NCBI RefSeq assembly: GCF_900129785.1
Contig: NZ_FSRC01000002.1
Coordinates: 1,054,001 to 1,118,000 of the forward strand
Source of the DNA: Algoriphagus halophilus
Lineage (GTDB): Bacteria > Bacteroidota > Bacteroidia > Cytophagales > Cyclobacteriaceae
DNA: 64,000 nucleotides
Direction: 5' to 3'
Shown here: positions 1-64,000 of the stretch, piece after piece
How positions within the stretch are numbered: the stretch's first letter is position 1
Layout of the letters: every line of letters starts with the position of its first letter
Program-made: the position numbers and the translations under genes
The notes under the pieces: generated by a model
The model's database searches: none
The model's input: only the letters and a program-made list of their open reading frames with translations
Told to the model about the DNA's origin: nothing

Positions 1-773
1 GGAAAAATGAGTTTTTGTCCTGGTATGAGCTTTCTGAAATTCCCAAGTTTATTGGCTTTTGCTACCTCCAGGTAATATTCTTGGGTTCCATAGATTCGCT
101 GACACATCAGTAATAAGGTATCGCCGGATTTGACCACGCGCTCATGGGTAAGATCTGGGGAATTTCGGGCAGTAGTAGCTGCTTGTTCTTGTCTCGAGAG
201 CGATTGGTCAAAGTTGGCACTGACGGTAGCCCGTATCGGTAAACCAGAACTATCAAAAAGCTTGTAGTTGATGGTAGCTGAAGCTAATACCCCACGAAAT
301 TGATAGGCGCCCCAATTGATTTGAAGGTAATTGGGCTTATGAGTATCAGATTGGATGTTTTGAGTAATGTCCAAGAATTTCCGAATGGCTCGATCTACAT
401 GTTTGTCTTCATTGATCAAGTCAATGGCATTGATTTTATTCGAACTGATCTGATCCAAATTCGGAGCATCATCTCCCAAATAATCAAAATTGGTTTCACC
501 AGATTTATCGGCACTTGGAGGTGAAGCTGCGGTAGCATCAAAAAGAAATTCAAAAGCAACAGAGTCGGATTCTAAGGTTCTGAATTGGTATTGCTTGCCA
601 TCTGCAGGCCCCTCTTCAGGAATCCATTTAGACTTAAATTCCTGGCTAAAAGTAGTAGGGTTATACATCACCACATAAGTCGCAGTGGCTTCATTAAATT
701 CCTCATCCTTAAATGCGGTAATTTTTAGTTTTTCTAACCCTCCTTTTTGGGAAAATATATCTGAAAGTGCCAT
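1..773 (-). CDS. LysM-containing eCIS baseplate/tube adaptor (Afp7/Pvc7-like), 3' end cut by window edge
   Basis: The reading frame starts at the ATG complementary to 771-773 and is open to the window edge (257 codons visible). The N-terminal two thirds match the family that sits between tube and spike in contractile injection systems. The last ~45 residues form a LysM motif (VKSGDTLLLMCQRIYG, then a YYLEVAKANKL segment and PGQKLIFP), which normally closes the protein, so only a few residues should be missing. In Afp/PVC-type systems this protein binds the tube initiator and holds the spike; the role here is inferred from family and gene order. It follows the DUF5908 gene by 13 nt and is probably in the same operon. 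A phage LysM tail protein is the alternative, but the neighbours favour an eCIS. Confidence 0.85.
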   Translation of the reverse strand, partial: MALSDIFSQKGGLEKLKITAFKDEEFNEATATYVVMYNPTTFSQEFKSKWIPEEGPADGKQYQFRTLESDSVAFEFLFDATAASPPSADKSGETNFDYLGDDAPNLDQISSNKINAIDLINEDKHVDRAIRKFLDITQNIQSDTHKPNYLQINWGAYQFRGVLASATINYKLFDSSGLPIRATVSANFDQSLSRQEQAATTARNSPDLTHERVVKSGDTLLLMCQRIYGTQEYYLEVAKANKLGNFRKLIPGQKLIF

Positions 774-786
774 TTGGTCTCTCTTA

Positions 787-942
787 TTATCGTTCGTTTT
801 TCTCTTTTATGAGCTTGTTTAATACCTGGATTCCATCAAGAATCGCGGTAGGATCTGGCTTTTTTTCACCTCTTCCTGTGGGTTTGCTTTCTGCAGCATC
901 TACTGTTGTGCGAATGATGAGTTCTTTGATTTCTATGGGCAT
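787..942 (-). CDS. DUF5908 family small eCIS protein (51 aa)
   Basis: A 51-codon frame opens with MPIEIKELIIRT and ends NKLIKEKNER. This matches the DUF5908 pattern of very short proteins found in contractile injection system loci of Bacteroidota. It has no signal peptide or membrane segment; a short N-terminal strand is followed by a charged, probably helical tail. Its ATG lies 3 nt after the stop of the tube-initiator gene and its stop is 13 nt before the LysM adaptor gene, so it is embedded in the operon. The molecular role is unknown; position suggests a small linker or stabiliser near the tube initiator or baseplate. Confidence 0.75.
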   Translation of the reverse strand: MPIEIKELIIRTTVDAAESKPTGRGEKKPDPTAILDGIQVLNKLIKEKNER

Positions 943-945
943 GTT

Positions 946-1416
946 TTAAGGCAATAAATCGTCTGGATTAATTCGTCGATAATATTGATAAGCGAATTCT
1001 ATGTTTTCGATGACAATGGTATTTTCCATTGCATTCAATCCCTCAATAGACCATTTGACGGGCCAGGCGTTTACAAAATTCCAAGCTTGTAAGGGGACTC
1101 TATCCGGATTGAGAAGAATGACTGTGATATCTTGAGCCTCGAACTGAAAACCTTCCACGCTGTCCTTAAACCATTTGGCAAGTTGAGAGCTTACTGCCAT
1201 CCCTCTTTTCAACACCAAATTGGGATAGGAGACGGGGTTAGGCATTCGATGTTTGAACCTGTTTTCGCCGCCTTCTGCGTATTCTTCCACTCCAATTTCC
1301 ACGTCCAAACCTGAAACCTCTTGGAATCCCAAATCAGGTATAGCAGGATATTTCAACAATAGTCCTTCGAATCGGACTAAAAAGTGAAAGCCGGTAGGTG
1401 GATGAAAGATCGTCAT
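946..1416 (-). CDS. eCIS tube-initiator / second tail-tube protein (Afp5-like)
   Basis: A 156-aa member of the phage tail tube family (T4 gp19 / conserved phage-tail region type). Landmarks are GFHFLVRFEG near the start, FQEVSGLDVEIGVEEYAEGG around residue 35, the strand pair PNLVLKRGMAVSSQLAKWF, and an INPDDLLP tail. It is a distant paralogue of the adjacent 144-aa tube protein, sharing the FxEVSGL...LKRG pattern. Afp/PVC loci encode a major tube protein followed by a variant that starts the tube on the baseplate; the longer C-terminus and the position next to the LysM adaptor suit the initiator. It starts 4 nt after the stop of the tube gene, which implies an operon. Confidence 0.82.
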   Translation of the reverse strand: MTIFHPPTGFHFLVRFEGLLLKYPAIPDLGFQEVSGLDVEIGVEEYAEGGENRFKHRMPNPVSYPNLVLKRGMAVSSQLAKWFKDSVEGFQFEAQDITVILLNPDRVPLQAWNFVNAWPVKWSIEGLNAMENTIVIENIEFAYQYYRRINPDDLLP

Positions 1417-1420
1417 CAGC

Positions 1421-1855
1421 TTATGGCGTTTCTATGGCAAGCCCTTCATGACAAAGCTCAATGCTTTCCACTGCTACCTCATTTCCGGTGGAGTTCAAGG
1501 ATGGTCCTTCTACTTTACAAGGCCAAGCTTCTTTCACTTTCCAGACCATTACAGGCTCATGTTCTTCATTCAATAAGCTAATAGTCAGATCTCTTCTTTC
1601 AATGTTGTTCATTTTTACCGTGTTCAACCATTGAAAAAACTCGTTGTCTGCCCTGAAGATCCCACGCTTCAACGTGATGTTGGAGTATTGGGGGATACCT
1701 GGCATTTTACTGACATGATACTCAAGAGAGCTACCTTCTCTGTAATCGATACTCTGTAGCTCCACTGTCAGTCCTGATACTTCTGTGAAGCCGATTCTTG
1801 TACCGCCCCATTCTACCTGAAAATGGAAGACGGAAACTGGATATGCTACTGCCAT
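1421..1855 (-). CDS. eCIS major inner-tube protein (Afp1-like)
   Basis: A 144-aa protein of the contractile-tail tube family. It begins MAVAYPVSVFHFQVEW, continues with FTEVSGLTVELQSIDYREGS and ITLKRGIFRADNEFFQWL, and ends in a beta strand carrying NEVAVESIELCHEGL. This is the usual length and layout of Hcp/gp19-fold tube subunits, which stack as hexamers to make the rigid tube expelled on sheath contraction. The gene lies 39 nt downstream of a sheath gene. Assignment as the major tube rather than the initiator rests on its shorter length and gene order. Confidence 0.85.
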   Translation of the reverse strand: MAVAYPVSVFHFQVEWGGTRIGFTEVSGLTVELQSIDYREGSSLEYHVSKMPGIPQYSNITLKRGIFRADNEFFQWLNTVKMNNIERRDLTISLLNEEHEPVMVWKVKEAWPCKVEGPSLNSTGNEVAVESIELCHEGLAIETP

Positions 1856-1894
1856 AATTTGATAATTTTAAGTTTGTAGTTCTGGTTTATACAA

Positions 1895-3382
1895 TTAGGA
1901 TTCCTGGAGCTTATGAGAGAATTTCAGGATGATGAATTCTGCAGGTCTGACAGCGGCCATCCCTATTTCAATAATCAACCTGCCTTCAAGTATGTCTTGG
2001 GCGGACATGGTTTGGCCTAAACCTACTTTGACAAAAAATGCCTGCTCGGGTTTTGCTCCTGCGAGGGCTCCATCTCTCCAAAGTTTGGATAGGAAATTTT
2101 CGATCATGGTTTTGGTACGCAGCCAAGTATTGGCATCGTTCGGTTCAAACACCACGAATTCGGTGGCCTTTTTGACCGACTCTTCAATGAAAATATAGAG
2201 CCTTCTGACAGGTACATATTTCCATTCATTATCATTTCCAGCAAGGGTTCTTGCTCCCCAAACCAAGGTTCCTTTTCCTGTAAATGTTCGAATGGCATTA
2301 ATGGATTTACCTGAAGTAGCATCGACATTTAAATTTGCCTGCTGTTCATGGGATACCTTTTTAGAAGGGCTGATGATCGATCTAACATCCACATTTGCAG
2401 GAGCTTTCCAAACTCCTCGTTGACTGTCTACACGTGCATAAATTCCAGCAATTGCTCCCGAAGGAGGAAGTGTTATATAGCTTTTATTTATTTCAGCTAT
2501 GACACTTCTGTAAAGACTGGGTTCATTTTTTAGGACACTTGGATCCGCATCATTGGAGGCTTCCAAGGGTAAAGTATCTTGTGCGCCTGCTTCTATTAAT
2601 ACCGGATCTGAAGGATAGGTGGAAGTATGTGTTATGGTTAATGCAGTCGGATCATAGGCGTAATTCAATGAACTTTTCAAATTGGGGTAATAAGCCGCCC
2701 CATACTTGAGATTGGAGGAACCGATGCAGTTACTTCTAAAATTAGTGGCATCGTCAAAAGGATCGGAAGTGACATCCTTTACATCGATGATCACGAATCT
2801 GTCTTTGAGGAGTTCACATTGTGCCAATGCTGCATCATAAATATCTTTATAAACTGTACCGGTGGTTTCAGGAAGTGTTGCTTCGATCACATCTGGGAAA
2901 ACATATAAGGTAGGTTCATCAATGGCTTTGAGTGCTTCAAGCCCGCCCAGGATACTAGTTGCAGTTGCCGAATCTCCTTTGGCAGGTAGGTTATTAAAGT
3001 CGTTGACCGATACGATGTAGCATGGTCCCCCGCCATTGTTGTAATACATCTGAAGACAGTAATACAATTTATATGGGCTCGGATCTGGAGGAGGTGTTGC
3101 CGTTATTTTCCTATTGATAAGTTTTTCAGTGGTTCCTTTTTCCGCATCATAGGTATCCTCAACTGTGATGGTGAAGGTTTCGGGGTTTGCTTTTCCGAAG
3201 ATTGCTTCGAATTCCAGCATGCTGGTTATCCTTGTTGGTACTCCTCTTACACTTTCTCCGTCTTTTTCTGCAGTTGCAGTGTGACCAATAAATGCGGGAA
3301 TTGCTGTTTCAACCGCTGCTATTGAGGCAGGTAATGTGGAGATTTCTTGGATATAAACACCGGGTGTAGATTGACTTGCCAT
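1895..3382 (-). CDS. eCIS contractile sheath protein, short form (495 aa)
   Basis: Sheath family, with the N-terminal signature TPGVYIQEISTLPASIAAVE and an NNGGGPCYIVSV segment typical of phage and eCIS sheaths. The C-terminal ~170 residues (from GKSINAIRTF through VWGARTLAGN to IILKFSHKLQES) are nearly identical to the upstream paralogue at 3408-5135. This C-terminal part makes the inner domain and handshake that links neighbouring subunits. The middle (roughly residues 230-300) is shorter and diverges. Having two sheath genes in tandem is normal for Afp/PVC-type systems. The two copies differ at many third codon positions, so the duplication is old and held by protein-level selection. Confidence 0.92.
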   Translation of the reverse strand: MASQSTPGVYIQEISTLPASIAAVETAIPAFIGHTATAEKDGESVRGVPTRITSMLEFEAIFGKANPETFTITVEDTYDAEKGTTEKLINRKITATPPPDPSPYKLYYCLQMYYNNGGGPCYIVSVNDFNNLPAKGDSATATSILGGLEALKAIDEPTLYVFPDVIEATLPETTGTVYKDIYDAALAQCELLKDRFVIIDVKDVTSDPFDDATNFRSNCIGSSNLKYGAAYYPNLKSSLNYAYDPTALTITHTSTYPSDPVLIEAGAQDTLPLEASNDADPSVLKNEPSLYRSVIAEINKSYITLPPSGAIAGIYARVDSQRGVWKAPANVDVRSIISPSKKVSHEQQANLNVDATSGKSINAIRTFTGKGTLVWGARTLAGNDNEWKYVPVRRLYIFIEESVKKATEFVVFEPNDANTWLRTKTMIENFLSKLWRDGALAGAKPEQAFFVKVGLGQTMSAQDILEGRLIIEIGMAAVRPAEFIILKFSHKLQES

Positions 3383-3407
3383 TGTTAAATTGATTTAAAT
3401 AGTTTGA

Positions 3408-5135
3408 TTAGGATTCCTGAAGCTTATGAGAGAATTTCAGGATGATGAATTCTGCCGGTCTCACTGCCGCCATACCGATTTCCACGATTAACCTTCCTTC
3501 CAAAATATCCACTGGAGTCATGGTTTGACCTAAGCCCACTTTTACAAAAAATGCGTCTTCTGGTTTAGCACCTGCAAGAGCTCCATCCCTCCAAAGGTTG
3601 CTTAAGAAGTTCTCGATCATGGTTTTCACACGAAGCCAGGTTTTAGAGTCATTGGGCTCGAATACCACGAATTCAGTGGCTTTCTTGACCGATTCTTCCA
3701 CAAAAATGTAGAGCCTTCTTACTGGGATATATTTCCATTCGTTGTCATTTCCAGCCAAGGTTCGCGCTCCCCAGACCAGGTTTCCTTTCCCTTGGAAAAA
3801 TCGGATAGCATTGATGGATTTTCCTGAAGTGGCGTCGACATTTAATAATCCTTGGTCTTCTGCACTTACCGCAATTACAGGCTTAATCACGCCAGCAACA
3901 TCTACATTGGCTGGAGCCTTCCACACCCCTCTTTGTCTATCTACTCTTGCATAAATTCCAGCAATAGAGGCAGAAGGATAAAGTTCCATTTTCTTAGATT
4001 GGAGCTTGCTCACTATTAAATTGTAAAGTGTTTTGTCTGGAGCTTGCCAGGAGAAAGTTCCGGATCCGGAAATTACTGCACCTCCATCACCATTATCATC
4101 GTAGGTAAGTGGGATTAGCCCTCCATCCGACCCAGGAGTTTTAGCTGTAAGTGTAAGCGTATCACCATCCCTGCTCACAGAAAAATCGGAATCTCCAGCT
4201 AATGCTGTCTCTAATGCAGCTGCAGTTGTGGCATTTCCTGCCCCTTTTGTAAAATCCACTCCCTCTGTATAAGCGGTGGTTCCTACCGTAAAAATATCTC
4301 CATCTATAGCAGCATTGTTATTGATTCGAATAGTAGCCGTAGCAAAGGCATCTCCATTTCCCAGGGCTAATAAACTTTTTTCATGGAATGGGCCTAAGCC
4401 AGCACCTCCTCTATTATCTGTAATCTGTAAGGCACTTTCCGAATAGTAATTATACAGTGACGTTTTGAGAGAGGGATAATAAGCTGCTCCATATTTTAGG
4501 TCACTGGTACCTACCTCGGCTCGAAATGAATCCCCATCTTCTTTGACACTTTGACTTCCATAGTGTAAAGCATCCATTACTGCGAAGCGGTCTTGCAATT
4601 TTGAACATTGGGCCAACAAGGTTTCATGGATCGTTTTTCTATCCACATTGCTTAGAATCACAGCCTCTGGTACAACCAAGATGGTGGGTTCATCCTCTTC
4701 CTCTAATACTTTGATTCCCGCGATCAAATCTGTCGGAGAAATGGAAGTTGCTGGTGGATTTGGACCTGCTACAAATCCTCCTACTGAAACGATGTAGCAA
4801 GGACCACCTCCATTATTGAAGTACTGGTAGATCTGGTAGGTCATACGATAAGGAGAAAAACTACTAGGAGGGTTAATGGTCACTTCAGTATTTCCATCTG
4901 CGTCCAATGCCAAGGTTACCCCATAATCTTCGGGGTAAGATTCTCCAAAAATCTCTTTGTATTCCAGGTAAGAACTAACTCTTACCGGTGTATTGACGGG
5001 GAGGGATTCTCCATTTTTAATTCGTGTAGCTGTGTAGCCGACAAATGCCGGGATGGCCGTTGCCACGGGGGCTATCGATGCGGGAAGGGTTGATATTTCC
5101 TGAATATAAACCCCAGGGGTTTTGTAGTCTGCCAT
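3408..5135 (-). CDS. eCIS contractile sheath protein, long form with inserted domain (575 aa)
   Basis: It shares the sheath N-terminus (KTPGVYIQEISTLPASIAPV) and the same C-terminal core as the 495-aa paralogue. Between about residues 255 and 365 it carries extra sequence: a beta-rich segment with TATIRINNNAAIDGDIFTVG, TTAAALETALAGD and SRDGDTLTLTAK. That pattern is common in small add-on domains of phage structural proteins and is absent from the shorter sheath. It should lie on the outer surface of the contractile sheath (inferred). The start is 14 nt after the stop of the 374-aa gene. Whether long and short forms build different zones of one particle cannot be told from sequence. Confidence 0.92.
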   Translation of the reverse strand: MADYKTPGVYIQEISTLPASIAPVATAIPAFVGYTATRIKNGESLPVNTPVRVSSYLEYKEIFGESYPEDYGVTLALDADGNTEVTINPPSSFSPYRMTYQIYQYFNNGGGPCYIVSVGGFVAGPNPPATSISPTDLIAGIKVLEEEDEPTILVVPEAVILSNVDRKTIHETLLAQCSKLQDRFAVMDALHYGSQSVKEDGDSFRAEVGTSDLKYGAAYYPSLKTSLYNYYSESALQITDNRGGAGLGPFHEKSLLALGNGDAFATATIRINNNAAIDGDIFTVGTTAYTEGVDFTKGAGNATTAAALETALAGDSDFSVSRDGDTLTLTAKTPGSDGGLIPLTYDDNGDGGAVISGSGTFSWQAPDKTLYNLIVSKLQSKKMELYPSASIAGIYARVDRQRGVWKAPANVDVAGVIKPVIAVSAEDQGLLNVDATSGKSINAIRFFQGKGNLVWGARTLAGNDNEWKYIPVRRLYIFVEESVKKATEFVVFEPNDSKTWLRVKTMIENFLSNLWRDGALAGAKPEDAFFVKVGLGQTMTPVDILEGRLIVEIGMAAVRPAEFIILKFSHKLQES

Positions 5136-5149
5136 ATTCGGATTATTTG

Positions 5150-6274
5150 CTAGATGAATACATAAATTTCAGTGTTTAAATCTGCTCCAATCTTTTTGGT
5201 GGGAGCGGCTCTCGAAGGATTGGGAAGATCAGCTACCAAAACTTTGGAACCCGGGTTTTCTACCAGCCGAAGGCTGAGTTTTGGGGTTTCAAAAAAGGGT
5301 ATTTCCACTTGGGATCGAAAAACGACCGTTTCCCTATTGTTTATTTTGATATCGGTACTGGGACTATCTCCAACTTGATCGAATTGATAGGTGGAATAAG
5401 GAGGTGGAAGGTCAGCATCCACATCTTCTATTTCTAATGTTTTGGAAAGTAGATCAACCTTTTGATTCCCATTGACAATTAAATAAGTCCACCGGCTTTT
5501 TTGGCTTGGAATGGTCAATCGGTAATGCTCTTTGGAACCATACAAATTGGAAGGTGCATTCACATATTCCAAACGAATCAATCCCAATGGGCTAGCAGGT
5601 TCATTTCCTACCCAATAAGTTTTGCTCCACAGGTCGGTAGTATTTCCAGCATCTCTCAAAGTGAACGTATAAATACCTTCTGCTTTTCCTCTTAAATCAA
5701 AAGTGAACCGTATTTTTCCTTGGTCATCAGGGGCAATTTCAAAAAGATCAGGTAAGGGTAACCCATTTTCATCTTTTCCAGGCGATACTACCTGAGTAAG
5801 GTCCTTCCTAACTTTGATCCTTACAGATGGAGGGAATGGTTCCAATGTGAGCTCTATTCCGAAAGCTTTGGCCCTTAAGCCATCCAGTAAATCATAGCTT
5901 AAATTTTCCGGACTTGATTCATCCGAAGAGGCATTTGCAGGAACATTGAAGAAAAAGGGAAGTTTACCAGAGGAATAGAGATTACTTCCGTCATCCAAAT
6001 CAGAAATTTGAAGAAAGTCGGCGGGATTTTTAGGCTGAAAGAAAAAATAAAAGGATACAGGTTGTGTAAGAGGAGAAATCGGAGTGGTTTCGTCTTCTTC
6101 TGCTCTGTAAAGTAAGATCATTCCACCTTGGAACTGACGAAAAATGATTTTCCCATTTTGGAATATTCTTGAAGTTTCTTCAGAGGGCCATAAGACCAAA
6201 TCTCTGGCAACCCCATCTTTAAAATATTCATGGCGAAGTGCTACTTCGCCTAGGCGAGAGTAGATAATGCTCAT
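5150..6274 (-). CDS. Unrecognised eCIS-locus protein between cap and sheath genes (374 aa); candidate cap adaptor
   Basis: I do not recognise a named domain. The protein has no signal peptide or membrane segment and looks beta-rich. An N-terminal part around residues 1-100 has the strand-like FQGGMILLYRAEED and VSFYFFFQPKNPADFLQI. A middle beta-sandwich-like part includes FTFDLRGKAEGIYTFTLRDA, and the protein ends TEIYVFI. Its ATG overlaps the stop of the DUF4255 gene by 4 nt (ATGA), so translation of the two is probably coupled, and the long sheath gene follows at 14 nt. A cap adaptor has been described in the Algoriphagus eCIS (AlgoCIS), and this position fits such a role. That is inference from order and coupling, not a recognised motif. 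Confidence 0.6.
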   Translation of the reverse strand: MSIIYSRLGEVALRHEYFKDGVARDLVLWPSEETSRIFQNGKIIFRQFQGGMILLYRAEEDETTPISPLTQPVSFYFFFQPKNPADFLQISDLDDGSNLYSSGKLPFFFNVPANASSDESSPENLSYDLLDGLRAKAFGIELTLEPFPPSVRIKVRKDLTQVVSPGKDENGLPLPDLFEIAPDDQGKIRFTFDLRGKAEGIYTFTLRDAGNTTDLWSKTYWVGNEPASPLGLIRLEYVNAPSNLYGSKEHYRLTIPSQKSRWTYLIVNGNQKVDLLSKTLEIEDVDADLPPPYSTYQFDQVGDSPSTDIKINNRETVVFRSQVEIPFFETPKLSLRLVENPGSKVLVADLPNPSRAAPTKKIGADLNTEIYVFI

Positions 6275-6891
6275 GACTTATGTAGGGTATCAAGGTGAAT
6301 TTTTTCGATTGGATCTCCACTTTCCTGAATTGCGTTTTCTTGAACTCGGATTGTTTTGACCTTATATAAGACAGAGGGGAGATATTTTGCTCCTACTACA
6401 GTCCAAAAGTTATATAATTGTTCAAATGAATAACTGTATAGCTCCACTACGAGTTTGGATAAGCCTGGGTCTATTCCAGCTAGTCGTGGGCTATTTTCTT
6501 TTGTAAAAACATTTTTTGCCTGAAAAAAAGAAATGGCATACCCCAATTGTTTTAAACCTTCTACATAATCATCAGATGAGTCATTCTGCTTTTTGTTTTG
6601 AAAATTAGCAGTGATCAAGACATATAGGTTTAGCTGGATGTCCGGGTTGCGTTTTTCAACTTTTCCAACCGAATTGATAAAGGTGCTTTTTTGCTCTTTT
6701 AAAGTTCGCTCCTCTTCAATATTGATTAAAGAAAGTCCAAGACTTTTATCAGGAATAATAATTCCGTTTTCATTGGTTACAGAAGATAGAAAAATCCGAT
6801 CTCCATTGGTATCACCTACCGTATCACCCACCTTTAATTTGATAAAGGCGTTTAGTTCCTGCGTCAAAAATTCTAATGCCGAATAAATCAT
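6271..6891 (-). CDS. DUF4255 (Pvc16 N-terminal domain) protein, eCIS cap/terminator
   Basis: A 206-aa protein beginning MIYSALEFLTQELNAFIKLK, with NIEEERTLKEQ about 80 residues in, PDIQLNLYVLITANF in the middle, and YSFEQLYNFWTVVGAKYLPS near the C-terminus. This is the usual profile of DUF4255/Pvc16_N, the family of Afp16/PVC16 cap proteins that end tube and sheath growth in eCIS particles. It is the first structural gene after a predicted promoter at 6950-6981 and overlaps the next gene by 4 nt. The cap role comes from family knowledge; the assignment itself is firm. Confidence 0.88.
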   Translation of the reverse strand: MIYSALEFLTQELNAFIKLKVGDTVGDTNGDRIFLSSVTNENGIIIPDKSLGLSLINIEEERTLKEQKSTFINSVGKVEKRNPDIQLNLYVLITANFQNKKQNDSSDDYVEGLKQLGYAISFFQAKNVFTKENSPRLAGIDPGLSKLVVELYSYSFEQLYNFWTVVGAKYLPSVLYKVKTIRVQENAIQESGDPIEKIHLDTLHKS

Positions 6892-6949
6892 ATTAAAAAA
6901 ATGAAAAACTTAAAAGGGTACTAAAAGGTACTACTTGCAGGATAGGCAG

Positions 6950-6981
6950 CAAAGGAATGTTTTACTGAAAAATGACTCAAA
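6950..6981 (-). promoter_or_regulatory. Predicted promoter of the eCIS structural operon
   Basis: On the minus strand, TTTG (complement of 6978-6981) is followed after exactly 20 nt by TTCCTTTG (complement of 6950-6957). This resembles the Bacteroidota sigma-factor consensus TTTG / TAnnTTTG with one mismatch in the -7 box. The transcript would begin near 6943, about 50 nt before the DUF4255 ATG. The leader holds a near-perfect tandem repeat (AAAAGGGTACT / AAAAGGTACT on the plus strand, 6912-6932). Confidence 0.45.
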
Positions 6982-7023
6982 AAATTATCCTATTTATTAA
7001 ATAAAAAACTACTAATCAGTATG

Positions 7024-8469
7024 TTAGTAATTACTAATAATTTCTTTTTGACGAAATGTGCTGGTGAATGCTTGAGAATTTTTGGGTTGAGAATCAGTAG
7101 TAAATAGATGTGAAATCCAACGATGATATGGAATTAATTCATAGGTACCAGGTTGCCATGAAAAGGAATCTTTTGCAGACTGAAGAAGCTGAAAATGTGT
7201 ATGATTTTCCAATCGTTCTGAAAAACAATCGGGATTTGTCTTTTGCAGTAATTGCAGGCAATTGAAAAAGGATTTGATACGACAATTCACTTTACCTTTT
7301 AAAGAATAAAGGGTTTTACGAAAACTCTCTAATTTAAATTCTACCCAATCCCACTCATTTTTTTCTATTAAAATCATGATTTCAAGAAGTTTGGATCCAA
7401 GATAGAATTCAGGTATTCCTTTCAGATTCCTTTGACATTCATGGTTAAGGATAAGGGAGTCTTCCAAATCCCCTTCTTGAAATAATAGAAATGATTCAAA
7501 ATATTGCCAGGTGTTTTTCTTATAGACTTTTTTCTGGCGGGCTAGCTTCAATAAAATTTGTTTGGCAACCTTGGTCTTTTTCAAATAAAAAGAGGCAAAC
7601 CATTCATTTTTATAAACTTCTGATTTTGCATCCATAGGAAGCTCTTTGATGAGTAAGGTTCTTTGGCAATTTTGGATCAGTTCTTCGAATGCCCCATATT
7701 TTAAAAGTACCTGCTGCTGGGTTAAATTAAGCTTCCATATCATTTCAGGTTGATGGATAGAAGGATAAGAATATAAGATACTTTCTGCCTTTTGGATAGC
7801 CTCTGAAGCTAAAGAGATCTGATTATGTTCTAGGAATTCTTCAGTTTTCTCCAAAAGGTTAAGTACCTCATTATTGGATTCAGTTTGTAATACTGATTTT
7901 CTAACTGAGATGAATTTGGATTTTTGAATCTCTTTTTCTGTATGATCTGTATGGAAGGTCAGTTCCAATTGCTTGCATAAAGCATTTTTTAATCGCTGCA
8001 GTTCTTCTTGATCAATGGGCTCTGCTACCCCTGCAGATCTGGCAGTTTCATGTACACATAGAATTAAGTCAGTATATCCTTGATTTCCAGCTAAATAAAG
8101 AGCCTTTTTTAGAGCTTTCACCCCTTCCTTTTCTAAACTCAGATTAAAAAACTGTTCTGCCTTCATGACCAATTCTACCACTTGGGCGCGTAGCCGGTCT
8201 TTTTTTTGAAATTGATTTTTTTTAACCAATCCTATAATGGAAAGAAGTTCTTCTGTCAGTCTTTTTTTTAATTGGGCGAAAGCCGGAAGATTGGATTTTT
8301 GATATAAGAGTTTAGCGTACTCTTGATCCGGCAAATGAGGGAAATCGATCATCAATTTTAGAAGTCGATATTTCTTTGAATTTGGAGCGTTATTTACTGA
8401 AATGTATTGCAAAAATTTGTTCTTCTCGGAAGAAGAACAAGATTCCAGCAACTGGAAAATTGTACCCAT
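7024..8469 (-). CDS. Unrecognised helical (possibly TPR-like) protein at the head of the eCIS locus (481 aa)
   Basis: I do not recognise a named family. The protein is lysine- and leucine-rich with no signal peptide or membrane segment. It appears almost entirely alpha-helical, with repeated amphipathic segments such as ALKKALYLAGNQGYTDL, LASEAIQKAESILYSYPS and YFESFLLFQEGDLEDSL, which suggests a superhelical TPR-type scaffold. It opens with MGTIFQLLESCSSSEKNKF. It has its own predicted promoter (8515-8546) and is separated from the DUF4255 gene by 132 nt containing a second promoter, so it may be transcribed on its own. A regulatory or assembly-helper role for the injection system is possible but rests only on location. 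Confidence 0.6.
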   Translation of the reverse strand: MGTIFQLLESCSSSEKNKFLQYISVNNAPNSKKYRLLKLMIDFPHLPDQEYAKLLYQKSNLPAFAQLKKRLTEELLSIIGLVKKNQFQKKDRLRAQVVELVMKAEQFFNLSLEKEGVKALKKALYLAGNQGYTDLILCVHETARSAGVAEPIDQEELQRLKNALCKQLELTFHTDHTEKEIQKSKFISVRKSVLQTESNNEVLNLLEKTEEFLEHNQISLASEAIQKAESILYSYPSIHQPEMIWKLNLTQQQVLLKYGAFEELIQNCQRTLLIKELPMDAKSEVYKNEWFASFYLKKTKVAKQILLKLARQKKVYKKNTWQYFESFLLFQEGDLEDSLILNHECQRNLKGIPEFYLGSKLLEIMILIEKNEWDWVEFKLESFRKTLYSLKGKVNCRIKSFFNCLQLLQKTNPDCFSERLENHTHFQLLQSAKDSFSWQPGTYELIPYHRWISHLFTTDSQPKNSQAFTSTFRQKEIISNY

Positions 8470-8514
8470 AAAAAGTAGGTTTATTGAAAAGTGATCGATG
8501 AAAAGTAGTAGTAT

Positions 8515-8546
8515 TAAAAATACACTTCATCTCATTGAATGTCAAA
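8515..8546 (-). promoter_or_regulatory. Predicted promoter of the 481-aa gene
   Basis: On the minus strand TTTG (complement of 8543-8546) and TATTTTTA (complement of 8515-8522) are separated by exactly 20 nt. This is one mismatch from the Bacteroidota TTTG / TAnnTTTG promoter and has the same spacing as the promoter at 6950-6981. The short leader to the ATG at 8469 contains three AAAAGT-type repeats (plus strand 8471-8478, 8487-8493, 8501-8508). Confidence 0.5.
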
Positions 8547-8553
8547 TAAATAC

Positions 8554-9942
8554 CTAATTAATAAGGGTGAATGTTCCTTTGGTGCGTTGGGAATAGTGTC
8601 TGCTCAACTCTGGAAAATCATTTAAAATAGACTGAAAAAGGCCTTCTTGATCCAGGATAATTTTCGGCTGCTGATGTTGCAGCATTTGATATAGTTTGGC
8701 TTTCTCTGGGATATCTCTGTCTTGGTCAAGATAGAGTTTACTCAATTCGAAATTGAGAAACGGACCTCCTAATTTAGCATGTTGATAACCAGAAATATCC
8801 GGCCCTAGGATCATAATTTCCTTACCCTCCAACGATGTATCTACCTGCTCAGAAACAAAATAGGAAGGGTTGTCCACGTTGAATTGCCAATACCACCAGG
8901 CAAATGCCGGTAGGCCCATAATAAGTAAGTAAAAGGCAAGATTCGGGATCATTCCTCTTCGAATGTGAAGAAAAAACTGAGTAATCAAATAAGAAAGTCC
9001 CGGAACAAAAATGATCAGTTGATATCCCGCTTGATTTTTAATTAACAGAAACTCAGCCGCAGCAAAAATTAGCCATAAAATGACCAATTGCCTTTGCTTT
9101 TGCTGGTTGATGGTAGAGCCTTTTAGTACAGCTCCCAAGAAATACCCTACTAAGGAAAGCAGGATAGGAAATGCACCTATGATTAACCAACTCCAATACG
9201 ACTGGAAAAGAACTCTGGAAGATTTAAATATCAGAGGCCAAATATCAATAGCCTCTTGAAGTCCGTCATTCCAATAATAGAACACGGCTATCAGAAGAAT
9301 CGGCAAAGTATATCCAACCAAAGAAAGCATGAGTTGGCGGAAGGAAAAACCACTGATGGCAATCCCAGTCAGAATCATATAGGGTAAGAAAAAAATATAA
9401 CTTGGATGAAATCCTGCTGCTAGACCTCCATAAATACCTATCAAAAGGGTGGATTCACTGGTTTCTTTTTGAAGCACCGTTTGGGAAAACAATTGGCCCA
9501 ATGCCAAAATCAAAAATGTACTTCCCAGCATGGCAGGGTTTAAAGAAAGCATATCGAATGAGAAATGAAAAAGCGCTGCCATGATCATTGCAGGCAAATA
9601 GGTGTTCTCATCAAACACCCGGTATTTAATTAAGATGGTATTCCAATAAATGATTTGAAACAAAATGAAGACCCTTCCGATTAATTCATAGGCTAAAGGG
9701 CTTCTTCCCATGATAAAGTCAACGATTGTAAAAAATCCTGCTGAAAGTGGCCCAGTATTATCAATGATATCTTGATAAAGGAAATATCCTTGTCCAAGTC
9801 GTTCGCCCAACACCATCCAGGAAAGCTGGAGGGTAGTAAGCGGGAAAGGGTCCCAAATCAGAAATATGGCAGTAAGTACAAGCAAATAAATTGCTAAACC
9901 TACGAGTCTGAAAGGGTCATTAACTTTGAAAAATCTAAGCAA
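8554..9942 (-). CDS. DUF6427-type polytopic membrane protein (462 aa)
   Basis: An integral membrane protein with about 11-13 hydrophobic segments, from VGLAIYLLVLTAIFLIW near residue 15 to LAFYLLIMGLPAFAWWYW near 355. A soluble C-terminal tail of ~100 residues contains EGKEIMILGPDISGY and ends in a possible Rossmann-like segment. The MLRFFK opening and general layout match DUF6427, a Bacteroidota inner-membrane family whose function is not established; the fold resembles glycosyltransferase-like membrane proteins. The start is a TTG: no in-frame ATG lies near and MLRFFK is the usual family start. It is divergent from rbfA, whose ATG lies 94 nt away. Confidence 0.7.
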   Translation of the reverse strand: MLRFFKVNDPFRLVGLAIYLLVLTAIFLIWDPFPLTTLQLSWMVLGERLGQGYFLYQDIIDNTGPLSAGFFTIVDFIMGRSPLAYELIGRVFILFQIIYWNTILIKYRVFDENTYLPAMIMAALFHFSFDMLSLNPAMLGSTFLILALGQLFSQTVLQKETSESTLLIGIYGGLAAGFHPSYIFFLPYMILTGIAISGFSFRQLMLSLVGYTLPILLIAVFYYWNDGLQEAIDIWPLIFKSSRVLFQSYWSWLIIGAFPILLSLVGYFLGAVLKGSTINQQKQRQLVILWLIFAAAEFLLIKNQAGYQLIIFVPGLSYLITQFFLHIRRGMIPNLAFYLLIMGLPAFAWWYWQFNVDNPSYFVSEQVDTSLEGKEIMILGPDISGYQHAKLGGPFLNFELSKLYLDQDRDIPEKAKLYQMLQHQQPKIILDQEGLFQSILNDFPELSRHYSQRTKGTFTLIN

Positions 9943-10011
9943 GATGTCTGGAAAATTGAGTTAGTATTGGGTAGTCTAAGCCCGAAATTAAAGGTTGCCC
10001 AACTATTTCGC

Positions 10012-10019
10012 TAAATTTG
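10012..10019 (+). promoter_or_regulatory. Possible -7 promoter element upstream of rbfA
   Basis: TAAATTTG matches the Bacteroidota -7 box TAnnTTTG exactly and lies 17 nt upstream of the rbfA ATG. No TTTG is found at the usual distance upstream, so this is weak support on its own. Confidence 0.3.
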
Positions 10020-10036
10020 TACCACAAATACTTCAC

Positions 10037-10420
10037 ATGGAAAGTAAAAGACAACAAAAATACGCCAAATTGATCCAAAAAGAGCTTGGAGATATCTTTC
10101 AAAAAGACGCCAAGCATCTTGTAGGGAAAGCAATGATCACCATCACTCACGTTTTGGTCAGCCCTGACTTGGGCTTTGCAAAAGTATATTTAAGCTTTTT
10201 GCTCACTGATCCAGATGCTACCTACAAGCTGATCAACCAACATAAAAAAGAAATCAGGCATCAATTGGCCAAAAGAATCGGAAAGTCAGTCCGCATTATT
10301 CCTGAGATCGCATTTTTCCCGGATGACTCTGCTTCCTATGCGCAGCATATGGACAAGGTCATTTCTGATTTGAATATTCCGGAAGCTCCAGAAGAGGAAG
10401 ACGAAGATTCAGAGGATTAA
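10037..10420 (+). CDS. rbfA: Ribosome-binding factor A
   Basis: A 127-aa protein starting MESKRQQKYAKLIQKELGDI. It contains MITITHVLVSPDLGFAKVYLSFL and the family's KRIGKSVRIIPEIAFFPDDS region, then an acidic tail (EEEDEDSED). RbfA binds the 30S subunit and helps mature the 5' end of 16S rRNA. The frame extends 14 codons upstream, but this ATG gives the standard RbfA N-terminus. The next gene, a LolC/E-like permease, starts 12 nt after the stop, an order common in Bacteroidota. Confidence 0.93.
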   Translation: MESKRQQKYAKLIQKELGDIFQKDAKHLVGKAMITITHVLVSPDLGFAKVYLSFLLTDPDATYKLINQHKKEIRHQLAKRIGKSVRIIPEIAFFPDDSASYAQHMDKVISDLNIPEAPEEEDEDSED

Positions 10421-10432
10421 TTCTTAAGGCTA

Positions 10433-11659
10433 TTGACACTTAGTTTCTTTATAGCGCGCCGATATTTTCGCAGTAAGAAAAAGCGGAACTTTATCACGAT
10501 CCTGTCCACCATTTCTATGGTAGGAGTAGCCGTGGGTACCATGGCATTGGTAATTGTGATGTCGGTGTTTAATGGCTTGGAGGATTTAATTCGAGGTCTT
10601 TTTGCCAGTTTTGATGCGGAATTAAAGATAGAAGCTGCAGAGGGGAAAAGTTTTGAAGTAACCGAAGACTGGTTAGATAGTATTCGATCTCTGGAGGGAG
10701 TGGAGGTATTGACCGAGGTGATAGAAGACAATGCCTTGTTTGATTACAATGGGAATCAAATTGTGGCAAGATTGAAAGGAGTCTCAGACAATTTCTTGGA
10801 CCAAGGCAGGTTTAAAAATGGCTATTTTTGGGGAGATACTACCTTGGGGACGGATTTAAGACCTGCTGCGATTTTAGGCAGGGGGGTTGGCTTTTTCCTT
10901 TCAGTCAATTTGAATGATGTGATCGTCCCATTAAAAGTTTTCTACCCCAAAGCTCCTAGGTCGGCCGCTACCATTGATCCCAATCAATTGTATTCCTCGG
11001 CGATTCTGGACCCAGTTGCCTTTTTCAGTATAGAGCGACAGTTTGATGATGAGTATGTCATTGCACCACTGGAATTCGCAAAAAATCTATTGAATTATGG
11101 AAATAGAAGGACCTCCTTGGAAATTAAAGTGGAGGAAAGCCATTCTATCAATTCGATACAATCAAGCTTAAAGGAATTGCTAGGTCCTCGATTTCTAGTC
11201 AAAAATACGGATGAGCAACATGCGGGATTATTGAGAACTGTGAAGCTAGAAAAGCTTTTCGTCTTTCTCACTTTGACCTTTATTTTGGCCATTGCCTCAT
11301 TTAATATCTTTTTTTCATTGAGTATGCTGGCCATTGAGAAGAAAAAAGATATTGCCGTTTTAAAAGCCATGGGAGCTCCTGATAAATTGATCAGTAGAAT
11401 TTTCCTGAAACAAGGTGCCTTGATTGCATTGAGTGGAGCAATTATCGGATTGATTTTGGGTTTTTTGATTTGTCTGGCTCAGGAAAAATTCGGATTGGTT
11501 TCCTTGGGAATTTCATCGGCAGTAATCGATTCTTATCCAGTAAAAATAGCCTGGACAGACTTTATTTGGATTAGCTTAGCTGTTATTGGAATTACTTTAT
11601 TAGCAAGCTATCGACCCGCATTTATTGCTTCCAAAGTGGACACGGTAAAGGAACTTTGA
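10433..11659 (+). CDS. LolC/LolE-like ABC transporter permease (FtsX/MacB core)
   Basis: A 408-aa inner-membrane protein. A first transmembrane helix follows the basic ARRYFRSKKKRN stretch (residues ~20-45, STISMVGVAVGTMALVIVMS). A periplasmic domain spans ~50-265, and three further helices lie at about 275-300, 325-350 and 375-400, with the FtsX-type cytoplasmic signature IEKKKDIAVLKAMGA between helices 2 and 3. This is the standard topology of lipoprotein-releasing permeases. No ATPase gene is adjacent, so the partner must be encoded elsewhere. The start is TTG, chosen because the family begins just before the first helix and no ATG is available. Probably co-transcribed with rbfA. Confidence 0.85.
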   Translation: MTLSFFIARRYFRSKKKRNFITILSTISMVGVAVGTMALVIVMSVFNGLEDLIRGLFASFDAELKIEAAEGKSFEVTEDWLDSIRSLEGVEVLTEVIEDNALFDYNGNQIVARLKGVSDNFLDQGRFKNGYFWGDTTLGTDLRPAAILGRGVGFFLSVNLNDVIVPLKVFYPKAPRSAATIDPNQLYSSAILDPVAFFSIERQFDDEYVIAPLEFAKNLLNYGNRRTSLEIKVEESHSINSIQSSLKELLGPRFLVKNTDEQHAGLLRTVKLEKLFVFLTLTFILAIASFNIFFSLSMLAIEKKKDIAVLKAMGAPDKLISRIFLKQGALIALSGAIIGLILGFLICLAQEKFGLVSLGISSAVIDSYPVKIAWTDFIWISLAVIGITLLASYRPAFIASKVDTVKEL

Positions 11660-11766
11660 GAGACCTGGTTTCTTCAATATAAATTAATCCTGTTTAATCA
11701 ATTGAAAATCAAGGTGTACTAATGAATTTTCAAGGCTTGTAAAAAAGAGGATCAAAAAAATCGTGT

Positions 11767-11774
11767 TATTTTTG
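11767..11774 (+). promoter_or_regulatory. Possible -7 promoter element
   Basis: TATTTTTG matches TAnnTTTG exactly, about 60 nt upstream of the next ATG. No convincing TTTG lies ~20 nt further upstream. The remaining ~170 nt between the permease gene and the next gene shows nothing else. Confidence 0.3.
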
Positions 11775-11835
11775 CCACGAGGCATGTTTATTGAAGCCCC
11801 GATGTCAATCCCCCAATTTGTAAATTAAATACCCA

Positions 11836-12438
11836 ATGTTAAAAGTATTGACCCTTTGTAGTTTGATGATGTTGTTTGTAGGACTTGGAAATCTAACTCA
11901 AGCACAAGACAGTTCTTCAGATCAGGGATCTCTAAACGGTGGCACGATCGATAGCCAGTTTGATTATATCTACAATGTATCCAATAATTACCAAGAATAT
12001 AAGGTAGTTAAACGGACAAATCTGGACAGGTTAAAGTCCAATATTTTGGATTCCATGAGAACCATGAGACAGGAAGTGTTTGATCTTAAAACACAGATTT
12101 CCAGTCAAAAAGACTCAATTGGCACCATGAATACGGTACTATTGCAAGCAGAGGCAGATAAAGAAGAAGCCATTGCTGCCAAAGACAATTTCACCTTTTT
12201 TGGTATTGGCATTCACAAAGGAGTATATAGTTCTATGATGTGGCTATTGGTGGCAATCTTGGCGGTTGCCCTTGCATTTTTCTCCATGCAATACTTGAGA
12301 AGCTTTAAAAAAATCAAGAAAGCCCAAAAGGATTTGGCGGAAGTTCAAGAAGAATTTGACTCCCACAGAAAAAACACCTTAGAACGCGAACGAAAGTTAA
12401 AACGTGAATTGGTTGATGCTCAGATGGGCAAAAAGTAG
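11836..12438 (+). CDS. Secreted/membrane coiled-coil protein of unknown function (200 aa)
   Basis: A signal peptide (MLKVLTLCSLMMLFVGLGNL, cleavage after TQAQ) is followed by a low-complexity Ser/Gly stretch and a coiled coil around residues 60-110 (MRTMRQEVFDLKTQISSQKD). One transmembrane helix lies at ~133-153 (SMMWLLVAILAVALAFFSM). A second, highly charged cytoplasmic coiled coil with many Lys and Glu closes the protein. Close relatives in Bacteroidota genomes are often labelled tRNA (guanine-N1)-methyltransferase, but nothing here resembles the TrmD knot fold or a SAM site, so that name should not be carried over. A strong terminator follows directly, so it is probably monocistronic. Confidence 0.75.
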   Translation: MLKVLTLCSLMMLFVGLGNLTQAQDSSSDQGSLNGGTIDSQFDYIYNVSNNYQEYKVVKRTNLDRLKSNILDSMRTMRQEVFDLKTQISSQKDSIGTMNTVLLQAEADKEEAIAAKDNFTFFGIGIHKGVYSSMMWLLVAILAVALAFFSMQYLRSFKKIKKAQKDLAEVQEEFDSHRKNTLERERKLKRELVDAQMGKK

Positions 12439-12470
12439 AAAAATCCTACACAATGAATTTTGACCTTCCA

Positions 12471-12514
12471 ATGGGTTAAAAACTGAGTTTTCCGGTTTTT
12501 AACCCATTTTTTTT
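12471..12514 (+). terminator. Intrinsic terminator
   Basis: A perfect 13-bp stem (12471-12483 with 12495-12507, ATGGGTTAAAAAC) with an 11-nt loop runs straight into eight T residues. It terminates the coiled-coil protein gene. Confidence 0.9.
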
Positions 12515-12571
12515 GGTTTCCTTGTAATTTGAAAATCAAATAGGATCTTTTTGTAGTCTTTTGATGCATAT

Positions 12572-13708
12572 ATGAAATTTCGGGATTTTGAGGTAATAGT
12601 AATCGGCTTGGGAGCAGTAGGATCTGCAACCCTTTTCCAACTTTCAAAAGCTGGAGTTTCTGTTTTGGGAATTGATCGTTTTGATCCTCCACACCATTTT
12701 GGATCTTCCCATGGCGAAACCCGAATCACAAGATTGGCAGTAGGGGAGTCGGATGCTTATGTTCCTATGGTCAAACGATCTCATGAAATATGGAGAGAAA
12801 TCGAGTCGATTTCAGGAAACTCTATTTTTACGGAATGTGGAGGTGTTTTATTGGATTCAGGAAAAACGCCATGGGCCAAACATGGAGTGGAAGGTTTTTT
12901 TAAGAACACCGTTACCATAGCCGATCAATTTGGGATTGCACACCAAATGATGTCCTCTGATCAATTGAAAATGAAATACCCATTATTTCAACTTGAGGAA
13001 GAAGGAACTGCCTATTTTGAATATTCTGCGGGGTACTTAAAACCTGAAGAAGCCATTCGGGTCCAAATCAATCTTGCTGAAATGAATGGAGCCATTGTTT
13101 TGAGAAATAGTCCAGTACTTCAGGTGAAGAAACGGTCTGATTCAAAAGTTCAAGTAGAATTAGAGGGTGAAAGTTTGGTAGCAGATGTAGTGATCAATTG
13201 TACCGGAGGTTGGATCAAAGATTTCTTATCTCAGGCCGGCCGTTCCAATTTAAAAATATGCAGGCAATTACTCCATTGGGTAAAAATTGACCAAGAGGAT
13301 TGGAAAGACTATCCGGTTTTTATGTGGGGTCATGGTCCGAATCCAGAGGATTTTATCTATGGCTTTCCTAGTTTAGATGGGGTGTCTATAAAGATGGCAA
13401 CCGAATCATTTGAAGCCGTGGACCATCCTGACCAAATCATTAGAGAAGTTGGAGAGGAGGAGCAGCAAAGGTTCTGGAAGGAACAAGTTGAACCGAGGTT
13501 TGGCGGGTTGAAACCAGAGTTTTTGAAATCTGAAGTATGCTTTTACACAGTGACTAAGGATGCGAAATTTATCATCCAGAAAAATGTGGATAATGAACGT
13601 GAGTGGATGGTATCTGCATGCTCGGGACATGGGTTCAAACATTCCGCGGCCTTGGGAGAATATTTGGCAGATAGGGTCTTGCAAAGGACTCCTCGTTTCA
13701 TTTTATAA
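12572..13708 (+). CDS. FAD-dependent amine oxidase of the monomeric sarcosine oxidase / N-methyltryptophan oxidase family
   Basis: A 378-aa flavoprotein. The dinucleotide fold GLGAVGSATLFQLSKAG lies at residues ~12-28, followed by GIDRFDPP and the family signature SSHGETRI. Near the C-terminus the SGHGFKHSAALGE motif is present. Cys323, in EVCFYT, matches the cysteine that carries covalent FAD in monomeric sarcosine oxidase. The family oxidises secondary or N-methyl amino acids to imines with release of hydrogen peroxide. The substrate cannot be read from sequence: sarcosine, N-methyltryptophan or pipecolate types are all possible. It stands alone between a terminator and the ABC exporter gene. 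Confidence 0.85.
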   Translation: MKFRDFEVIVIGLGAVGSATLFQLSKAGVSVLGIDRFDPPHHFGSSHGETRITRLAVGESDAYVPMVKRSHEIWREIESISGNSIFTECGGVLLDSGKTPWAKHGVEGFFKNTVTIADQFGIAHQMMSSDQLKMKYPLFQLEEEGTAYFEYSAGYLKPEEAIRVQINLAEMNGAIVLRNSPVLQVKKRSDSKVQVELEGESLVADVVINCTGGWIKDFLSQAGRSNLKICRQLLHWVKIDQEDWKDYPVFMWGHGPNPEDFIYGFPSLDGVSIKMATESFEAVDHPDQIIREVGEEEQQRFWKEQVEPRFGGLKPEFLKSEVCFYTVTKDAKFIIQKNVDNEREWMVSACSGHGFKHSAALGEYLADRVLQRTPRFIL

Positions 13709-13770
13709 GTAGAATTTTATTCTGGGAAAGGGAATTCTAAAATCTGGGAGGATATACTTCCAAAAACTCT

Positions 13771-13778
13771 TACTTTTG
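13771..13778 (+). promoter_or_regulatory. Possible -7 promoter element of the ABC exporter
   Basis: TACTTTTG fits TAnnTTTG exactly, 25 nt before the ATG at 13804. There is no clear TTTG at the expected upstream distance. Confidence 0.3.
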
Positions 13779-13803
13779 TCTGTTCAATTACCAAGAAAGT
13801 CTA

Positions 13804-15594
13804 ATGGCAAAACAAAGAGGCACTGCTTTGGAAGAGCACGAAAAGAGGAAGTTGTCAAAGCAGAATTTAGAAAAGATCGGAACCATATTCCGTTTTTTAA
13901 TGCCCTACAAATGGGCATTTATTTTGGGTTTGGTGTTCCTGCTCTTTTCTTCTTTAACTTTATTGACGTTTCCATTTGTTGCTGGTAAGCTCATTGACGC
14001 TGCTCAAGGCACAGAATGGATTGTCTCAGATATTAATTCCATAGCGCTTATACTCGTTGGGATTTTAGCTGTCCAGAGTATTTTTTCTTTCTTTCGGGTT
14101 TGGTTATTTGCATTGGTTTCTGAGCGTTCCATGCGGGATATAAGATTGGCTTTGTATTCTAGGATGGTACGTTTGCCCATGAAGTTTTTCGATACCCGAA
14201 GAACCGGAGAGCTGATTTCAAGGATCACTTCGGATGTAAGTTTGCTTCAAGATACTTTTTCAGTTACGCTGGCAGAGTTTTTCAGACAGATTATCACCTT
14301 GATAGCTGGAGTGGCATTTCTATTAATTAATACACCGAAGCTTACTTTATTCATGCTGGGCACATTCCCTGTATTGGTGTTGATAGCGATGGTATTTGGG
14401 AAGTTTATCAGAAAACTTTCAAAGAAAACCCAAGATGAATTGGCTGCTGCCAACGTGATCGTAGAAGAAACCTTACAGTCCATCAGCACGGTCAAGTCTT
14501 TTGTTGGTGAAGTATATGAATCTGCTCGCTACGGGAAAGGATTGAATTCTGTAGTAGGAGTAGCTTTGAGACAAGCCAAATACAGAGGAGCATTTATCTC
14601 ATTCATCATCTTTGCTTTGTTCGGCGGGATTGTAGCCGTGATGTGGTATGGGGCAAGCCTAGTGGGTTCAGGTGATATGAGTGTAGGTGAGCTGGTTTCA
14701 TTTGTCTTGTATACCACGTTTATCGGAGGATCTATTGCAGGATTAGGGGATATCTATGGTCAGGTCCAAAAGGCCATTGGATCTTCTGAAAGGGTGCTGG
14801 AGATTTTGGAAGAGGAGGCAGAACAAGTAGGAGGGGATGTTGCCTTGAATTTCCAGGGAAAGATCGATTTCCAAAACGTGCAGTTCCATTATCCTACCAG
14901 ACCAGAAGTAGAAGTTTTAAAGAGCCTAAGTTTCCATGTCAATCCAGGAGAAAAAGTAGCTTTGGCAGGACATTCAGGGGCAGGAAAATCCACGATTATT
15001 CAATTGCTTCTTCGATTCTATGATATCCAAAATGGTCAAATTCTGGTGGATGATAAAAATATCACCAATTGGGACCTACAAGCACTAAGAAGCAAGGTAG
15101 GGATGGTTCCTCAAGAAGTTCTTTTGTTTGGCGGCTCGATCCGTGAGAATATCTCCTATGCAAAGCCAAATGCGACAGAAGCTGAAATTATGGAGGCAGC
15201 CAAGAAGGCAAACGCTTGGCAGTTTATCAGTCAATTCCCAGAGGGATTAGATACCTTGGTAGGAGAACGTGGAGTGAAACTATCCGGAGGACAGAGACAG
15301 CGGGTGGCAATTGCAAGAGCGATATTAAAGGATCCATCCATTTTGATTTTGGATGAGGCTACCTCCTCTTTAGATGCAGAATCCGAGTCGCTTGTTCAAG
15401 AAGCCTTGGATGAATTAATGAAAGGCAGAACGACCATCATTATTGCCCATAGACTGGCTACCATCAGAAAAGTGGATAGGATCTACGTGTTGAAAGACGG
15501 AGAAATTATTGAGGAAGGAAATCACCAGGATTTGATTACCAAAGATGAGGGCTTTTATGCCAATTTGGTACGTCTTCAGTTCGCGGAAAATTAA
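13804..15594 (+). CDS. ABC exporter, fused permease and ATPase (MsbA/ABCB type)
   Basis: A 596-aa half-transporter. Six transmembrane helices lie within residues ~35-320. The nucleotide-binding domain has Walker A GHSGAGKST (~residue 395), a Q-loop at VPQEVLLFGGS, signature LSGGQRQRVAIARAI (~495), Walker B SILILDEATSSLD and the H-loop IIIAHRLATI. It should work as a homodimer that exports a lipid, drug or peptide across the inner membrane. It lacks the N-terminal C39 peptidase domain of bacteriocin exporters. The neighbours give no clue to the substrate; an MsbA-like role in lipid A export is possible but not shown. Confidence 0.92.
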   Translation: MAKQRGTALEEHEKRKLSKQNLEKIGTIFRFLMPYKWAFILGLVFLLFSSLTLLTFPFVAGKLIDAAQGTEWIVSDINSIALILVGILAVQSIFSFFRVWLFALVSERSMRDIRLALYSRMVRLPMKFFDTRRTGELISRITSDVSLLQDTFSVTLAEFFRQIITLIAGVAFLLINTPKLTLFMLGTFPVLVLIAMVFGKFIRKLSKKTQDELAAANVIVEETLQSISTVKSFVGEVYESARYGKGLNSVVGVALRQAKYRGAFISFIIFALFGGIVAVMWYGASLVGSGDMSVGELVSFVLYTTFIGGSIAGLGDIYGQVQKAIGSSERVLEILEEEAEQVGGDVALNFQGKIDFQNVQFHYPTRPEVEVLKSLSFHVNPGEKVALAGHSGAGKSTIIQLLLRFYDIQNGQILVDDKNITNWDLQALRSKVGMVPQEVLLFGGSIRENISYAKPNATEAEIMEAAKKANAWQFISQFPEGLDTLVGERGVKLSGGQRQRVAIARAILKDPSILILDEATSSLDAESESLVQEALDELMKGRTTIIIAHRLATIRKVDRIYVLKDGEIIEEGNHQDLITKDEGFYANLVRLQFAEN

Positions 15595-15662
15595 GTTTCA
15601 AAAGAAAGTTTGTCTTTTGTCATCCAAGGATGGCTCCGTTTCGTAATTCTTCAAAAAAAAGT

Positions 15663-16451
15663 ATGAGTACTCCGCTTGAAAGACTAATTCAATCTGTTCA
15701 GATCGAACGAGAAATCTTATTAGATCATCCTATTTATAAAGACCTAACTAGCCTGGAAGATTTTCATATTTTCATGAAGTACCATGTATTTGCAGTTTGG
15801 GACTTTATGAGTTTGTTAAAATCCTTGCAAGTTAAATTGACGGGAATCAATCTTCCTTGGGTCCCTGCTTCAGACCCGATGATTGCCAGACTTATCAATG
15901 ATATTGTCTTGGCAGAAGAGAGTGATGAAGATGGTGAAGGAGGGTATTGTAGCCATTTTGAGCTCTATTTGCGAGCAATGAAAGAAGCAGGAGCAGAAAC
16001 CTATGACATTGATTTGATGCTGCAAAAGCTGAAATCTGGAGCTGATTTTTTAGAAGCGATGGAGGAAGTTCAATTACCTGTCTTTGTAAGGACTTTCCTG
16101 AAATTGAATTATGAAATGGTAACTAAAGGGAAACCTCACGAAGTTGCGGCTTCCTTTACTTTGGGAAGGGAAGATTTGATTCCTGATTTATTCCGAAAAC
16201 TAGTGGATGAATTAGTGAAAAATCAACCTGAGAAATTGAAGACCCTTTCCTTTTATTTTGATCGGCATATCCATTTGGATGAGGAGGAACATGGACCTTT
16301 GGCTTGGAGAATGGTAAGTCTTTTAATGGGAGATGATCCCAAGAAGTTTGAAGAATCCGAAAAAGCGGCAAGGGAAGCGTTGCAGGCAAGAAAAGTCCTT
16401 TGGGATGGAATCCATCGTTCTATCAAAGAAAAAAAATACGAATTGATTTAA
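15663..16451 (+). CDS. DUF3050 (haem-oxygenase-like fold) protein
   Basis: A 262-aa soluble protein; ATG 15663 (MSTPLERLIQ) is preferred over the in-frame ATG at 15630 because it gives the family's usual start. It contains the DUF3050 landmarks FHIFMKYHVFAVWDFMSLLK, LAEESDEDGEGGYCSHFELY and FYFDRHIHLDEEEHGPLAW. The regularly placed His and Glu residues (HVFAVWDF, EESDED, CSHFE, DRHIHLDEEEH) suggest a helical bundle with a metal site, as in iron-dependent haem-oxygenase-like oxidases. The reaction is unknown. It faces the next gene with only 4 nt between stops. Confidence 0.75.
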   Translation: MSTPLERLIQSVQIEREILLDHPIYKDLTSLEDFHIFMKYHVFAVWDFMSLLKSLQVKLTGINLPWVPASDPMIARLINDIVLAEESDEDGEGGYCSHFELYLRAMKEAGAETYDIDLMLQKLKSGADFLEAMEEVQLPVFVRTFLKLNYEMVTKGKPHEVAASFTLGREDLIPDLFRKLVDELVKNQPEKLKTLSFYFDRHIHLDEEEHGPLAWRMVSLLMGDDPKKFEESEKAAREALQARKVLWDGIHRSIKEKKYELI

Positions 16452-16455
16452 AGAA

Positions 16456-17127
16456 TTAGCCCAGATTATGGGCAGATAGAGATTTGACCATTCCAAACAT
16501 CTTTTCTTTATAAATCGATGCACCTGGAAATAGGTTTCTCATTCCTTTTTCATCCAGTAATAAAATCTCATCCAAATATTGTTGGGCATCTCGTTCATCC
16601 CATTTGCGAAGCCGGCTCAACCTCGTTTTGGTAAGTATGGGAAAGATGATGGACTTCGGCATATATTGTGCAAAAGGGATTGCATAATGTGCCTCTATGG
16701 GGAAGTATTTGTTGGGTGTTTGAATAAAAAAAGTCTTTCCTACCCGTTGGATTTCATTGGCCATTTTCACTTGATTTTCCCAGGTATACACGTGCTCGAT
16801 TACCGAATTTGAAAATACCAGATCAAAGCTTTGGTCTTCAAATTCTGGCATACAAGTGGCATCTCCAACTACACTTTTCAACCCAGGCTGCTCTACCTTT
16901 TCTTTGGTCAAATTCAGAAGGGTAATTTCTACCTGAGGCATTTTAGGTAGGGAACTGTTTTTCCAGAAATAGTCAGTACCCCCTACATCCAAAATTTTTA
17001 TGGATTCGGAAGTTTTAAAATGAGAGAAGAAAAGGGCTTCAAAAACTTGCTGCCTTTTATTTCTAAGTTTTGCTCCTAAAGAATTGGGATTATCTGATGC
17101 AGCAAATAAATCGGTAATAAAACTCAT
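16456..17127 (-). CDS. Class I SAM-dependent methyltransferase
   Basis: A 223-aa protein from the ATG at 17127 (MSFITDLFAASDNPNSLGAK); the frame extends to a TTG at 17169 but the ATG is preferred. Motif I is IKILDVGGTDYFW. A DLVFSNSVIEHVYTW segment marks the end of the SAM-binding core, as in Methyltransf_11-type enzymes acting on small molecules or surface glycans. The substrate is unknown. The gene is convergent with DUF3050 and divergent from a second methyltransferase gene, with 332 nt in between. Confidence 0.8.
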   Translation of the reverse strand: MSFITDLFAASDNPNSLGAKLRNKRQQVFEALFFSHFKTSESIKILDVGGTDYFWKNSSLPKMPQVEITLLNLTKEKVEQPGLKSVVGDATCMPEFEDQSFDLVFSNSVIEHVYTWENQVKMANEIQRVGKTFFIQTPNKYFPIEAHYAIPFAQYMPKSIIFPILTKTRLSRLRKWDERDAQQYLDEILLLDEKGMRNLFPGASIYKEKMFGMVKSLSAHNLG

Positions 17128-17459
17128 AAATTGCTCGGGTGAGCGTTTTCGGAAAACAATTAAGCCCAAAAGTAATCAGCCTAGGTGATTCTTTTCTTAA
17201 TTTTTTCCAATTAGATTGATTTTTGTCGAATATAAGTGATTCTATAAACAGATTTTTTGCCAAATAGGTTAAGTTGGCTCTAATCTGTCAAGATTTTTAA
17301 AAAAAAATCCCAATCGGAATCGAAAACTGAAAAGGTTCTCTTTTTAGCTTAAGAATTCGGCTAGTTTTGTCTTTGGTTAGAATTTAGTTGTTATCAAGCA
17401 ATTTGCTGTACCCAACTATGGGCGAACAGGTATTCAACCAGAACACAGAGACTATTTGA
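17128..17459. other. Intergenic region between two divergent methyltransferase genes
   Basis: AT-rich. It contains one exact -7-like box, TAGTTTTG at 17362-17369 on the plus strand. A 13-codon in-frame upstream reading frame (17418-17459) has a TGA stop that touches the ATG of the next gene. No hairpin, repeat or other gene was seen. Confidence 0.4.
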
Positions 17460-18371
17460 ATGGAGAAATGTAAATTTTGTGGTTCTTCGGAACAATTGGA
17501 GTTCAATGCAAAAGAACAGATGTTTGGAATAGGCGAAGCATTTGTTTACAAGGAATGTAAATCTTGTGGTTCTTTACAATTAGCAACAGTCCCTTCGGAT
17601 ATGTCTCCTTATTATAGTGGAGGTTATTATTCATTTCAGGAGCTTGTGCCTTCCAGTTCTCTGAAAAATTTGTTCAAAACCCTTCGTCTGAAAGCTTTCT
17701 TTTTAATTGGAAGGAAAGAATTTGAACCCACCTATGGGTATTGGTTGAAGAAATTAAAGCCGAAATTTTCGGATCGCATTGCCGATATCGGGTGTGGAAA
17801 CGGTCAACTCCTTTATGAACTTTTTGCCTCTGGTTATCAGGATTTACATGGGTTTGATCCCTTTATGAGCCAAGAAAAAGTGATCTCTCCTAACCTTACC
17901 TTATGGAAAAAAACCATCGAGGAATCAGAGATGCAATTTGACTTGATCATGATGCATCATTCATTCGAGCATATGTCGGATCCCTTGGAGATTTTGAATT
18001 CTTGCTTTGAAAAGCTTCAATCCGGCGGTAAACTACTAATAAGAACACCTGTTTCTGATGCTCAAGTTTGGAAAGAGGAGCGCGCATTTTGGGTTCAACT
18101 GGATGCTCCAAGGCATTTGATTATACCCTCTATCAAAGGATTCGAGTTGGTCTCAAAAAAAGTAGGGTTTGAATTGAAAGAGGTCGAATTTGATTCTACT
18201 GATTTTCAGTTTTGGGGAACCGAGTTATACAAACGGGGGCTTCCTCTTGACCCAGAGCTAGTTTCGAATGAATTTTCAAAAGAGGAATTTGAGGAATATC
18301 AAAAAAAAGCCCTCTATTATAATCAAGAGGGCTTGGGAGATCAGGTATGTTTTTATTTAACCAAACCTTAA
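17460..18371 (+). CDS. Zinc-ribbon class I SAM-dependent methyltransferase
   Basis: A 303-aa protein. The N-terminus has two Cys pairs (CKFCG at ~residue 4 and CKSCG ~30 residues later), forming a probable zinc-binding knuckle. The SAM core follows with RIADIGCGNGQLLYELFASG (~105) and DLIMMHHSFEHMSDPLEIL (~160). This layout is typical of methyltransferases in bacterial polysaccharide or secondary-metabolite loci (Methyltransf_23 type). The acceptor is unknown. Its stop codon overlaps that of the universal stress protein gene in a shared TTAA. Confidence 0.82.
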   Translation: MEKCKFCGSSEQLEFNAKEQMFGIGEAFVYKECKSCGSLQLATVPSDMSPYYSGGYYSFQELVPSSSLKNLFKTLRLKAFFLIGRKEFEPTYGYWLKKLKPKFSDRIADIGCGNGQLLYELFASGYQDLHGFDPFMSQEKVISPNLTLWKKTIEESEMQFDLIMMHHSFEHMSDPLEILNSCFEKLQSGGKLLIRTPVSDAQVWKEERAFWVQLDAPRHLIIPSIKGFELVSKKVGFELKEVEFDSTDFQFWGTELYKRGLPLDPELVSNEFSKEEFEEYQKKALYYNQEGLGDQVCFYLTKP

Positions 18372-19282
18372 ATTTTAAATAGGGCATCGAAAAAGCCCAT
18401 GGTTTCACCCTTTTTCTTAAAGATCAACATAGGTAATACATTATTAACCATAACCAGCTTTTCAGCAACACTTCCAAGTAAAATGGCAGCTGATTTTGTT
18501 TTTCCTCTAGATCCCAATAATACCATGTCCACCTCTAGTTCTAGTGCTTCGTCCAACAAGACTTTTCCATCATCCTGTCCATCGTTTAGGACAAATTGAC
18601 ATTCCAATTCTGGGTGATTGTGCTTGCTTACAAACTTCTGGAAGTCATGACGAGCATTTTCCTTCATTATTTCTGCAAACTCCTCGAATGATTTGCCGGT
18701 TTTGGAATACCCATGAGGGACATGATACATATGTACCGGTACTAGTTCAGCGTGTAGTTCATCCGAAATTCTCTCCCCAAAATCATAAATCATGTGGGTA
18801 TGTTCAGAGAAATCACTAGGAATCATGATTTTCTTTGGAAGCCCAGGAGGACGTTTTTCTTGCAACATTAGGATAGAGCAAGGTGCTTTTTTGGCTATTC
18901 CTTTAGCGAGAGAGCCGCTTCCTTCCAAAGTCTCTTTTCTACCCATGATGATCAGGTCCACATCCTTTATTTTGGCCCATCTTAAGAAAGTGTCCAATGG
19001 ATGATTTCCTTCTTCTGCGAAGACCTCTAATTCAATATTCTCAGGGAAATTAAATTTCTTTAATTTATCTGAAATCAATGCTTCCAGAGATTCATCTCCT
19101 GGTGCTAATAAATCGGGGTATTTCTCCAAAATATCCTGAGGTATTGCTAAATCTTTTGCGACGTGAACGAAATAGCATTTATCGATTCCTAAGAACTCTA
19201 AAAAAACAATTGTTTTTTCGATTAGGATATCGTCCATTTCTGTAAGATCGAGGCCAATCATGGCCTTAGAAAAGTATTTCAT
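18368..19282 (-). CDS. Tandem-domain universal stress protein
   Basis: A 304-aa protein with two UspA domains. The first ends with the ATP-loop-like IIMGRKETLEGSGSLAKGIA and APCSILML. The second has KIMIPSDFSEHTHMIYD at its start and LLGSRGKTKSAAILLGSVAE near its end, close to the GxxGx9GS nucleotide motif. Tandem Usp proteins of ~280-300 aa are common in Bacteroidota and act in stress or starvation survival; the exact role is unknown. It is monocistronic, divergent from the 2'-5' RNA ligase family gene and convergent with the methyltransferase gene. Confidence 0.88.
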   Translation of the reverse strand: MKYFSKAMIGLDLTEMDDILIEKTIVFLEFLGIDKCYFVHVAKDLAIPQDILEKYPDLLAPGDESLEALISDKLKKFNFPENIELEVFAEEGNHPLDTFLRWAKIKDVDLIIMGRKETLEGSGSLAKGIAKKAPCSILMLQEKRPPGLPKKIMIPSDFSEHTHMIYDFGERISDELHAELVPVHMYHVPHGYSKTGKSFEEFAEIMKENARHDFQKFVSKHNHPELECQFVLNDGQDDGKVLLDEALELEVDMVLLGSRGKTKSAAILLGSVAEKLVMVNNVLPMLIFKKKGETMGFFDALFKI

Positions 19283-19385
19283 AGCTGTTTGGTATTTGGC
19301 TTATCAATTTAATAGTTTGATTGAGGAATTCGAATAGTTTTTTTGTTTTTGCACATTAGAATAGATTTCAAGGTAAAATTGAGTG

Positions 19386-19943
19386 ATGGCAAGTTTTCAA
19401 AAGTATTTTCTAGCAATTGTTCCTGGAGGCGAATTACAGGAAAAAGCAACTGCGTTAAAGTTGGAGTTGAAAGAACGTTTCAATATTAAGTATGCCTTGA
19501 AATCTCCTGCGCATATTACCCTAAAGATGCCATTTACTTATAACGAAGCTAAGGAAGATTATTTAATTGAAAAGCTACAGGAGTTTATGATTGATTATTC
19601 TCCTTTAGAATTGACAATAGGAGGTATTGATACTTTTGGTAATCGAGTGGTCTTTTTAAAAGTAAAAGGAAATGATGATTTGTTTCAGCTTCAAACTAAT
19701 TTGAAATCTTTCTGCAAAAGAGAATTGAAGCTAAATGAGGAGTTAAGCGATAGAAACTATCATCCGCATATGACTTTGGCATTTAAAGATTTGAAAAAAA
19801 ATTCAATACCAAATATTATTAAAGTTTTGGATTCACAACCTATTTTTGAAAAAATCGTTGTTATGCAATTTTTTTTGCTAAAAAGAGCAAATGGGAGGTG
19901 GTTTATTCATAGAAGTGTTGATTTTGGAGAAAAAAACCAGTGA
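19386..19943 (+). CDS. 2'-5' RNA ligase / cyclic phosphodiesterase superfamily protein (LigT/2H fold)
   Basis: A 185-aa protein with the two HxT/S motifs that define the 2H phosphoesterase superfamily: HITLKM near residue 41 and HPHMTLAF near residue 129. The ATG at 19386 is preferred over the adjacent GTG. These enzymes open 2',3'-cyclic phosphates or hydrolyse 2'-5' bonds in RNA. Whether it acts on tRNA ends or small molecules is unknown. It stands alone on its strand. Confidence 0.82.
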   Translation: MASFQKYFLAIVPGGELQEKATALKLELKERFNIKYALKSPAHITLKMPFTYNEAKEDYLIEKLQEFMIDYSPLELTIGGIDTFGNRVVFLKVKGNDDLFQLQTNLKSFCKRELKLNEELSDRNYHPHMTLAFKDLKKNSIPNIIKVLDSQPIFEKIVVMQFFLLKRANGRWFIHRSVDFGEKNQ

Positions 19944-20427
19944 TTATTACTGTTATTTATCCAAAATACCGAAATTTTGTTCCGTTTATAAAAAAAATTT
20001 GTAATTAATTAAATTTTGTAATTCAGATACTATATAGAATAATATTCTGATTCATTTGAACGGGGAAAGGTAGTTCTCAGAATTAAATTGGGTAAAATTG
20101 TTTCGTTTTTAGTTTACTACGAATATTGTTTTGTGTTTTATGAACTAAACAATTTTTAGAACTATATCAAATTTTTTAAAGTCGATTATTTAAAGATATT
20201 TTTTAAAAAATCTCAGAATTTAATTACTGCTTTTACCAAGAGAATAGATGGTTTATATGGAAAATTGATGTGTAAACATGTGAACCATATAAAAAATAAA
20301 TTTTTCTACAAATAACCATATATAATTGCCTTCTAAATGCTTTAGAGGCCTGTTTGAATCTTTTTACAATTCAAACTTTCAGAGGATATTCGCCGCACGA
20401 TAGTTAAAAAAACTAAATAATCGACCT
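19944..20427 (+). promoter_or_regulatory. 484-nt leader/intergenic region upstream of susC with two inverted repeats
   Basis: Very AT-rich, with no reading frame. It holds a 9-bp perfect inverted repeat (TTTATATGG at 20252-20260, CCATATAAA at 20285-20293) and an 8-bp one (GTTTGAAT at 20352-20359, ATTCAAAC at 20369-20376), the latter about 50 nt before the susC ATG. No exact TTTG-N20-TAnnTTTG promoter was found. The hairpins may belong to a long 5' untranslated leader or be operators. Confidence 0.4.
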
Positions 20428-23400
20428 ATGAAGAAAGTTTTATTAGGCTTGGCGTTTACACTTCTGACAGTCATGTCAGTTTTGGCGCAAAGCAAAACAA
20501 TCACTGGTAGGGTAACTTCGGCTGAAGAGCCAGAAGGAGTACCAGGAGCAAGCGTGGTGGTGAAAGGAACCACACAAGGAACAATTACGGATTTGGATGG
20601 AAGTTATTCTATTCAAGTTCCAAGTGAAGCAACCACTTTGGTCTTCAGTTTTGTAGGATATCTTTCCAAAGAAATGCCTATTGGATCCAGCAGCGTGATC
20701 AACGTGGTCATGGATGTGGATGTGAAAACTTTGAATGAGGTAGTAGTAGTAGGTTACGGTACTCAGGAAAGAAGAGAAATTACCGGTTCGGTAACTTCCA
20801 TTGATAGCAAGTCCATTGAAAACTTGGTATCTCCATCTTTTGAATCTCAATTGGCTGGTAGAGCTCCAGGTGTGCAAATCACTACTCCATCTGGTATTTT
20901 AGGTGCTGCACCGATTATCAGAATCCGTGGTATCAACTCTATTTCTTCCAGCGCAAGTCCATTGATCGTAATCGATGGTGTACCAGTTGTAAGCAGCGAC
21001 AGATCTTCTGTAAACGCTGCTAACCCATTGGCAAACATTAACCCAGCAGATATCGCTTCTTTCGAGGTTTTGAAGGATGGTTCTGCTTCTGCAATTTATG
21101 GTTCTAGAGCAGCAAATGGTGTCATCTTGATTACAACCAAAAGAGGTGCTTCTGGTAAAGCAAAAGTGTCTTACAACACTTCTATGGGTTTCAATGAGGA
21201 AGTGGATCGATTCGACTTATTGACTGGTGATGAGTGGGTAACTATTGCCAATGAGAAAAGAACGAATGCCAACCAATCTCCATTGGCAAATCCAGGTGTT
21301 AATACCGACTGGCAAGATCTAATTTTCAGAAAAGGATTTACTCAACAGCATAACCTATCTATTGCTGGTGGTTCTGATGCTACGAAATATTTCTTCTCTT
21401 TGGGTTACACTGATCAGGAATCTCCAGTAAAACCTAATGAATTGAGCAGATACTCTTTCAGAGCAAACATTGATCACAGTATTTCCAAAGCAGTAAGAAT
21501 CGGTACTTCTCTTTCTTACTCTTTCACAGAAATTTTCGGTTTGAACAATGGTGCAAACTCTCTTTCTGGTGCGATTTACAATGCGACTCGTTCTTTGCCT
21601 AACGTGCCGATTTACGATGCTGAAAACACAGCATTTGACGGATTCAATGTAACAGCAAACGGTGCGACTACCGGTTTTGGTGCAAACCTAGCTGGTCCTG
21701 ACAACAATATTCCAAACATTGGTTTTGTCATTCAAAACAACTTGTACAGAAGCCGTACTCATAGAGCCATTGGAAATGCCTATGGAGAAGTAGACATCAT
21801 CACAGGTTTGACTGCTAGAACTCAAATTGGTATTGATTTGACCATGAATGATGACTTCCAATCTTTGGATCCAAGACATGGTGATGGTAGAAGCTCTAAC
21901 GGTTCTATGTTCATGGCTTACAATCCAGCATTCCGTTGGAACTGGCAAAATACGTTGAATTACCAGACTGTCATTGCAGATGACCATAACTTAAACGTTA
22001 CTGGTGGTTTAGAATATCAGTTTACTAAATTCTATAATTTCTCTGCTTCAGGAACTGACCTTTCTGATAACTTCTACAGATTGAACAACTTGATTTCTGG
22101 TTCTTACAACAACCAATTCTCTGGTGGTGGCTATGCTGAAAGAGGGTTCGATTCTTATTTCGGTAGATTCAACTATTCTTACAAAGGAAAATATCTTGCG
22201 TCTTTCACTGTGAGAAATGATGGTATTTCTGATTTGGCAATTGAAAACCAAAGAGGTACTTTCTTCGGTGGATCTGTGGGATGGAGAGTTTCTGACGAAG
22301 CGTTTTTCAACTCTGAATTAATTTCTGATTTCAAAGTTAGAGCTTCTTATGCTGAAGTAGGTAATACTGAAATTGGTACATTCGCTGCTTACGGTGGTTA
22401 TAGCCCAGTATTGGGTGGTGCTGGTGCAGGTATCGGTTATGCTGCAATTGCGAACAATAACCTACAGTGGGAAACTTCCAAGAAGTTCAACGTTGGTTTG
22501 GACATGACCATTGGTCGTGTAACAATCGCTGCTGATTATTTCAAGAATGACATTGATGGTTTGATCCTAGATGCTCCAACTGCACTTTCTCTAGGTGTAC
22601 CAGGAAATAACATTAGCCAAAACATCGGTTCTATGACCAACTCTGGTTTGGAATTGAGAGCATATGCGAATGTAATCAACAGAGGTAACTTCTCTTGGGA
22701 TACTGACTTCAACATTACCTTCATCAAAAATGAAGTAAATGAATTGATTTCTCCATTGACTGGAACTTACAACAGAACTGAAGAGGGTAATCCAATCGCT
22801 CAGTTGTACGGTTATCAGTGGGCAGGTGTGAATCCAGCTAATGGTAACCCAATGTATGTATCTGGTGATAATATCGTACAGTACAATTTGGTTCCAGGTG
22901 CATTGGGTTATAAGGCTTATGATCCAGCTAATCCAGGTGATGTTTCTGTTGCAGGATCTGCTCCAACTCAGGAATATTTAGGTAATACCCTTCCAAAGTG
23001 GCAAGGTGGATGGTCAAACAACTTCAAGTTTGGCAACTTTGATGCTGAAATCTTTACAAGATTCTCTGGTGGTAACTACATCATGAATGAATCTGTAAGA
23101 GGTCTATTGGGTCAAGGTTTCTCTAACAACCATGCAAGCATCTTGAACAGATGGACTGAAAGTGGTCAGGTAACTGACGTACCAAAATTATACTCTGGTC
23201 AGGACCAAAACATGTGGCAAAATTCTGCTGCGAACTCAAGATTTGTAGAGAAAGGTGATTTCGTTAAAATCCAAAACATTGTAGTAGGTTACACTATTCC
23301 TGCTGCTGCTCTTCAAACTGCATTCAATGGAGCAATCTCCAATGCTAGATTCTTCGCACAAGTACAGAATCCATTTACTTTCACTGGTTACTCAGGATTG

Positions 23401-23505
23401 GATCCAGAGTCTAACCAGTTCTCAGGTCAGCTGAGCTTCGGTGTAGATTGGAACGTGGCTCCAATCATTCGTACTTACACTCTTGGCCTGAACGTAGGTT
23501 TCTAA
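20428..23505 (+). CDS. SusC/RagA-type TonB-dependent outer-membrane transporter
   Basis: A 1025-aa protein. It has a signal peptide (LLGLAFTLLTVMSVLAQ), a carboxypeptidase-regulatory-like domain (ITGRVTSAEEPEGVPGASVV onwards, ~25-105), then a TonB box region and plug. The plug carries the SusC signatures LIVIDGVPV and LKDGSASAIYGSRAANGVI (~residues 185-240), and a beta barrel ends in the outer-membrane phenylalanine (TLGLNVGF). It imports oligomeric nutrients with its SusD lid. The gene uses a narrow set of codons (GGT, GCT, AAC, TTC, AGA), unlike most neighbours, which suggests high expression. susD follows at 28 nt. No glycosidase is nearby; an aminopeptidase gene is, so peptides are a plausible cargo (inference). 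Confidence 0.95.
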   Translation: MKKVLLGLAFTLLTVMSVLAQSKTITGRVTSAEEPEGVPGASVVVKGTTQGTITDLDGSYSIQVPSEATTLVFSFVGYLSKEMPIGSSSVINVVMDVDVKTLNEVVVVGYGTQERREITGSVTSIDSKSIENLVSPSFESQLAGRAPGVQITTPSGILGAAPIIRIRGINSISSSASPLIVIDGVPVVSSDRSSVNAANPLANINPADIASFEVLKDGSASAIYGSRAANGVILITTKRGASGKAKVSYNTSMGFNEEVDRFDLLTGDEWVTIANEKRTNANQSPLANPGVNTDWQDLIFRKGFTQQHNLSIAGGSDATKYFFSLGYTDQESPVKPNELSRYSFRANIDHSISKAVRIGTSLSYSFTEIFGLNNGANSLSGAIYNATRSLPNVPIYDAENTAFDGFNVTANGATTGFGANLAGPDNNIPNIGFVIQNNLYRSRTHRAIGNAYGEVDIITGLTARTQIGIDLTMNDDFQSLDPRHGDGRSSNGSMFMAYNPAFRWNWQNTLNYQTVIADDHNLNVTGGLEYQFTKFYNFSASGTDLSDNFYRLNNLISGSYNNQFSGGGYAERGFDSYFGRFNYSYKGKYLASFTVRNDGISDLAIENQRGTFFGGSVGWRVSDEAFFNSELISDFKVRASYAEVGNTEIGTFAAYGGYSPVLGGAGAGIGYAAIANNNLQWETSKKFNVGLDMTIGRVTIAADYFKNDIDGLILDAPTALSLGVPGNNISQNIGSMTNSGLELRAYANVINRGNFSWDTDFNITFIKNEVNELISPLTGTYNRTEEGNPIAQLYGYQWAGVNPANGNPMYVSGDNIVQYNLVPGALGYKAYDPANPGDVSVAGSAPTQEYLGNTLPKWQGGWSNNFKFGNFDAEIFTRFSGGNYIMNESVRGLLGQGFSNNHASILNRWTESGQVTDVPKLYSGQDQNMWQNSAANSRFVEKGDFVKIQNIVVGYTIPAAALQTAFNGAISNARFFAQVQNPFTFTGYSGLDPESNQFSGQLSFGVDWNVAPIIRTYTLGLNVGF

Positions 23506-23533
23506 TTTATAAAACCGAAAAAGAAGAATTACT

Positions 23534-25054
23534 ATGAAAAAATTCACAATAAAAAATATCAAAATGGGTTTGGTAGCCCTAGCAATTGCTGGTTTTACCA
23601 CTGCCTGTGATGTAACTGAATTGACTCCGGCCAACTTGATTCCTGATTCAGAGGCGTTTTCTACTGCCGCAAGAATTGAATCTGCGGTACTAGGTGTCTA
23701 TGAATCTGCTCAGCGAGGTTATTACAACAACGCTGTACAAAGAGGTTATCCTTTTGGAGCAGCCAACGTGGAGCAGGGTGACATGCGTGGTGAAGACATG
23801 TACAACGACCAGTTGTTCTATGAAATCACTTATGTAGGGTCTTATAGCCCTAACTCTGCCAACAACAATGGTATGTGGATCTCTCTTTACAGAATGATCA
23901 ACAGATTGAATATCATTTTGGAGAATTTGGATATAGCTGTTGCAGACGGAGTTTTGACTTCTGAGCAAGGAGATAACTACAAAGGTGAAATGCTTTTCTT
24001 GAGAGCGTTGGCGCATCATGAATTGTTGGTTCACTTTGCGAGACCTTATTCTGATGATCCATCTTCATTAGGTATTCCTTATAGAACTTTTGGTATCGAT
24101 GATGTAACCAAAGTTCCAGACGGAGAAGCGGTAGGTAGAACTACAGTAGGTGAGGATTACACTCAATTATTGGCTGATTTGGATGCTGCAGAAAGCTTAT
24201 TGTCAGAAGACGATGCATTTAGAGCAAACAAAGGTGCTGCAATCGCATTGAAGTCAAGAGTTAAATTGCACATGGGAGATTGGGCAGGTGTATTGACTGA
24301 ATACAACAAGCTTACTTCTATGTATGCTCTTACAGCTAATCCTGCTACTCCATTTAGAGGTGGTAACAGTTCTGATAACATCTTCTCTTTTGTTAACTCT
24401 GCAGAAGCAAACCCAGGTGTAAACGGTGCGTTGCCTTCCATGTATGGTAACCCTGATTTGGGTGCTAGAGGTTTGGTGAAAATCAGCCCAATTATTTGGA
24501 GATCTGAATTTTGGCATGAAGAAGATACCAGAAGATCTGCTTTAACTACTCGTAGCGGAACAGGTATTTTCACTGACAAATATCAGGATGCAACAACCTA
24601 TACTGATCCTAATGTGATTTTAAGATTTGCTGAAGTAGTATTGAATGCTGCAGAAGCAAACGCTAGAACAGGTAAGTTGGCTGAAGCAGTAACCTTATTA
24701 AACTCTGTGAGAAGCCGTGCACTTCCTGCTTCAGTTCCAGCTTATACTGTAGCTGGTCTTGGAAATGAAGACGGCGTATTAACCGCAATCTTCAACGAAA
24801 GAAGAATCGAATTCTTGGCAGAAGGTAGAAGATGGGCTGATATCCATAGATTATCTGGTGAAGGAAGAATGAGCGGAGTACCTGCTAAGGCTACTTCTAG
24901 ATCCATCACTAACATCGATTTCTATACAACTGACAGAGAAATCCCAATGGATCACTCCATTGATTATTCCAGTCACTTGTTTGTTTGGCCAATTCCATTG
25001 GCTGAATTACAGACCAACAATACTGCTCCTATTCAGCAGAACCCAGGTTATTAA
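23534..25054 (+). CDS. SusD/RagB-family nutrient-binding lipoprotein
   Basis: A 506-aa protein with a lipoprotein signal (KMGLVALAIAGFTTAC, lipid on Cys ~25). Helical SusD features follow: LFLRALAHHELLVHFARPYS (~residue 155), VILRFAEVVLNAAEANARTG (~365) and FNERRIEFLAEGRRWADIHR (~425), then the usual C-terminal PIPLAELQTN...NPGY. It forms the surface lid on the SusC barrel encoded just upstream and shares its biased codon use. A strong terminator follows at 25081, so susC-susD is a two-gene unit. Ligand unknown. Confidence 0.95.
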   Translation: MKKFTIKNIKMGLVALAIAGFTTACDVTELTPANLIPDSEAFSTAARIESAVLGVYESAQRGYYNNAVQRGYPFGAANVEQGDMRGEDMYNDQLFYEITYVGSYSPNSANNNGMWISLYRMINRLNIILENLDIAVADGVLTSEQGDNYKGEMLFLRALAHHELLVHFARPYSDDPSSLGIPYRTFGIDDVTKVPDGEAVGRTTVGEDYTQLLADLDAAESLLSEDDAFRANKGAAIALKSRVKLHMGDWAGVLTEYNKLTSMYALTANPATPFRGGNSSDNIFSFVNSAEANPGVNGALPSMYGNPDLGARGLVKISPIIWRSEFWHEEDTRRSALTTRSGTGIFTDKYQDATTYTDPNVILRFAEVVLNAAEANARTGKLAEAVTLLNSVRSRALPASVPAYTVAGLGNEDGVLTAIFNERRIEFLAEGRRWADIHRLSGEGRMSGVPAKATSRSITNIDFYTTDREIPMDHSIDYSSHLFVWPIPLAELQTNNTAPIQQNPGY

Positions 25055-25080
25055 TAAAAGCCTGTTTAATCAAGTGTTTT

Positions 25081-25109
25081 AAAATCCGGCCCCAGGGCCG
25101 GATTTTTTA
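25081..25109 (+). terminator. Intrinsic terminator of susCD
   Basis: A GC-rich stem (AATCCGGCCC at 25083-25092 with GGGCCGGATT at 25095-25104) with a very short loop is followed by a T run. Confidence 0.9.
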
Positions 25110-25258
25110 TTTTTATAAGTGAGAGTTTTTTCCTTCTTCTTTCCAATTCTTGAGTTTTTTTACCAAAATCTTTAAATGAAATACCACACATCTTCATTCT
25201 TTGAGGCATTTATTGGATATTTCACTAAGTTTTCAACTCAGAAATAAATCAGAACCAC

Positions 25259-27244
25259 ATGCGTGCTTTTATCCTATTTTTATTTTTCACTACTACAGCT
25301 GCTTTTGCGCAACAAAATAGCCTGAAACCACTTCGGAATTCTATTGAGACCCAGACAAGAGTGATTCGACAGGATGTTCCGATGACTAATTCCATCCGAA
25401 AGGCATTTGCAGAAGGTACAAGAGACTTTTCAGGGACTCCAGGACCAAATTATTGGCAGTTAGAGACAGATTTCACCATTCAAGCAAGTTTGGATCCATC
25501 CACACAGACCATCACTGGTTCAGAGAAAATACTTGTTCACAACAATAGCAAGGATGATTTAAATCAAATCGTTTTAAGATTAGACCACAATATATTTAGA
25601 GCGGATGTTCCTCGTGGATTTTCTACTCCGGCCGAGCAAACAGAGGGGATGATTGTAACACGCTTGCAAGTAAATGGGGATGTGGTGGATTTGAATGCTG
25701 CTCCTTCTCGTAGAAATGAATCTCCTCAGCTTCGTGTTTCAGGACTAACAAGGACGGTAGCTGTAATCACTTTGGAGGAGCCAATTAAAGCGGGTATGAC
25801 TGCAGAATTGGAAATAGATTGGAATACAAAATTACCGGGTGGTCCAAATGGTAGAGGGCATAGAATGACCCAGCGTTTTGATAGTACCTTATTCCAGCCT
25901 ACTCAATGGTTTCCTAGACTGGCTAAATATGACGATCTAAGAGGGTGGGAAACGAATGATTATTTAGGACCAGCTGAGTTCTTTAATAATTTTGGAAAAT
26001 TCGATGTGTCTTTGACAGTGCCTGCAGGATGGATTGTATCTGGAACAGGTGTTTTACAAAACCCAGAAGAAGTTTTGACTCCAAAAGCGATCCAGCAACT
26101 TTCAAAAGTTCTGGAGTCTGATGAGGAAATTACCATTGTTGGAGAAGAGGAAAGAGGTCCCGGTAAATCCACCGTGGATGGAGACCAGCTGACTTGGAGA
26201 TTTGTAGCTGATAAAGTAAATGATTTTGCTTGGGCTACCTCCGATAGATTTATATGGAAAGCTACTAGAGCCATGATTCCAGAGAAGGGTCCAATTCCTA
26301 TTCATATGGTTTTTATTCCTGAAAGAGCTCGATATTTTGAAAATGCGGCTGAGAGAACCCGCCATGCATTAGAGTTTTACTCCAAGCTTTGGGCACCTTA
26401 TCCTTTTCCACAATTGACTTTGCAGGATGGTCCAAGCGCCGGAATGGAGTACCCCATGGTGATCAATTCGAATCAGGGTGCTGCAGACCATGAAACAGCC
26501 CATCAATGGTGGCCGATGATGTTAGGAACCAATGAGACTCGATATGGTTGGATGGATGAAGGGTTTAACCAGTATATGAATATATTGTCAGCAGCAGATG
26601 CGGCAGGAGAACCTTATGATTTAGATGGTTACGGTCAAAGCTATGGCATGATGAGTGGCAATGAGGATGAAGCTCCTTTGATGTGGAGTGCAAACTATGC
26701 TGGAACTGGCTATGGCTTTCAAACTTATCGAAAAACACCCCTGATGTTGTCCATGCTGGGAGGAATTGTTGGTGATGACAAGGTGATCGATGCCATTCGA
26801 AAATACACTGCTGTTTGGGCATATAAGCATCCATCTCCATGGGATTTCATGTTTTTTATGAACCATCAATTAGGAGAAAATCTTGAGTGGTTTTGGTATT
26901 ACTGGTTATTTACTACAGAAACTGTGGAAGGCTCAATTCAGGATGTAAGTTCGGAAGGAGAAGTAACAACCGTAACCATTAGGCAAGATGGAGCAATGCC
27001 ATCTCCTATCGTATTGAAGGTGGAATTTGAAAGCGAAGGCCCTGCCATCAAACCTATTTCAAATGGGAAAATGATCGATGCTACTACCATGGAAGTTACT
27101 TGGCCAGTTACTGTTTGGTTTGATGGAGATAGAACTTTTAAAGCTAAGATGGATTTAGGGGATAGAAAGATCAAGAAAATCACGCTTGATCCCTATCGTA
27201 GATTCCCTGATAAAAACATAGAAGATAATACCTGGATTAGGTGA
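25259..27244 (+). CDS. Secreted M1-family metallopeptidase (aminopeptidase)
   Basis: A 661-aa protein with a signal peptide (FILFLFFTTTAAFAQ). The aminopeptidase M1 core has GMEYPMV in place of the classical GAMEN exopeptidase loop. The zinc site HETAHQWW is followed 18 residues later by the third ligand in WMDEGFN (first His ~residue 411). It should be periplasmic or surface-located and trim peptides. Its position straight after susCD, behind its own 204-nt upstream region, suggests the group handles peptides, but the intervening terminator means separate transcription. A second M1 gene lies at 29501-31831; the two share layout but are quite diverged. Confidence 0.9.
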   Translation: MRAFILFLFFTTTAAFAQQNSLKPLRNSIETQTRVIRQDVPMTNSIRKAFAEGTRDFSGTPGPNYWQLETDFTIQASLDPSTQTITGSEKILVHNNSKDDLNQIVLRLDHNIFRADVPRGFSTPAEQTEGMIVTRLQVNGDVVDLNAAPSRRNESPQLRVSGLTRTVAVITLEEPIKAGMTAELEIDWNTKLPGGPNGRGHRMTQRFDSTLFQPTQWFPRLAKYDDLRGWETNDYLGPAEFFNNFGKFDVSLTVPAGWIVSGTGVLQNPEEVLTPKAIQQLSKVLESDEEITIVGEEERGPGKSTVDGDQLTWRFVADKVNDFAWATSDRFIWKATRAMIPEKGPIPIHMVFIPERARYFENAAERTRHALEFYSKLWAPYPFPQLTLQDGPSAGMEYPMVINSNQGAADHETAHQWWPMMLGTNETRYGWMDEGFNQYMNILSAADAAGEPYDLDGYGQSYGMMSGNEDEAPLMWSANYAGTGYGFQTYRKTPLMLSMLGGIVGDDKVIDAIRKYTAVWAYKHPSPWDFMFFMNHQLGENLEWFWYYWLFTTETVEGSIQDVSSEGEVTTVTIRQDGAMPSPIVLKVEFESEGPAIKPISNGKMIDATTMEVTWPVTVWFDGDRTFKAKMDLGDRKIKKITLDPYRRFPDKNIEDNTWIR

Positions 27245-27341
27245 AAAAATTATGGTTGCCTGGAAGATTCTGATTTCTGGATAATCAGTAATTGTGGATC
27301 AAGCCCATGTCTTGTGGTGGAATTACCCAAGAAATAATACC

Positions 27342-27490
27342 AAAAAAAAGAAAAGGCTCCTTTTCACTGGAGCCTTTTATGACAATGACGATAGGTATCA
27401 ACTAAACTAAGAAAAGCCTTACTCTCCGTGTGAGCTGCAAGACAAGTCCGTGTCATCGCACTCTTAAATACTGATTTAGTTACACAAGGT
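27342..27490 (-). ncRNA. Candidate small structured RNA ending in a strong minus-strand terminator
   Basis: On the minus strand a 10-bp stem (27351-27360 with 27369-27378, GGCTCC core) runs into an uninterrupted stretch of eight T (complement of 27342-27349). It cannot serve the downstream M1 gene well, because on the plus strand only four T follow. Upstream on the minus strand a 7-bp pairing (27400-27406 with 27475-27481) encloses a small hairpin (27441-27444 with 27451-27454) and a repeated TCCGTGT (27425-27431, 27447-27453). A 30-codon reading frame (27364-27456) could be the product instead. The 5' end is not defined. No known RNA family was recognised. Confidence 0.4.
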
Positions 27491-27575
27491 TCCCCCTTTA
27501 TGATTTTTTATGATTTTAGGCCTAAAACCCCTCCAATCGGGCATTTTTCAGGATAAATGAAATTTTAGGAAGTGC

Positions 27576-28253
27576 TTATTTTTGTTCACTACTGAAACAT
27601 TGTACGCTTATGAAATTGGGCATATCATAGAAGGTGTCATCTCCGTAATAAGCTGCTGCACATCCCAAATATTGATAGCAGGTACTGATGATATTGTTTT
27701 TATGACTTCTGGAATTCATCCATAGAATCAATACTGATCTTGCGAAAGAAATATAGGTATGGGGAACGATTTCTTCTCGTTTTGAACGGGTTACATAGGT
27801 GAATATACCACTGGGACCAGGAGGGTTCACTTTTCTCCCATATTCATATTGGAGTCCATTGCTTGAGCTGATATTTTCTGCATAACAATAAGGGTCTAGC
27901 CCTTCCAGTTTCAGACGATCCGTTAGCAACTTTTTGCCTGGCACTTTGCTGTAGTGAGAGTAGAAATCATAGGCAACCATGTCATCTGCATGGTCTTTGG
28001 CAACTTTTTCTGCAGCAGGAAGATGTTTAAACAGGGGAAGCCTTCTTTTTTGACGCATTTCATTGGTGACATAAAAGATGGCTGCATGTAATAAAGGTCG
28101 ATCGATGTTCTGAAAATCGATGGGCTTATAAATCGCCTCTAATTGAAAGAACTCCTGTACTGAATATTTTTCGTAGTCTTTTTCCGACCAATTTTGGGCA
28201 GATAATCGGAAACAGCTACCAAGAAATAGGATGATGAAAAGAAAGCGAAACAA
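27576..28253 (-). CDS. Secreted CAP-domain (SCP/PR-1-like) protein
   Basis: A 225-aa protein with a hydrophobic N-terminal signal (FLFIILFLGSCFRLSAQ). The CAP domain has AAIFYVTNEMRQKRRLPLF, the first conserved His in KVAKDHADDMVAYDFYSHYS, the YCAENIS motif (~residue 110) and a C-terminal ILWMNSRSHKNNIIS segment with its conserved His. Bacterial CAP proteins are extracellular; their activity is not settled. The start is a TTG, chosen because the signal peptide begins there and no ATG is close. It reads the same way as the DUF6702 gene upstream. Confidence 0.82.
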   Translation of the reverse strand: MFRFLFIILFLGSCFRLSAQNWSEKDYEKYSVQEFFQLEAIYKPIDFQNIDRPLLHAAIFYVTNEMRQKRRLPLFKHLPAAEKVAKDHADDMVAYDFYSHYSKVPGKKLLTDRLKLEGLDPYCYAENISSSNGLQYEYGRKVNPPGPSGIFTYVTRSKREEIVPHTYISFARSVLILWMNSRSHKNNIISTCYQYLGCAAAYYGDDTFYDMPNFISVQCFSSEQK

Positions 28254-28324
28254 GGGAATAGTTTAATTTGACTTCTTCTCTTTTGACGAAAAAAATGCCA
28301 AAATAGTATTCCGAAAAATTTCTT

Positions 28325-28816
28325 TTAAAACTCCAAGCTTTCAGATTCATGCCCTTTTCTCAAGAGCATACTTTTAGGACTGTTTCCTTTGACATACACA
28401 TGCACAATGTTTTGCTGGGCTTCGTGCTCAGTTAGCAAAATTGAATTTTGGACTTTGATGGAATGGTCAAAGCTAGTGCTGGCAGATTCTATATAAAACC
28501 AAATGGCCTCTTCTTCCACTTCATATCCGAGAATATTCAAAGAAACCGGTTTTCCATCTACCCAGATTTTATTGTGATCTAATAGATATGCATTGACTTG
28601 TTTGTTGAACTGATCTTTGTCCGCAGGATTTAAAACATCGATGTTAGCATCGTGAAATTCCTCTAATGAGATTTCCAGATCATCCCAAAATATTTTTTGT
28701 GCGATTTCTAATTTTTGGCTGTTTTCATTGTATCTGATCTCCGTGAGACTTAAGAAGAATGGGTGGGAAAATGCCAACCATCCCCAAGAAATCAGACATA
28801 TATAAAGATGATGCAT
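28325..28816 (-). CDS. DUF6702 family exported protein
   Basis: A 163-aa protein with a signal peptide (MHHLYICLISWGWLAFSHPF). The mature part starts with FFLSLTEIRYNENSQKLEIA and contains KIFWDDLEISLEEFH and a C-terminal beta-rich half. This matches DUF6702, a Bacteroidota family usually found beside HupE/UreJ-like membrane proteins and M1 peptidases, exactly as here. Function unknown. It is divergent from the HupE-like gene with 83 nt between starts. Confidence 0.75.
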   Translation of the reverse strand: MHHLYICLISWGWLAFSHPFFLSLTEIRYNENSQKLEIAQKIFWDDLEISLEEFHDANIDVLNPADKDQFNKQVNAYLLDHNKIWVDGKPVSLNILGYEVEEEAIWFYIESASTSFDHSIKVQNSILLTEHEAQQNIVHVYVKGNSPKSMLLRKGHESESLEF

Positions 28817-28899
28817 TTGGTAAGAGTCTTTTGTCTTTTGTGGGAATAATCCTGTATAATTGCCGCTAATTTACTTCATGAGAAGTAGTTCTACCCTAT

Positions 28900-29481
28900 A
28901 TGAGTTCCTTTCAATTGTATTTTCGCCTGGGTGTTCAACATATTTTGGACATACAAGGTTACGATCATATTTTATTTGTCTTAGCACTCTGTGCTGTTTT
29001 TATACCAAGGGATTGGAGAAAGATCATCGTGTTGGTGACCGCCTTTACGATTGGACATTCCATTACACTTGCTTTGGCCACTTTCAAAGTCATCCAAGTC
29101 AATACGGAATTGATTGAGTTTTTGATTCCTGTGACCATTGCAATCACTGCTTTTATCAGTCTTTTACGGCCTAAACCTGCCTCTGGAAAGGGAGTAAGCA
29201 TCAATTACATTTTTGCTTTATTCTTTGGTCTTATTCATGGCCTTGGTTTTTCCAACTACCTAAGAAATCTTTTAGGGCAAGAGATGTCTATTTGGCAACC
29301 CTTATTGGCTTTCAATTTAGGCTTGGAATTAGGACAAATTGTAATCGTGGGGGCCTACCTGCTAGCCACCTCCATTTTAGTGGGATTGGTTGGTGTAAGT
29401 AGGAAAGAATGGACCTTGATCGTATCCTCCTTTGTGTTTGGGATATCCCTGATGTTAATGTTAGAAATGAAATTTTGGTAA
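28900..29481 (+). CDS. HupE/UreJ-like integral membrane protein
   Basis: A 193-aa protein with about six hydrophobic helices. The N-terminal FRLGVQHILDIQGYDHILFV carries the His/Asp residues typical of HupE/UreJ_2 proteins, and FALFFGLIHGLGFSNYLRNL contains the second conserved His motif. The classical family is linked to nickel or cobalt uptake for hydrogenase or urease, but no such enzyme is nearby, so the cargo here is open. The ATG at 28900 is divergent from DUF6702. The M1 peptidase gene follows after 19 nt and is probably co-transcribed. Confidence 0.8.
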   Translation: MSSFQLYFRLGVQHILDIQGYDHILFVLALCAVFIPRDWRKIIVLVTAFTIGHSITLALATFKVIQVNTELIEFLIPVTIAITAFISLLRPKPASGKGVSINYIFALFFGLIHGLGFSNYLRNLLGQEMSIWQPLLAFNLGLELGQIVIVGAYLLATSILVGLVGVSRKEWTLIVSSFVFGISLMLMLEMKFW

Positions 29482-29500
29482 TAAATCACCTTATAGTTAT

Positions 29501-31831
29501 ATGAAGAAAATCGGATTAATCGCTTCTTTGGCATTATTGAGTGTTGCAGGAGTTTTTGCACAACAACGATCTGAGCAAAACCATGCAGAACGATTTGAGC
29601 AGTTGGGGCCTATGCTTCGGACACCAAATGTTTACAGAACAGCCTCAGGAGCTCCTGGCCATATGTACTGGCAGCAACAGGCAAATTATGTGATCAATGT
29701 TGAACTGGATGATGAAAACCAATCCATCAAAGGTTCAGAAAAAGTAACCTATATCAATAATTCTCCTGATCAATTGACCTACTTATGGGTTCAGCTGGAG
29801 GAAAACCAACGTGGCGCAGATTCCAGCACACCAAAAGTCGCTGAGAGTTCTATCAACAACAGAATGACTCTTAGAACTCTTGAAGGCATCATCTGGGCAA
29901 ATGAGGACTTTGGATATAAAGTTTTGGAAGTAACGGATGCCAAAGGAAATCCATTGCCAGTGACTGTGAACAATACCATGATGCGAATTGATTTGCCAAC
30001 GCCATTGAAGGCAGGTGATTCATTTACCTTTGGAGTGGAATGGTCTTTCAATATCACCAATCGAGTAGGGTATATTTCAGGTCGTCCAGGATATGAATAT
30101 TTTGAAGAGGATGGAAATTATCTCTACACCATGGCTGAGTGGTTCCCAAGAATGGCGGTTTACTCTGATTTTGAAGGATGGCAAAACAAGCAATTTTTGG
30201 GTAGAGGCGAGTTCGCTTTGGTTTTTGGTAACTACGAAGTAAATATCACGGTACCTGCTGATCATATGGTGGGTGCGACAGGAGTCTTACAAAACCCAAA
30301 TCAAGTGCTTTCATCAACAGAGTTGGAGCGTTGGAACAGAGCGAAGCAAACTTATGATGCTCCAGTGGTAATCAGAACACAGGAGGAAGCTACGGAACTA
30401 GAGAAAGGAAAAGCTACTGCCAAGAAAACCTGGAAATTCAAGGCCGAAAATGTGAGGGATTTTGCTTGGACCTCTTCTAGAAAATTCATCTGGGATGCAA
30501 TGGCTGTGAAGCAAGGCGGCAAAGATGTGATGGCGATGTCTTATTATGGCAAAGAAGCAAATCCACTTTGGGGTCAGTATTCTACCAGAGTAGTTGCCCA
30601 TACAATCAAGTCTTATTCAAGTCATACTTTTGATTACCCTTATCCAACTGCCATCTCTGTGGAGGCTGCCAATGGAATGGAATATCCAATGATCTGTTTC
30701 AATTACGGTCGTCCTGATGCTGATGGTACCTATTCTGAAGCGGTGAAAAACGGAATGATCGGGGTAATTATCCACGAAGTTGGTCACAATTTCTTCCCGA
30801 TGATTGTTAATTCTGATGAGCGTCAGTGGACTTGGATGGATGAAGGCTTGAATACCTTCATGCAATACATGGCGGAGCAGGAATGGGATAGGAATTTCCC
30901 TTCTAGAAGAGGCCCTGCACATAAGATTGTTCCTTATATGAGAAGCCCAAAAAATACCTTGGAGCCCATCATGACCAATTCTGAAAATATCGTTCAATTT
31001 GGTCCAAATGCTTACGCAAAGCCAGCTACTGCGCTGAATATATTGAGAGAGACCGTGATGGGTCGTGAGTTGTTTGATTATGCTTTCAAAGAATACGCAA
31101 GAAGGTGGATGTTTAAGCACCCTACTCCTGATGATTTATTCAGAACTTTGGAAGATGCTTCTGCAGTTGATTTGGATTGGTTCTGGAGAGGTTGGTTCTA
31201 TGGAACAGAGCCTGTGGATATTGCAATTGAAAATGTAGCTTGGTTTAAATTGGATCAGCGAACTCCTGCAGAGAAAGCTGCCGATGCCAAAGCAGCAGCT
31301 GAGTATGATGAGACCAATGTGTCTAGAACTGCCAACATGAAGGATGTTCCTCAAACTGTGATAGAAGCTGATCCAGAGACACGTGATTTCTACACCACCT
31401 ACAATCCATTTACGGTTACTCCTGCTGAGGAGGAAGCCTATGAAAGCTTCATGGCGAGCTTATCTCCAAAAGAAAAAGAGTTGTTGAATTCAAATATGAA
31501 TTTCTATGAACTCAACTTCAAAAATGTGGGTGGATTGGTAATGCCGATAATTTTGGAGTGGCAATACACTGATGGAACTTCTGAAATCGAACGGATCCCT
31601 GCAGAGATCTGGAGAATGAATGAAACCGAAGTAACAAAAGTTTTTGCCAAGAAAAAGGAAGTAAAACAGATCGTTTTGGATCCTTTAAGAGAGACAGCGG
31701 ATATTGATGAGTCCAATAATTACTGGCCAAGACAATACCAGCCTACGCGTTTCGAATTGTTCAAAGGTTCAGGAGCTGTAAGAGGAACTTCTACAGGAAG
31801 CAACCCAATGAAAAGAGCAAAAAATAATTAA
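29501..31831 (+). CDS. Secreted M1-family metallopeptidase, long form
   Basis: A 776-aa protein with a signal peptide (LIASLALLSVAGVFAQ). The M1 core has GMEYPMICF and the zinc site HEVGHNFFP (first His ~residue 425), then the glutamate ligand in WMDEGLN 18 residues further. A later region (~580-690) holds an Ala/Glu-rich linker and PAEEEAYESFMASLSPKEKE. The tail (GSGAVRGTSTGSNPMKRAKN) is basic. It is likely periplasmic or outer-membrane associated. It lies 19 nt after the HupE-like gene and is followed by a terminator. Confidence 0.9.
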   Translation: MKKIGLIASLALLSVAGVFAQQRSEQNHAERFEQLGPMLRTPNVYRTASGAPGHMYWQQQANYVINVELDDENQSIKGSEKVTYINNSPDQLTYLWVQLEENQRGADSSTPKVAESSINNRMTLRTLEGIIWANEDFGYKVLEVTDAKGNPLPVTVNNTMMRIDLPTPLKAGDSFTFGVEWSFNITNRVGYISGRPGYEYFEEDGNYLYTMAEWFPRMAVYSDFEGWQNKQFLGRGEFALVFGNYEVNITVPADHMVGATGVLQNPNQVLSSTELERWNRAKQTYDAPVVIRTQEEATELEKGKATAKKTWKFKAENVRDFAWTSSRKFIWDAMAVKQGGKDVMAMSYYGKEANPLWGQYSTRVVAHTIKSYSSHTFDYPYPTAISVEAANGMEYPMICFNYGRPDADGTYSEAVKNGMIGVIIHEVGHNFFPMIVNSDERQWTWMDEGLNTFMQYMAEQEWDRNFPSRRGPAHKIVPYMRSPKNTLEPIMTNSENIVQFGPNAYAKPATALNILRETVMGRELFDYAFKEYARRWMFKHPTPDDLFRTLEDASAVDLDWFWRGWFYGTEPVDIAIENVAWFKLDQRTPAEKAADAKAAAEYDETNVSRTANMKDVPQTVIEADPETRDFYTTYNPFTVTPAEEEAYESFMASLSPKEKELLNSNMNFYELNFKNVGGLVMPIILEWQYTDGTSEIERIPAEIWRMNETEVTKVFAKKKEVKQIVLDPLRETADIDESNNYWPRQYQPTRFELFKGSGAVRGTSTGSNPMKRAKNN

Positions 31832-31850
31832 GAATTAGTATAGATATAAG

Positions 31851-31877
31851 AAAAGCCGGCGAGAGTCGGCTTTTTTT
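31851..31877 (+). terminator. Intrinsic terminator
   Basis: The stem GCCGG/TCGGC, with one G-T pair and flanking A-T pairs, has a 6-nt loop (31860-31865) followed by seven T. It ends the HupE-like/M1 unit. Confidence 0.85.
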
Positions 31878-31898
31878 GTTTTTGTTTTTGGACTTTAG

Positions 31899-31964
31899 CC
31901 GCAAAGACCGCTAAGAGATTGCAGAGGAAAATTACAGCTCTTCGAGTTTTGTAGCCTCGAAGCT
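31899..31964. repeat. Degenerate GCAAAG-type intergenic repeat followed by a hairpin
   Basis: Three successive units of about 11 nt begin GCAAAG, GCTAAG and GCAGAG (31900-31930). This resembles the widespread GCAAAG-type intergenic repeats of Bacteroidota. Directly after, CTTCGAG (31940-31946) pairs with CTCGAAG (31956-31962). The rest of the gap 31832-32217 holds a terminator, this repeat and a 39-nt repeat at 32060, and no gene. Confidence 0.45.
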
Positions 31965-32059
31965 AAATCCTGAGATTTATTATTTTCAATAGGGATATAA
32001 TTATAGACCTAATTCTTCATTTATCTAAACTGATCGGATTAGAAATCCTATAATATAGG

Positions 32060-32098
32060 TTCAGGATTGTATCCACGAAAGTAATCGAGACCTGGACA
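32060..32098. repeat. Direct repeat copy 1 (hairpin-forming, 39 nt)
   Basis: It matches 32995-33033 at 34 of 39 positions. Both copies start TTCAGGATTG and contain TAATCGAGACCTG. The ends TTCAGG and CCTGGA can pair, and one copy-specific difference (A to G) keeps the pair as G-U, as expected for a conserved RNA or DNA hairpin. An inner GGAT/ATCC pairing is kept too. It is preceded by a 13-nt palindrome, CCTATAATATAGG (32047-32059). Confidence 0.65.
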
Positions 32099-32217
32099 GC
32101 AACTTTATCAAGTTTTTGATTTTCAAGGTATCCTTCAATCCCTAATTTTTGGAGAGCCCTTTGCATTTATAAATGAGACTAATTGATTTCTAAATTTTAA
32201 AACCCTTAAAAAAGGAA

Positions 32218-32979
32218 ATGGAAAAGCTTCAAGCTCGAATTTTGTTTTTACTTTTATTTCTCACATTACCTCATTTGGTCAAATCCCAATTTAGGCTCAG
32301 TTTGGAGTCTGGGGCTGCTTTTTCGCAGTATAATGACGTTAGGGTTCCAAATGGAGAATCAAATTCCGGGACACTATTTTCCCTTCAGGATGATTTCAAT
32401 CCTATGACTACTGCTTTTTTCAGACTGGAAATGAGCTATCTGATTAAAGGTAAACATACAGTCGAATTGACGGCAGCTCCCTTACAGATTGGGTATCAGG
32501 ATTCACAACTTGAGGAAATAAATTTCGCTGGATCACTATTTTCAGGAGAAGGAATTGATGGTTCTTATCAATTTAATACCTATCGGGCCAGCTATAGATA
32601 TCGCTTAGTGGGCAATAATCAATGGATCTTGGATTTGGGAGCTACTATTTTGGCTAGGGACGCTCGAATAGCACTTGAGCAAGGTGAGTTGCAGGCTGAG
32701 GATACGGATTTGGGCTTTGTGCCATTACTCAGCTTCAATTTGAATTATACTCCAAAAAATAAACTCTCGCTAGTTTTAAAAGGTGATGCTTTGGTAGGCC
32801 CTCAAGGGAGGGCTGAGGATATTTTTGCAGGGATAAACTACCCGATTGGAACAAAGGGCCTACAACTTAAAGCTGGCTATCGTCTAATAGAAGGAGGAGC
32901 CGACGTGGATCAAGTATATAATTTTGCCTACATTCATTTTGCCAGTCTAGGATTGATGTATGATTTTTCTTTCAAATAG
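32218..32979 (+). CDS. Predicted outer-membrane beta-barrel protein (253 aa)
   Basis: A signal peptide (ILFLLLFLTLPHLVKSQ) leads into FRLSLESGAAFSQYNDV and a series of amphipathic strands with aromatic ends, such as ASYRYRLVGNNQWILDLGAT, LSFNLNYTPKNKLSLVLKGD and LQLKAGYRLIEGG. The protein ends LGLMYDFSFK with a near-terminal phenylalanine. This fits a small 8-10-strand outer-membrane barrel. No named family is recognised and the function is unknown. It is flanked by the two copies of a 39-nt direct repeat and has an AAGG Shine-Dalgarno-like stretch 5 nt before the ATG. Confidence 0.6.
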   Translation: MEKLQARILFLLLFLTLPHLVKSQFRLSLESGAAFSQYNDVRVPNGESNSGTLFSLQDDFNPMTTAFFRLEMSYLIKGKHTVELTAAPLQIGYQDSQLEEINFAGSLFSGEGIDGSYQFNTYRASYRYRLVGNNQWILDLGATILARDARIALEQGELQAEDTDLGFVPLLSFNLNYTPKNKLSLVLKGDALVGPQGRAEDIFAGINYPIGTKGLQLKAGYRLIEGGADVDQVYNFAYIHFASLGLMYDFSFK

Positions 32980-32994
32980 AAACTATGGTATAAG

Positions 32995-33033
32995 TTCAGG
33001 ATTGCATCCAGGATATTAATCGAGACCTGAACA
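32995..33033. repeat. Direct repeat copy 2 (hairpin-forming, 39 nt)
   Basis: Second copy of the 32060-32098 element, in the same orientation and 935 bp away. Here the terminal TTCAGG / CCTGAA pairing is perfect. It begins 16 nt after the stop of the outer-membrane protein gene and could act as that gene's 3' structure. No T run follows, so a simple terminator is unlikely. Confidence 0.65.
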
Positions 33034-33168
33034 AAGCGGGCTTTATCCCTAAGTAGTTTCTTTCCGAATCCACTTTTTCTTAAAATCTCCTTAGGAATGG
33101 AAGTACAGGATAATTTCTTTGTTCAAAAAGGTTATTTTGAGCAATCAAAACCCAAAACCTATCATGTC

Positions 33169-33948
33169 ATGAATCGAAAGAATTTCATTTTCACCCTATG
33201 TATCGTGTTTTCATTTTTTTTGAGTAGTTCTCTATTTGCTCAAAAAAGAGATATCTATGAATTAATTACCTACCATATCGAATCGGCAGACCAAGAAGCG
33301 ATGTTGGATGCTTATTTGGAAAATGCCTTTATTCCAGCGGCCCACAGACATGGAGTATCCAATGTTGGAGTGTTCAAACCTATAGCTTCCCAGCCTGATG
33401 CTGGTCAAAAAGTATATGTATTTATTCCCTTTAAATCTTTGAGTGAGTTTGAGGCATTTGAGGGGAAACTGCTGAAAGACCAAAAATATCTTTCAGATGG
33501 TGATGCCTATATCAATGCGGCATTTGATAATCCACCTTACAAAAGAATGGAAACTTCCATCATGAAGGCTATGACAGAACATCCAAAGTATGCTCCTTCT
33601 AAATTAACCAATTCAAAGAAAGATAGAATTTATGAATTGAGAAGTTATGAAGGACCTACAGAGAGATTGTATCGTCAGAAAGTGAAGATGTTCAATTCAG
33701 GAGAGATGGAGATATTTGACCGATTAAACTGTAGCCCTGTTTTCTATGCTGAGACGATTGCTGGTGCGAATATGCCCAATTTGATGTATATGACCACCCA
33801 TGAGAATATGGATGTCAGAAATGAGCATTGGAAGCAATTTGGAGTGGATCCAAAATGGGTTGAAATGAGAGATATTGAAGAATACAAAAACACGGTTTCC
33901 CGAAACGATACCCGATTGCTATACCCTACAGATTATTCAGATTTATAA
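33169..33948 (+). CDS. Secreted NIPSNAP-family protein
   Basis: A 259-aa protein from the ATG at 33169, with a clear signal peptide (NFIFTLCIVFSFFLSSSLFA); an in-frame ATG at 33097 would bury the signal and is rejected. Two ferredoxin-like dimeric alpha-beta barrel units follow: one starts DIYELITYHIESADQEAMLD, the second DRIYELRSYEGPTERLYRQK, matching the NIPSNAP repeat. NIPSNAP proteins in Bacteroidota are exported and of unknown activity. A long-loop hairpin with a T run follows at 33975-34056. Confidence 0.85.
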   Translation: MNRKNFIFTLCIVFSFFLSSSLFAQKRDIYELITYHIESADQEAMLDAYLENAFIPAAHRHGVSNVGVFKPIASQPDAGQKVYVFIPFKSLSEFEAFEGKLLKDQKYLSDGDAYINAAFDNPPYKRMETSIMKAMTEHPKYAPSKLTNSKKDRIYELRSYEGPTERLYRQKVKMFNSGEMEIFDRLNCSPVFYAETIAGANMPNLMYMTTHENMDVRNEHWKQFGVDPKWVEMRDIEEYKNTVSRNDTRLLYPTDYSDL

Positions 33949-33974
33949 ATAATTCTTAATTATATCAGGCTTTC

Positions 33975-34056
33975 GAGGCTGTTTCAAAGATTTTCTATTT
34001 TCACCTTTCGACTCAGTTCAAGGTGTCATCTTAAATTATTGAAACAGCCTCTTTTT
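33975..34056 (+). terminator. Long-loop intrinsic terminator
   Basis: A perfect 13-bp stem (GAGGCTGTTTCAA at 33975-33987 with its complement at 34039-34051) encloses 51 nt and is followed by five T. The large loop makes it less certain than the short-loop terminators. The T run reaches the stop of the M20 gene on the other strand. Confidence 0.6.
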
Positions 34057-35179
34057 ATTGATTGATCTTTCTGGCAATGGCCTCAAAAAGCTTCACACCA
34101 GTTTCAATTAGCTCATCTGGAAAATCATAGGTAGGTTCATGGAGTTGTGGACAGTTTTCACCGGAACCCAATCCAAATAGGTAGGCAGGACCAGACTGAC
34201 TGAACAATCCAAAATCCTCGGACCATCGGAATGGTTCTGGTTTGTCGTAAATGTCGAACCCTAACTCCTTCATGGTAGACTCTGCGATAGTTGCTGCTTC
34301 TGGATCATTCTGGGATACAGCAAATTCCTCTCTATAAGAAATCTCAAATATCAGCTTTTCACTTTCCGAAATACTTTTCACTTTCTCCTCAATTCGTTGG
34401 ATTAAGATGTCTAATTCTTCCTGATCAAATGCTCTGATGGTCAAACTTAAGTATCCTCGCCCTGCACTGGTGCCAAATGCCAAGCTTCCAATCTCTGCAT
34501 GGATGACAGTCACTAAGGCAAATCCGTTTAATTTCTCAGGGAGCTGAGGAAGTGTTTGAATGAGTTGCGCAATGGCATTGGCAGGATTTATTCCGGCTTC
34601 AGGATGAGCTGCATGGGATGTTTTTCCAGTTAATGTGATGGTCATGCCGATACTTCCTGCAGCGAATGTATCTTTTCGAATAACCAATTGATGTAAAGGA
34701 AAACCTGGAAGGTTGTGTAGGGCAAATGCAAAATCAGGTTTGATTCTTTGAAATTTAGGATCCTCCAAAATTCTTCTAGCTCCTTCTCCGGTTTCTTCAG
34801 CAGGTTGGAATAATAACACCAATTCTCCTTTTTCAGGTCTTTGCCCAGCTAATTTTTCACCCAATCCGCAGATAATCGCCATATGACCATCATGACCACA
34901 AAGATGTCCTTTCCCGTCTATCTTACTTTTATAGCTTGGATTTCCAGATTCCTGAATGGGAAGTGCATCCAATTCAGCTCGAAATAACGTTCGCGGGCCA
35001 GCAGTTTTCCCTTTAAAAATAAATGCAAGACCAAACCCTCCCAAGTTTTCTATCACTTCATCTGGTCCCATTTTAGAGAAAAAACTAAGGATTTTAGAAG
35101 CGGTATTTCCCTCTTCACCGGCGATTTCTGGTGTTTGATGTAGTTCTTGTCGTAATTGAATGAGTTGGTTTAAAATCAT
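34055..35179 (-). CDS. M20-family amidohydrolase/peptidase (N-acyl-amino-acid hydrolase type)
   Basis: A 374-aa protein from the ATG at 35179 (MILNQLIQLRQELHQTPEIA); the frame extends 17 codons upstream, but this start gives the family N-terminus. Metal and catalytic motifs of the M20D group are GHLCGHDGHMAIICGLGEKL (~residue 90), QPAEETGEGARRIL (~123) and ALHNLPGFPL (~155). A dimerisation domain (~170-285) follows, then HEPTYDFPDELIETG near the end. It should remove acyl or similar groups from amino acids in the cytoplasm. Stands alone on its strand. Confidence 0.9.
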   Translation of the reverse strand: MILNQLIQLRQELHQTPEIAGEEGNTASKILSFFSKMGPDEVIENLGGFGLAFIFKGKTAGPRTLFRAELDALPIQESGNPSYKSKIDGKGHLCGHDGHMAIICGLGEKLAGQRPEKGELVLLFQPAEETGEGARRILEDPKFQRIKPDFAFALHNLPGFPLHQLVIRKDTFAAGSIGMTITLTGKTSHAAHPEAGINPANAIAQLIQTLPQLPEKLNGFALVTVIHAEIGSLAFGTSAGRGYLSLTIRAFDQEELDILIQRIEEKVKSISESEKLIFEISYREEFAVSQNDPEAATIAESTMKELGFDIYDKPEPFRWSEDFGLFSQSGPAYLFGLGSGENCPQLHEPTYDFPDELIETGVKLFEAIARKINQ

Positions 35180-35319
35180 TTTTTTGAAAATTTCCACCAA
35201 GGTAAAGACCTGATTTTCTTTTGGAACCATTTTTGACGAAAAAAAATAGCCTAGGATCAGGAACTTTTCAAGATCTGGGGCTATTTTAGAACATCACTTC
35301 AACCCTTAATCTAACTTTT

Positions 35320-35496
35320 ATGAGCGAAGCACAAACTCAAGACTACAACGAGCAGATCAAAGCTTTGGAAGCACAAATCACCGGAGACATGTTTGCAGAC
35401 ATGGAAATCCGTGATCAGATCCACAATTTGAAAATGAAAAGAGATGGCATCAAACCAGAGGGATCTGATTTTGAATGCGTAGGTTGCGGAAGTTAA
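35320..35496 (+). CDS. Small conserved-looking protein with CxxC tail (58 aa)
   Basis: A 58-codon frame opens MSEAQTQDYNEQIKALEAQI and ends SDFECVGCGS. The first ~45 residues form one amphipathic helix rich in Glu, Gln and Lys. The last ten carry a CxxC pair that could bind a metal or be redox active. Its stop is 12 nt before the GTG start of the pseudouridine synthase gene, so the two are probably co-transcribed. Function unknown; a short coding gene is supported by the clean frame, spacing and the Cys motif. Confidence 0.65.
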   Translation: MSEAQTQDYNEQIKALEAQITGDMFADMEIRDQIHNLKMKRDGIKPEGSDFECVGCGS

Positions 35497-35508
35497 TTCC
35501 GAAAAATA

Positions 35509-36138
35509 GTGGCACGTTACTTTATTATATACAAACCCTTCGGGGTATTGAGCCAATTTTCAGGAGAGGGGCATACATTAGCCTCTCTTTTTGATTTTCC
35601 AAAGGAGGTATATCCTGTCGGTAGATTGGATAAAGATTCGGAAGGTTTGCTTTTAATCACAGATGATAAATGGCTGAACCATCACTTATTGAATCCGAGA
35701 TTTGGTCATCAACGAACCTATTTAGCCCAAGTGGAGGGGATTCCTACGCCAGAAGCATTGAAAGCCTTGGGTAACGGGGTTCGGATAAACGTGGACCGAA
35801 AAGATTACTTAACCAAACCTGCCATTGCAAAACTTCTCCCTGAAGCCCCTGAGTTGCCAGATCGGGACCCTCCTATAAGGTACAGAAAGAACGTTCCAGA
35901 TTCCTGGATAGAATTGACCTTGATTGAAGGGAAAAACAGACAAGTCCGAAAAATGACTGCTGCTGTTGGCTTTCCTACACTTCGTTTGGTACGTAAGTCT
36001 ATGGAAAAAATCAATATTTTGGGTTTCAAAGTGGGGGAGGTTCAAGAGCTGGATCAAGAAACCGTCTATCACAAGCTAGGATTGACTGGCTTTAAGGAAG
36101 CTGCGAAACAATATCAAAAAAGGCCGAAAAGGTCTTAA
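35509..36138 (+). CDS. RluE/RsuA-family pseudouridine synthase
   Basis: A 209-aa protein beginning at a GTG (MARYFIIYKPFGVLSQFSG). The catalytic motif GRLDKDSEGLLLITDD (~residue 45) holds the Asp, and EGKNRQVRKMTAAVGFPTLRLVR (~145) is the second family motif. No S4 domain is present, as in RluE, which modifies U2457 of 23S rRNA in E. coli. Substrate assignment is by family only. The C-terminus is basic. Confidence 0.88.
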   Translation: MARYFIIYKPFGVLSQFSGEGHTLASLFDFPKEVYPVGRLDKDSEGLLLITDDKWLNHHLLNPRFGHQRTYLAQVEGIPTPEALKALGNGVRINVDRKDYLTKPAIAKLLPEAPELPDRDPPIRYRKNVPDSWIELTLIEGKNRQVRKMTAAVGFPTLRLVRKSMEKINILGFKVGEVQELDQETVYHKLGLTGFKEAAKQYQKRPKRS

Positions 36139-36251
36139 AAAATCCTAAATTTCCTTTCTACACGAGGCTTTACCGCTTCTAAGATTTAAGATTGTCCTTT
36201 GGGACTTTTTAACTTATTTTAGTCCCATCGCATCGTATAAAATCCTCATCC

Positions 36252-37220
36252 ATGCATCAGGAAAAAATTCAAGCAGTAATAGAAGAAGTAAAAAAGGTGG
36301 TCGTAGGACAAGACCGGATGGTCAATAGATTGTTGATCGGCCTCTTTACCAATGGACATATATTATTAGAAGGTGTGCCAGGACTGGCAAAAACCTTGAC
36401 TGTGAATACACTCGCAAAAGTCTTACACCTAGATTTCAATCGAATTCAGTTTACGCCGGATTTGTTACCAGCGGATTTGATCGGGACCATGATCTATAAT
36501 CAGCAAACAGGTGATTTTGAAGTAAAAAAGGGTCCCATATTTTCCAATTTGATTTTGGCAGATGAGGTGAACCGATCTCCTGCCAAAGTTCAATCCGCTT
36601 TATTAGAGGCGATGCAGGAGAAACAAGTAACCATTGGAGAGACTACGTTCCAATTGGATCGGCCATTTTTGGTACTTGCTACTCAAAACCCTGTGGATCA
36701 AGAAGGAACCTATCCGCTTCCGGAAGCACAGGTCGATCGTTTTATGATGAAAGTCCATATTGACTATCCTAGTAAAGCAGACGAAATGGAAGTCATGAGA
36801 AGGATGGCTAATATGTCTTTTACCAATGAAGTGAACCCTATGCTTTCCAAGCAGGACGTATTTGATATTAGAAATCAGATCAATGCAGTAAAAATTGCAG
36901 AGCCTTTGGAACACTATATAATTGAATTGGTATTTGCAACAAGATTTCCAAATCAATATGGTTTGAACAATGAGGCCAAGTACATCATGTTTGGGGTGTC
37001 TCCAAGAGCGAGTATCAATTTAAACTTGGCTGCCAAGGCTGTGGCCTACATGGATGGCAGAGATTATGTATTACCAGAAGATATCAAAGAGATAGCTGAG
37101 GATGTGTTAAATCACCGAATTATTCTGAATTATGAGGCAGAAGCAGACGGAATTAATACAAGAGACCTTGTAAAAATATTAATGGAAAAAGTCCCGATTA
37201 ATAAGTCGGTAACATTCTAA
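36252..37220 (+). CDS. MoxR-family AAA+ ATPase
   Basis: A 322-aa ATPase. Walker A is GVPGLAKT (~residue 41), Walker B LILADEVNRSPAKVQSALLE (~98), sensor 1 LVLATQNPVDQEGTYPLPEA (~137), and a C-terminal helical lid includes GVSPRASINLNLAAKAVAYM (~257). MoxR proteins usually act as chaperones with DUF58 and von Willebrand A-domain partners, but neither is present here; a terminator follows directly. The operon is therefore truncated relative to the common arrangement, or the partners lie elsewhere. Confidence 0.92.
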   Translation: MHQEKIQAVIEEVKKVVVGQDRMVNRLLIGLFTNGHILLEGVPGLAKTLTVNTLAKVLHLDFNRIQFTPDLLPADLIGTMIYNQQTGDFEVKKGPIFSNLILADEVNRSPAKVQSALLEAMQEKQVTIGETTFQLDRPFLVLATQNPVDQEGTYPLPEAQVDRFMMKVHIDYPSKADEMEVMRRMANMSFTNEVNPMLSKQDVFDIRNQINAVKIAEPLEHYIIELVFATRFPNQYGLNNEAKYIMFGVSPRASINLNLAAKAVAYMDGRDYVLPEDIKEIAEDVLNHRIILNYEAEADGINTRDLVKILMEKVPINKSVTF

Positions 37221-37243
37221 TAACATTAGAACCTATTTATTTG

Positions 37244-37271
37244 GGCTTCCTGCGATGGAAGCCTTTTTTTA
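37244..37271 (+). terminator. Intrinsic terminator of the MoxR gene
   Basis: Perfect stem GGCTTCC / GGAAGCC (37244-37250, 37257-37263), 6-nt loop, seven T. Confidence 0.9.
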
Positions 37272-37411
37272 TGCTAGAATTATTAATTCAATATTAAATT
37301 CTGTCAATTTTTTTAAAAAAAGCATAATTCAAAAAATTCTATTGTGCTGATTAATTGAATCACTTTTGTATCATCAAAAGAGAACGAAACCACAATTCAA
37401 TTAATAACTCA

Positions 37412-38644
37412 ATGAAAAAGTTTAATTCCCTATTCATCCTATTCGCAGTGACCGTGTTCGGTTTCACTAGCTGTATAGAGGGTAATGACAAGCCAACACC
37501 AGTTACTGAACCTGAAGACACAAGTAATGTACTGGTAACTTCCAACATTACAACCAATACCACTTGGGAAACTGGTAAAGTCTATGTCCTAGGAGGTAGA
37601 ATTTCAGTTACTGCTGGAAATACATTGACTATCCAACCTGGAGTAATTGTAAAAGGTGAGGTTGGTACTGGTTCCAATGCTACTGCTTTGATCATTGCTA
37701 GAGGAGCAAAAATTGATGCGCAAGGAACTGCAACTTCTCCTATCATTTTCACAACGGTTGCTGATGAAATTATGCCTGGTGAGATTGCATCGCCAAACTT
37801 AGAGCCAAATCTATCTGGTCTTTGGGGTGGATTGATCATCCTCGGTAATGCTAAAGGGTCTTTTGCTGGAGATGTTACTGAAATTCAAATTGAAGGTATT
37901 CCACCATCAGATACTAATGGTCTATATGGCGGTACAAATGATGAAGATAACTCAGGTGCTTTGAAATATGTCTCTATTCGTCACGGTGGAGCTAACATTG
38001 GTGAAGGTAACGAAATCAATGGTTTGACACTTGGAGCTGTAGGTTCTGCTACGGTGATCGAAAATATCGAAGTTATCGGTAACCAAGATGACGGAATCGA
38101 ATGGTTCGGTGGAGCTGTCAACGTGAAAAATGCATTGGTATGGAATCCAGGTGATGACGCTTTGGACACAGACCAAGCTTGGGCAGGTACTTTGGATAAC
38201 TTCATCGTAATCGCAGGTAGTGAGACAGATCACACATTGGAAATCGATGGTCCAGAAGGTTCTGCTGCTGCAGGTCATACCTTAAAAAATGGATCAATTA
38301 AAGGTAATGATGTTGCTGAACTAGGTGACTTCAGAGATGGAGCCAGAGGAACTTTCGAAAACATCTACTTCTTTGGATTTGCTGATCCAGCGACTACAGA
38401 TGGAAGAGGAGATCTATCCCTTAGCGGCGATAAGACATTAGCCACTTTCGCTGATGGTGAATTAAAATTCATGAACCTTGAAGCTACTCTTGCTGAAGGT
38501 GTAACTCTTGAAACAGTATTTAAGGCAGGAACAGTTGATTTTGCAACTGCAGTTGCTGCTGGTGCTAATACAGTTGGAGCGGATAAGTCAGCATTTGCTA
38601 GCTGGACTTGGGCTTCTGTAGCTGGTGAATTAGCAGACTTCTAA
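37412..38644 (+). CDS. Surface lipoprotein with right-handed beta-helix-like repeats (410 aa)
   Basis: A lipoprotein signal (LFILFAVTVFGFTSC; lipid Cys ~residue 21) comes from the ATG at 37412; the frame extends 19 codons further up but the signal fixes this start. The mature protein shows parallel-beta-helix-like repeats such as GNTLTIQPGVIVKGEV, KYVSIRHGGANIG, ATVIENIEVIGNQDDGIEWF and NALVWNPGDDALDTDQAWAG. It is Gly/Asp-rich and carries the same high-expression codon bias as its neighbour, a TonB receptor starting 91 nt downstream. The pair may bind and import a common ligand; function unknown. Confidence 0.75.
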   Translation: MKKFNSLFILFAVTVFGFTSCIEGNDKPTPVTEPEDTSNVLVTSNITTNTTWETGKVYVLGGRISVTAGNTLTIQPGVIVKGEVGTGSNATALIIARGAKIDAQGTATSPIIFTTVADEIMPGEIASPNLEPNLSGLWGGLIILGNAKGSFAGDVTEIQIEGIPPSDTNGLYGGTNDEDNSGALKYVSIRHGGANIGEGNEINGLTLGAVGSATVIENIEVIGNQDDGIEWFGGAVNVKNALVWNPGDDALDTDQAWAGTLDNFIVIAGSETDHTLEIDGPEGSAAAGHTLKNGSIKGNDVAELGDFRDGARGTFENIYFFGFADPATTDGRGDLSLSGDKTLATFADGELKFMNLEATLAEGVTLETVFKAGTVDFATAVAAGANTVGADKSAFASWTWASVAGELADF

Positions 38645-38735
38645 TAATAAAACAAACCTTTTAGAAAAGGGAAGAAAGGACTTGCAAGGTGTCTTTCTTC
38701 CCAATTCTAGAATCAAGTTACTATCAATTTGCTGT

Positions 38736-41642
38736 ATGAAAAATAAATCTACAAACCCGTTCATGGCACGTACTATTGTTGTCCTGATTATTCTGGTATT
38801 ATCCCAGATTATTGCGGGATTCGCATTTGCACAAACAGGAACTATTCGTGGAACCATCTTCGAAGAAGGTACTGGAGAGCCTCTATTTGGAGTTTCTGTG
38901 CTTGTTAAAGAAACATCTACTGGAGCAGTTACTGACTTCGATGGTAAATTCGAAATTCAAGTACAACCTGGAACTTACTCTTTAGCTATTTCTTATATCT
39001 CATATGCCACTGTTGAATTGACTGGTGTTGAGGTAAAAGCAGGAGAAGTAAATGTATTAAACGACATCTCCATGGCTGAAGAAGCCTCTGAATTGGAGAC
39101 TGTAACGATTGCTGCCACTGCAATCAGAACCACAGAATCAGCTTTGATGTCTGTTAAAAGAAATGCAGCCAACTTAATGGATGGTATTTCTGCAAGTACT
39201 TTCCGTCAAATCGGAGATGGTGATGCTGCTTCTGCTGTGAAGCGTGTTACAGGTGTCTCTATTGAAGGAGGTAAATATATCTACGTTCGTGGATTAGGTG
39301 ATAGATATACCAAAACTGTATTGAATGGAGTAGATATTCCTGGTCTTGATCCGGATAGAAACTCTATTCAAATGGATATCTTTCCAACGAATGTGATCGA
39401 CAATATTATTGTATCCAAATCATTCACTGCTGAGTTACCAGCTGATTTTACTGGTGGGGTAGTAGATATTGAAACAAAAGATTTTCCTGAGGAAAAAAAT
39501 ATGAAGTTGAGCTTGAGTGGAGGAATTAACCCTTCTATGCACTTCAACTCTAACTATTTAAAATACGATGGTGGAAGCACCGATTGGTTAGGTTTCGATG
39601 ATGGAACCAGAGAGATTCCAACAGGAGGAAGAACTGATATTCCACAATACGGGGATGTAGTTGGTAATCCAAACGGACCAAAAGGATTAGAGTATCAGGA
39701 GATTCTTGGTAATTTCAACAAGACCTTAGGTGGATATAGAAGCAATAGCTTGATGGATATGGGAGTAAGCTTCTCTCTTGGAAATCAAATCGCCAGATCA
39801 AGAGCTACTTGGGGATATAATTTCGCCTTGACTTATAAGAATGAGACTGAGTTTTATCAAGATGCAGAATTCAATCTTTTTGCCAAGCCAAGAGAGTCTA
39901 CTCAAACTGAGTTAGAATCATTAGAAAGACAAAAGGGTGACTATGGTGTCAACAACGTATTGTTGGGTGGTCTAGCAGGAATTGCTCTAAAGACTGATAA
40001 TTCAAAGTTTAAATTGAACTTGATGCACCTTCAGAATGGTGAATCTAAAGCTGGTGAATTCGAATTCGAAAACACCAACCTTGGTGCAAACTTTACTGCA
40101 AAGCAATATAACTTGGAATACAGCCAAAGAGCATTAACAAGCGTTCTTTTAGGCGGTACACATTACTTGAATGGAAGAGATTGGGAAGTAAACTGGAAGT
40201 TAGCTCCAACTCGTTCTACAATCAAAGATCCAGATATTAGGTTCACAAGATTTAGAGTTCCGGAAAACACCATCTCTACGGAAGTAGGTTTGCCAGCTAG
40301 AATCTGGAGAGATCTAGAAGAATATAGTGTGGTAGGTAAATTGGATGTAGCAAGAAATCTTTCTCTATTCCAAAGAGATGCGAAAGTGAAATTCGGTACT
40401 AACTATGTATTCAAATACAGAGACTTCAACATTCAAAGTTTCCAGTTTGCTACAGGAAGCACAGAGTTTACTGGAGATCCAAACGAGATTTTACTTCCAG
40501 AAAACCTATTTGCTGCAGATAACAGAAACGGTGTACGATACAACGCGGACTTTATTCCGATCAACCCAAACAAATACGAATCCATTGCTACCAACATTGG
40601 GGGATATGCTTCTGTGGAGGCAAATCCAGCAAACAACTTGAAAGCTATTCTTGGTTTGAGAGTAGAGCAGTTTAATCAGTATTATACTGGTACTAACCAA
40701 ACAGGAACTATCAATTATGACTTAGTGACCATGTTGGATGATTTAGATTTCTTCCCAACTGTCAACTTGATCTACAACTTGAAAGAAAAGCAAAACTTAA
40801 GATTCTCTGCTTCTAGAACCATTGCTAGACCATCTTTCAAAGAGTTGTCTTATGCTGAAATCTTGGATCCTATCACAGGAAGAACATTTATTGGAGGCCT
40901 ATACCCTGAAACTACCAATGGAGGTTCTGAAGTATTATGGGATGGAAACTTGGTTTCTACTCGAATCAATAACTTCGATTTGAGATGGGAAGCATTCCAG
41001 GATAGAGGTCAAATGTTCTCTGTAAGTGCATTCTATAAGTCTTTTGACAAGCCAATAGAAATGGTCCAGTTCCTTTCTGACCCAGGTACTTTCCAACCAA
41101 GAAACGTAGGAAACGGATCAGTAGCAGGTTTGGAATTTGAATTCAGAAAGTCCTTGAAGTTTATCGCTCCTAAATTGGAGAACTTCAATTGGAATACGAA
41201 CGTGACTGTAACTAGATCTCAGATCAAAATGTCTGAGTCTGAATACAGATCAAGAGTATTGACTGCAAGAGAAGGACAGGAAATTAAAGATACTCGTGAT
41301 ATGGCTGGTCAGGCTCCTTACATCATCAATACAGGGCTTAGCTACCAATCCTATGTGAATGGACTTGAAGCAGGTATATTCTATAATGTTCAAGGATCTA
41401 CATTGAACTATGTAGGTTTCGGTAACAGAACTGATACTTATACTGTACCATTCCACAGCTTAAACTTAAATGTGAATAAGACGTTTGGAGCAGATGAAAG
41501 ATTCCAGGCTGGATTCGGTGTACAGAACTTATTGAATGACAAAAAAGAAATGGTGTTCAAGTCTTATGAGGCTCAAGACCAAATCTTTACAAGATTGTCT
41601 CCTGGAACTAAAATCACAATGAGAGTTGCCTTCTCATTCTAA
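38736..41642 (+). CDS. TonB-dependent outer-membrane receptor with carboxypeptidase-regulatory-like domain (968 aa)
   Basis: From the ATG at 38736 there is a signal peptide (IVVLIILVLSQIIAGFAFA) and a regulatory-like domain starting TGTIRGTIFEEGTGEPLFGV. The plug carries YVRGLGDRYTKTVLNGVDIP, SFTAELPADFTGGVVDIETK and FPEEKNMKLSLSGG, and a long barrel ends KITMRVAFSF. It is not of the SusC type, as there is no SusD and no LIVIDGVP signature. Frequent-codon use indicates high expression. It follows the beta-helix lipoprotein gene and ends at a terminator, forming a two-gene unit. The ligand is unknown; metal complexes, glycans or peptides are all possible. Confidence 0.9.
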   Translation: MKNKSTNPFMARTIVVLIILVLSQIIAGFAFAQTGTIRGTIFEEGTGEPLFGVSVLVKETSTGAVTDFDGKFEIQVQPGTYSLAISYISYATVELTGVEVKAGEVNVLNDISMAEEASELETVTIAATAIRTTESALMSVKRNAANLMDGISASTFRQIGDGDAASAVKRVTGVSIEGGKYIYVRGLGDRYTKTVLNGVDIPGLDPDRNSIQMDIFPTNVIDNIIVSKSFTAELPADFTGGVVDIETKDFPEEKNMKLSLSGGINPSMHFNSNYLKYDGGSTDWLGFDDGTREIPTGGRTDIPQYGDVVGNPNGPKGLEYQEILGNFNKTLGGYRSNSLMDMGVSFSLGNQIARSRATWGYNFALTYKNETEFYQDAEFNLFAKPRESTQTELESLERQKGDYGVNNVLLGGLAGIALKTDNSKFKLNLMHLQNGESKAGEFEFENTNLGANFTAKQYNLEYSQRALTSVLLGGTHYLNGRDWEVNWKLAPTRSTIKDPDIRFTRFRVPENTISTEVGLPARIWRDLEEYSVVGKLDVARNLSLFQRDAKVKFGTNYVFKYRDFNIQSFQFATGSTEFTGDPNEILLPENLFAADNRNGVRYNADFIPINPNKYESIATNIGGYASVEANPANNLKAILGLRVEQFNQYYTGTNQTGTINYDLVTMLDDLDFFPTVNLIYNLKEKQNLRFSASRTIARPSFKELSYAEILDPITGRTFIGGLYPETTNGGSEVLWDGNLVSTRINNFDLRWEAFQDRGQMFSVSAFYKSFDKPIEMVQFLSDPGTFQPRNVGNGSVAGLEFEFRKSLKFIAPKLENFNWNTNVTVTRSQIKMSESEYRSRVLTAREGQEIKDTRDMAGQAPYIINTGLSYQSYVNGLEAGIFYNVQGSTLNYVGFGNRTDTYTVPFHSLNLNVNKTFGADERFQAGFGVQNLLNDKKEMVFKSYEAQDQIFTRLSPGTKITMRVAFSF

Positions 41643-41667
41643 AATAATTACACAACCACAATGATTA

Positions 41668-41696
41668 AGGGCTCCCAATTTTGGGAGCCTTTTTTT
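41668..41696. terminator. Intrinsic terminator between convergent genes
   Basis: A GGCTCCCAA / TTGGGAGCC stem (about 41670-41689) is followed by seven T on the plus strand and reaches the stop codon of the cupin gene. It ends the TonB-receptor unit and may also act on the minus strand. Confidence 0.85.
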
Positions 41697-42183
41697 ATGT
41701 TAATCGCTTGATAATTTCGTCATTTCCAGGAAAGTCTCTGATCAACTCCTCTTTGCTGAAAAGTTCAAAATCTTGAAAATCAAAACCAGGAGCAACAACA
41801 CAAGAGACTAATGCGTAGCTGTCCGGTTCATCCACTGTGCTCCCGAAGATTTTTTCGGCTGGAACTAGATGTTGAGGACTGGAGCCAGAAGTAGTCTTTA
41901 CTGGACCTAAGGACAACTGATGGTGAAATCCTCCATCCAAAATATGAATGGTCAATGGGCTACCCTCATGCCAAAACCAGTGTTCATCGCTTTGTATTCG
42001 ATGGAATTTTGAAACATTGGAGGAGGTCAAAAGGAAATAGATCACGGTACAGAGATTGCGCTCCCCATTTGGGCTTTTTACCAAATCCAGAGATCGATAC
42101 GTTTCTTTAAAGAAACCGCCTTCTGGATGAGGAAGTAACTCTAATTGAGCAGCCAAATGTGCGATTCTATCCTGAACGTTCAT
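41695..42183 (-). CDS. Cupin_5 (DUF985) family protein
   Basis: A 162-aa protein from the ATG at 42183 (MNVQDRIAHLAAQLELLPHP). The conserved DUF985 stretches are HPEGGFFKETYRS, FHRIQSDEHWFWHEGSPLTI (metal-type His cluster) and CVVAPGFDFQDFELFSKEEL. The fold is a single cupin barrel, possibly a sugar or lyase-type enzyme; the reaction is not established. It begins 1 nt after the stop of the UDP-GlcNAc epimerase gene, so the two are in one operon. An in-frame ATG at 42204 would overlap that gene and is less likely. Confidence 0.82.
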   Translation of the reverse strand: MNVQDRIAHLAAQLELLPHPEGGFFKETYRSLDLVKSPNGERNLCTVIYFLLTSSNVSKFHRIQSDEHWFWHEGSPLTIHILDGGFHHQLSLGPVKTTSGSSPQHLVPAEKIFGSTVDEPDSYALVSCVVAPGFDFQDFELFSKEELIRDFPGNDEIIKRLT

Positions 42184-42184
42184 C

Positions 42185-43282
42185 TTAATCAGGGTACTTA
42201 TCAATTAATATTTTTACAATTCTTTCCGCGGTTTTCCCATCCCACAGTGGGATTCCTTGGTAGGATTTCCAATTTCCATCCATCACCTTTTTTAAATAAG
42301 GTTTCAGTTTTTTAGGGTCTGTTCCTACCAATTCATTGGTACCTAACTGGATGGTTTCTTCCCGTTCTGTATTATCCCTAAGTGTGATACATGGAACATT
42401 CATTACAGAGGCTTCTTCTGTGATTCCACCTGAATCTGTAATGACTCCTTTGGCATTCTTTACCAAGTAATTAAACTCTAAATAGCTTAGCGGCTCAGTC
42501 ATTAATAAATTAGGAGCATTGATGCCTATTTCTTTGAGGTTTTTAGCAGTTCTAGGATGCACAGGGAATATGATCGGCAATCCCTCGGTTCCTTCCAGAA
42601 TTGCGTCAATCATCGCTTTTAATTTGTGCTCCTGATCAACATTGGCAGGGCGATGCATGGTCATCACGAAGTAATTTCCTAGCTCTAGATTTTCAAATAC
42701 TGCTCCCTCTGGCTTTTTAAAGTGAGGCATTTGTGCCAGGAGCGTATCGATCATGGTATTTCCCACAAAATGGATTTTTTCATCTTGAAAACCGCTATTT
42801 CTTAAATTGGTATTGGCAATTTCAGAAGTGGTAAAAAAGTGGTCGGTAATGCTATCAGTTACCATCCTATTGATTTCTTCAGGCATAGTCAAATCACCAG
42901 AGCGAATACCACCTTCAACATGGGCTACGTCGATTTGTAGTTTCTTCGCTGTGATAGAACAGGCCAATGTGCTGGTTACATCCCCAACAACCAATACCAG
43001 ATCCGGCCGGTTTTCGAGTAATTCCTTTTCAAATGCCACCATGATAGCCGCGGTTTGTTCAGCTTGGGTACCACCACCTCCTCCAAGGTTTGCATCGGGT
43101 TCAGGAATATTGAGCTGCTCAAAAAAATCACCAGACATTTTTTTATCATAATGCTGCCCGGTATGGATCAATCTAAATGTAAGCTTAGCTCCTTCCTTCT
43201 GCTGTTTTTGAATGGCATGGATGATTGGTGCTATTTTCATGAAGTTTGGTCGAGCACCAGCGACGATGGTAAATTTACCCAT
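42185..43282 (-). CDS. wecB: UDP-N-acetylglucosamine 2-epimerase (non-hydrolysing)
   Basis: A 365-aa GT-B-fold enzyme starting MGKFTIVAGARPNFMKIAPI. Family motifs include HTGQHYDKKMSGDFFEQL, HVEGGIRSGDLTMPEEINR (~residue 120), MHRPANVD, and ITDSGGITEEASVMNVPCIT with LRDNTERPE-like LRDNTEREE (~residues 285-310), the UDP-binding and allosteric region. It converts UDP-GlcNAc to UDP-ManNAc for capsule, O-antigen or teichoic-acid-like polymers. The Wzi-like gene upstream on the other strand also points to surface polysaccharide. Confidence 0.93.
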   Translation of the reverse strand: MGKFTIVAGARPNFMKIAPIIHAIQKQQKEGAKLTFRLIHTGQHYDKKMSGDFFEQLNIPEPDANLGGGGGTQAEQTAAIMVAFEKELLENRPDLVLVVGDVTSTLACSITAKKLQIDVAHVEGGIRSGDLTMPEEINRMVTDSITDHFFTTSEIANTNLRNSGFQDEKIHFVGNTMIDTLLAQMPHFKKPEGAVFENLELGNYFVMTMHRPANVDQEHKLKAMIDAILEGTEGLPIIFPVHPRTAKNLKEIGINAPNLLMTEPLSYLEFNYLVKNAKGVITDSGGITEEASVMNVPCITLRDNTEREETIQLGTNELVGTDPKKLKPYLKKVMDGNWKSYQGIPLWDGKTAERIVKILIDKYPD

Positions 43283-43421
43283 AGTGGATTCTTGAAAATT
43301 TATTTAAAATTAAAGATTCCTTTTTGTCTATCTTTAGAAAAATAGGAAAGTTTGAATAAACGGCATTTGGCTGGTTTTTTGTTTCTTTGTGCAGTACGTT
43401 TTTACCTGCAAATTATAATTC

Positions 43422-44087
43422 ATGTCATTTCGCACTTGGTTTAAAAACTGGATACCCTTACCAGTCTTAATTTTCTTAGGATTTCTTACTTCCTGTACCG
43501 ATACGTTAGAATCTGAAACTATAGTATATTCTAACGATTTTTCGGAACTAGATCTTGCAGGCTTTGAAAATGGAAAGCTTTTTATTTTTGGAAATGATAC
43601 ACTTGCCGGGTATTACCATAACGAGGAAGTAGCAGTAAATGTCTCTGATCTTCCATCTCATAATCTTCTAAAGGTTACTGTAGAGATTATCGTACATGAT
43701 AGCTGGGATGGAAATGCTGATGATGGAGTGGGCGGACCGGATTATTGGTTTTTTGGAATAGACAATCAAGAGGTTTTTAGAACTACTTTCTCTAATTCAC
43801 CTTGTGAATCCACTTATTGTCTTTATCAATCGTATCCCAACACGTATTTTCGACAGAATGTGCCAAAGTCAGGTGCTACCCAAACCAATTTACCGGGCCT
43901 TTGCTTATTTGGGGCAAGTAATAATTATAGTACCAGATACAGCATTTCCAAGATCGTGGAGCACAGTAACCCCAATGCTAGGATTTACATGAATTCGGAC
44001 CTCATTGCTGAAAACTCACCTGACCCGGTTTGCGATGAATCCTGGTCTATTTCCAAAATTGAAATTGCAGCACTCACACTTAACTAA
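43422..44087 (+). CDS. Lipoprotein of unknown function preceding a Wzi-like gene
   Basis: A 221-aa protein with signal LPVLIFLGFLTSC (lipid Cys ~residue 25). The mature part is beta-rich and aromatic (VTVEIIVHDSWDGNADDGVG, PDYWFFGIDNQEVFRTTFSN) and has four extra Cys residues that could form disulfides. It resembles a concanavalin- or jelly-roll-like binding module, but no family is recognised. The Wzi-like gene follows 4 nt after its stop, so the pair probably works in surface polysaccharide attachment or export. Confidence 0.6.
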   Translation: MSFRTWFKNWIPLPVLIFLGFLTSCTDTLESETIVYSNDFSELDLAGFENGKLFIFGNDTLAGYYHNEEVAVNVSDLPSHNLLKVTVEIIVHDSWDGNADDGVGGPDYWFFGIDNQEVFRTTFSNSPCESTYCLYQSYPNTYFRQNVPKSGATQTNLPGLCLFGASNNYSTRYSISKIVEHSNPNARIYMNSDLIAENSPDPVCDESWSISKIEIAALTLN

Positions 44088-44091
44088 TCAG

Positions 44092-45786
44092 ATGAAGAAT
44101 ATTGTGAGAAAATTTATAATAATCGGACTATTATTTTTTGTAATTGATGCCTCGATTGCACAGACTGTGCCTGTGGGAATGCCTGTCCTGGACCAATACC
44201 TTAGAAGAGCTCAATTATTAGGAAAGGTAGATTCAAGTTCATCTTTTATGATTCGTCCTCTCTATCCTGCAGAAGCTTTTGGGTTTGAAAATGGATTTGA
44301 TGTTGATAATTCCATTGTAGATTTAGATGCTTCTAAAATCCATAGATATTTTGGAAAAGATCAGAAGGGTAAGCTTTTAGTTATGCCTGCAACTTTGAAA
44401 GCACAGTATAATTCAACCTATGCTTTTGGGGTAAACGACGGAGCATTTATTCCTAATAGGGGATTCCAGACTATTTTGAGCCCAGGAGTGTATGCAGAGT
44501 ATGGAAATTGGAGCATCCAGTTACAGCCTGAAATATTATTGGCAGCTAATAAAGACTACAAAGGATTTCCAATAGAGCATCAGGCGACGATTTTATTTTA
44601 TTATGAATACATGAACCGCATTGATATGCCTGAAAGGTTTGGAAACTCAGGATACAATAAAGTTTATGGAGGCCAATCTAGTTTTAGATATAACTACCGA
44701 GAATTCTCGTTGGGAATTTCAACAGAAAACCTTTGGTGGGGTCCGGGAAGAAGAAATTCCTTATTACTTGGAAATAATGCTCCAGGATTTCTTCACTTTA
44801 CATTAAATACAAGAAAACCAGTTCAAACGAAAATAGGCTCATTTGAAGGGCAGTTTATTTCCGGGTTTTTAAAGTCGAGTGGATATTTGCCACCTCATTC
44901 GGATTACAATATTCAGGAAAACCCAGTTTATATTCCAAAACCTGAAGATAGCAACAGATACATTTCAGGGCTGGTAATTACCTATCAACCCAAATGGGTC
45001 CCAGGACTTTTTCTGGGCTATGGTTCAGTCAACCATATGTATCGAAAGGATGTGTCTACCTTGGGAGATGTATTACCCATATTTAACGGTAGAAAAGGAC
45101 CTGAAAATATATTGGACCCTATTAGAGATAAAAGGCAGCAATTTAGTTCTGGGTTTTTTAGATGGCTTAGCCCGGAAGGTCATTTTGAGTTTTATGGAGA
45201 ATATGGAACCAATGGCAATAGTAGAAGGATGGGTGATTTTATGATTGAACCCGAGTCTGGAAGAGCTTTCACTTTTGGTTTTTCACATTTGATGAGTCTG
45301 AAGAAGCCGGGTCATTATTTCCAGATCAGTTCTGAAATGACCCAAACCGGCCAAACAATCCGAGAAGATATCCGAAATTTAGAAACCTGGTATATCCATG
45401 ACCATGTGAGGGATGGATATACACATAATGGTCAAGTTTTAGGAGCTGGGAATGGCCCAGGTAGTAATGTGATTTTTGTGGAGTTGGCTTGGGTGAATAA
45501 TATGAATCGATTCGGACTTCAAATGGAGCGAGTTGTTTACAACAATGATTTTTATTACTATCGATACGAGGCCTCCAAAGACTGGAGAAACAAATATGTT
45601 GACTTAGTCCCTTCCCTTGTAGGAGACTGGAAAGTCGGTGATTTCCTAATTAGTGGAAAAATGCAGTATGTAAATACATTGAATTACAAATGGTATTTGG
45701 AGAATCAACCTGATCAATATTTTGTGCCAGGATATGATCGAAAGAATTTTGTGGCTCAAGTTGGTGTTTCATACCTATTCAGATAA
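44092..45786 (+). CDS. Capsule assembly Wzi-family outer-membrane protein
   Basis: A 564-aa protein from the ATG at 44092, with a signal peptide (FIIIGLLFFVIDASIAQ). It then has VPVGMPVLDQYLRRAQLLGK near the start, the barrel with FSLGISTENLWWGPGRRNSL (~residue 205) typical of Wzi-like barrels, and an aromatic C-terminus AQVGVSYLFR. E. coli Wzi is an outer-membrane lectin that anchors group 1 capsule. The upstream in-frame codons overlap the lipoprotein gene and lack a signal, so they are excluded. Forms an operon with the lipoprotein gene and probably slyD 10 nt downstream. Confidence 0.85.
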   Translation: MKNIVRKFIIIGLLFFVIDASIAQTVPVGMPVLDQYLRRAQLLGKVDSSSSFMIRPLYPAEAFGFENGFDVDNSIVDLDASKIHRYFGKDQKGKLLVMPATLKAQYNSTYAFGVNDGAFIPNRGFQTILSPGVYAEYGNWSIQLQPEILLAANKDYKGFPIEHQATILFYYEYMNRIDMPERFGNSGYNKVYGGQSSFRYNYREFSLGISTENLWWGPGRRNSLLLGNNAPGFLHFTLNTRKPVQTKIGSFEGQFISGFLKSSGYLPPHSDYNIQENPVYIPKPEDSNRYISGLVITYQPKWVPGLFLGYGSVNHMYRKDVSTLGDVLPIFNGRKGPENILDPIRDKRQQFSSGFFRWLSPEGHFEFYGEYGTNGNSRRMGDFMIEPESGRAFTFGFSHLMSLKKPGHYFQISSEMTQTGQTIREDIRNLETWYIHDHVRDGYTHNGQVLGAGNGPGSNVIFVELAWVNNMNRFGLQMERVVYNNDFYYYRYEASKDWRNKYVDLVPSLVGDWKVGDFLISGKMQYVNTLNYKWYLENQPDQYFVPGYDRKNFVAQVGVSYLFR

Positions 45787-45796
45787 AGTATAAATC

Positions 45797-46312
45797 ATGG
45801 TTGTTGAAAAAAATAAAGTCGTTGGGATTGCCTATCAACTCAAGGTAGATGATGGTGAATCCGGAATGGTAGATTTTGAGCATGTGCCAGAAAATCAACC
45901 TTTCCTTTTCCTATTTGGTGCAGGTGCTGTTTTTCCAAAATTTGAAGAAGCCTTAGCCGGGAAGTCGGTGGGAGATGAGTTTTCTGTTTTCATCGATTTT
46001 GAAAATGCCTATGGAGATTACTACGAAGAACGAAAAACGATCATCCCTAAGGCAAATTTCAAAAAGGATGGAAAGAAGCAAAATGAAATGCTAAAAGTAG
46101 GAGCGGTGATTCCTATGCAGGATGATAAGGGGAATCAGATCAAGGGTGAAATTACCAAGATCGATTACATGGGAGTTCATATGGATTTTAACCCTCCTTT
46201 GGCAGCACATGATTTACAATTTGATGGGAAGATCATTTCTATTCGGGATGCTCAACCGGAAGAAATCGATCACGGCCATGTTCATGGACCTGATGGACAT
46301 CACCATCACTAA
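45797..46312 (+). CDS. SlyD-type FKBP peptidyl-prolyl isomerase
   Basis: A 171-aa protein. The FKBP domain starts KVVGIAYQLKVDDGESG; the LFLFGAGAVFPKFEEALAGK segment covers the active site, and an insert-in-flap domain (~residues 70-120) gives SlyD its chaperone activity. The C-terminus is His-rich (DHGHVHGPDGHHHH), a probable nickel or zinc binding tail as in E. coli SlyD. It follows the Wzi-like gene by 10 nt, so it may be expressed with it. Cytoplasmic, with no signal. Confidence 0.9.
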   Translation: MVVEKNKVVGIAYQLKVDDGESGMVDFEHVPENQPFLFLFGAGAVFPKFEEALAGKSVGDEFSVFIDFENAYGDYYEERKTIIPKANFKKDGKKQNEMLKVGAVIPMQDDKGNQIKGEITKIDYMGVHMDFNPPLAAHDLQFDGKIISIRDAQPEEIDHGHVHGPDGHHHH

Positions 46313-46332
46313 TTGATGTAAAACTTACCAAA

Positions 46333-46363
46333 ACAAAAGCCCCATCCAATGATGAGGCTTTGT
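46333..46363. terminator. Probable terminator between convergent genes
   Basis: AAAGCC...GGCTTT with an inner CATC/GATG pairing (46335-46361) forms an imperfect hairpin with A-rich and T-rich flanks on either side. No long T run, so moderate support. Confidence 0.5.
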
Positions 46364-46390
46364 TGCTTTATGGGTATTGATTAAAATCTT

Positions 46391-47215
46391 TTACTTGATG
46401 TCGTAACCATAAACCTTATAAGCTTGTTCTTTAGCTAGATCCTGAAGGTTTTTAATACGCTCTGAGTTATATAAAACAAGTGCTTTACTTAGCTGTTTGG
46501 ATGCTAATCCAAAGGATCGCTCATTGAAATGTGTAATGGCATCATTGTAATATTGTAGACCTGCGAGCTCGGTCAGAGTTACTTTTCTAAAAATAGCATG
46601 ATCATCTAGGCTAAGTTCAGGATCTCCCAAGCGCTCTGTTAAAGAAGCCAATTGGGCAAATTCTACAGGTTGGTAACTTTCCAAATAAGCTCTCACCTCG
46701 GAAGGGCTTGAGATCATACCTCCAATCGCTAAGGTACTTTCTAAAATGATTGTTTTATCATTGATGTCTACCAAGATAAATACATGGTAATCTGTTTCAA
46801 TGATTTCATAATTGTAATTGTATCGGTCCAAAAGCATCCCTAACGTTGCTGAACCACTAACACAATCAAAATTACCTTCTTCCAGCATGTCGTTGAATGT
46901 AGAATGCTGAACATAGTTTTTAAGAAGGGTCTGATGTGATTTCTGAAAAATAGATCTTAGGAAATTATAATCATTTTTGGTTTTCGATCTTTTATGATCC
47001 AATTCTTGGATTAACTCTTCCCATTTTTGGTATTGAATGTCCTTGGCATGTACCGCTGTAAAAAGCATGAGGGGATTTTCTTGTTCTTTTTGCCAAATGG
47101 CCTTCTCTGCCTGAGTTTCAAAAAATAATTCTTCCTCAGGACGTAGATTTCCCTGGGCTAAAATGACGCCATAAAGCCCAATAAATGCCAAGTATGTGAG
47201 GATCATATGTTTCAT
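46391..47215 (-). CDS. Exported protein with transglutaminase-like Cys-His-Glu arrangement (274 aa)
   Basis: A signal peptide (MKHMILTYLAFIGLYGVILA) precedes a helical region (~30-110). A core follows with GNFDCVSGSATLGMLLDRYN (Cys118), EIIETDYHVFILVDIN (His144) and KTIILEST (Glu159). The spacing and pattern fit papain/transglutaminase-like folds, where the Cys sits at the start of a helix and the His and acid on following strands. A helical C-terminal domain with a TPR-like ALVLYNSERIKNLQDLAKEQ follows. Enzyme activity is inferred from this layout only. 162 nt separate it from rlmH upstream. Confidence 0.6.
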   Translation of the reverse strand: MKHMILTYLAFIGLYGVILAQGNLRPEEELFFETQAEKAIWQKEQENPLMLFTAVHAKDIQYQKWEELIQELDHKRSKTKNDYNFLRSIFQKSHQTLLKNYVQHSTFNDMLEEGNFDCVSGSATLGMLLDRYNYNYEIIETDYHVFILVDINDKTIILESTLAIGGMISSPSEVRAYLESYQPVEFAQLASLTERLGDPELSLDDHAIFRKVTLTELAGLQYYNDAITHFNERSFGLASKQLSKALVLYNSERIKNLQDLAKEQAYKVYGYDIK

Positions 47216-47377
47216 TTTACATGAAGCCTATGTTAATCAGATAATGTAAAGTTAACAATTTGGTAACATTAGCAAATAAAAAAGCTAAAAACTTAACATT
47301 GAGGTAAAAATATAAACCAGTTGGGCCAGCCTTTTTCCTAGCTAGCTTATCATTACTGTATGAAGGTTCAGATTTCC

Positions 47378-47851
47378 TTACTCGTGATGGTAAGGCTCGT
47401 TTCTCAGGATAGTAAACCCGCGATACAACTGCTCTATAAAAAATGGACGAATCATCTGATGTGAAAAAGTCATTTTTGAAATGGAGATTTTTCCATTCGC
47501 TCTTGAATAAACAGCATCTGAGAAGCCGTATGGCCCTCCTATTACAAAAATAAGCTGTTTGAGCCCCCCATTCATTTTCTTTTGTAGGTAAGCCGAAAAA
47601 TCCATGGAGCTATAGCTTTTTCCTCGTTCGTCTAATAAAATTAATTCATCGGAGTTCGCTAATTTCTTCAAAATCAACTCCCCTTCTTTTTCTTTCTGGA
47701 GAGATTCTGACAAGGATTTTGTGTTCTTTAGGTCGGGAATTACCTCAAATTCAAATTTGATGTAAAAATTTAGGCGTTTGGAATACTCCTCAATTAATGA
47801 ATTGATGGAATGATTATCTGTTTTACCTATAGCGATCAATTTGATTTGCAT
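47378..47851 (-). CDS. rlmH: 23S rRNA (pseudouridine1915-N3)-methyltransferase
   Basis: A 157-aa SPOUT-class enzyme from the ATG at 47851 (MQIKLIAIGKTDNH). Characteristic stretches are ELILLDERGKSYSSMDFSAY, the knot region LIFVIGGPYGFSDAVYSRAN, and the C-terminal ISKMTFSHQMIRPFFIEQLY followed by NEPYHHE. It methylates pseudouridine 1915 in helix 69 of 23S rRNA. Length and motifs match the family fully. Gene is isolated on the minus strand. Confidence 0.95.
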   Translation of the reverse strand: MQIKLIAIGKTDNHSINSLIEEYSKRLNFYIKFEFEVIPDLKNTKSLSESLQKEKEGELILKKLANSDELILLDERGKSYSSMDFSAYLQKKMNGGLKQLIFVIGGPYGFSDAVYSRANGKISISKMTFSHQMIRPFFIEQLYRGFTILRNEPYHHE

Positions 47852-48004
47852 ACTCAAATATCTAAAAATTCTTAAATGAAGCCTTTCCTTTTTTTGGGAT
47901 CAGGGAAAATAGATTTATCGTATTGTTTTAAAAATCTGATAAACAATTGTTTAATACACGTGTTACTAGCTTGTAAACTAAAATAACTATTACCAAAAAA
48001 AATT

Positions 48005-48511
48005 ATGAAAAAGTTAGTAGCAGCAGTTACACTGACGATGTTAGTAGTAGCTTCCTCATTTACCCCAAAATTTAATTCAATTCATGAGACCAAAGTGGAG
48101 GCAGATATTGTAGATCTAGCCGTGTCCCAGGATTTCTTAAGTACTTTAGTCGCAGCTGTAAAAGCCGGAGACTTAGTAGATGTTTTGAAAGGTGACGGTC
48201 CTTTTACTGTATTTGCTCCAACAAATGAAGCATTTGCTCAACTTCCAGCTGGCACAGTAGAAAGTTTATTAAAGCCAGAAAACAAAGAGAAGTTAGTAAA
48301 GATTCTTACCTATCATGTAGTACCTGGAAAAGTATTATCCTCTGATTTGAAAAATGGTCAGATGGCCAAAACTGTAGAAGGAAGCTCCGTAAAAGTTACT
48401 TTGAAAGATGGTAAGGCAATGATTAATGATGCTACTGTTGTTAATGCCGATATCATGGCAGATAACGGAGTAGTTCATGTGATCGACAAAGTGATTTTAC
48501 CATCGATGTAA
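48005..48511 (+). CDS. Secreted fasciclin-domain protein
   Basis: A 168-aa protein with a signal peptide ([20 protein letters not shown]) and a single FAS1 domain. Landmarks are [40 protein letters not shown] (H1 motif) and [19 protein letters not shown], ending [20 protein letters not shown] (H2 motif). Such small FAS1 proteins are exported and may take part in adhesion. A compact terminator follows at 48535. Confidence 0.93.
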
Positions 48512-48534
48512 TTTTTAAATCATTGAACCTATTC

Positions 48535-48560
48535 AGCCCGTCCTTTGGATGGGCTTTTTT
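48535..48560 (+). terminator. Intrinsic terminator
   Basis: AGCCCGTCC / GGATGGGCT stem (48535-48543, 48547-48555) with one G-T pair, 3-nt loop and six T. Confidence 0.9.
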
Positions 48561-48612
48561 ATTGATGGTGGTTTTTTAACTTTAGAATACTTTTCATTTA
48601 AACCGCCTTGTA

Positions 48613-51600
48613 ATGAGAAACATATTCTTGTCTCTACTGCTATTAGTAGGATTTACTACAGTTACTGCCCAACAATTAAAATCACCATATTTTACATTTT
48701 CCCCTACATTGACTCCTGACGGAGAAACAATCATTTTCAGCTATGAGGGAGATCTATGGAAGGTTTCCATCAATGGTGGACAAGCCTATCGGATGACCGC
48801 CATGGAAGGAGAAGAGACTAGACCATCTGTTTCTCCAGATGGAAAATGGCTTGCCTTCTCTGCGGAACAATTTGGGAATATGGATGTGTTCATCATGCCT
48901 TTGGAAGGTGGGGAAATCCAGCAATTGACCTATCATGAAGCGACTGATGAAGTAGAAGCCTGGAGTTGGGATAGTCAAACGATTTATTTCACTTCCAATA
49001 GATACAATCGATATACTGCTTTTGAAATCAATATAGCAGGGTCCACTCCAAAACGATTATTTCCGAATTATTTCAATACGGTCCATAATACGGTCGTAAG
49101 CCCTGTCACCGGGGAGATTTTTTTCAATGAAAGTTGGGAAAGCAAAAACTTTGCACATAGAAAGCGATACAAGGGTGAGTATAATCCTGATATTAAATCC
49201 TATAACCCTAAGACCAAGGCTTATCAACAATACACAGATTATGAAGGAAAGGATTTTGGAGCAAGTATAGATCAGGATGGGAACGTGTATTTCATATCTG
49301 ATGAGGCCAATGGAGAATACAATTTGTATACATTTAAAGAGTCCCAAAAAACTCAATTAACCGATTTTCCAACTTCTATCATGTGGCCAAAAGTCAGTGC
49401 CAATGGTGAAAAAATAGTATTCCAAAAGGATTACCAACTATTTCTTTATGATGTGGCATCCGGGGAAACTACTCAGCCAGAATTCACACTATTTCAGAAT
49501 CAGACTTTAGGGAAAGAAATTTCTAGGGAAGTAGGGGGCAATGTGAGTTATTTTGATGTTTCTCCAGATGGAGAAAAAATGGCATTTGTATCCAGAGGAG
49601 TATTATTTATTTCTGACATCAAAGGGAAATTTGTCAAGAGAATTCCCACTCACCCTAAAGAGGCTGTAGAAGAGGTAAAGTGGATGTCAGATAATAAGAC
49701 GCTTATTTATTCTCGTACCGTAAAGGGATATCATAATTGGTTTACGATTTCTGCAGAAAACCCAACTTCAGAAAAGCAACTGACCAATGATCAGGATAAG
49801 AACAGAAATCTTTCTTTAAGCGGAGACAGAAGTTTTGGGGTATATGTGAGCGGTAGAAATGAAGTGAGAGAAATTGACATGAATACGTTGGAAAGTAAAG
49901 TCTTGGTGGAAGATGAACTTTGGGGGCTTTATACCCCTAATCCATATTACTCTCCAGATGACCAATATATCGTGTATTCACCCATCAGGAATTTTGAGAG
50001 GGAGGTCATGATCTATCATCGTCCTTCTAAAAAAACCATCAATCTCACGAAAACCTTGGTGACTGAAACAAATCCAGTTTGGTCTCCTGATGGGAAATAT
50101 ATCTACTTTACAACAGATAGAACACAGCCCAGCTATCCCTATGGTACCACCGAGGCGCACCTTTATCGAATGAAGTTGGAGAAGTTTGCGGATCTATTTA
50201 AATCAGATGAAGTAGAAAAGTTATTTGCTGAAAAGGAGGAAGGAGATAAGGAAGAGAAAAAGGTGGAAGTCAAAATATCAGAGGGAGATTTTATGGATAG
50301 ACTGGAAAGAATAGGTCCGAGTTTTGGACAGCAATCTTCTCCTTATGTTATCCAAAAGAATGGTAAGACCACCGTTTTCTATATTTCCAATCATGACGAA
50401 GGAAATCCAAAAATGTGGAAAACTACCCTGGAAGATTTCGAAAATCCCAAAACCGAGAAGGTAAGTGATCAGCGAATGGGTGGTTTCCAGATGGTAAAAA
50501 ATAAAGACAAACTATACCTTTTGGCTGGTGGAAAAGTAAACACCTTAGATGGGAATAGTAATAAAATAGAAGAAATTAAAATCAATGAATCCTTTTCTAA
50601 AAACCTCCGAGATGAATTTGAACAGATGTATTTTGAAGCCTGGGCAGGTATGGAGCAAAACTTCTATGATGGGGATTTCCATGGTGAAAACTGGCAAGAA
50701 TTAAGAGACCGATATGCTCAATTTCTGCCTTATGTGCGTAGTAGAGCCAATTTGTCCTTGATTTTCAATGAAATGTTGGGTGAATTAAACACCTCTCATT
50801 TTGGCTTTAACTCTAGTGGAAAAGAGGAAGATATTTATTTAGGTACTCGATCCATGGAAACTGGAATCGTCTTTAATAACGAGTCTCCTTACACTGTGGA
50901 TAAAGTAATCGCTGATAGTCCACTTGATCTTGATCCTATTCCTGTTTTACCAGGTGACGAGCTGGTTTCTGTGAATGGTGTAAATGTGGATAAGTCACTA
51001 AATCGGGATTCCTATTTTGTAGCACCAACGATGAGTCCAGAGTTGGAATTGATCTTTCAAAGAGGAGGAGAAGAAGTGAAAGTAAAGGTTCGACCGGTTT
51101 CCTATAACGCCATGAAAACATGGTTGTACGATGAATGGATGGATGCTAATGAAGCCTATGTAGATGAGAAAACCGGGGATAGAATTTCATATGTACACAT
51201 GAAAAACATGGGTGGAGGAGAGCTCCAGCATTTCCTCGAATACATGGTTTCCAATAAAGGAAATAGAGATGGGTTGATCTTGGACCTTCGGTACAATACC
51301 GGTGGAAATGTCCATGATCCTGTACTTCAATTCCTAAGTCAAAGAAGTTATTTGAAGTGGAAATATAGAGACGGGGCTTTAACCAATCAGCCTAATTTCT
51401 CTCCTTCGGATAAGCCAATCGTGTTATTAATAAATGAACAATCACTTTCCGATGCGGAGATGACCGCTCAAGGTTTCAAGGAGCTTGGGCTGGGAACAAT
51501 TGTTGGAACGGAAACCTATCGTTGGATAATTTTCACTTCTGGACAAGGTTTGGTGGATGGCTCTTTTTACAGACTCCCTTCATGGGGTTGTTACACCCTC

Positions 51601-51732
51601 GATGGTCGAAATTTAGAGAAGGAGGGAGTCGACCCAGATATTAGGATGGATGAAAATTTTGTTGATCGATTAGAGGGAAATCAAAAACAGCTAGATAAAG
51701 CGATCGAATTGATTTTGGAAAAACTGAAATAA
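48613..51732 (+). CDS. Tricorn-protease-like S41 peptidase with N-terminal beta-propellers
   Basis: A 1039-aa exported protein (signal FLSLLLLVGFTTVTAQQ). Residues ~25-560 are PD40/WD-like propeller repeats (SPTLTPDGETIIFSYEGDLW, RPSVSPDGKWLAFSAE, ISVSPDG-type units such as YFDVSPDGEKMAFVSRG). A helical C1 domain and a PDZ-like segment (VLPGDELVSVNGVNVDKSL, ~775) follow. The C-terminal S41 domain has DGLILDLRYNTGGNVHDPV and the nucleophile region NEQSLSDAEMTAQGF. This is the order of archaeal tricorn protease and its bacterial periplasmic homologues, which degrade peptides. A 60-aa acidic/basic linker near 545 is unusual but within family variation. Confidence 0.92.
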   Translation: MRNIFLSLLLLVGFTTVTAQQLKSPYFTFSPTLTPDGETIIFSYEGDLWKVSINGGQAYRMTAMEGEETRPSVSPDGKWLAFSAEQFGNMDVFIMPLEGGEIQQLTYHEATDEVEAWSWDSQTIYFTSNRYNRYTAFEINIAGSTPKRLFPNYFNTVHNTVVSPVTGEIFFNESWESKNFAHRKRYKGEYNPDIKSYNPKTKAYQQYTDYEGKDFGASIDQDGNVYFISDEANGEYNLYTFKESQKTQLTDFPTSIMWPKVSANGEKIVFQKDYQLFLYDVASGETTQPEFTLFQNQTLGKEISREVGGNVSYFDVSPDGEKMAFVSRGVLFISDIKGKFVKRIPTHPKEAVEEVKWMSDNKTLIYSRTVKGYHNWFTISAENPTSEKQLTNDQDKNRNLSLSGDRSFGVYVSGRNEVREIDMNTLESKVLVEDELWGLYTPNPYYSPDDQYIVYSPIRNFEREVMIYHRPSKKTINLTKTLVTETNPVWSPDGKYIYFTTDRTQPSYPYGTTEAHLYRMKLEKFADLFKSDEVEKLFAEKEEGDKEEKKVEVKISEGDFMDRLERIGPSFGQQSSPYVIQKNGKTTVFYISNHDEGNPKMWKTTLEDFENPKTEKVSDQRMGGFQMVKNKDKLYLLAGGKVNTLDGNSNKIEEIKINESFSKNLRDEFEQMYFEAWAGMEQNFYDGDFHGENWQELRDRYAQFLPYVRSRANLSLIFNEMLGELNTSHFGFNSSGKEEDIYLGTRSMETGIVFNNESPYTVDKVIADSPLDLDPIPVLPGDELVSVNGVNVDKSLNRDSYFVAPTMSPELELIFQRGGEEVKVKVRPVSYNAMKTWLYDEWMDANEAYVDEKTGDRISYVHMKNMGGGELQHFLEYMVSNKGNRDGLILDLRYNTGGNVHDPVLQFLSQRSYLKWKYRDGALTNQPNFSPSDKPIVLLINEQSLSDAEMTAQGFKELGLGTIVGTETYRWIIFTSGQGLVDGSFYRLPSWGCYTLDGRNLEKEGVDPDIRMDENFVDRLEGNQKQLDKAIELILEKLK

Positions 51733-51783
51733 GTCAACAATCGTTGCGATTCAAGATAAACTACCGTATTAAAAAAACACTTG

Positions 51784-52218
51784 ATGAATAGGTTTATACG
51801 GATTCAGCTTGTATTGCTTCTTTGGCTGTCGTTTTTCTCCTGTTCTGATCCTGATGAAGGCCCTCAACTTGTATGGGATGATTCAAAAGTATTGGTTGAT
51901 CAAAAGGCTTTTGATTCAGCCATAACTGATGATCTGAAAATTAACTCTTTGGATTTGAAAGGGGATTTCTTAACCATTAATATCAGTGCCGGTGGCTGTA
52001 ATGGAGAATCTTGGGAAATCAGACTAATTGATTCAGGAGAGGTGTTGGAATCGGACCCTCCTCAACGAAACTTGGTTTTATTCTTTTAGAATGAGGAATT
52101 ATGCGAGGCTTACATCACCAAAGAAGTGACAATCCATATTGCTGATTTAAAAGTGGAAGGAGATCAAGTGGTATTGAACCTTAGGAATACAGGAGATCAG
52201 ATTTTATACGAGTACTAA
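51784..52218 (+). pseudogene. Lipoprotein gene interrupted by one in-frame TAG
   Basis: The first part (51784-52089) encodes a lipoprotein signal (LVLLLWLSFFSC), then SGGCN-like SAGGCNGESWEIRLIDSG, and stops at TAG 52087-52089. The same frame continues without a break for 42 more codons (52090-52218, from NEELCEAYITKEVTIHIADL to DQILYEY and TAA). The downstream part has coding-like composition and completes a ~144-aa exported protein, so a single substitution of a sense codon to TAG is likely. Either the gene is a recent pseudogene, there is a sequencing error, or TAG is read through. A terminator follows the second part, not the first. Confidence 0.65.
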
Positions 52219-52227
52219 TAAAAAATA

Positions 52228-52256
52228 AAAGCCTCCTAATCAGGAGGCTTTGTTAT
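52228..52256. terminator. Terminator between convergent genes
   Basis: Perfect 10-bp stem AAAGCCTCCT / AGGAGGCTTT (52228-52237, 52242-52251) with a 4-nt loop, flanked by A-rich and T-rich stretches. It can serve the interrupted lipoprotein gene (plus) and the YcxB-like gene (minus). Confidence 0.8.
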
Positions 52257-52272
52257 TAAAATGGTCTGATTC

Positions 52273-52746
52273 TTATTTGATCAGTTCTTTTCTTTTCAGA
52301 ATAGTTTCCATGAATTTTCGCTCATTATCCGAATTGAAAATTCTAAATGGAAGATGGATAAATTGTGCCTTTGATAGGTATAGTACATACGCATCTTTTT
52401 TCACTTCAGCCTTTTTGATCATATTCCATTGCACTGGCATTCCTTGGCGGGTATTGATTTTCATCAAGATTTGTCTACTGTCAATTTCATAGGCCATTTT
52501 CTCAAAGATGGTTTTGTTTTGCTCCATCTGAGTTACTCCCGTAAACTGGATTGCCCAAAATAAAACATACAAGCCATAGGCGATTAAGGCTCCGATAATC
52601 CACCAAATGGAAGGAATCCAGAAATAGCCACACATAATGGCTACGGCGATTAGGATTACCCACCATTGCTCTTTCAGAATGCTAGCCAATCCCATTTTAA
52701 TATAAGTTCCTGTTTCCAGTTGGTATTTTTTCGTCTTTACTATCAT
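52273..52746 (-). CDS. YcxB-like membrane protein
   Basis: A 157-aa protein from the ATG at 52746. An N-terminal cytoplasmic stretch with KTKKYQLETGTYIKMGLA is followed by two adjacent transmembrane helices (~25-65, WWVILIAVAIMCGYFWIPSI and WWIIGALIAYGLYVLFWAI). A soluble PH-like C-terminal part has AYEIDSRQILMKINTRQG, VQWNMIKKAEVKKDAYVLYL and AQFIHLPFRIFNS. This matches the YcxB-like domain family, of unknown function. Standing alone. Confidence 0.75.
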   Translation of the reverse strand: MIVKTKKYQLETGTYIKMGLASILKEQWWVILIAVAIMCGYFWIPSIWWIIGALIAYGLYVLFWAIQFTGVTQMEQNKTIFEKMAYEIDSRQILMKINTRQGMPVQWNMIKKAEVKKDAYVLYLSKAQFIHLPFRIFNSDNERKFMETILKRKELIK

Positions 52747-52893
52747 CACTTTTATTTTCAGTGCGCAAATATCCTAGTATCTGAGGGATTAAACAAGTCG
52801 ATTAAAATCATAAAATCATGATTTCTAGAAACAATTTGCAAAAGGCATTGATTTAAAATATGTATTGGATTATCTTATATAAAATTTTTAGCC

Positions 52894-53121
52894 ATGAGTA
52901 GTTTAGTAATAGATCTGGTGCTCTGCGGGTTGGCGTATGTGATTTTAATATATTTCGTAGCCACCCTGACTCGTAACTCTCTGAAAAAGCGAGACAGTAA
53001 CGGAGATGATGGAGATGGAGGTGTGGAAGATATGACCCCACCAAAGATTGATTTACCCCCTGGTGTAATCTGGCCATCTGATGTGCCTAGAGGATCCAGG
53101 ACGGAGCCGGTGGAGTTTTAA
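52894..53121 (+). CDS. Small single-pass membrane protein (75 aa)
   Basis: One N-terminal transmembrane helix (VIDLVLCGLAYVILIYFVAT) is followed by a basic patch (RNSLKKRDS), an acidic glycine-rich linker (NGDDGDGGVEDM) and a proline-rich tail (PPKIDLPPGVIWPSDVPRG). There is no signal cleavage site. The proline-rich, weakly charged C-terminus would face the cytoplasm. Function unknown. Its TAA overlaps the stop of the Fur-family gene in a shared TTAA. Confidence 0.6.
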   Translation: MSSLVIDLVLCGLAYVILIYFVATLTRNSLKKRDSNGDDGDGGVEDMTPPKIDLPPGVIWPSDVPRGSRTEPVEF

Positions 53122-53528
53122 TGGCATTTATCGCAGATTCCCTGCACCAATAAACTCATTTCTTTTTTTTGAAATCCATTTGGGAGTTTGATAGTAGGCA
53201 ATGTAATTGATTCCAAGCAAGTAGTCTCCCCGCATTTTTCACATTTGAAATGCACATGTTCATGGCTATGTTCTTCATGCTCTTCATGTGAACAAAGTGC
53301 ATATTTAGCCCCCCCACTATCGTCCAAAACCTTGTGGATCACATCTTTGTCAACAAATGTTTTTAAGGTTCTGTAGATCGTAACCCGGTCAAATTGATTG
53401 TCTAAGCTATCTTCTAAATCTGCATGCGCCAACGCCACCTGCTTTTCAAGGAATTCTCGTATGATTTCCAATCTGCAGTCGGTAATTCGCAACTTGTGAC
53501 TTTGTAATATGGAATGTGGGTTGGACAT
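53118..53528 (-). CDS. Fur-family metal-responsive transcriptional regulator
   Basis: A 136-aa protein from the ATG at 53528 (MSNPHSILQSHKLRITDCRL). The winged helix has HADLEDSLDNQFDRVTIYRT and LKTFVDKDVIHKV. The metal-binding half has a His/Glu-rich stretch (CSHEEHEEHSHEHVHFKC) and two CxxC pairs, CEKC and CDKC, for structural zinc. Fur, Zur and PerR subtypes cannot be told apart with certainty; the dense His cluster and short length are compatible with Zur. Its target genes are not evident nearby. Confidence 0.88.
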   Translation of the reverse strand: MSNPHSILQSHKLRITDCRLEIIREFLEKQVALAHADLEDSLDNQFDRVTIYRTLKTFVDKDVIHKVLDDSGGAKYALCSHEEHEEHSHEHVHFKCEKCGETTCLESITLPTIKLPNGFQKKEMSLLVQGICDKCH

Positions 53529-53570
53529 ATCTATTCTTGACAACGCTAAATTACTAGAAAAATTTGCCTT

Positions 53571-53601
53571 GGAAAAGAAAGAGGCTCCATTTTGGAGCCT
53601 C
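53571..53601 (-). terminator. Intrinsic terminator of the large metalloprotease gene
   Basis: The stem GAGGCTCCA / TGGAGCCTC (53581-53589, 53593-53601) has a 3-nt loop. On the minus strand it is followed by a T-rich run (complement of 53571-53580). Confidence 0.85.
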
Positions 53602-53627
53602 TAAGCTATACCTGATTAGGTAGGTTT

Positions 53628-56147
53628 TTATTTAGGATCTAAGATCGCATCAATTCTAGCAGAAAGATCTTCTAAATGTAGTTTAGACATTTTGTCGGAA
53701 GTTCTAGAAATCGCTGCATTGATCTGTCTTTGTAGTGTTTTTAACTCACCTCTTGCCATCGGGCGGATATCAGATTGAGAGGCATTAATTTGAGGTCCTA
53801 CATATCTTCTGAATGCAGCAGGAACGGAAGGCTCATCTTGGGTAAGTAAAACTTCCAATCGCTCGATATGGGCTCTTTGAAGTGCTCTTCTGTGTACGTC
53901 AATGGTTTTACCAGAGGCAAGTTCAGTCCAGATTCCTTTTCTCAAGTCGTCAAATAATTCGGTCATGGAATAGGCCTCAGATCCATTTAACGCTTCATTT
54001 TCAATGACCCTACCTAGTCTTCCCCATTCCAACACACCATTCAATGCGTTTACTTGAACACCTCTGATTCTCTCTAAGGCTCCAAAGTCATCTATTCTAG
54101 CAAAGATTTGATCATCCATCAACCAAGTTGGGGTAGCAAACAATTCCTTATTTAAGAAAGCAATGGCTGACTTCTGAATCTCTTTTGGAGTATGTGTATA
54201 CACAGCCTCGTCTTGTCCGGAAGATTTATACACCTCAGCAACTCCACCAACATTCGTTCTAACGTGGCCCATATACCTGTTAAACTGGGTAACAACTTGG
54301 CCATACATTTCTTCCAAGTCATCATAATCTTTGAAAGGTTTGTCAGGTTCAGCAGTCCAAGTATCCAAATTAGGAACGATTCGCTTCAAGTTTGCGATTC
54401 CATACTCTGATGCTTTCATGGAGTTATCTCCTAAATCTTCAGATTGAGCAGTTGGATCATAACTGTTTCCTTGACGCCCATATCTGTAGATTGGATCTCC
54501 GTTTTTGGAGGTAATCCATTGATCTAATGTCAGTTGTTCTTCTTCTGGTGTTTTGGCATCTAGGATAGGTCGGTAACCCCACGCAATCGCATATTTGTCA
54601 TAAGGTCCTACATTAGGCATCAAACTAACTCCCTCATCACCAGGCTGAGCAATGTAATTGAATCGAGCATAATCCATAATAGAAGGCGCCGTACCCATTG
54701 CTTTAGTGAACTCGGCATCTCTCAATTTCTCCACAGGATAAGCATGGGAAGAGGCAAAGTTGTGAGGTAATCCTAATGTATGTCCTACTTCATGAGAGGA
54801 TACGAAACGAATCAATCGACCCATTACTTCATCATCAAATTTGACATTCCTAGCATCTGGATTGATGGCAGCAGTTTGGATAAAGAACCAGTTTCTCAAT
54901 AAATTCATTACGTTATGGTACCAACCAATATCAGACTCAAGAATTTCACCTGTTCTTGGGTCAGAAACGTGGGGTCCATAGGCATTCTGAATATCAGAAG
55001 CGAAATATCTAATCACGGAATAACGAGCATCTTCTGGACTCCAATCAGGATCTTCTTCTTTACTAGGTGCTCTTTTGGCAGTAATGGCATTTTTGAATCC
55101 AGCTTCTTCAAAAGCAGCTTGCCAATCTTCCACACCAGCAATTAGGTAAGGAACCCATTTCTCAGGAGTAGCAGGGTCGATGTAATAGACAATCTGCTTT
55201 TTCGGTTCTACAAGCTCCCCTCTTTTAAATTTCTCAACATCTTCCTCTTTTACTTCTAATCTCCAGCGATCAAGGAAGGTTCTATTAGCTGCTTTTTGTG
55301 CATCAGATCCATAATCTACAATAGATCTACTAAACCATCCCACTCTTCTGTCTGCTAATCGTTGCATCATTGGTTCCTCAGGAAGTAAGATCATGGAGGA
55401 ATTCATTTCTAAAGTGATTAGCCCAGTGGAACTGTTGGAAGGAGGCTCGGAAGCATTATAGGTTAAGATATATCTTGCCTCGATATTGATTGGATAGGTA
55501 TGAATATGCTGGATAAAAGATCTGTCATTGTCCAAACGAGTCACTTTAAAACCAGTTCTTCTGTTTCTAGGTAAGCCCAATGCTTGAACATCCTTGCTGA
55601 ATAAATCAGTTGCTTCAATCACTACTCCTGTTGAGTCAGTAGATCTTGATTTGACATCGAATTTTTGAAGGATCGGTTCAAAGTTGGAGTTTTTAACTGC
55701 CATCGAAATTGGCAATGAATCTGCCGCAAAATTGTTGACAGAAACCACTCTCAAAAGGACATTGTCATTGTCTTTTTCCCATCTTAGCATTAAGGTGTTG
55801 GTGCGTTCCCCTCCATACCCAATACCATCCGCTGTTTTGGCAATGGTAGTAACCATGAGCATGTCTTTCCCGAACATGGATTCAGGAATTTCATAAAAAT
55901 ACTTCTCATCAATTTGGTGTACTTTAAAAAGGCCGTCTTTTGATTTTGCCTCTTTGGTGATTACCTCTGAATAAGGTTTCGGGCCTGACTTAGAGCCGCC
56001 ATTTGGTTTTGCAGGGGTAGAGCTGACTGCAGGGGCATTTTTGGAGTCTTTCTTTTTTTTCTTTTGAGCGAAAGAGTCCTCAGCATGCAAAAAGACACCC
56101 ATGACACATAGCATCAGAGTAAATCTCCTTAATAATTTGGGTTGCAT
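53628..56147 (-). CDS. Large exported zinc metalloprotease (DUF5117/DUF4953 type)
   Basis: An 839-aa protein with an N-terminal signal (FTLMLCVMGVFLHAEDSFAQ) and a basic Lys/Ser-rich linker (KKKKKDSKNAPAVSS...). The N-terminal DUF5117-like region contains EKYFYEIPESMFGKDMLMVT. The catalytic centre is HEVGHTLGLPHNF (HExxHxxGxxH, metzincin-like, roughly residue 450) with NPDARNVKFDDEVMGRLIRF just before it. A C-terminal DUF4953-type domain follows. Family members are exported zinc-dependent proteases of unknown substrate in Bacteroidota. It is monocistronic, with its own terminator. Confidence 0.88.
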   Translation of the reverse strand: MQPKLLRRFTLMLCVMGVFLHAEDSFAQKKKKKDSKNAPAVSSTPAKPNGGSKSGPKPYSEVITKEAKSKDGLFKVHQIDEKYFYEIPESMFGKDMLMVTTIAKTADGIGYGGERTNTLMLRWEKDNDNVLLRVVSVNNFAADSLPISMAVKNSNFEPILQKFDVKSRSTDSTGVVIEATDLFSKDVQALGLPRNRRTGFKVTRLDNDRSFIQHIHTYPINIEARYILTYNASEPPSNSSTGLITLEMNSSMILLPEEPMMQRLADRRVGWFSRSIVDYGSDAQKAANRTFLDRWRLEVKEEDVEKFKRGELVEPKKQIVYYIDPATPEKWVPYLIAGVEDWQAAFEEAGFKNAITAKRAPSKEEDPDWSPEDARYSVIRYFASDIQNAYGPHVSDPRTGEILESDIGWYHNVMNLLRNWFFIQTAAINPDARNVKFDDEVMGRLIRFVSSHEVGHTLGLPHNFASSHAYPVEKLRDAEFTKAMGTAPSIMDYARFNYIAQPGDEGVSLMPNVGPYDKYAIAWGYRPILDAKTPEEEQLTLDQWITSKNGDPIYRYGRQGNSYDPTAQSEDLGDNSMKASEYGIANLKRIVPNLDTWTAEPDKPFKDYDDLEEMYGQVVTQFNRYMGHVRTNVGGVAEVYKSSGQDEAVYTHTPKEIQKSAIAFLNKELFATPTWLMDDQIFARIDDFGALERIRGVQVNALNGVLEWGRLGRVIENEALNGSEAYSMTELFDDLRKGIWTELASGKTIDVHRRALQRAHIERLEVLLTQDEPSVPAAFRRYVGPQINASQSDIRPMARGELKTLQRQINAAISRTSDKMSKLHLEDLSARIDAILDPK

Positions 56148-56267
56148 AATTTTTTGTTAGTTTAAGCTTTCAATTGCTGTCAAAAATAACCTTGATTTTC
56201 CTGTAAGGTTGTTTTCCAAAACTAATTATTTGATAAGCGGTTTAATCCAAGAGCTAAAGGGAAAACA

Positions 56268-57383
56268 TTGAGCAATACAAATTCAGTTGTCATCGTTGGA
56301 GGGGGCTTAGCAGGCTTAGTTTCAGCCTATTTGCTGGCCAAAAATGGCCAAAAAGTACTTTTGATCGAGAAAAAGGAGTACCCTCTTCATCGGGTTTGTG
56401 GTGAGTATGTTTCCAATGAAGCGCGGGATTTTTTAGTACGTGAAGGACTATTTCCCAAAGAATTGGACTTCCCTCAGATTCATAATTTTTTGTTTTCTGA
56501 CGTTTTGGGAAATTCAACGACCATTCCTTTGGATCTAGGTGGTTTTGGGATCAGTCGATTCGTTTTTGATCATTTTTTATATGAACAGGCAATAAACGTC
56601 GGAGTAGAGATCAAGCTCAAGACCCAAGTGTTCGAGGTGGAGTTTATAGAAAGAGAAAATCAGTTTTGTTTAAGCTTATCGGATGGTTCAAAGTGCTTCG
56701 CCTATTATGTAATTGGAGCTTTTGGAAAGCGATCAAAACTAGATAAAGCTTTAAAAAGATCTTTTATAGAGCGAAGAAGTCCATTTATAGGAGTCAAATA
56801 CCATGTAAAAACAGATTTTCTAAGAGACACAGTAGCCTTGCATAATTTTGAAGGAGGTTATTGTGGGATCAATGCTATCGAGGAGGAAAAATTCAACATC
56901 TGTTACTTAGGAAGTAGAGAACAATTAAGAGAATTTGGCTCTATCGAAGTGATGGAGCGTGAGCAACTGTGGAAAAATCCCATTTTAAGAGACTTATTAA
57001 AGAATAGTGACTTCCTTTTTGATAAGCCTGAAGTCATCAATGAAATTAATTTCGAACCAAAACAGCCAGTTGAAAATCATATTCTGATGGTAGGAGATGC
57101 TGCTGGCCTAATCACACCTCTTTGTGGGAATGGCATGGCGATGGCAATTCAATCCGGAAAATTAGCTGCAGAATCTATTATAGAAGGAGGATTAAGGAAT
57201 TTGGTAGAAAGGCGTTATGAGCAACAATGGAAGGGTTTATTTCAAAAAAGGTTATGGTTTGGAAGACAAATTCAAACCCTTTTTGGAGCAAAGAAGAGTT
57301 CTGTTTTTGCAGGAAAATTGATTGGGAATTTTCCAATGATTGCCAATTTCATTGTAAAGAATACTCATGGGAGACCATTTTAA
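56268..57383 (+). CDS. FAD-dependent oxidoreductase of the geranylgeranyl-reductase-like family (polyketide cluster)
   Basis: A 371-aa flavoprotein starting at a TTG with AAAGGG upstream; the first residues (MSNTNSVVIVGGGLAGLVSA) make the FAD-binding fold fit. It has LLIEKKEYPLHRVCGEYVS (~residues 31-49) and the second FAD motif HILMVGDAAGLITPLCGNG (~275). This is the p-hydroxybenzoate-hydroxylase/geranylgeranyl-reductase superfamily, which hydroxylates aromatics or reduces prenyl chains. In the cluster it could oxidise the aromatic ring made by the type III PKS or reduce an attached prenyl tail. Its stop overlaps that of the UbiA gene (shared TTAA). Confidence 0.82.
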   Translation: MSNTNSVVIVGGGLAGLVSAYLLAKNGQKVLLIEKKEYPLHRVCGEYVSNEARDFLVREGLFPKELDFPQIHNFLFSDVLGNSTTIPLDLGGFGISRFVFDHFLYEQAINVGVEIKLKTQVFEVEFIERENQFCLSLSDGSKCFAYYVIGAFGKRSKLDKALKRSFIERRSPFIGVKYHVKTDFLRDTVALHNFEGGYCGINAIEEEKFNICYLGSREQLREFGSIEVMEREQLWKNPILRDLLKNSDFLFDKPEVINEINFEPKQPVENHILMVGDAAGLITPLCGNGMAMAIQSGKLAAESIIEGGLRNLVERRYEQQWKGLFQKRLWFGRQIQTLFGAKKSSVFAGKLIGNFPMIANFIVKNTHGRPF

Positions 57384-58276
57384 TTGCCAAAGACCTGTAA
57401 AATCTGGGTGTTTTCGAAAAAGTAATAGATAAAGAAGGCATTTAGAAATAGTGCAGAGATGGCATTCATTCCCATGGCCCAGCTGTAGTTTGTATATTTA
57501 TCAGGATTAGTTCGGACGAAGCTAAACCAAAGTAAAAAGTATAAAATAATGGGTGCCATGGCCCCTAGATATACCCAGATAATTTCCTGTTGATTTTTAC
57601 TTATAAAATACCAGATAAATGCGATGCCAGTTAGGATAAACCAAAGGTTTGAAAAGTAAAATGTTCCTTTGATTCCAAGTTTTAAACTGAGGGTATTATC
57701 TCCTCTTTTTGAGTCTTCTCCATGTTGATAGACCTGTGTTAGAGGGTAAGACCCCCAAAGCATCATACTGGTCAACATGCCTGGAATGATTACATGGGGT
57801 TTAAGTACAGAGGCCCAAGTTAAATCGCTCAAGCCTACATAAGCCATAGCAAAGGTGAAATAACCCTGAAAAAAACCTGCGATAAACCAGCTTGCCCAAG
57901 GGTACTTTTTAATTCTGATTCCAGGATAGCTATATGCCATGCTTACCAAGCCATAAAGAAGAATCATTGAGGCAAATTGCCAATTGATCTGGAGGCCAAT
58001 AAATAAAGCCACAGCAAAAAAGAGCAAGGATAACCAAAACAAGTCCGGGGTAACTTTGGGAGGATTTTTTAAGCCTCCAATGCTTTCTTCATCTTGATCA
58101 TAAAAGCTGTTGTAAGCATTGCTAGAAGGGTATAAGAATAAATGAAGGGATAGAAAAACCCAAAGTATTCTCAATTCCTGAAGATTCGGAGTGATGGCTA
58201 GCGCAAAAAAGAATACCGGCATCAGGAACAATGAAAAAGGAATTCTTAAATGCTTTAAACTGGAAACAGTGATCAT
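57380..58276 (-). CDS. UbiA-family prenyltransferase
   Basis: A 298-aa integral membrane protein with about eight or nine helices. The first Asp-rich motif is NAYNSFYDQDEES (residues 53-65), a form of NDxxDxxxD. The second is QVYQHGEDSKRGDN (181-194) followed by TLSLKLG. These two motifs bind magnesium-diphosphate in UbiA-type enzymes, which attach isoprenoid chains to aromatic acceptors. It is not MenA or UbiA by any specific motif I can see, and the neighbours are a type III PKS and tailoring enzymes, so a specialised prenylation is likely. Divergent from the PKS gene, 91 nt apart. Confidence 0.85.
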   Translation of the reverse strand: MITVSSLKHLRIPFSLFLMPVFFFALAITPNLQELRILWVFLSLHLFLYPSSNAYNSFYDQDEESIGGLKNPPKVTPDLFWLSLLFFAVALFIGLQINWQFASMILLYGLVSMAYSYPGIRIKKYPWASWFIAGFFQGYFTFAMAYVGLSDLTWASVLKPHVIIPGMLTSMMLWGSYPLTQVYQHGEDSKRGDNTLSLKLGIKGTFYFSNLWFILTGIAFIWYFISKNQQEIIWVYLGAMAPIILYFLLWFSFVRTNPDKYTNYSWAMGMNAISALFLNAFFIYYFFENTQILQVFGN

Positions 58277-58367
58277 ATCGTAGTTCTAATTGCGCTAATA
58301 ACTTTATTAAGTAGAGAAGGTTGTATTGCTACGATTCAATTTAGAAAATATCCCTTAACTTAAGAAT

Positions 58368-59444
58368 ATGAATTCCAGCATCGTCAGTATTGGCTTAGCC
58401 AACCCAGGGTATCCAATCAAACAGGCTTCAATAGCAGGTTTTATGAAATTTGCCCATCAACTCGATGATGTGGAGGCTAGAAAGCTAAGGTTTTTATATA
58501 AAAAATCAGGTATTGAAACCAGGCATAGCGTGTTGTTGGATTTTGAAAAGGAGGATCCAAACGAGTTTACATTTTTTCCAAACAATCAAGAATTGTCTCC
58601 ATTTCCTCGAACCAAATCTAGGATGGGGGTTTTTAATAAATCAGCTCCGGAACTTGCTTTCGAGGCTTCTAAAAAATGTTTGGATAAAGCTTCCGTACAG
58701 GCAAAGGAGGTGACCCATCTTATTTTGGTTTCCTGCACGGGAATGGTAGCCCCAGGAGTAGAACTTGAATTAATGAATTCTTTGGGGCTTGATAGTTCTG
58801 TGGAGCGTTATTGCTTGCATTTTATGGGGTGTTATGCAGCTTTTACGGGAATTAAGCTTTCTGATAAAATCCTGAAAGCAGAACCCGATGCAAATGTATT
58901 ATTAGTGTCTGTGGAATTATGCACGTTGCATTTTCAGAAGGAGTATGTGGAAGATAATATTTTGGCAAATTCACTTTTTGGGGATGGGGCAGCAGCTGCC
59001 TTATTAAAAAAATCAGATCACGGCTTGAAAATAAAGTCCTATTTAAGTCAGGTAATTAGAGAAGGTGAAAAAGATATGGCCTGGGGGATAGGAGATTTTG
59101 GTTTTGAAATGCGATTGACTAAGTACATCCCTTCCTTATTAGATCTGGGAATACACCAGTTAATAGATTTGTTTGAAAGGAAGTTTCAAGTTTCCAAAAT
59201 AAAGCACTTTGCTATACATCCTGGTGGAAAACAAATTCTTAACAAAGTTCAAGAGGCCTTTGGATTACCCCAGTCAGTAAACTTTCATGCATTGGAAGTC
59301 TTACGCAATTTTGGAAACATGTCTTCAGCCACTATACTTTTTGTACTGGAACGAATGCTACATGACGATGCAGTATCTGGGGATATTCTATCTCTTGGGT
59401 TTGGACCAGGGTTGACTTTGGAAACGCTTCATTTAGAAAAGTAA
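58368..59444 (+). CDS. Type III polyketide synthase (chalcone/stilbene synthase fold)
   Basis: A 358-aa protein with the full catalytic triad. Cys155 is in HFMGCYAAF, His284 in HFAIHPGGKQIL and Asn317 in VLRNFGNMSSATILFVLERM. The length and the GFGPGLTLET tail match bacterial type III synthases. These extend an acyl-CoA or acyl-ACP starter with malonyl-CoA and cyclise it to resorcinols, pyrones, phloroglucinols or naphthols. The starter is not readable. The TAA overlaps the ATG of the methyltransferase gene (TAATG), so the two are translationally coupled and belong to one pathway. Confidence 0.93.
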   Translation: MNSSIVSIGLANPGYPIKQASIAGFMKFAHQLDDVEARKLRFLYKKSGIETRHSVLLDFEKEDPNEFTFFPNNQELSPFPRTKSRMGVFNKSAPELAFEASKKCLDKASVQAKEVTHLILVSCTGMVAPGVELELMNSLGLDSSVERYCLHFMGCYAAFTGIKLSDKILKAEPDANVLLVSVELCTLHFQKEYVEDNILANSLFGDGAAAALLKKSDHGLKIKSYLSQVIREGEKDMAWGIGDFGFEMRLTKYIPSLLDLGIHQLIDLFERKFQVSKIKHFAIHPGGKQILNKVQEAFGLPQSVNFHALEVLRNFGNMSSATILFVLERMLHDDAVSGDILSLGFGPGLTLETLHLEK

Positions 59445-60148
59445 TGAGCAAATTTTCTCAAAGGAGCTACGAAAAGGAATTGATGGATAACCTGGACTGT
59501 GGAGGAGAAGAGCTCAACCACACCTTAAATGAATTGAAAACCATCAATAAATGGCTTGGAGGAAATTATGTGACCACTTCTGGTATTGCTAAACTGGTCA
59601 AGCTGAAACCCCAAGAAACCTATGAAGTCGCAGATATTGGTTGTGGTGGTGGGGATATGATCAAAGTGATGGCAGATTGGTCCAGATCCCAAAAAAATAG
59701 GTTTAAATTTATAGGAATTGACGCCAATCGGAACATTATTGACCTTGCACTGGTTAGGTTATCAAATGAATCCGAAATTACTTTTGAAGTTCAAAATGTA
59801 TTTGAACCAGGGTTTTCAGATTGCAAAGTAGATATTACTACTTGTACGCTCTTTACACATCATTTTACAGATCAAGAACTTATTGATCTTCTCAAATCAC
59901 TTCGTGAAAAATCCCGTGTGGGAATTGTCATCAATGATTTGCACCGTCATTGGTTTGCTTATTATAGTATCAAAGTACTGACTAGGTTATTTAGCAAATC
60001 CAAAATGGTTCAAAATGACGCTCCTTTGTCGGTATTAAGAAGCTTTTCTAAACGAGATTGGGAAAGGATATTAAATTCAGCTCAATTAAAAAATTTTGAA
60101 ATCAGCTGGCATTGGGCTTTTCGCTGGCAAGTTTTAGTTTTAATATAA
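59444..60148 (+). CDS. Class I SAM-dependent methyltransferase of the polyketide cluster
   Basis: A 234-aa enzyme. Motif I is YEVADIGCGGGDMIKVMADW (~residue 60), the acidic end of strand 2 FIGIDANRNIIDLALVRL (~88), and motif IV DITTCTLFTHHFTDQELIDL (~127). A basic/aromatic C-terminal part includes RSFSKRDWERIL and a final WHWAFRWQVLVLI. Together with the coupled PKS it likely O- or C-methylates the polyketide ring; srs-type clusters in Streptomyces pair a type III PKS with a methyltransferase and a flavoprotein in just this way. Gene overlaps the PKS gene by 1 nt. Confidence 0.85.
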   Translation: MSKFSQRSYEKELMDNLDCGGEELNHTLNELKTINKWLGGNYVTTSGIAKLVKLKPQETYEVADIGCGGGDMIKVMADWSRSQKNRFKFIGIDANRNIIDLALVRLSNESEITFEVQNVFEPGFSDCKVDITTCTLFTHHFTDQELIDLLKSLREKSRVGIVINDLHRHWFAYYSIKVLTRLFSKSKMVQNDAPLSVLRSFSKRDWERILNSAQLKNFEISWHWAFRWQVLVLI

Positions 60149-60173
60149 TCATCAACCAACAAATTTATTTATC

Positions 60174-61025
60174 ATGTTTGAACTGTCTCAAGAAACTACA
60201 GATGCACTTTATGCAGAGGGTATTAGTTTAGGTATAGAGATCGCACTTCGAATTATTAGCGCATTATTATTTTATTTTGTCGCTAAGTTTATCGCTAAGA
60301 AAATCTTAGCAGGTTTAAAGCGCTTTTTAGATAAAAGGGATGATGCTCCATCTTTGAATGAATTCCTTTATGGCTTCTCCAAAATTCTACTTTATGCAGT
60401 AGTTTTTGTAGGTGTATTAATGATTTTAGGCGTTCCAGGAAGTTCATTCTTAGCAATATTTGGTGCTGCTGGTCTTGCTATTGGCTTAGCGCTTCAAGGT
60501 TCCTTATCTAATTTTGCAGGGGGCTTATTGATATTGGCTTTTAAACCATTCAAAGTTGGACATGTGGTGGTCGCTCAGGGCCATACCGGAACCGTTGCAA
60601 AAATTCAGATCTTATATACTCATTTGATGACTTTTGATAATCAGGAGGTGATTATCCCTAATGGTAACCTGGCAAATTCTGACATTGTCAATATGAGTAC
60701 ACAAGAGACAAGAAGAGCTGAGTTAAAGGTGGGTGTTGCCTATGGAACGAATATTAAGCAAGCAAAAGAGATCATCTTAAACATTTTTGAGAATGATCCG
60801 AGAGCATTGAAAGACCCGGCACCTTTTGTTGCATTGAATAATTTTGGGGATAGCTCTTTGGATATTGTAGTCAGAGTTTGGGCAAAGTCAGCGGACATGT
60901 GGCCAATGTATTTTGCGGGTATGGAAGCTATTAATTCGGAATTTGAAAAGCATGGAATTGAAATTCCATTCCCACAAAGAGTGGTTCATCAAATCAAAGA
61001 AAAGGCGGCAGAAGAAGAATCATAA
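60174..61025 (+). CDS. MscS-family mechanosensitive channel
   Basis: A 283-aa protein with three transmembrane helices (about residues 18-42, 65-90 and 90-115). The pore helix has the family's Gly/Ala pattern in SSFLAIFGAAGLAIGLALQG followed by SLSNFAGGLLILAFKPFKVG. The cytoplasmic beta domain has VIIPNGNLANSDIVNMS and a C-terminal alpha/beta domain with FPQRVVHQI. It opens on osmotic downshock. It follows the methyltransferase gene by 25 nt but is a standard housekeeping channel, so any link to the polyketide is doubtful. Confidence 0.93.
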   Translation: MFELSQETTDALYAEGISLGIEIALRIISALLFYFVAKFIAKKILAGLKRFLDKRDDAPSLNEFLYGFSKILLYAVVFVGVLMILGVPGSSFLAIFGAAGLAIGLALQGSLSNFAGGLLILAFKPFKVGHVVVAQGHTGTVAKIQILYTHLMTFDNQEVIIPNGNLANSDIVNMSTQETRRAELKVGVAYGTNIKQAKEIILNIFENDPRALKDPAPFVALNNFGDSSLDIVVRVWAKSADMWPMYFAGMEAINSEFEKHGIEIPFPQRVVHQIKEKAAEEES

Positions 61026-61041
61026 ACCGCTTCCAATTTTT

Positions 61042-61078
61042 AAAAAAGGCGATCAAAAAATTTTTGATCGCCTTTTTT
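61042..61078. terminator. Bidirectional intrinsic terminator between convergent genes
   Basis: A perfect palindrome of 18 bp on each side of one central A, with core GGCGATC and flanking A/T runs. It supplies T runs on both strands and ends mscS (plus) and the nitroreductase gene (minus), whose stop lies at its edge. Confidence 0.93.
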
Positions 61079-61754
61079 AGAACCTTATCATTATTTCCTC
61101 AAGAGATTTTCGGTGAATATCAGGTACATAGGTTTCTTCCTTGGGATATCCCACTGGTACCAATAAAAATGGTTTTTCATGGGAAGGACGATGGAGAATT
61201 TGGCTTAAAAAATTCATGGGACTAGGAGTGTGGGTGACTGCTACCAATCCAGCTTGGTGAATTGCCGCAATTAAAAACCCACATGCTATTCCAACGGATT
61301 CGCTTACATAATAATGTTGAACTTTTGCTCCGTTTTCCATACCATAAGACTGCTTGAAGACCACAATTAAGTAAGGAGCATCTTCTAAAAATGGTTTTTC
61401 CCAATTTGTTCCCAAGGGTTTTAAGTCTGACTTCCAAGTTTCACTCATTCTACCGTCGTAACTGATTCTCTCTTCTTCCTCAGCGGCTAATCTGATTTTT
61501 TTCTTGACTTCTGGATCAGAGATTACACAGAATGTCCAAGGTTGCTTATGTGCACCTGAAGGAGCGGTGCTTGCAGTTTTGATAATATTCTCGATAACCT
61601 CCATTGGAATTGGTCTCGGATCAAATTCTCTCACTGTTCTTCTTTGATCCATTTCAAAGAAGAATTCTTTCGATTTTGAAATCATTTCTTCCGGGGAGAT
61701 TTGGGCTCTTTTGTATCGGATATGGTCATACCCATCAATTTTTTTCTTTTCCAT
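61077..61754 (-). CDS. Nitroreductase-fold flavoprotein, iodotyrosine deiodinase (IYD)-like
   Basis: A 225-aa protein from the ATG at 61754 (MEKKKIDGYDHIRYKR); an upstream in-frame start would include a terminator hairpin and is rejected. FMN-binding features are RRTVREFD (~38) and TAPSGAHKQPWTF (63-75). Residues Glu95, Tyr99 and Lys120 (in EEEERISY and TNWEKPFL) line up with human IYD Glu157, Tyr161 and Lys182, which close over the zwitterion of mono-iodotyrosine. A VTHTP motif follows near 195-200. IYDs reductively remove iodine or bromine from halotyrosine; bacterial examples are known. Function as a halotyrosine dehalogenase is inferred from these residues. Confidence 0.8.
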   Translation of the reverse strand: MEKKKIDGYDHIRYKRAQISPEEMISKSKEFFFEMDQRRTVREFDPRPIPMEVIENIIKTASTAPSGAHKQPWTFCVISDPEVKKKIRLAAEEEERISYDGRMSETWKSDLKPLGTNWEKPFLEDAPYLIVVFKQSYGMENGAKVQHYYVSESVGIACGFLIAAIHQAGLVAVTHTPSPMNFLSQILHRPSHEKPFLLVPVGYPKEETYVPDIHRKSLEEIMIRF

Positions 61755-61760
61755 AAAACA

Positions 61761-61792
61761 AAAACGGCTACCTCGAAAGATAGCCGTTTTTG
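61761..61792 (-). terminator. Terminator-like hairpin directly before the IYD-like gene
   Basis: AAAACGGCTA (61761-61770) pairs with TAGCCGTTTT (61781-61790), with a 10-nt loop. On the minus strand it runs into TTTTTGTTTT, which reaches the ATG of the deiodinase-like gene. It ends the lipoprotein gene upstream and may also limit read-through into the next gene. Confidence 0.75.
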
Positions 61793-61808
61793 AGAAAATC
61801 AAACAAAA

Positions 61809-62636
61809 TTAATCGAAAGTGATGTCTTTGGTGCCTCCTGGATAAGTGATTGTACCAGCCTTATCGCATTCTCCGGAACCATAATCCAAGGTCATGGATG
61901 CTCCTTTATAAGTGAACTGGATTTGGCCACTGCTTGGGCTATAAATTCCAGATTCCAGACAGGACTGTGTAATGATAAGGCTTTCTGTAACGGTAGCGGT
62001 ATAGTCATTGCCTTCTAGGCTTTTTCCGCTCGCTGTTCCAGTTAATTTGGCTTCATATCCAGAGCTACCTAAAGTGATTTCTCTGATTTCATCTGTATTG
62101 ATCGTAACAAACTTTCCATCTGGAAAAGTCACTTTTCCATTTTCAATTTTTACAGCCAAAGTAATTGTGCTTGTAAAAATGTCCAGTTTGGTATTGGTAA
62201 TGGTTCGAGTACCTTCAACTTTATAGCCATTTACCTCATAACCTTCGAAGGTGGTGACGATGTTTGCACCTGGAACCAATAGGTTTCCAGAATAAGCAAT
62301 AATTATTTTTCCTTTTCTACTCACTCCGTTTGGACTTTCACACCCTGCCCCAAAATCAATTGTGATTAATTTTTGCTCAGAATTGGTGGTCACTTCTGTT
62401 GATGCACAAAAATCTCCAGCAGCAGTATTGGATTTACGAGCTCCTAAGCCAGTGCTCTCAAGGACAGCTAAGGTAAGGTTATCTAGATCCTCAAATTTTT
62501 GATTTACTTGGGAAACTTCGACAACAATTGAAGTGTCTGCCTCTGCAGGGACATCATCCTCTGAATTACAGGAAAACCCAATAAGGCCTACCAATGCTAG
62601 GAATAAAAGTGAGTGAAACTTTGTAAAATGGTTCAT
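61809..62636 (-). CDS. Lipoprotein of unknown function (275 aa)
   Basis: A lipoprotein signal (LLFLALVGLIGFSC, lipid Cys ~residue 23) is followed by an acidic linker (NSEDDVPAEAD). A repeated beta-rich mature region has ITIDFGAGCESPNGVSRKGK, IVTTFEGYEVNGYKVEGTRT and a related C-terminal MTLDYGSGECDKAGTITYPG. The two TxDYGxGC-like units suggest an internal duplication and paired cysteines. No family is recognised. Typical of Bacteroidota exported proteins anchored at the outer membrane. Confidence 0.7.
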   Translation of the reverse strand: MNHFTKFHSLLFLALVGLIGFSCNSEDDVPAEADTSIVVEVSQVNQKFEDLDNLTLAVLESTGLGARKSNTAAGDFCASTEVTTNSEQKLITIDFGAGCESPNGVSRKGKIIIAYSGNLLVPGANIVTTFEGYEVNGYKVEGTRTITNTKLDIFTSTITLAVKIENGKVTFPDGKFVTINTDEIREITLGSSGYEAKLTGTASGKSLEGNDYTATVTESLIITQSCLESGIYSPSSGQIQFTYKGASMTLDYGSGECDKAGTITYPGGTKDITFD

Positions 62637-62754
62637 ATAATTATGGGTTGGAGTAAAAGAGTATAAAAGTTTAGTAAAAATCGTGCCTACTTTCCAGTAA
62701 GAAGTATGTTATCATTTCTTTTTTAAAAATACATAAATACCCTACTAAATGAAA

Positions 62755-62946
62755 TTAGGATGAAAGGTCTTCATTGTTATTTGATTTCTTATTGGATTTA
62801 GATTTTTTTCTACCTCCAACACAGCCGATATTTTGAGTGAGAGAAATGTCTTCTGGAAGAATTCCCATTCCATTTTCTAAATCCCAATCCTCTGTATAAG
62901 CCTCATCAATTGGTTTCTCTTTTGGTTTGTGTTTTCCTTTTTTCAT
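62755..62946 (-). CDS. Small basic protein with GCVGG motif (63 aa)
   Basis: From the ATG at 62946 it reads MKKGKHKPKEKPIDEAYTED, then WDLENGMGILPEDISLTQNI, GCVGGRKK and a Ser/Asn/Lys-rich tail (SKSNKKSNNNEDLSS). The start is not the upstream TTG, because the basic Met-Lys-Lys-Gly opening is better and closer to a usual start. There is no signal or helix prediction of note. A single Cys lies in a Gly-rich loop. The function is unknown; I recognise only that it looks like a short conserved Cytophagales protein. It is divergent from the MutS-like gene, 93 nt away. Confidence 0.5.
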   Translation of the reverse strand: MKKGKHKPKEKPIDEAYTEDWDLENGMGILPEDISLTQNIGCVGGRKKSKSNKKSNNNEDLSS

Positions 62947-63039
62947 TGTAATAAGATTTACATGTTTCAACGGGAATCCTTTTCAGGTGGTTTGTAAAGA
63001 ATCCTTTTTCAGGCAGAGTTGGTTGTACTATCTTTGGGC

Positions 63040-64000
63040 ATGAAGGGATTTGATTATGATATGGATGATCTTCCGGGTAAAATTGCTCAAGTAAAAAGCA
63101 GTGCTGGAAGATTGTCTTTTTTAAGGCTCCTTATTTTTGTAGGGATAGGAATTTTTGGGGTGTTGACCTTATCCCAATCCGTAATTTGGGTCTTACCATT
63201 GATAGCTGCGATCATTATTTTTATTAGCTCTATTCAGAAATATAACTATAAAAAGGACCAGGAAGCGATTTACAATGCCTTAATTTTAATTGATAAACAG
63301 GCAGGTCAAAGGAAAGACCGGGAACTGGTAGGAATTGATCAAGGAAAAGAATTTCAAGACAAGAATCACCCTTTTGCCAATGACTTGGATCTTTTTGGAG
63401 AACATTCCTTATTTCAATTGGTAAATCATACCATATCGAAAGGAGCTCGGAAAAAGTTAGCAGATTTAATGAAAAGCTCCTTTGATCAAAAAGAAGCTAA
63501 AAAGCTTCAAAAAGCAAGTGAGGAATTAGCAGGAAAGCCAGGCTTGTTAAAAGCAATTGAGAGCTGTGGGATTGCTTTTTTTTCAGAGGAAAAATCCTCT
63601 TCACATTGGCGGGAATTACTTACTAGCCAGAAAAAAATCCCCTTATATATCTCTGTTTTGTCAATTCTAGGTCCAGTTTTCGGGTTGATATTGGTAGGAT
63701 TGTCTATAGTTGGAGTTATCCCCGGAGCTATAGTAGGAGTTTGGATTTTGTTAGGATTAATCCCATTGGGCTATGTTTTTAAATTTTTGAAGGAAGCATC
63801 CGAAAAGCTTCCGACTAGAAGCCAATTGAAAGCCTATACTACCTGGTTATATGAATTGGAGAAAATGGAGTTTTCCTCACCTTTGTTGAAAGAAAAACAT
63901 CAGTTAATCCTAACCAAAAAGGAAAGCGCTTCTCAACTATTTAAACAATTGGATCGCTTAGGGATGTGGATTGATAATAGATTGAATATCCTTTATATAC
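63040..64000 (+). CDS. Membrane-anchored MutS-like protein, 3' end outside window
   Basis: The first 320 codons of a longer gene, starting at the ATG at 63040 (MKGFDYDMDDLPGK). Two hydrophobic helices lie at ~25-65 (LLIFVGIGIFGVLTLSQSVI and WVLPLIAAIIIFISSIQ). The MutS core-like HPFANDLDLFGEHSLFQLVN (~107) and TISKGARKKLADLMKS follow. A second pair of helices is inserted near 205-250 (ISVLSILGPVFGLILVGLSI, VGVWILLGLIPLGYVFKFL). The ATPase part is beyond the edge. Bacteroidota have such membrane MutS relatives, distinct from mismatch repair MutS; their function is not known. Confidence 0.8.
   Translation, partial: MKGFDYDMDDLPGKIAQVKSSAGRLSFLRLLIFVGIGIFGVLTLSQSVIWVLPLIAAIIIFISSIQKYNYKKDQEAIYNALILIDKQAGQRKDRELVGIDQGKEFQDKNHPFANDLDLFGEHSLFQLVNHTISKGARKKLADLMKSSFDQKEAKKLQKASEELAGKPGLLKAIESCGIAFFSEEKSSSHWRELLTSQKKIPLYISVLSILGPVFGLILVGLSIVGVIPGAIVGVWILLGLIPLGYVFKFLKEASEKLPTRSQLKAYTTWLYELEKMEFSSPLLKEKHQLILTKKESASQLFKQLDRLGMWIDNRLNILYI

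What the first reader, a model, noticed from the sequence alone, without database searches (positions are those of the whole stretch)
1..8546. Upstream half of an extracellular contractile injection system
Cap (DUF4255), two sheaths, tube, tube-initiator, DUF5908 and LysM adaptor follow one another on the minus strand with spacings of 3-39 nt or overlaps. This order is that of Afp/PVC/AlgoCIS-type particles, not of a T6SS (no TssB/C) or a phage (no capsid, terminase, portal or integrase in view). Cargo, spike and baseplate lie outside the window. Algoriphagus machipongonensis is known to make such a particle, and gene content suggests a relative.
Basis: partly seen in the sequence, partly recalled or inferred. 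Interest (0 to 1): 0.75.

Follow-up and report, generated by a model that had tools for sequence, protein, structure and literature searches.

The report
Two-sheath contractile injector in Algoriphagus
The window holds the cap-to-hub half of a complete phage-tail-like protein syringe of an already described kind, loaded with a likely DNA/RNA-cutting effector; comparing its relatives also turned up lone sheath genes, kept without any syringe, for which I found no explanation.

Summary
Confirmed. Window 1-6891 encodes, on the minus strand, cap, cap adaptor, two sheaths, two tube proteins, DUF5908 and a LysM hub adaptor. The same genome continues leftwards with spike, PAAR, gp25, two baseplate wedge proteins, an Alg19-like fibre, tape measure, AAA ATPase and a 1315-aa eCIS_core cargo with an endonuclease-like domain and a ComEA-type helix-hairpin-helix. 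Ten ORFs scanned on both sides gave no phage head or packaging family. It is an AlgoCIS-like eCIS of Algoriphagus in the two-sheath layout already published for Bacteroidales (BIS architecture 1), but not the AlgoCIS locus itself.

Differences from AlgoCIS: two sheaths; no cysteine at the Alg11 firing-disulfide positions (0 of 21 loci); a fast-evolving TPR-like gene upstream, found in the 22 two-sheath genomes of 72 and, apart from one decayed copy, in none of the rest; cargo genes that swap between near-identical loci.

Most novel by-product: 16 of 72 Algoriphagus genomes have a sheath but no tube gene. The 13 near-complete ones also lack gp25. Thirteen lone sheaths share one chromosomal place; the two measurable close pairs give dN/dS 0.125 and 0.144. 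This suggests a sheath function without a syringe.

The parts
6271..6891 (-). cap (Pvc16_N / DUF4255, Alg16A-like), 206 aa
   Evidence: PF14065 E 9.4e-31; genome-wide hit G000:C2:1060304-1060870
5150..6274 (-). cap adaptor (Alg16B-like), 374 aa
   Evidence: only PDB match 7adz Alg16B, E 7.2e-5; same place in 21 of 21 loci compared (window's own and 20 relatives), 41-97% pairwise
3408..5135 (-). sheath 1, 575 aa, with a long insert relative to sheath 2
   Evidence: PF17482; AlgoCIS sheath chain E 2e-129; alignment
1895..3382 (-). sheath 2, 495 aa
   Evidence: PF17482, PF04984; 78% identical to sheath 1 over the C-terminal 209 residues, 47% over the N-terminal part
1421..1855 (-). inner tube protein 1, 144 aa
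   Evidence: PF06841 E 8.6e-49; 91-100% pairwise in 21 loci
946..1416 (-). tube protein 2 / probable tube initiator, 156 aa
   Evidence: PF06841 E 9.6e-41; the initiator role is recalled from AFP/PVC, not tested
787..942 (-). DUF5908 protein, 51 aa
   Evidence: PF19265 E 5.4e-09
1..773 (-). LysM hub/tube adaptor (Afp7/Alg7-like), cut by the window edge; 263 aa in the genome
   Evidence: PF19266 E 7.3e-43; L003:17982-18773
7024..8469 (-). TPR-like protein of unknown function, 481 aa, tied to this eCIS lineage
   Evidence: present in the 22 two-sheath genomes, decayed in G028, no match in the other 49 of 72; weak SRP_TPR_like matches in 10 of 22 members, none in the window's own copy
6892..7023 (-). 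132-nt intergenic stretch before cap, likely operon promoter
   Evidence: inferred; a TCCT core aligns in 22 of 22 upstream regions, one MAFFT alignment, no control

Best explanation
This is the distal half of a complete two-sheath extracellular contractile injection system of the AlgoCIS/BIS type. Shown by sequence: a full gene set, conserved order, and vertical inheritance of the structural genes together. Inferred from solved relatives: tube 1 polymerises on a tube-initiator/LysM/VgrG/PAAR hub to a length set by the tape measure; sheath 1 and sheath 2, which share the C-terminal core and the terminal arms, form the sheath around it; cap and cap adaptor close it. Alg19-like fibres bind a target, the wedge opens, the sheath contracts, and the tube with its eCIS_core-nuclease cargo is driven in. 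The cargo most likely cuts nucleic acid and holds it through its C-terminal helix-hairpin-helix. Release of the particle from the cell, the target and toxicity are inferred, not shown.
For: Gene families; PDB matches to AlgoCIS sheath, cap adaptor, Alg11, Alg12 and (by length and entry) Alg19 chains; 21 syntenic full loci, the window's own included, plus one truncated by a contig end, in 72 genomes of the genus; identity matrices of the other structural genes correlate with that of sheath 2 at r 0.67-0.97; AlgoCIS itself was seen free in the cytoplasm and in supernatants and filled with DUF4157 cargo (PMC8894135, part 1 of the results section and the cargo section).
Against: No expression or particle data. 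Baseplate and fibre chains match the thylakoid-anchored Anabaena system as well or better (AlgoCIS v. Anabaena bits: Afp11 474.0 v. 475.6; Afp12 365.1 v. 442.7; fibre 141.7 v. 156.2). The cysteines of the Alg11 disulfide needed for AlgoCIS firing are absent, so that firing step cannot be copied from AlgoCIS. The endonuclease match is only just above cut-off (27.6 v. 27 bits), and of eight cargoes of this lineage scanned it passes in three, falls short in one and is missing in four.
Confidence: 0.85

Rival explanations
1. A contractile system that works from inside or on the producing cell (membrane- or envelope-anchored, like Anabaena tCIS or T6SSiv), not a released particle.
For: Afp12 and fibre score higher against Anabaena tCIS than against AlgoCIS chains; Afp12 is 1415 aa, near tCIS Cis12 (1335) and far from Alg12 (933).
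Against: Of the Cis12 stretch absent from AFP (residues 610-1100 in PMC8894136, passages seen) only the first 80 residues fall in a matched stretch; about 700-1150 has no significant match, and the extra 901-1236 segment here aligns to neither chain. Every gene between gp25 and the ATPase has another assignment, so none is left for the Cis13 membrane fibre, though no search with Cis13 was made. A crude hydropathy scan finds no stretch over threshold in cap, cap adaptor, sheaths, tubes, adaptor, spike, Afp12 or fibre; one marginal stretch in Afp11 and one in the tape measure.
Confidence: 0.1
2. A tailocin or prophage remnant.
For: Homologous tail parts; the beta-lactamase-family ORF next to the cargo matches a PHROG called minor tail protein with lysin activity, through its beta-lactamase domain.
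Against: Cap, CIS tape measure, AAA ATPase and eCIS_core cargo present; no head or packaging family in the ten ORFs scanned; chromosomal neighbours eutBC, rbfA, FtsX; same upstream neighbours in the relatives.
Confidence: 0.02
3. Sheath 1 and sheath 2 are redundant duplicates with no division of labour.
For: 78% identity in the C-terminal core and near-identical terminal arms.
Against: One old duplication with no sign of gene conversion: paralogues in one genome are hardly more alike than across genomes (N part 46.5 v. 46.4%, C core 79.1 v. 77.7%); both kept in 22 of 22 genomes; the sheath-1 clade also holds first sheaths of Bacteroidota MAGs outside the genus.
Confidence: 0.2

Closest known systems
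AlgoCIS of Algoriphagus machipongonensis (clade Ib eCIS)
   Same: cap, cap adaptor, sheath, two tube genes, LysM adaptor, spike, PAAR, gp25, Alg11/12 wedge, Alg19-type fibre, tape measure, AAA ATPase, eCIS_core cargo
   Different: two sheaths not one; cap adaptor 374 v. 284 aa; Afp12 1415 v. 933; fibre 1215 v. 1443; ATPase before the cargo, not after; one 1315-aa cargo, not two; no Alg11 C268/C1000; TPR-like gene upstream
Bacteroidales injection system (BIS) architecture 1 (PMC7394362)
   Same: two sheaths, two tubes, LysM, baseplate, ATPase, DUF4157 gene (passages)
   Different: BIS sequences were not compared here; BIS has extra hypothetical genes between baseplate genes
Anabaena thylakoid-anchored CIS (tCIS)
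   Same: Afp11, Afp12 and fibre homology
   Different: no gene left over for Cis13 and no match to most of the Cis12 extension
AFP/PVC (clade Ia)
   Same: overall gene set; several sheath proteins (Afp2-4, Pvc2-4)
   Different: short 206-aa cap plus a separate cap adaptor, against 293-295-aa caps of PVC/AFP; lower sheath and Afp11 scores

Membership tests
eCIS (Afp/PVC/AlgoCIS superfamily) | tube, sheath, cap DUF4255, spike, PAAR, gp25, baseplate, AAA, DUF4157/eCIS_core in one cluster | tested here: met
eCIS (Afp/PVC/AlgoCIS superfamily) | no capsid, portal, terminase | tested here: met
   none in 10 of 10 ORFs scanned around the locus; tail-only gene set
eCIS (Afp/PVC/AlgoCIS superfamily) | particle released from the cell | not testable with these tools
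   needs microscopy
AlgoCIS-like clade Ib | separate cap adaptor Alg16B | tested here: met
   E 7.2e-5 over residues 26-107
AlgoCIS-like clade Ib | Alg19-type fibre | tested here: met
   residues 2-636 to chain 9wt0_a (1443 aa), E 1.7e-40; the chain is taken as Alg19 from its length
AlgoCIS-like clade Ib | Alg11 cage-iris disulfide C268-C1000 (needed for AlgoCIS firing, PMC13314943 passages) | tested here: not met
   Cys at either column in 0 of 21 loci; a feature of AlgoCIS itself, not known to define the clade
AlgoCIS-like clade Ib | sheath placement in a full eCIS tree | tested here: inconclusive
   26-row tree, 6 of 23 inner branches open; no AFP, PVC or MAC rows
BIS architecture 1 | two sheath and two tube genes in one cluster | tested here: met
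BIS architecture 1 | orthology to B. cellulosilyticus genes | not tested
   those sequences were not fetched
T6SS (TssB/TssC) | split sheath TssB/TssC | tested here: not met
   single-chain PF17482 sheaths
thylakoid-anchored tCIS | Cis12 extension (610-1100) | tested here: not met
   only 610-689 lies in a matched stretch
thylakoid-anchored tCIS | Cis13 membrane fibre | tested here: inconclusive
   no unassigned gene between gp25 and ATPase; no sequence search with Cis13

The most novel reading that the evidence does not exclude
Contractile sheath proteins of this family have a second, tube-independent life. In Algoriphagus a lone sheath gene is kept at one conserved chromosomal place, mostly in genomes without tube or gp25 and under purifying selection in the pairs that can be measured, and one genome (G028) kept only sheath 2 of the window's operon after losing the rest. 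The lone protein may self-assemble into empty sheath tubes inside the cell, as recombinant phage sheaths do.
Probability: 0.4. Interest if true: 0.7.

Novelty: new member of a known kind. Interest (0 to 1): 0.36.

Why it matters
It adds a complete two-sheath eCIS with 21 syntenic relatives (20 full loci, one truncated) in a genus where a close system has a solved structure and a genetically tractable host (passage). Three things become testable: what a second sheath does, how firing works without the AlgoCIS disulfide, and what the tied TPR-like gene is for. If the lone sheaths are functional, a motor part would have been reused without its injector.

Tried and rejected
Gene conversion between the two sheaths: rejected. 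Co-inheritance of TPR-like gene, tape measure and cargo alleles as one module: not supported (identity correlations tpr-cargo 0.22, tmp-cargo 0.16, tpr-tmp 0.57). tCIS-like anchoring: most of the Cis12 extension not matched. G028's lone sheath 2 as proof of selection: only suggestive. Its dN/dS against G006 is 0.141/1.329, about 0.11, against 0.041/1.168, about 0.035, for G006-G010; a neutral simulation with my estimate of the excess substitutions leaves the frame open in 0.9-2.1% of runs, 7-12% with about half as many, 20-25% with about a third. Recent loss with relaxed selection fits too. A lone-sheath family spread over the whole order: not supported; in an even sample of 154 genomes 49 of 53 sheath-bearing genomes also have a tube, the exceptions being two Algoriphagus (G009, G016), G191 (530 contigs) and G174, which has gp25 on another contig. 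Three named loci outside the genus (L041, L043, L048) have a sheath alone in their stretch; L043's genome has one tube gene elsewhere. A conserved partner gene for lone sheaths: none found; neighbours vary. Naming the TPR-like protein: no Pfam, NCBIfam or PHROG match for the window's copy. The 14-genome control rang in E. coli, B. subtilis and Synechococcus, so PF17482 alone does not mark eCIS; the flanks of the fetched loci do. By-eye counts from printed tables: adjacent sheath pairs, sheath-plus/tube-minus genomes.

Rows dropped: three lone sheaths (G014, G045, L048) fell out by a text filter, 19 of 22 used, and only the 16 closest of 171 pairs were printed, eight of them with saturated dS; the same kind of filter lost L042, L046, L051 and the second sheaths of L016, L031 and L035, 26 rows used; G034 and G036 were not fetched and, like G046, not in the gp25 search; G024 is left out of the 21-locus matrices because its contig ends at sheath 2. 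In one search L042's sheath 2 is in pieces.
Full report
1. Observation. The genes are there. One search lists intact minus-strand ORFs and names them: cap (PF14065), sheaths (PF17482), tube proteins (PF06841), DUF5908 and the LysM/CIS_tube adaptor (PF19266). Gaps are 3 to 39 nt with one 4-nt overlap. The 374-aa gene between cap and sheath 1 has no Pfam match, but its single PDB match is the AlgoCIS cap adaptor Alg16B.

2. The rest of the locus. The window is G000:C2:1054001-1118000. The 21 kb to the left hold, in order, a 584-aa spike (Phage_base_V), PAAR, gp25, a 1121-aa and a 1415-aa wedge protein, a 1215-aa fibre, the CIS tape measure (PF19268, 1.5e-96), an AAA ATPase and a 1315-aa eCIS_core protein. 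The 1121-aa and 1415-aa proteins match Alg11/Cis11 and Alg12/Cis12 chains; the fibre matches Anabaena All3314 (Cis19) and a 1443-aa chain of 9wt0 that I take to be Alg19 from its length. The next genes are a beta-lactamase-family protein, EutB, EutC and a permease; on the other side are a 462-aa ORF without a Pfam match, RbfA and an FtsX-type permease. PHROGs gave no head or packaging family among ten ORFs, one of them the TPR-like gene; the beta-lactamase-family protein matched a 'minor tail protein with lysin activity' profile (phrog_382) over its beta-lactamase domain.

3. Whose it is. The closest named loci for sheath 2 are seven Algoriphagus loci (69-84%, L007-L012 and L060). A. machipongonensis is, by protein lengths, G021: its cap (197), cap adaptor (284), sheath (692), Alg11 (1050), Alg12 (933) and fibre (1443) have the lengths of the published chains. 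Its locus has one sheath and other neighbours, so the window's system is a separate lineage in the same genus. The same genome has a second CIS on C1 (cap, one sheath, two tubes, 1418-aa tape measure, GH18-domain protein, ATPase, eCIS_core protein); Geller et al. already list Algoriphagus among genera with more than one eCIS operon (PMC8213781, passages).

4. Two sheaths. 22 of 72 genomes have the adjacent pair. N parts of the paralogues are about 46% alike, C cores 79%; trees of the 22 pairs keep sheath 1 and sheath 2 apart and paralogues of one genome are hardly closer than across genomes. In a 26-row tree the sheath-1 branch also takes in first sheaths of four Bacteroidota MAGs outside the genus, one Bacteroidales and one Prolixibacteraceae among them (100/100), so the duplication looks older than the genus; the sheath-2 side is not resolved. 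Of 54 named loci, 12 show both a sheath-1-like and a sheath-2-like gene and four more (L035, L038, L039, L040) have two sheaths of another arrangement. Two sheaths plus two tubes is already in print as BIS architecture 1 (PMC7394362, passages), and PVC/AFP have several sheath proteins (PMC8894135, passage). So the pair is not new. That the two co-assemble is inference from their shared arms and core.

5. Firing. AlgoCIS Alg11 needs a C268-C1000 bond to fire on cells (PMC13314943, passages). In 21 loci of this lineage (the window's and 20 relatives) neither column has a cysteine; G000 has none between residues 6 and 407; cysteines at 5, 1043, 1098 and 1100 of G000 are kept in 21 of 21, 408 in 19. 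Alignment near Alg11 residue 1000 is loose. Cage-to-iris coupling must therefore differ here.

6. TPR-like gene. The ORF at 7024-8469 has no Pfam, NCBIfam or PHROG match of its own; 10 of 22 homologues match SRP_TPR_like weakly. A search of 5.8 billion proteins, scoring the 7990 candidates sharing most words, gave 18 hits, the protein itself included. In 72 genomes it is present in the 22 two-sheath genomes, in G028 as a 101-residue stretch with six stops, and without a match in the other 49 (three of the 22 matches run over one stop, yet their ORFs are 455-459 aa). Shared descent contributes to that pattern. Its pairwise identity runs from 27 to 99% (median 39%) where sheath 2 has 66-97%; G068 differs from G048 and G071 (47%) although their sheaths 2 are 94-97% alike. 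A regulator or loading helper is my guess.

7. Cargo. The window genome's cargo has eCIS_core (105.5 bits), an Endonuclea_NS_2 match (27.6 bits, cut-off 27) and a ComEA-type HHH; hydropathy shows two strongly hydrophobic stretches before the nuclease part. Of eight cargoes scanned, the endonuclease passes cut-off in three (G000, G006, G019), falls short in G010 and is missing in four. Seventeen of 21 cargoes share a GHLL(N/S) motif in their last 300 residues, G023 has another end, and G015, G042 and G071 carry a different cargo with a 288-290-aa TPR protein 3-5 nt downstream. G071's cargo is 33% like those of G048 and G068 although their sheaths 2 are 94-97% alike: cargo is swapped in place. 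The nuclease-end relatives in the protein database (22 hits) are named, where an organism is given, as Algoriphagus or Aquiflexum. Only about 100 nt separate the window genome's cargo from the next gene, so no immunity gene lies directly downstream; Geller et al. report that many tested effectors lack one (passage). Target unknown. MACs also inject a nuclease effector.

8. Tape measure. Length is 509-528 aa in 21 loci at a median identity of 33%, as expected if length matters more than sequence.

9. Lone sheaths. In 72 genomes 51 have PF17482 but 35 PF06841, so 16 have a sheath and no tube. Thirteen of these are at least 99% complete and none of the 13 has gp25, while G000 and G021 ring. Twenty loci were fetched; 19 carry a sheath as the only gene similar to the window genome's two CIS loci, the twentieth (G029) is an ordinary CIS. 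Thirteen share one place, between a GH3 gene and an aldose-1-epimerase gene with up to several genes interposed (Pfam run on G009's copies); G046 shows one side only, and G045 also has a sheath and two tubes elsewhere. dN/dS is 0.144 and 0.125 for the two pairs with dS under 1; six further printed pairs give 0.08-0.13 with dS over 1.8 and eight are saturated. The terminal arms are recognisable by eye in most of the 19 rows. Three paper searches (terms orphan sheath, solitary sheath, polysheath or without tube) listed no paper on such genes; that library lacks most subscription journals. Phage sheath gp053 self-assembles into tubes without other viral proteins (PMC6357053, abstract in the listings).

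10. Verdict. An ordinary but complete eCIS of a known kind; the by-products, lone sheaths first, carry most of the interest.

Noticed in passing
L118-L135 and L137 (G009, G011, G014, G016-G018, G025, G030, G031, G035, G045, G046, G051, G052, and extra copies in G010, G020, G021, G070, G071): Lone sheath genes without tube or other CIS genes nearby; 13 at one conserved chromosomal place in Algoriphagus.
   Followed up: partly
L115:8540-10006 (G028): Sheath 2 of this operon kept alone with an open frame; in the 40-kb stretch no other locus-A gene is found but a decayed TPR-like fragment.
   Followed up: partly
L005 and L006 (G000:C1:2246858-2272164): Second CIS in the same genome: single sheath, 1418-aa tape measure with a long internal insertion, GH18-domain protein at the end, ATPase and eCIS_core gene on the other side of the cap.
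   Followed up: partly
L096:12388-13257, L110:7165-8028: A 288-290-aa TPR protein directly follows the alternative cargo in three genomes; immunity protein or loading partner.
   Followed up: no
L081 and L086 (G026, G067): No PAAR gene: only 24-25 nt between spike and gp25, against 274-284 nt with PAAR in the other 19 of 21 loci.
   Followed up: no
window 6892-7023 and homologous stretches: TCCT core and an ATACCTT-like block aligned upstream of cap in 22 genomes; possible promoter or operator.
   Followed up: no
L041:8071-11365: Lone sheath in an Ignavibacteria MAG next to a Tle1-like phospholipase and a CHAP/peptidoglycan-binding protein.
   Followed up: no
downstream of cargo in the 21 loci: Genes after the cargo differ widely between genomes while the upstream side (about 408-aa and 460-aa ORFs) is shared by nearly all.
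   Followed up: no
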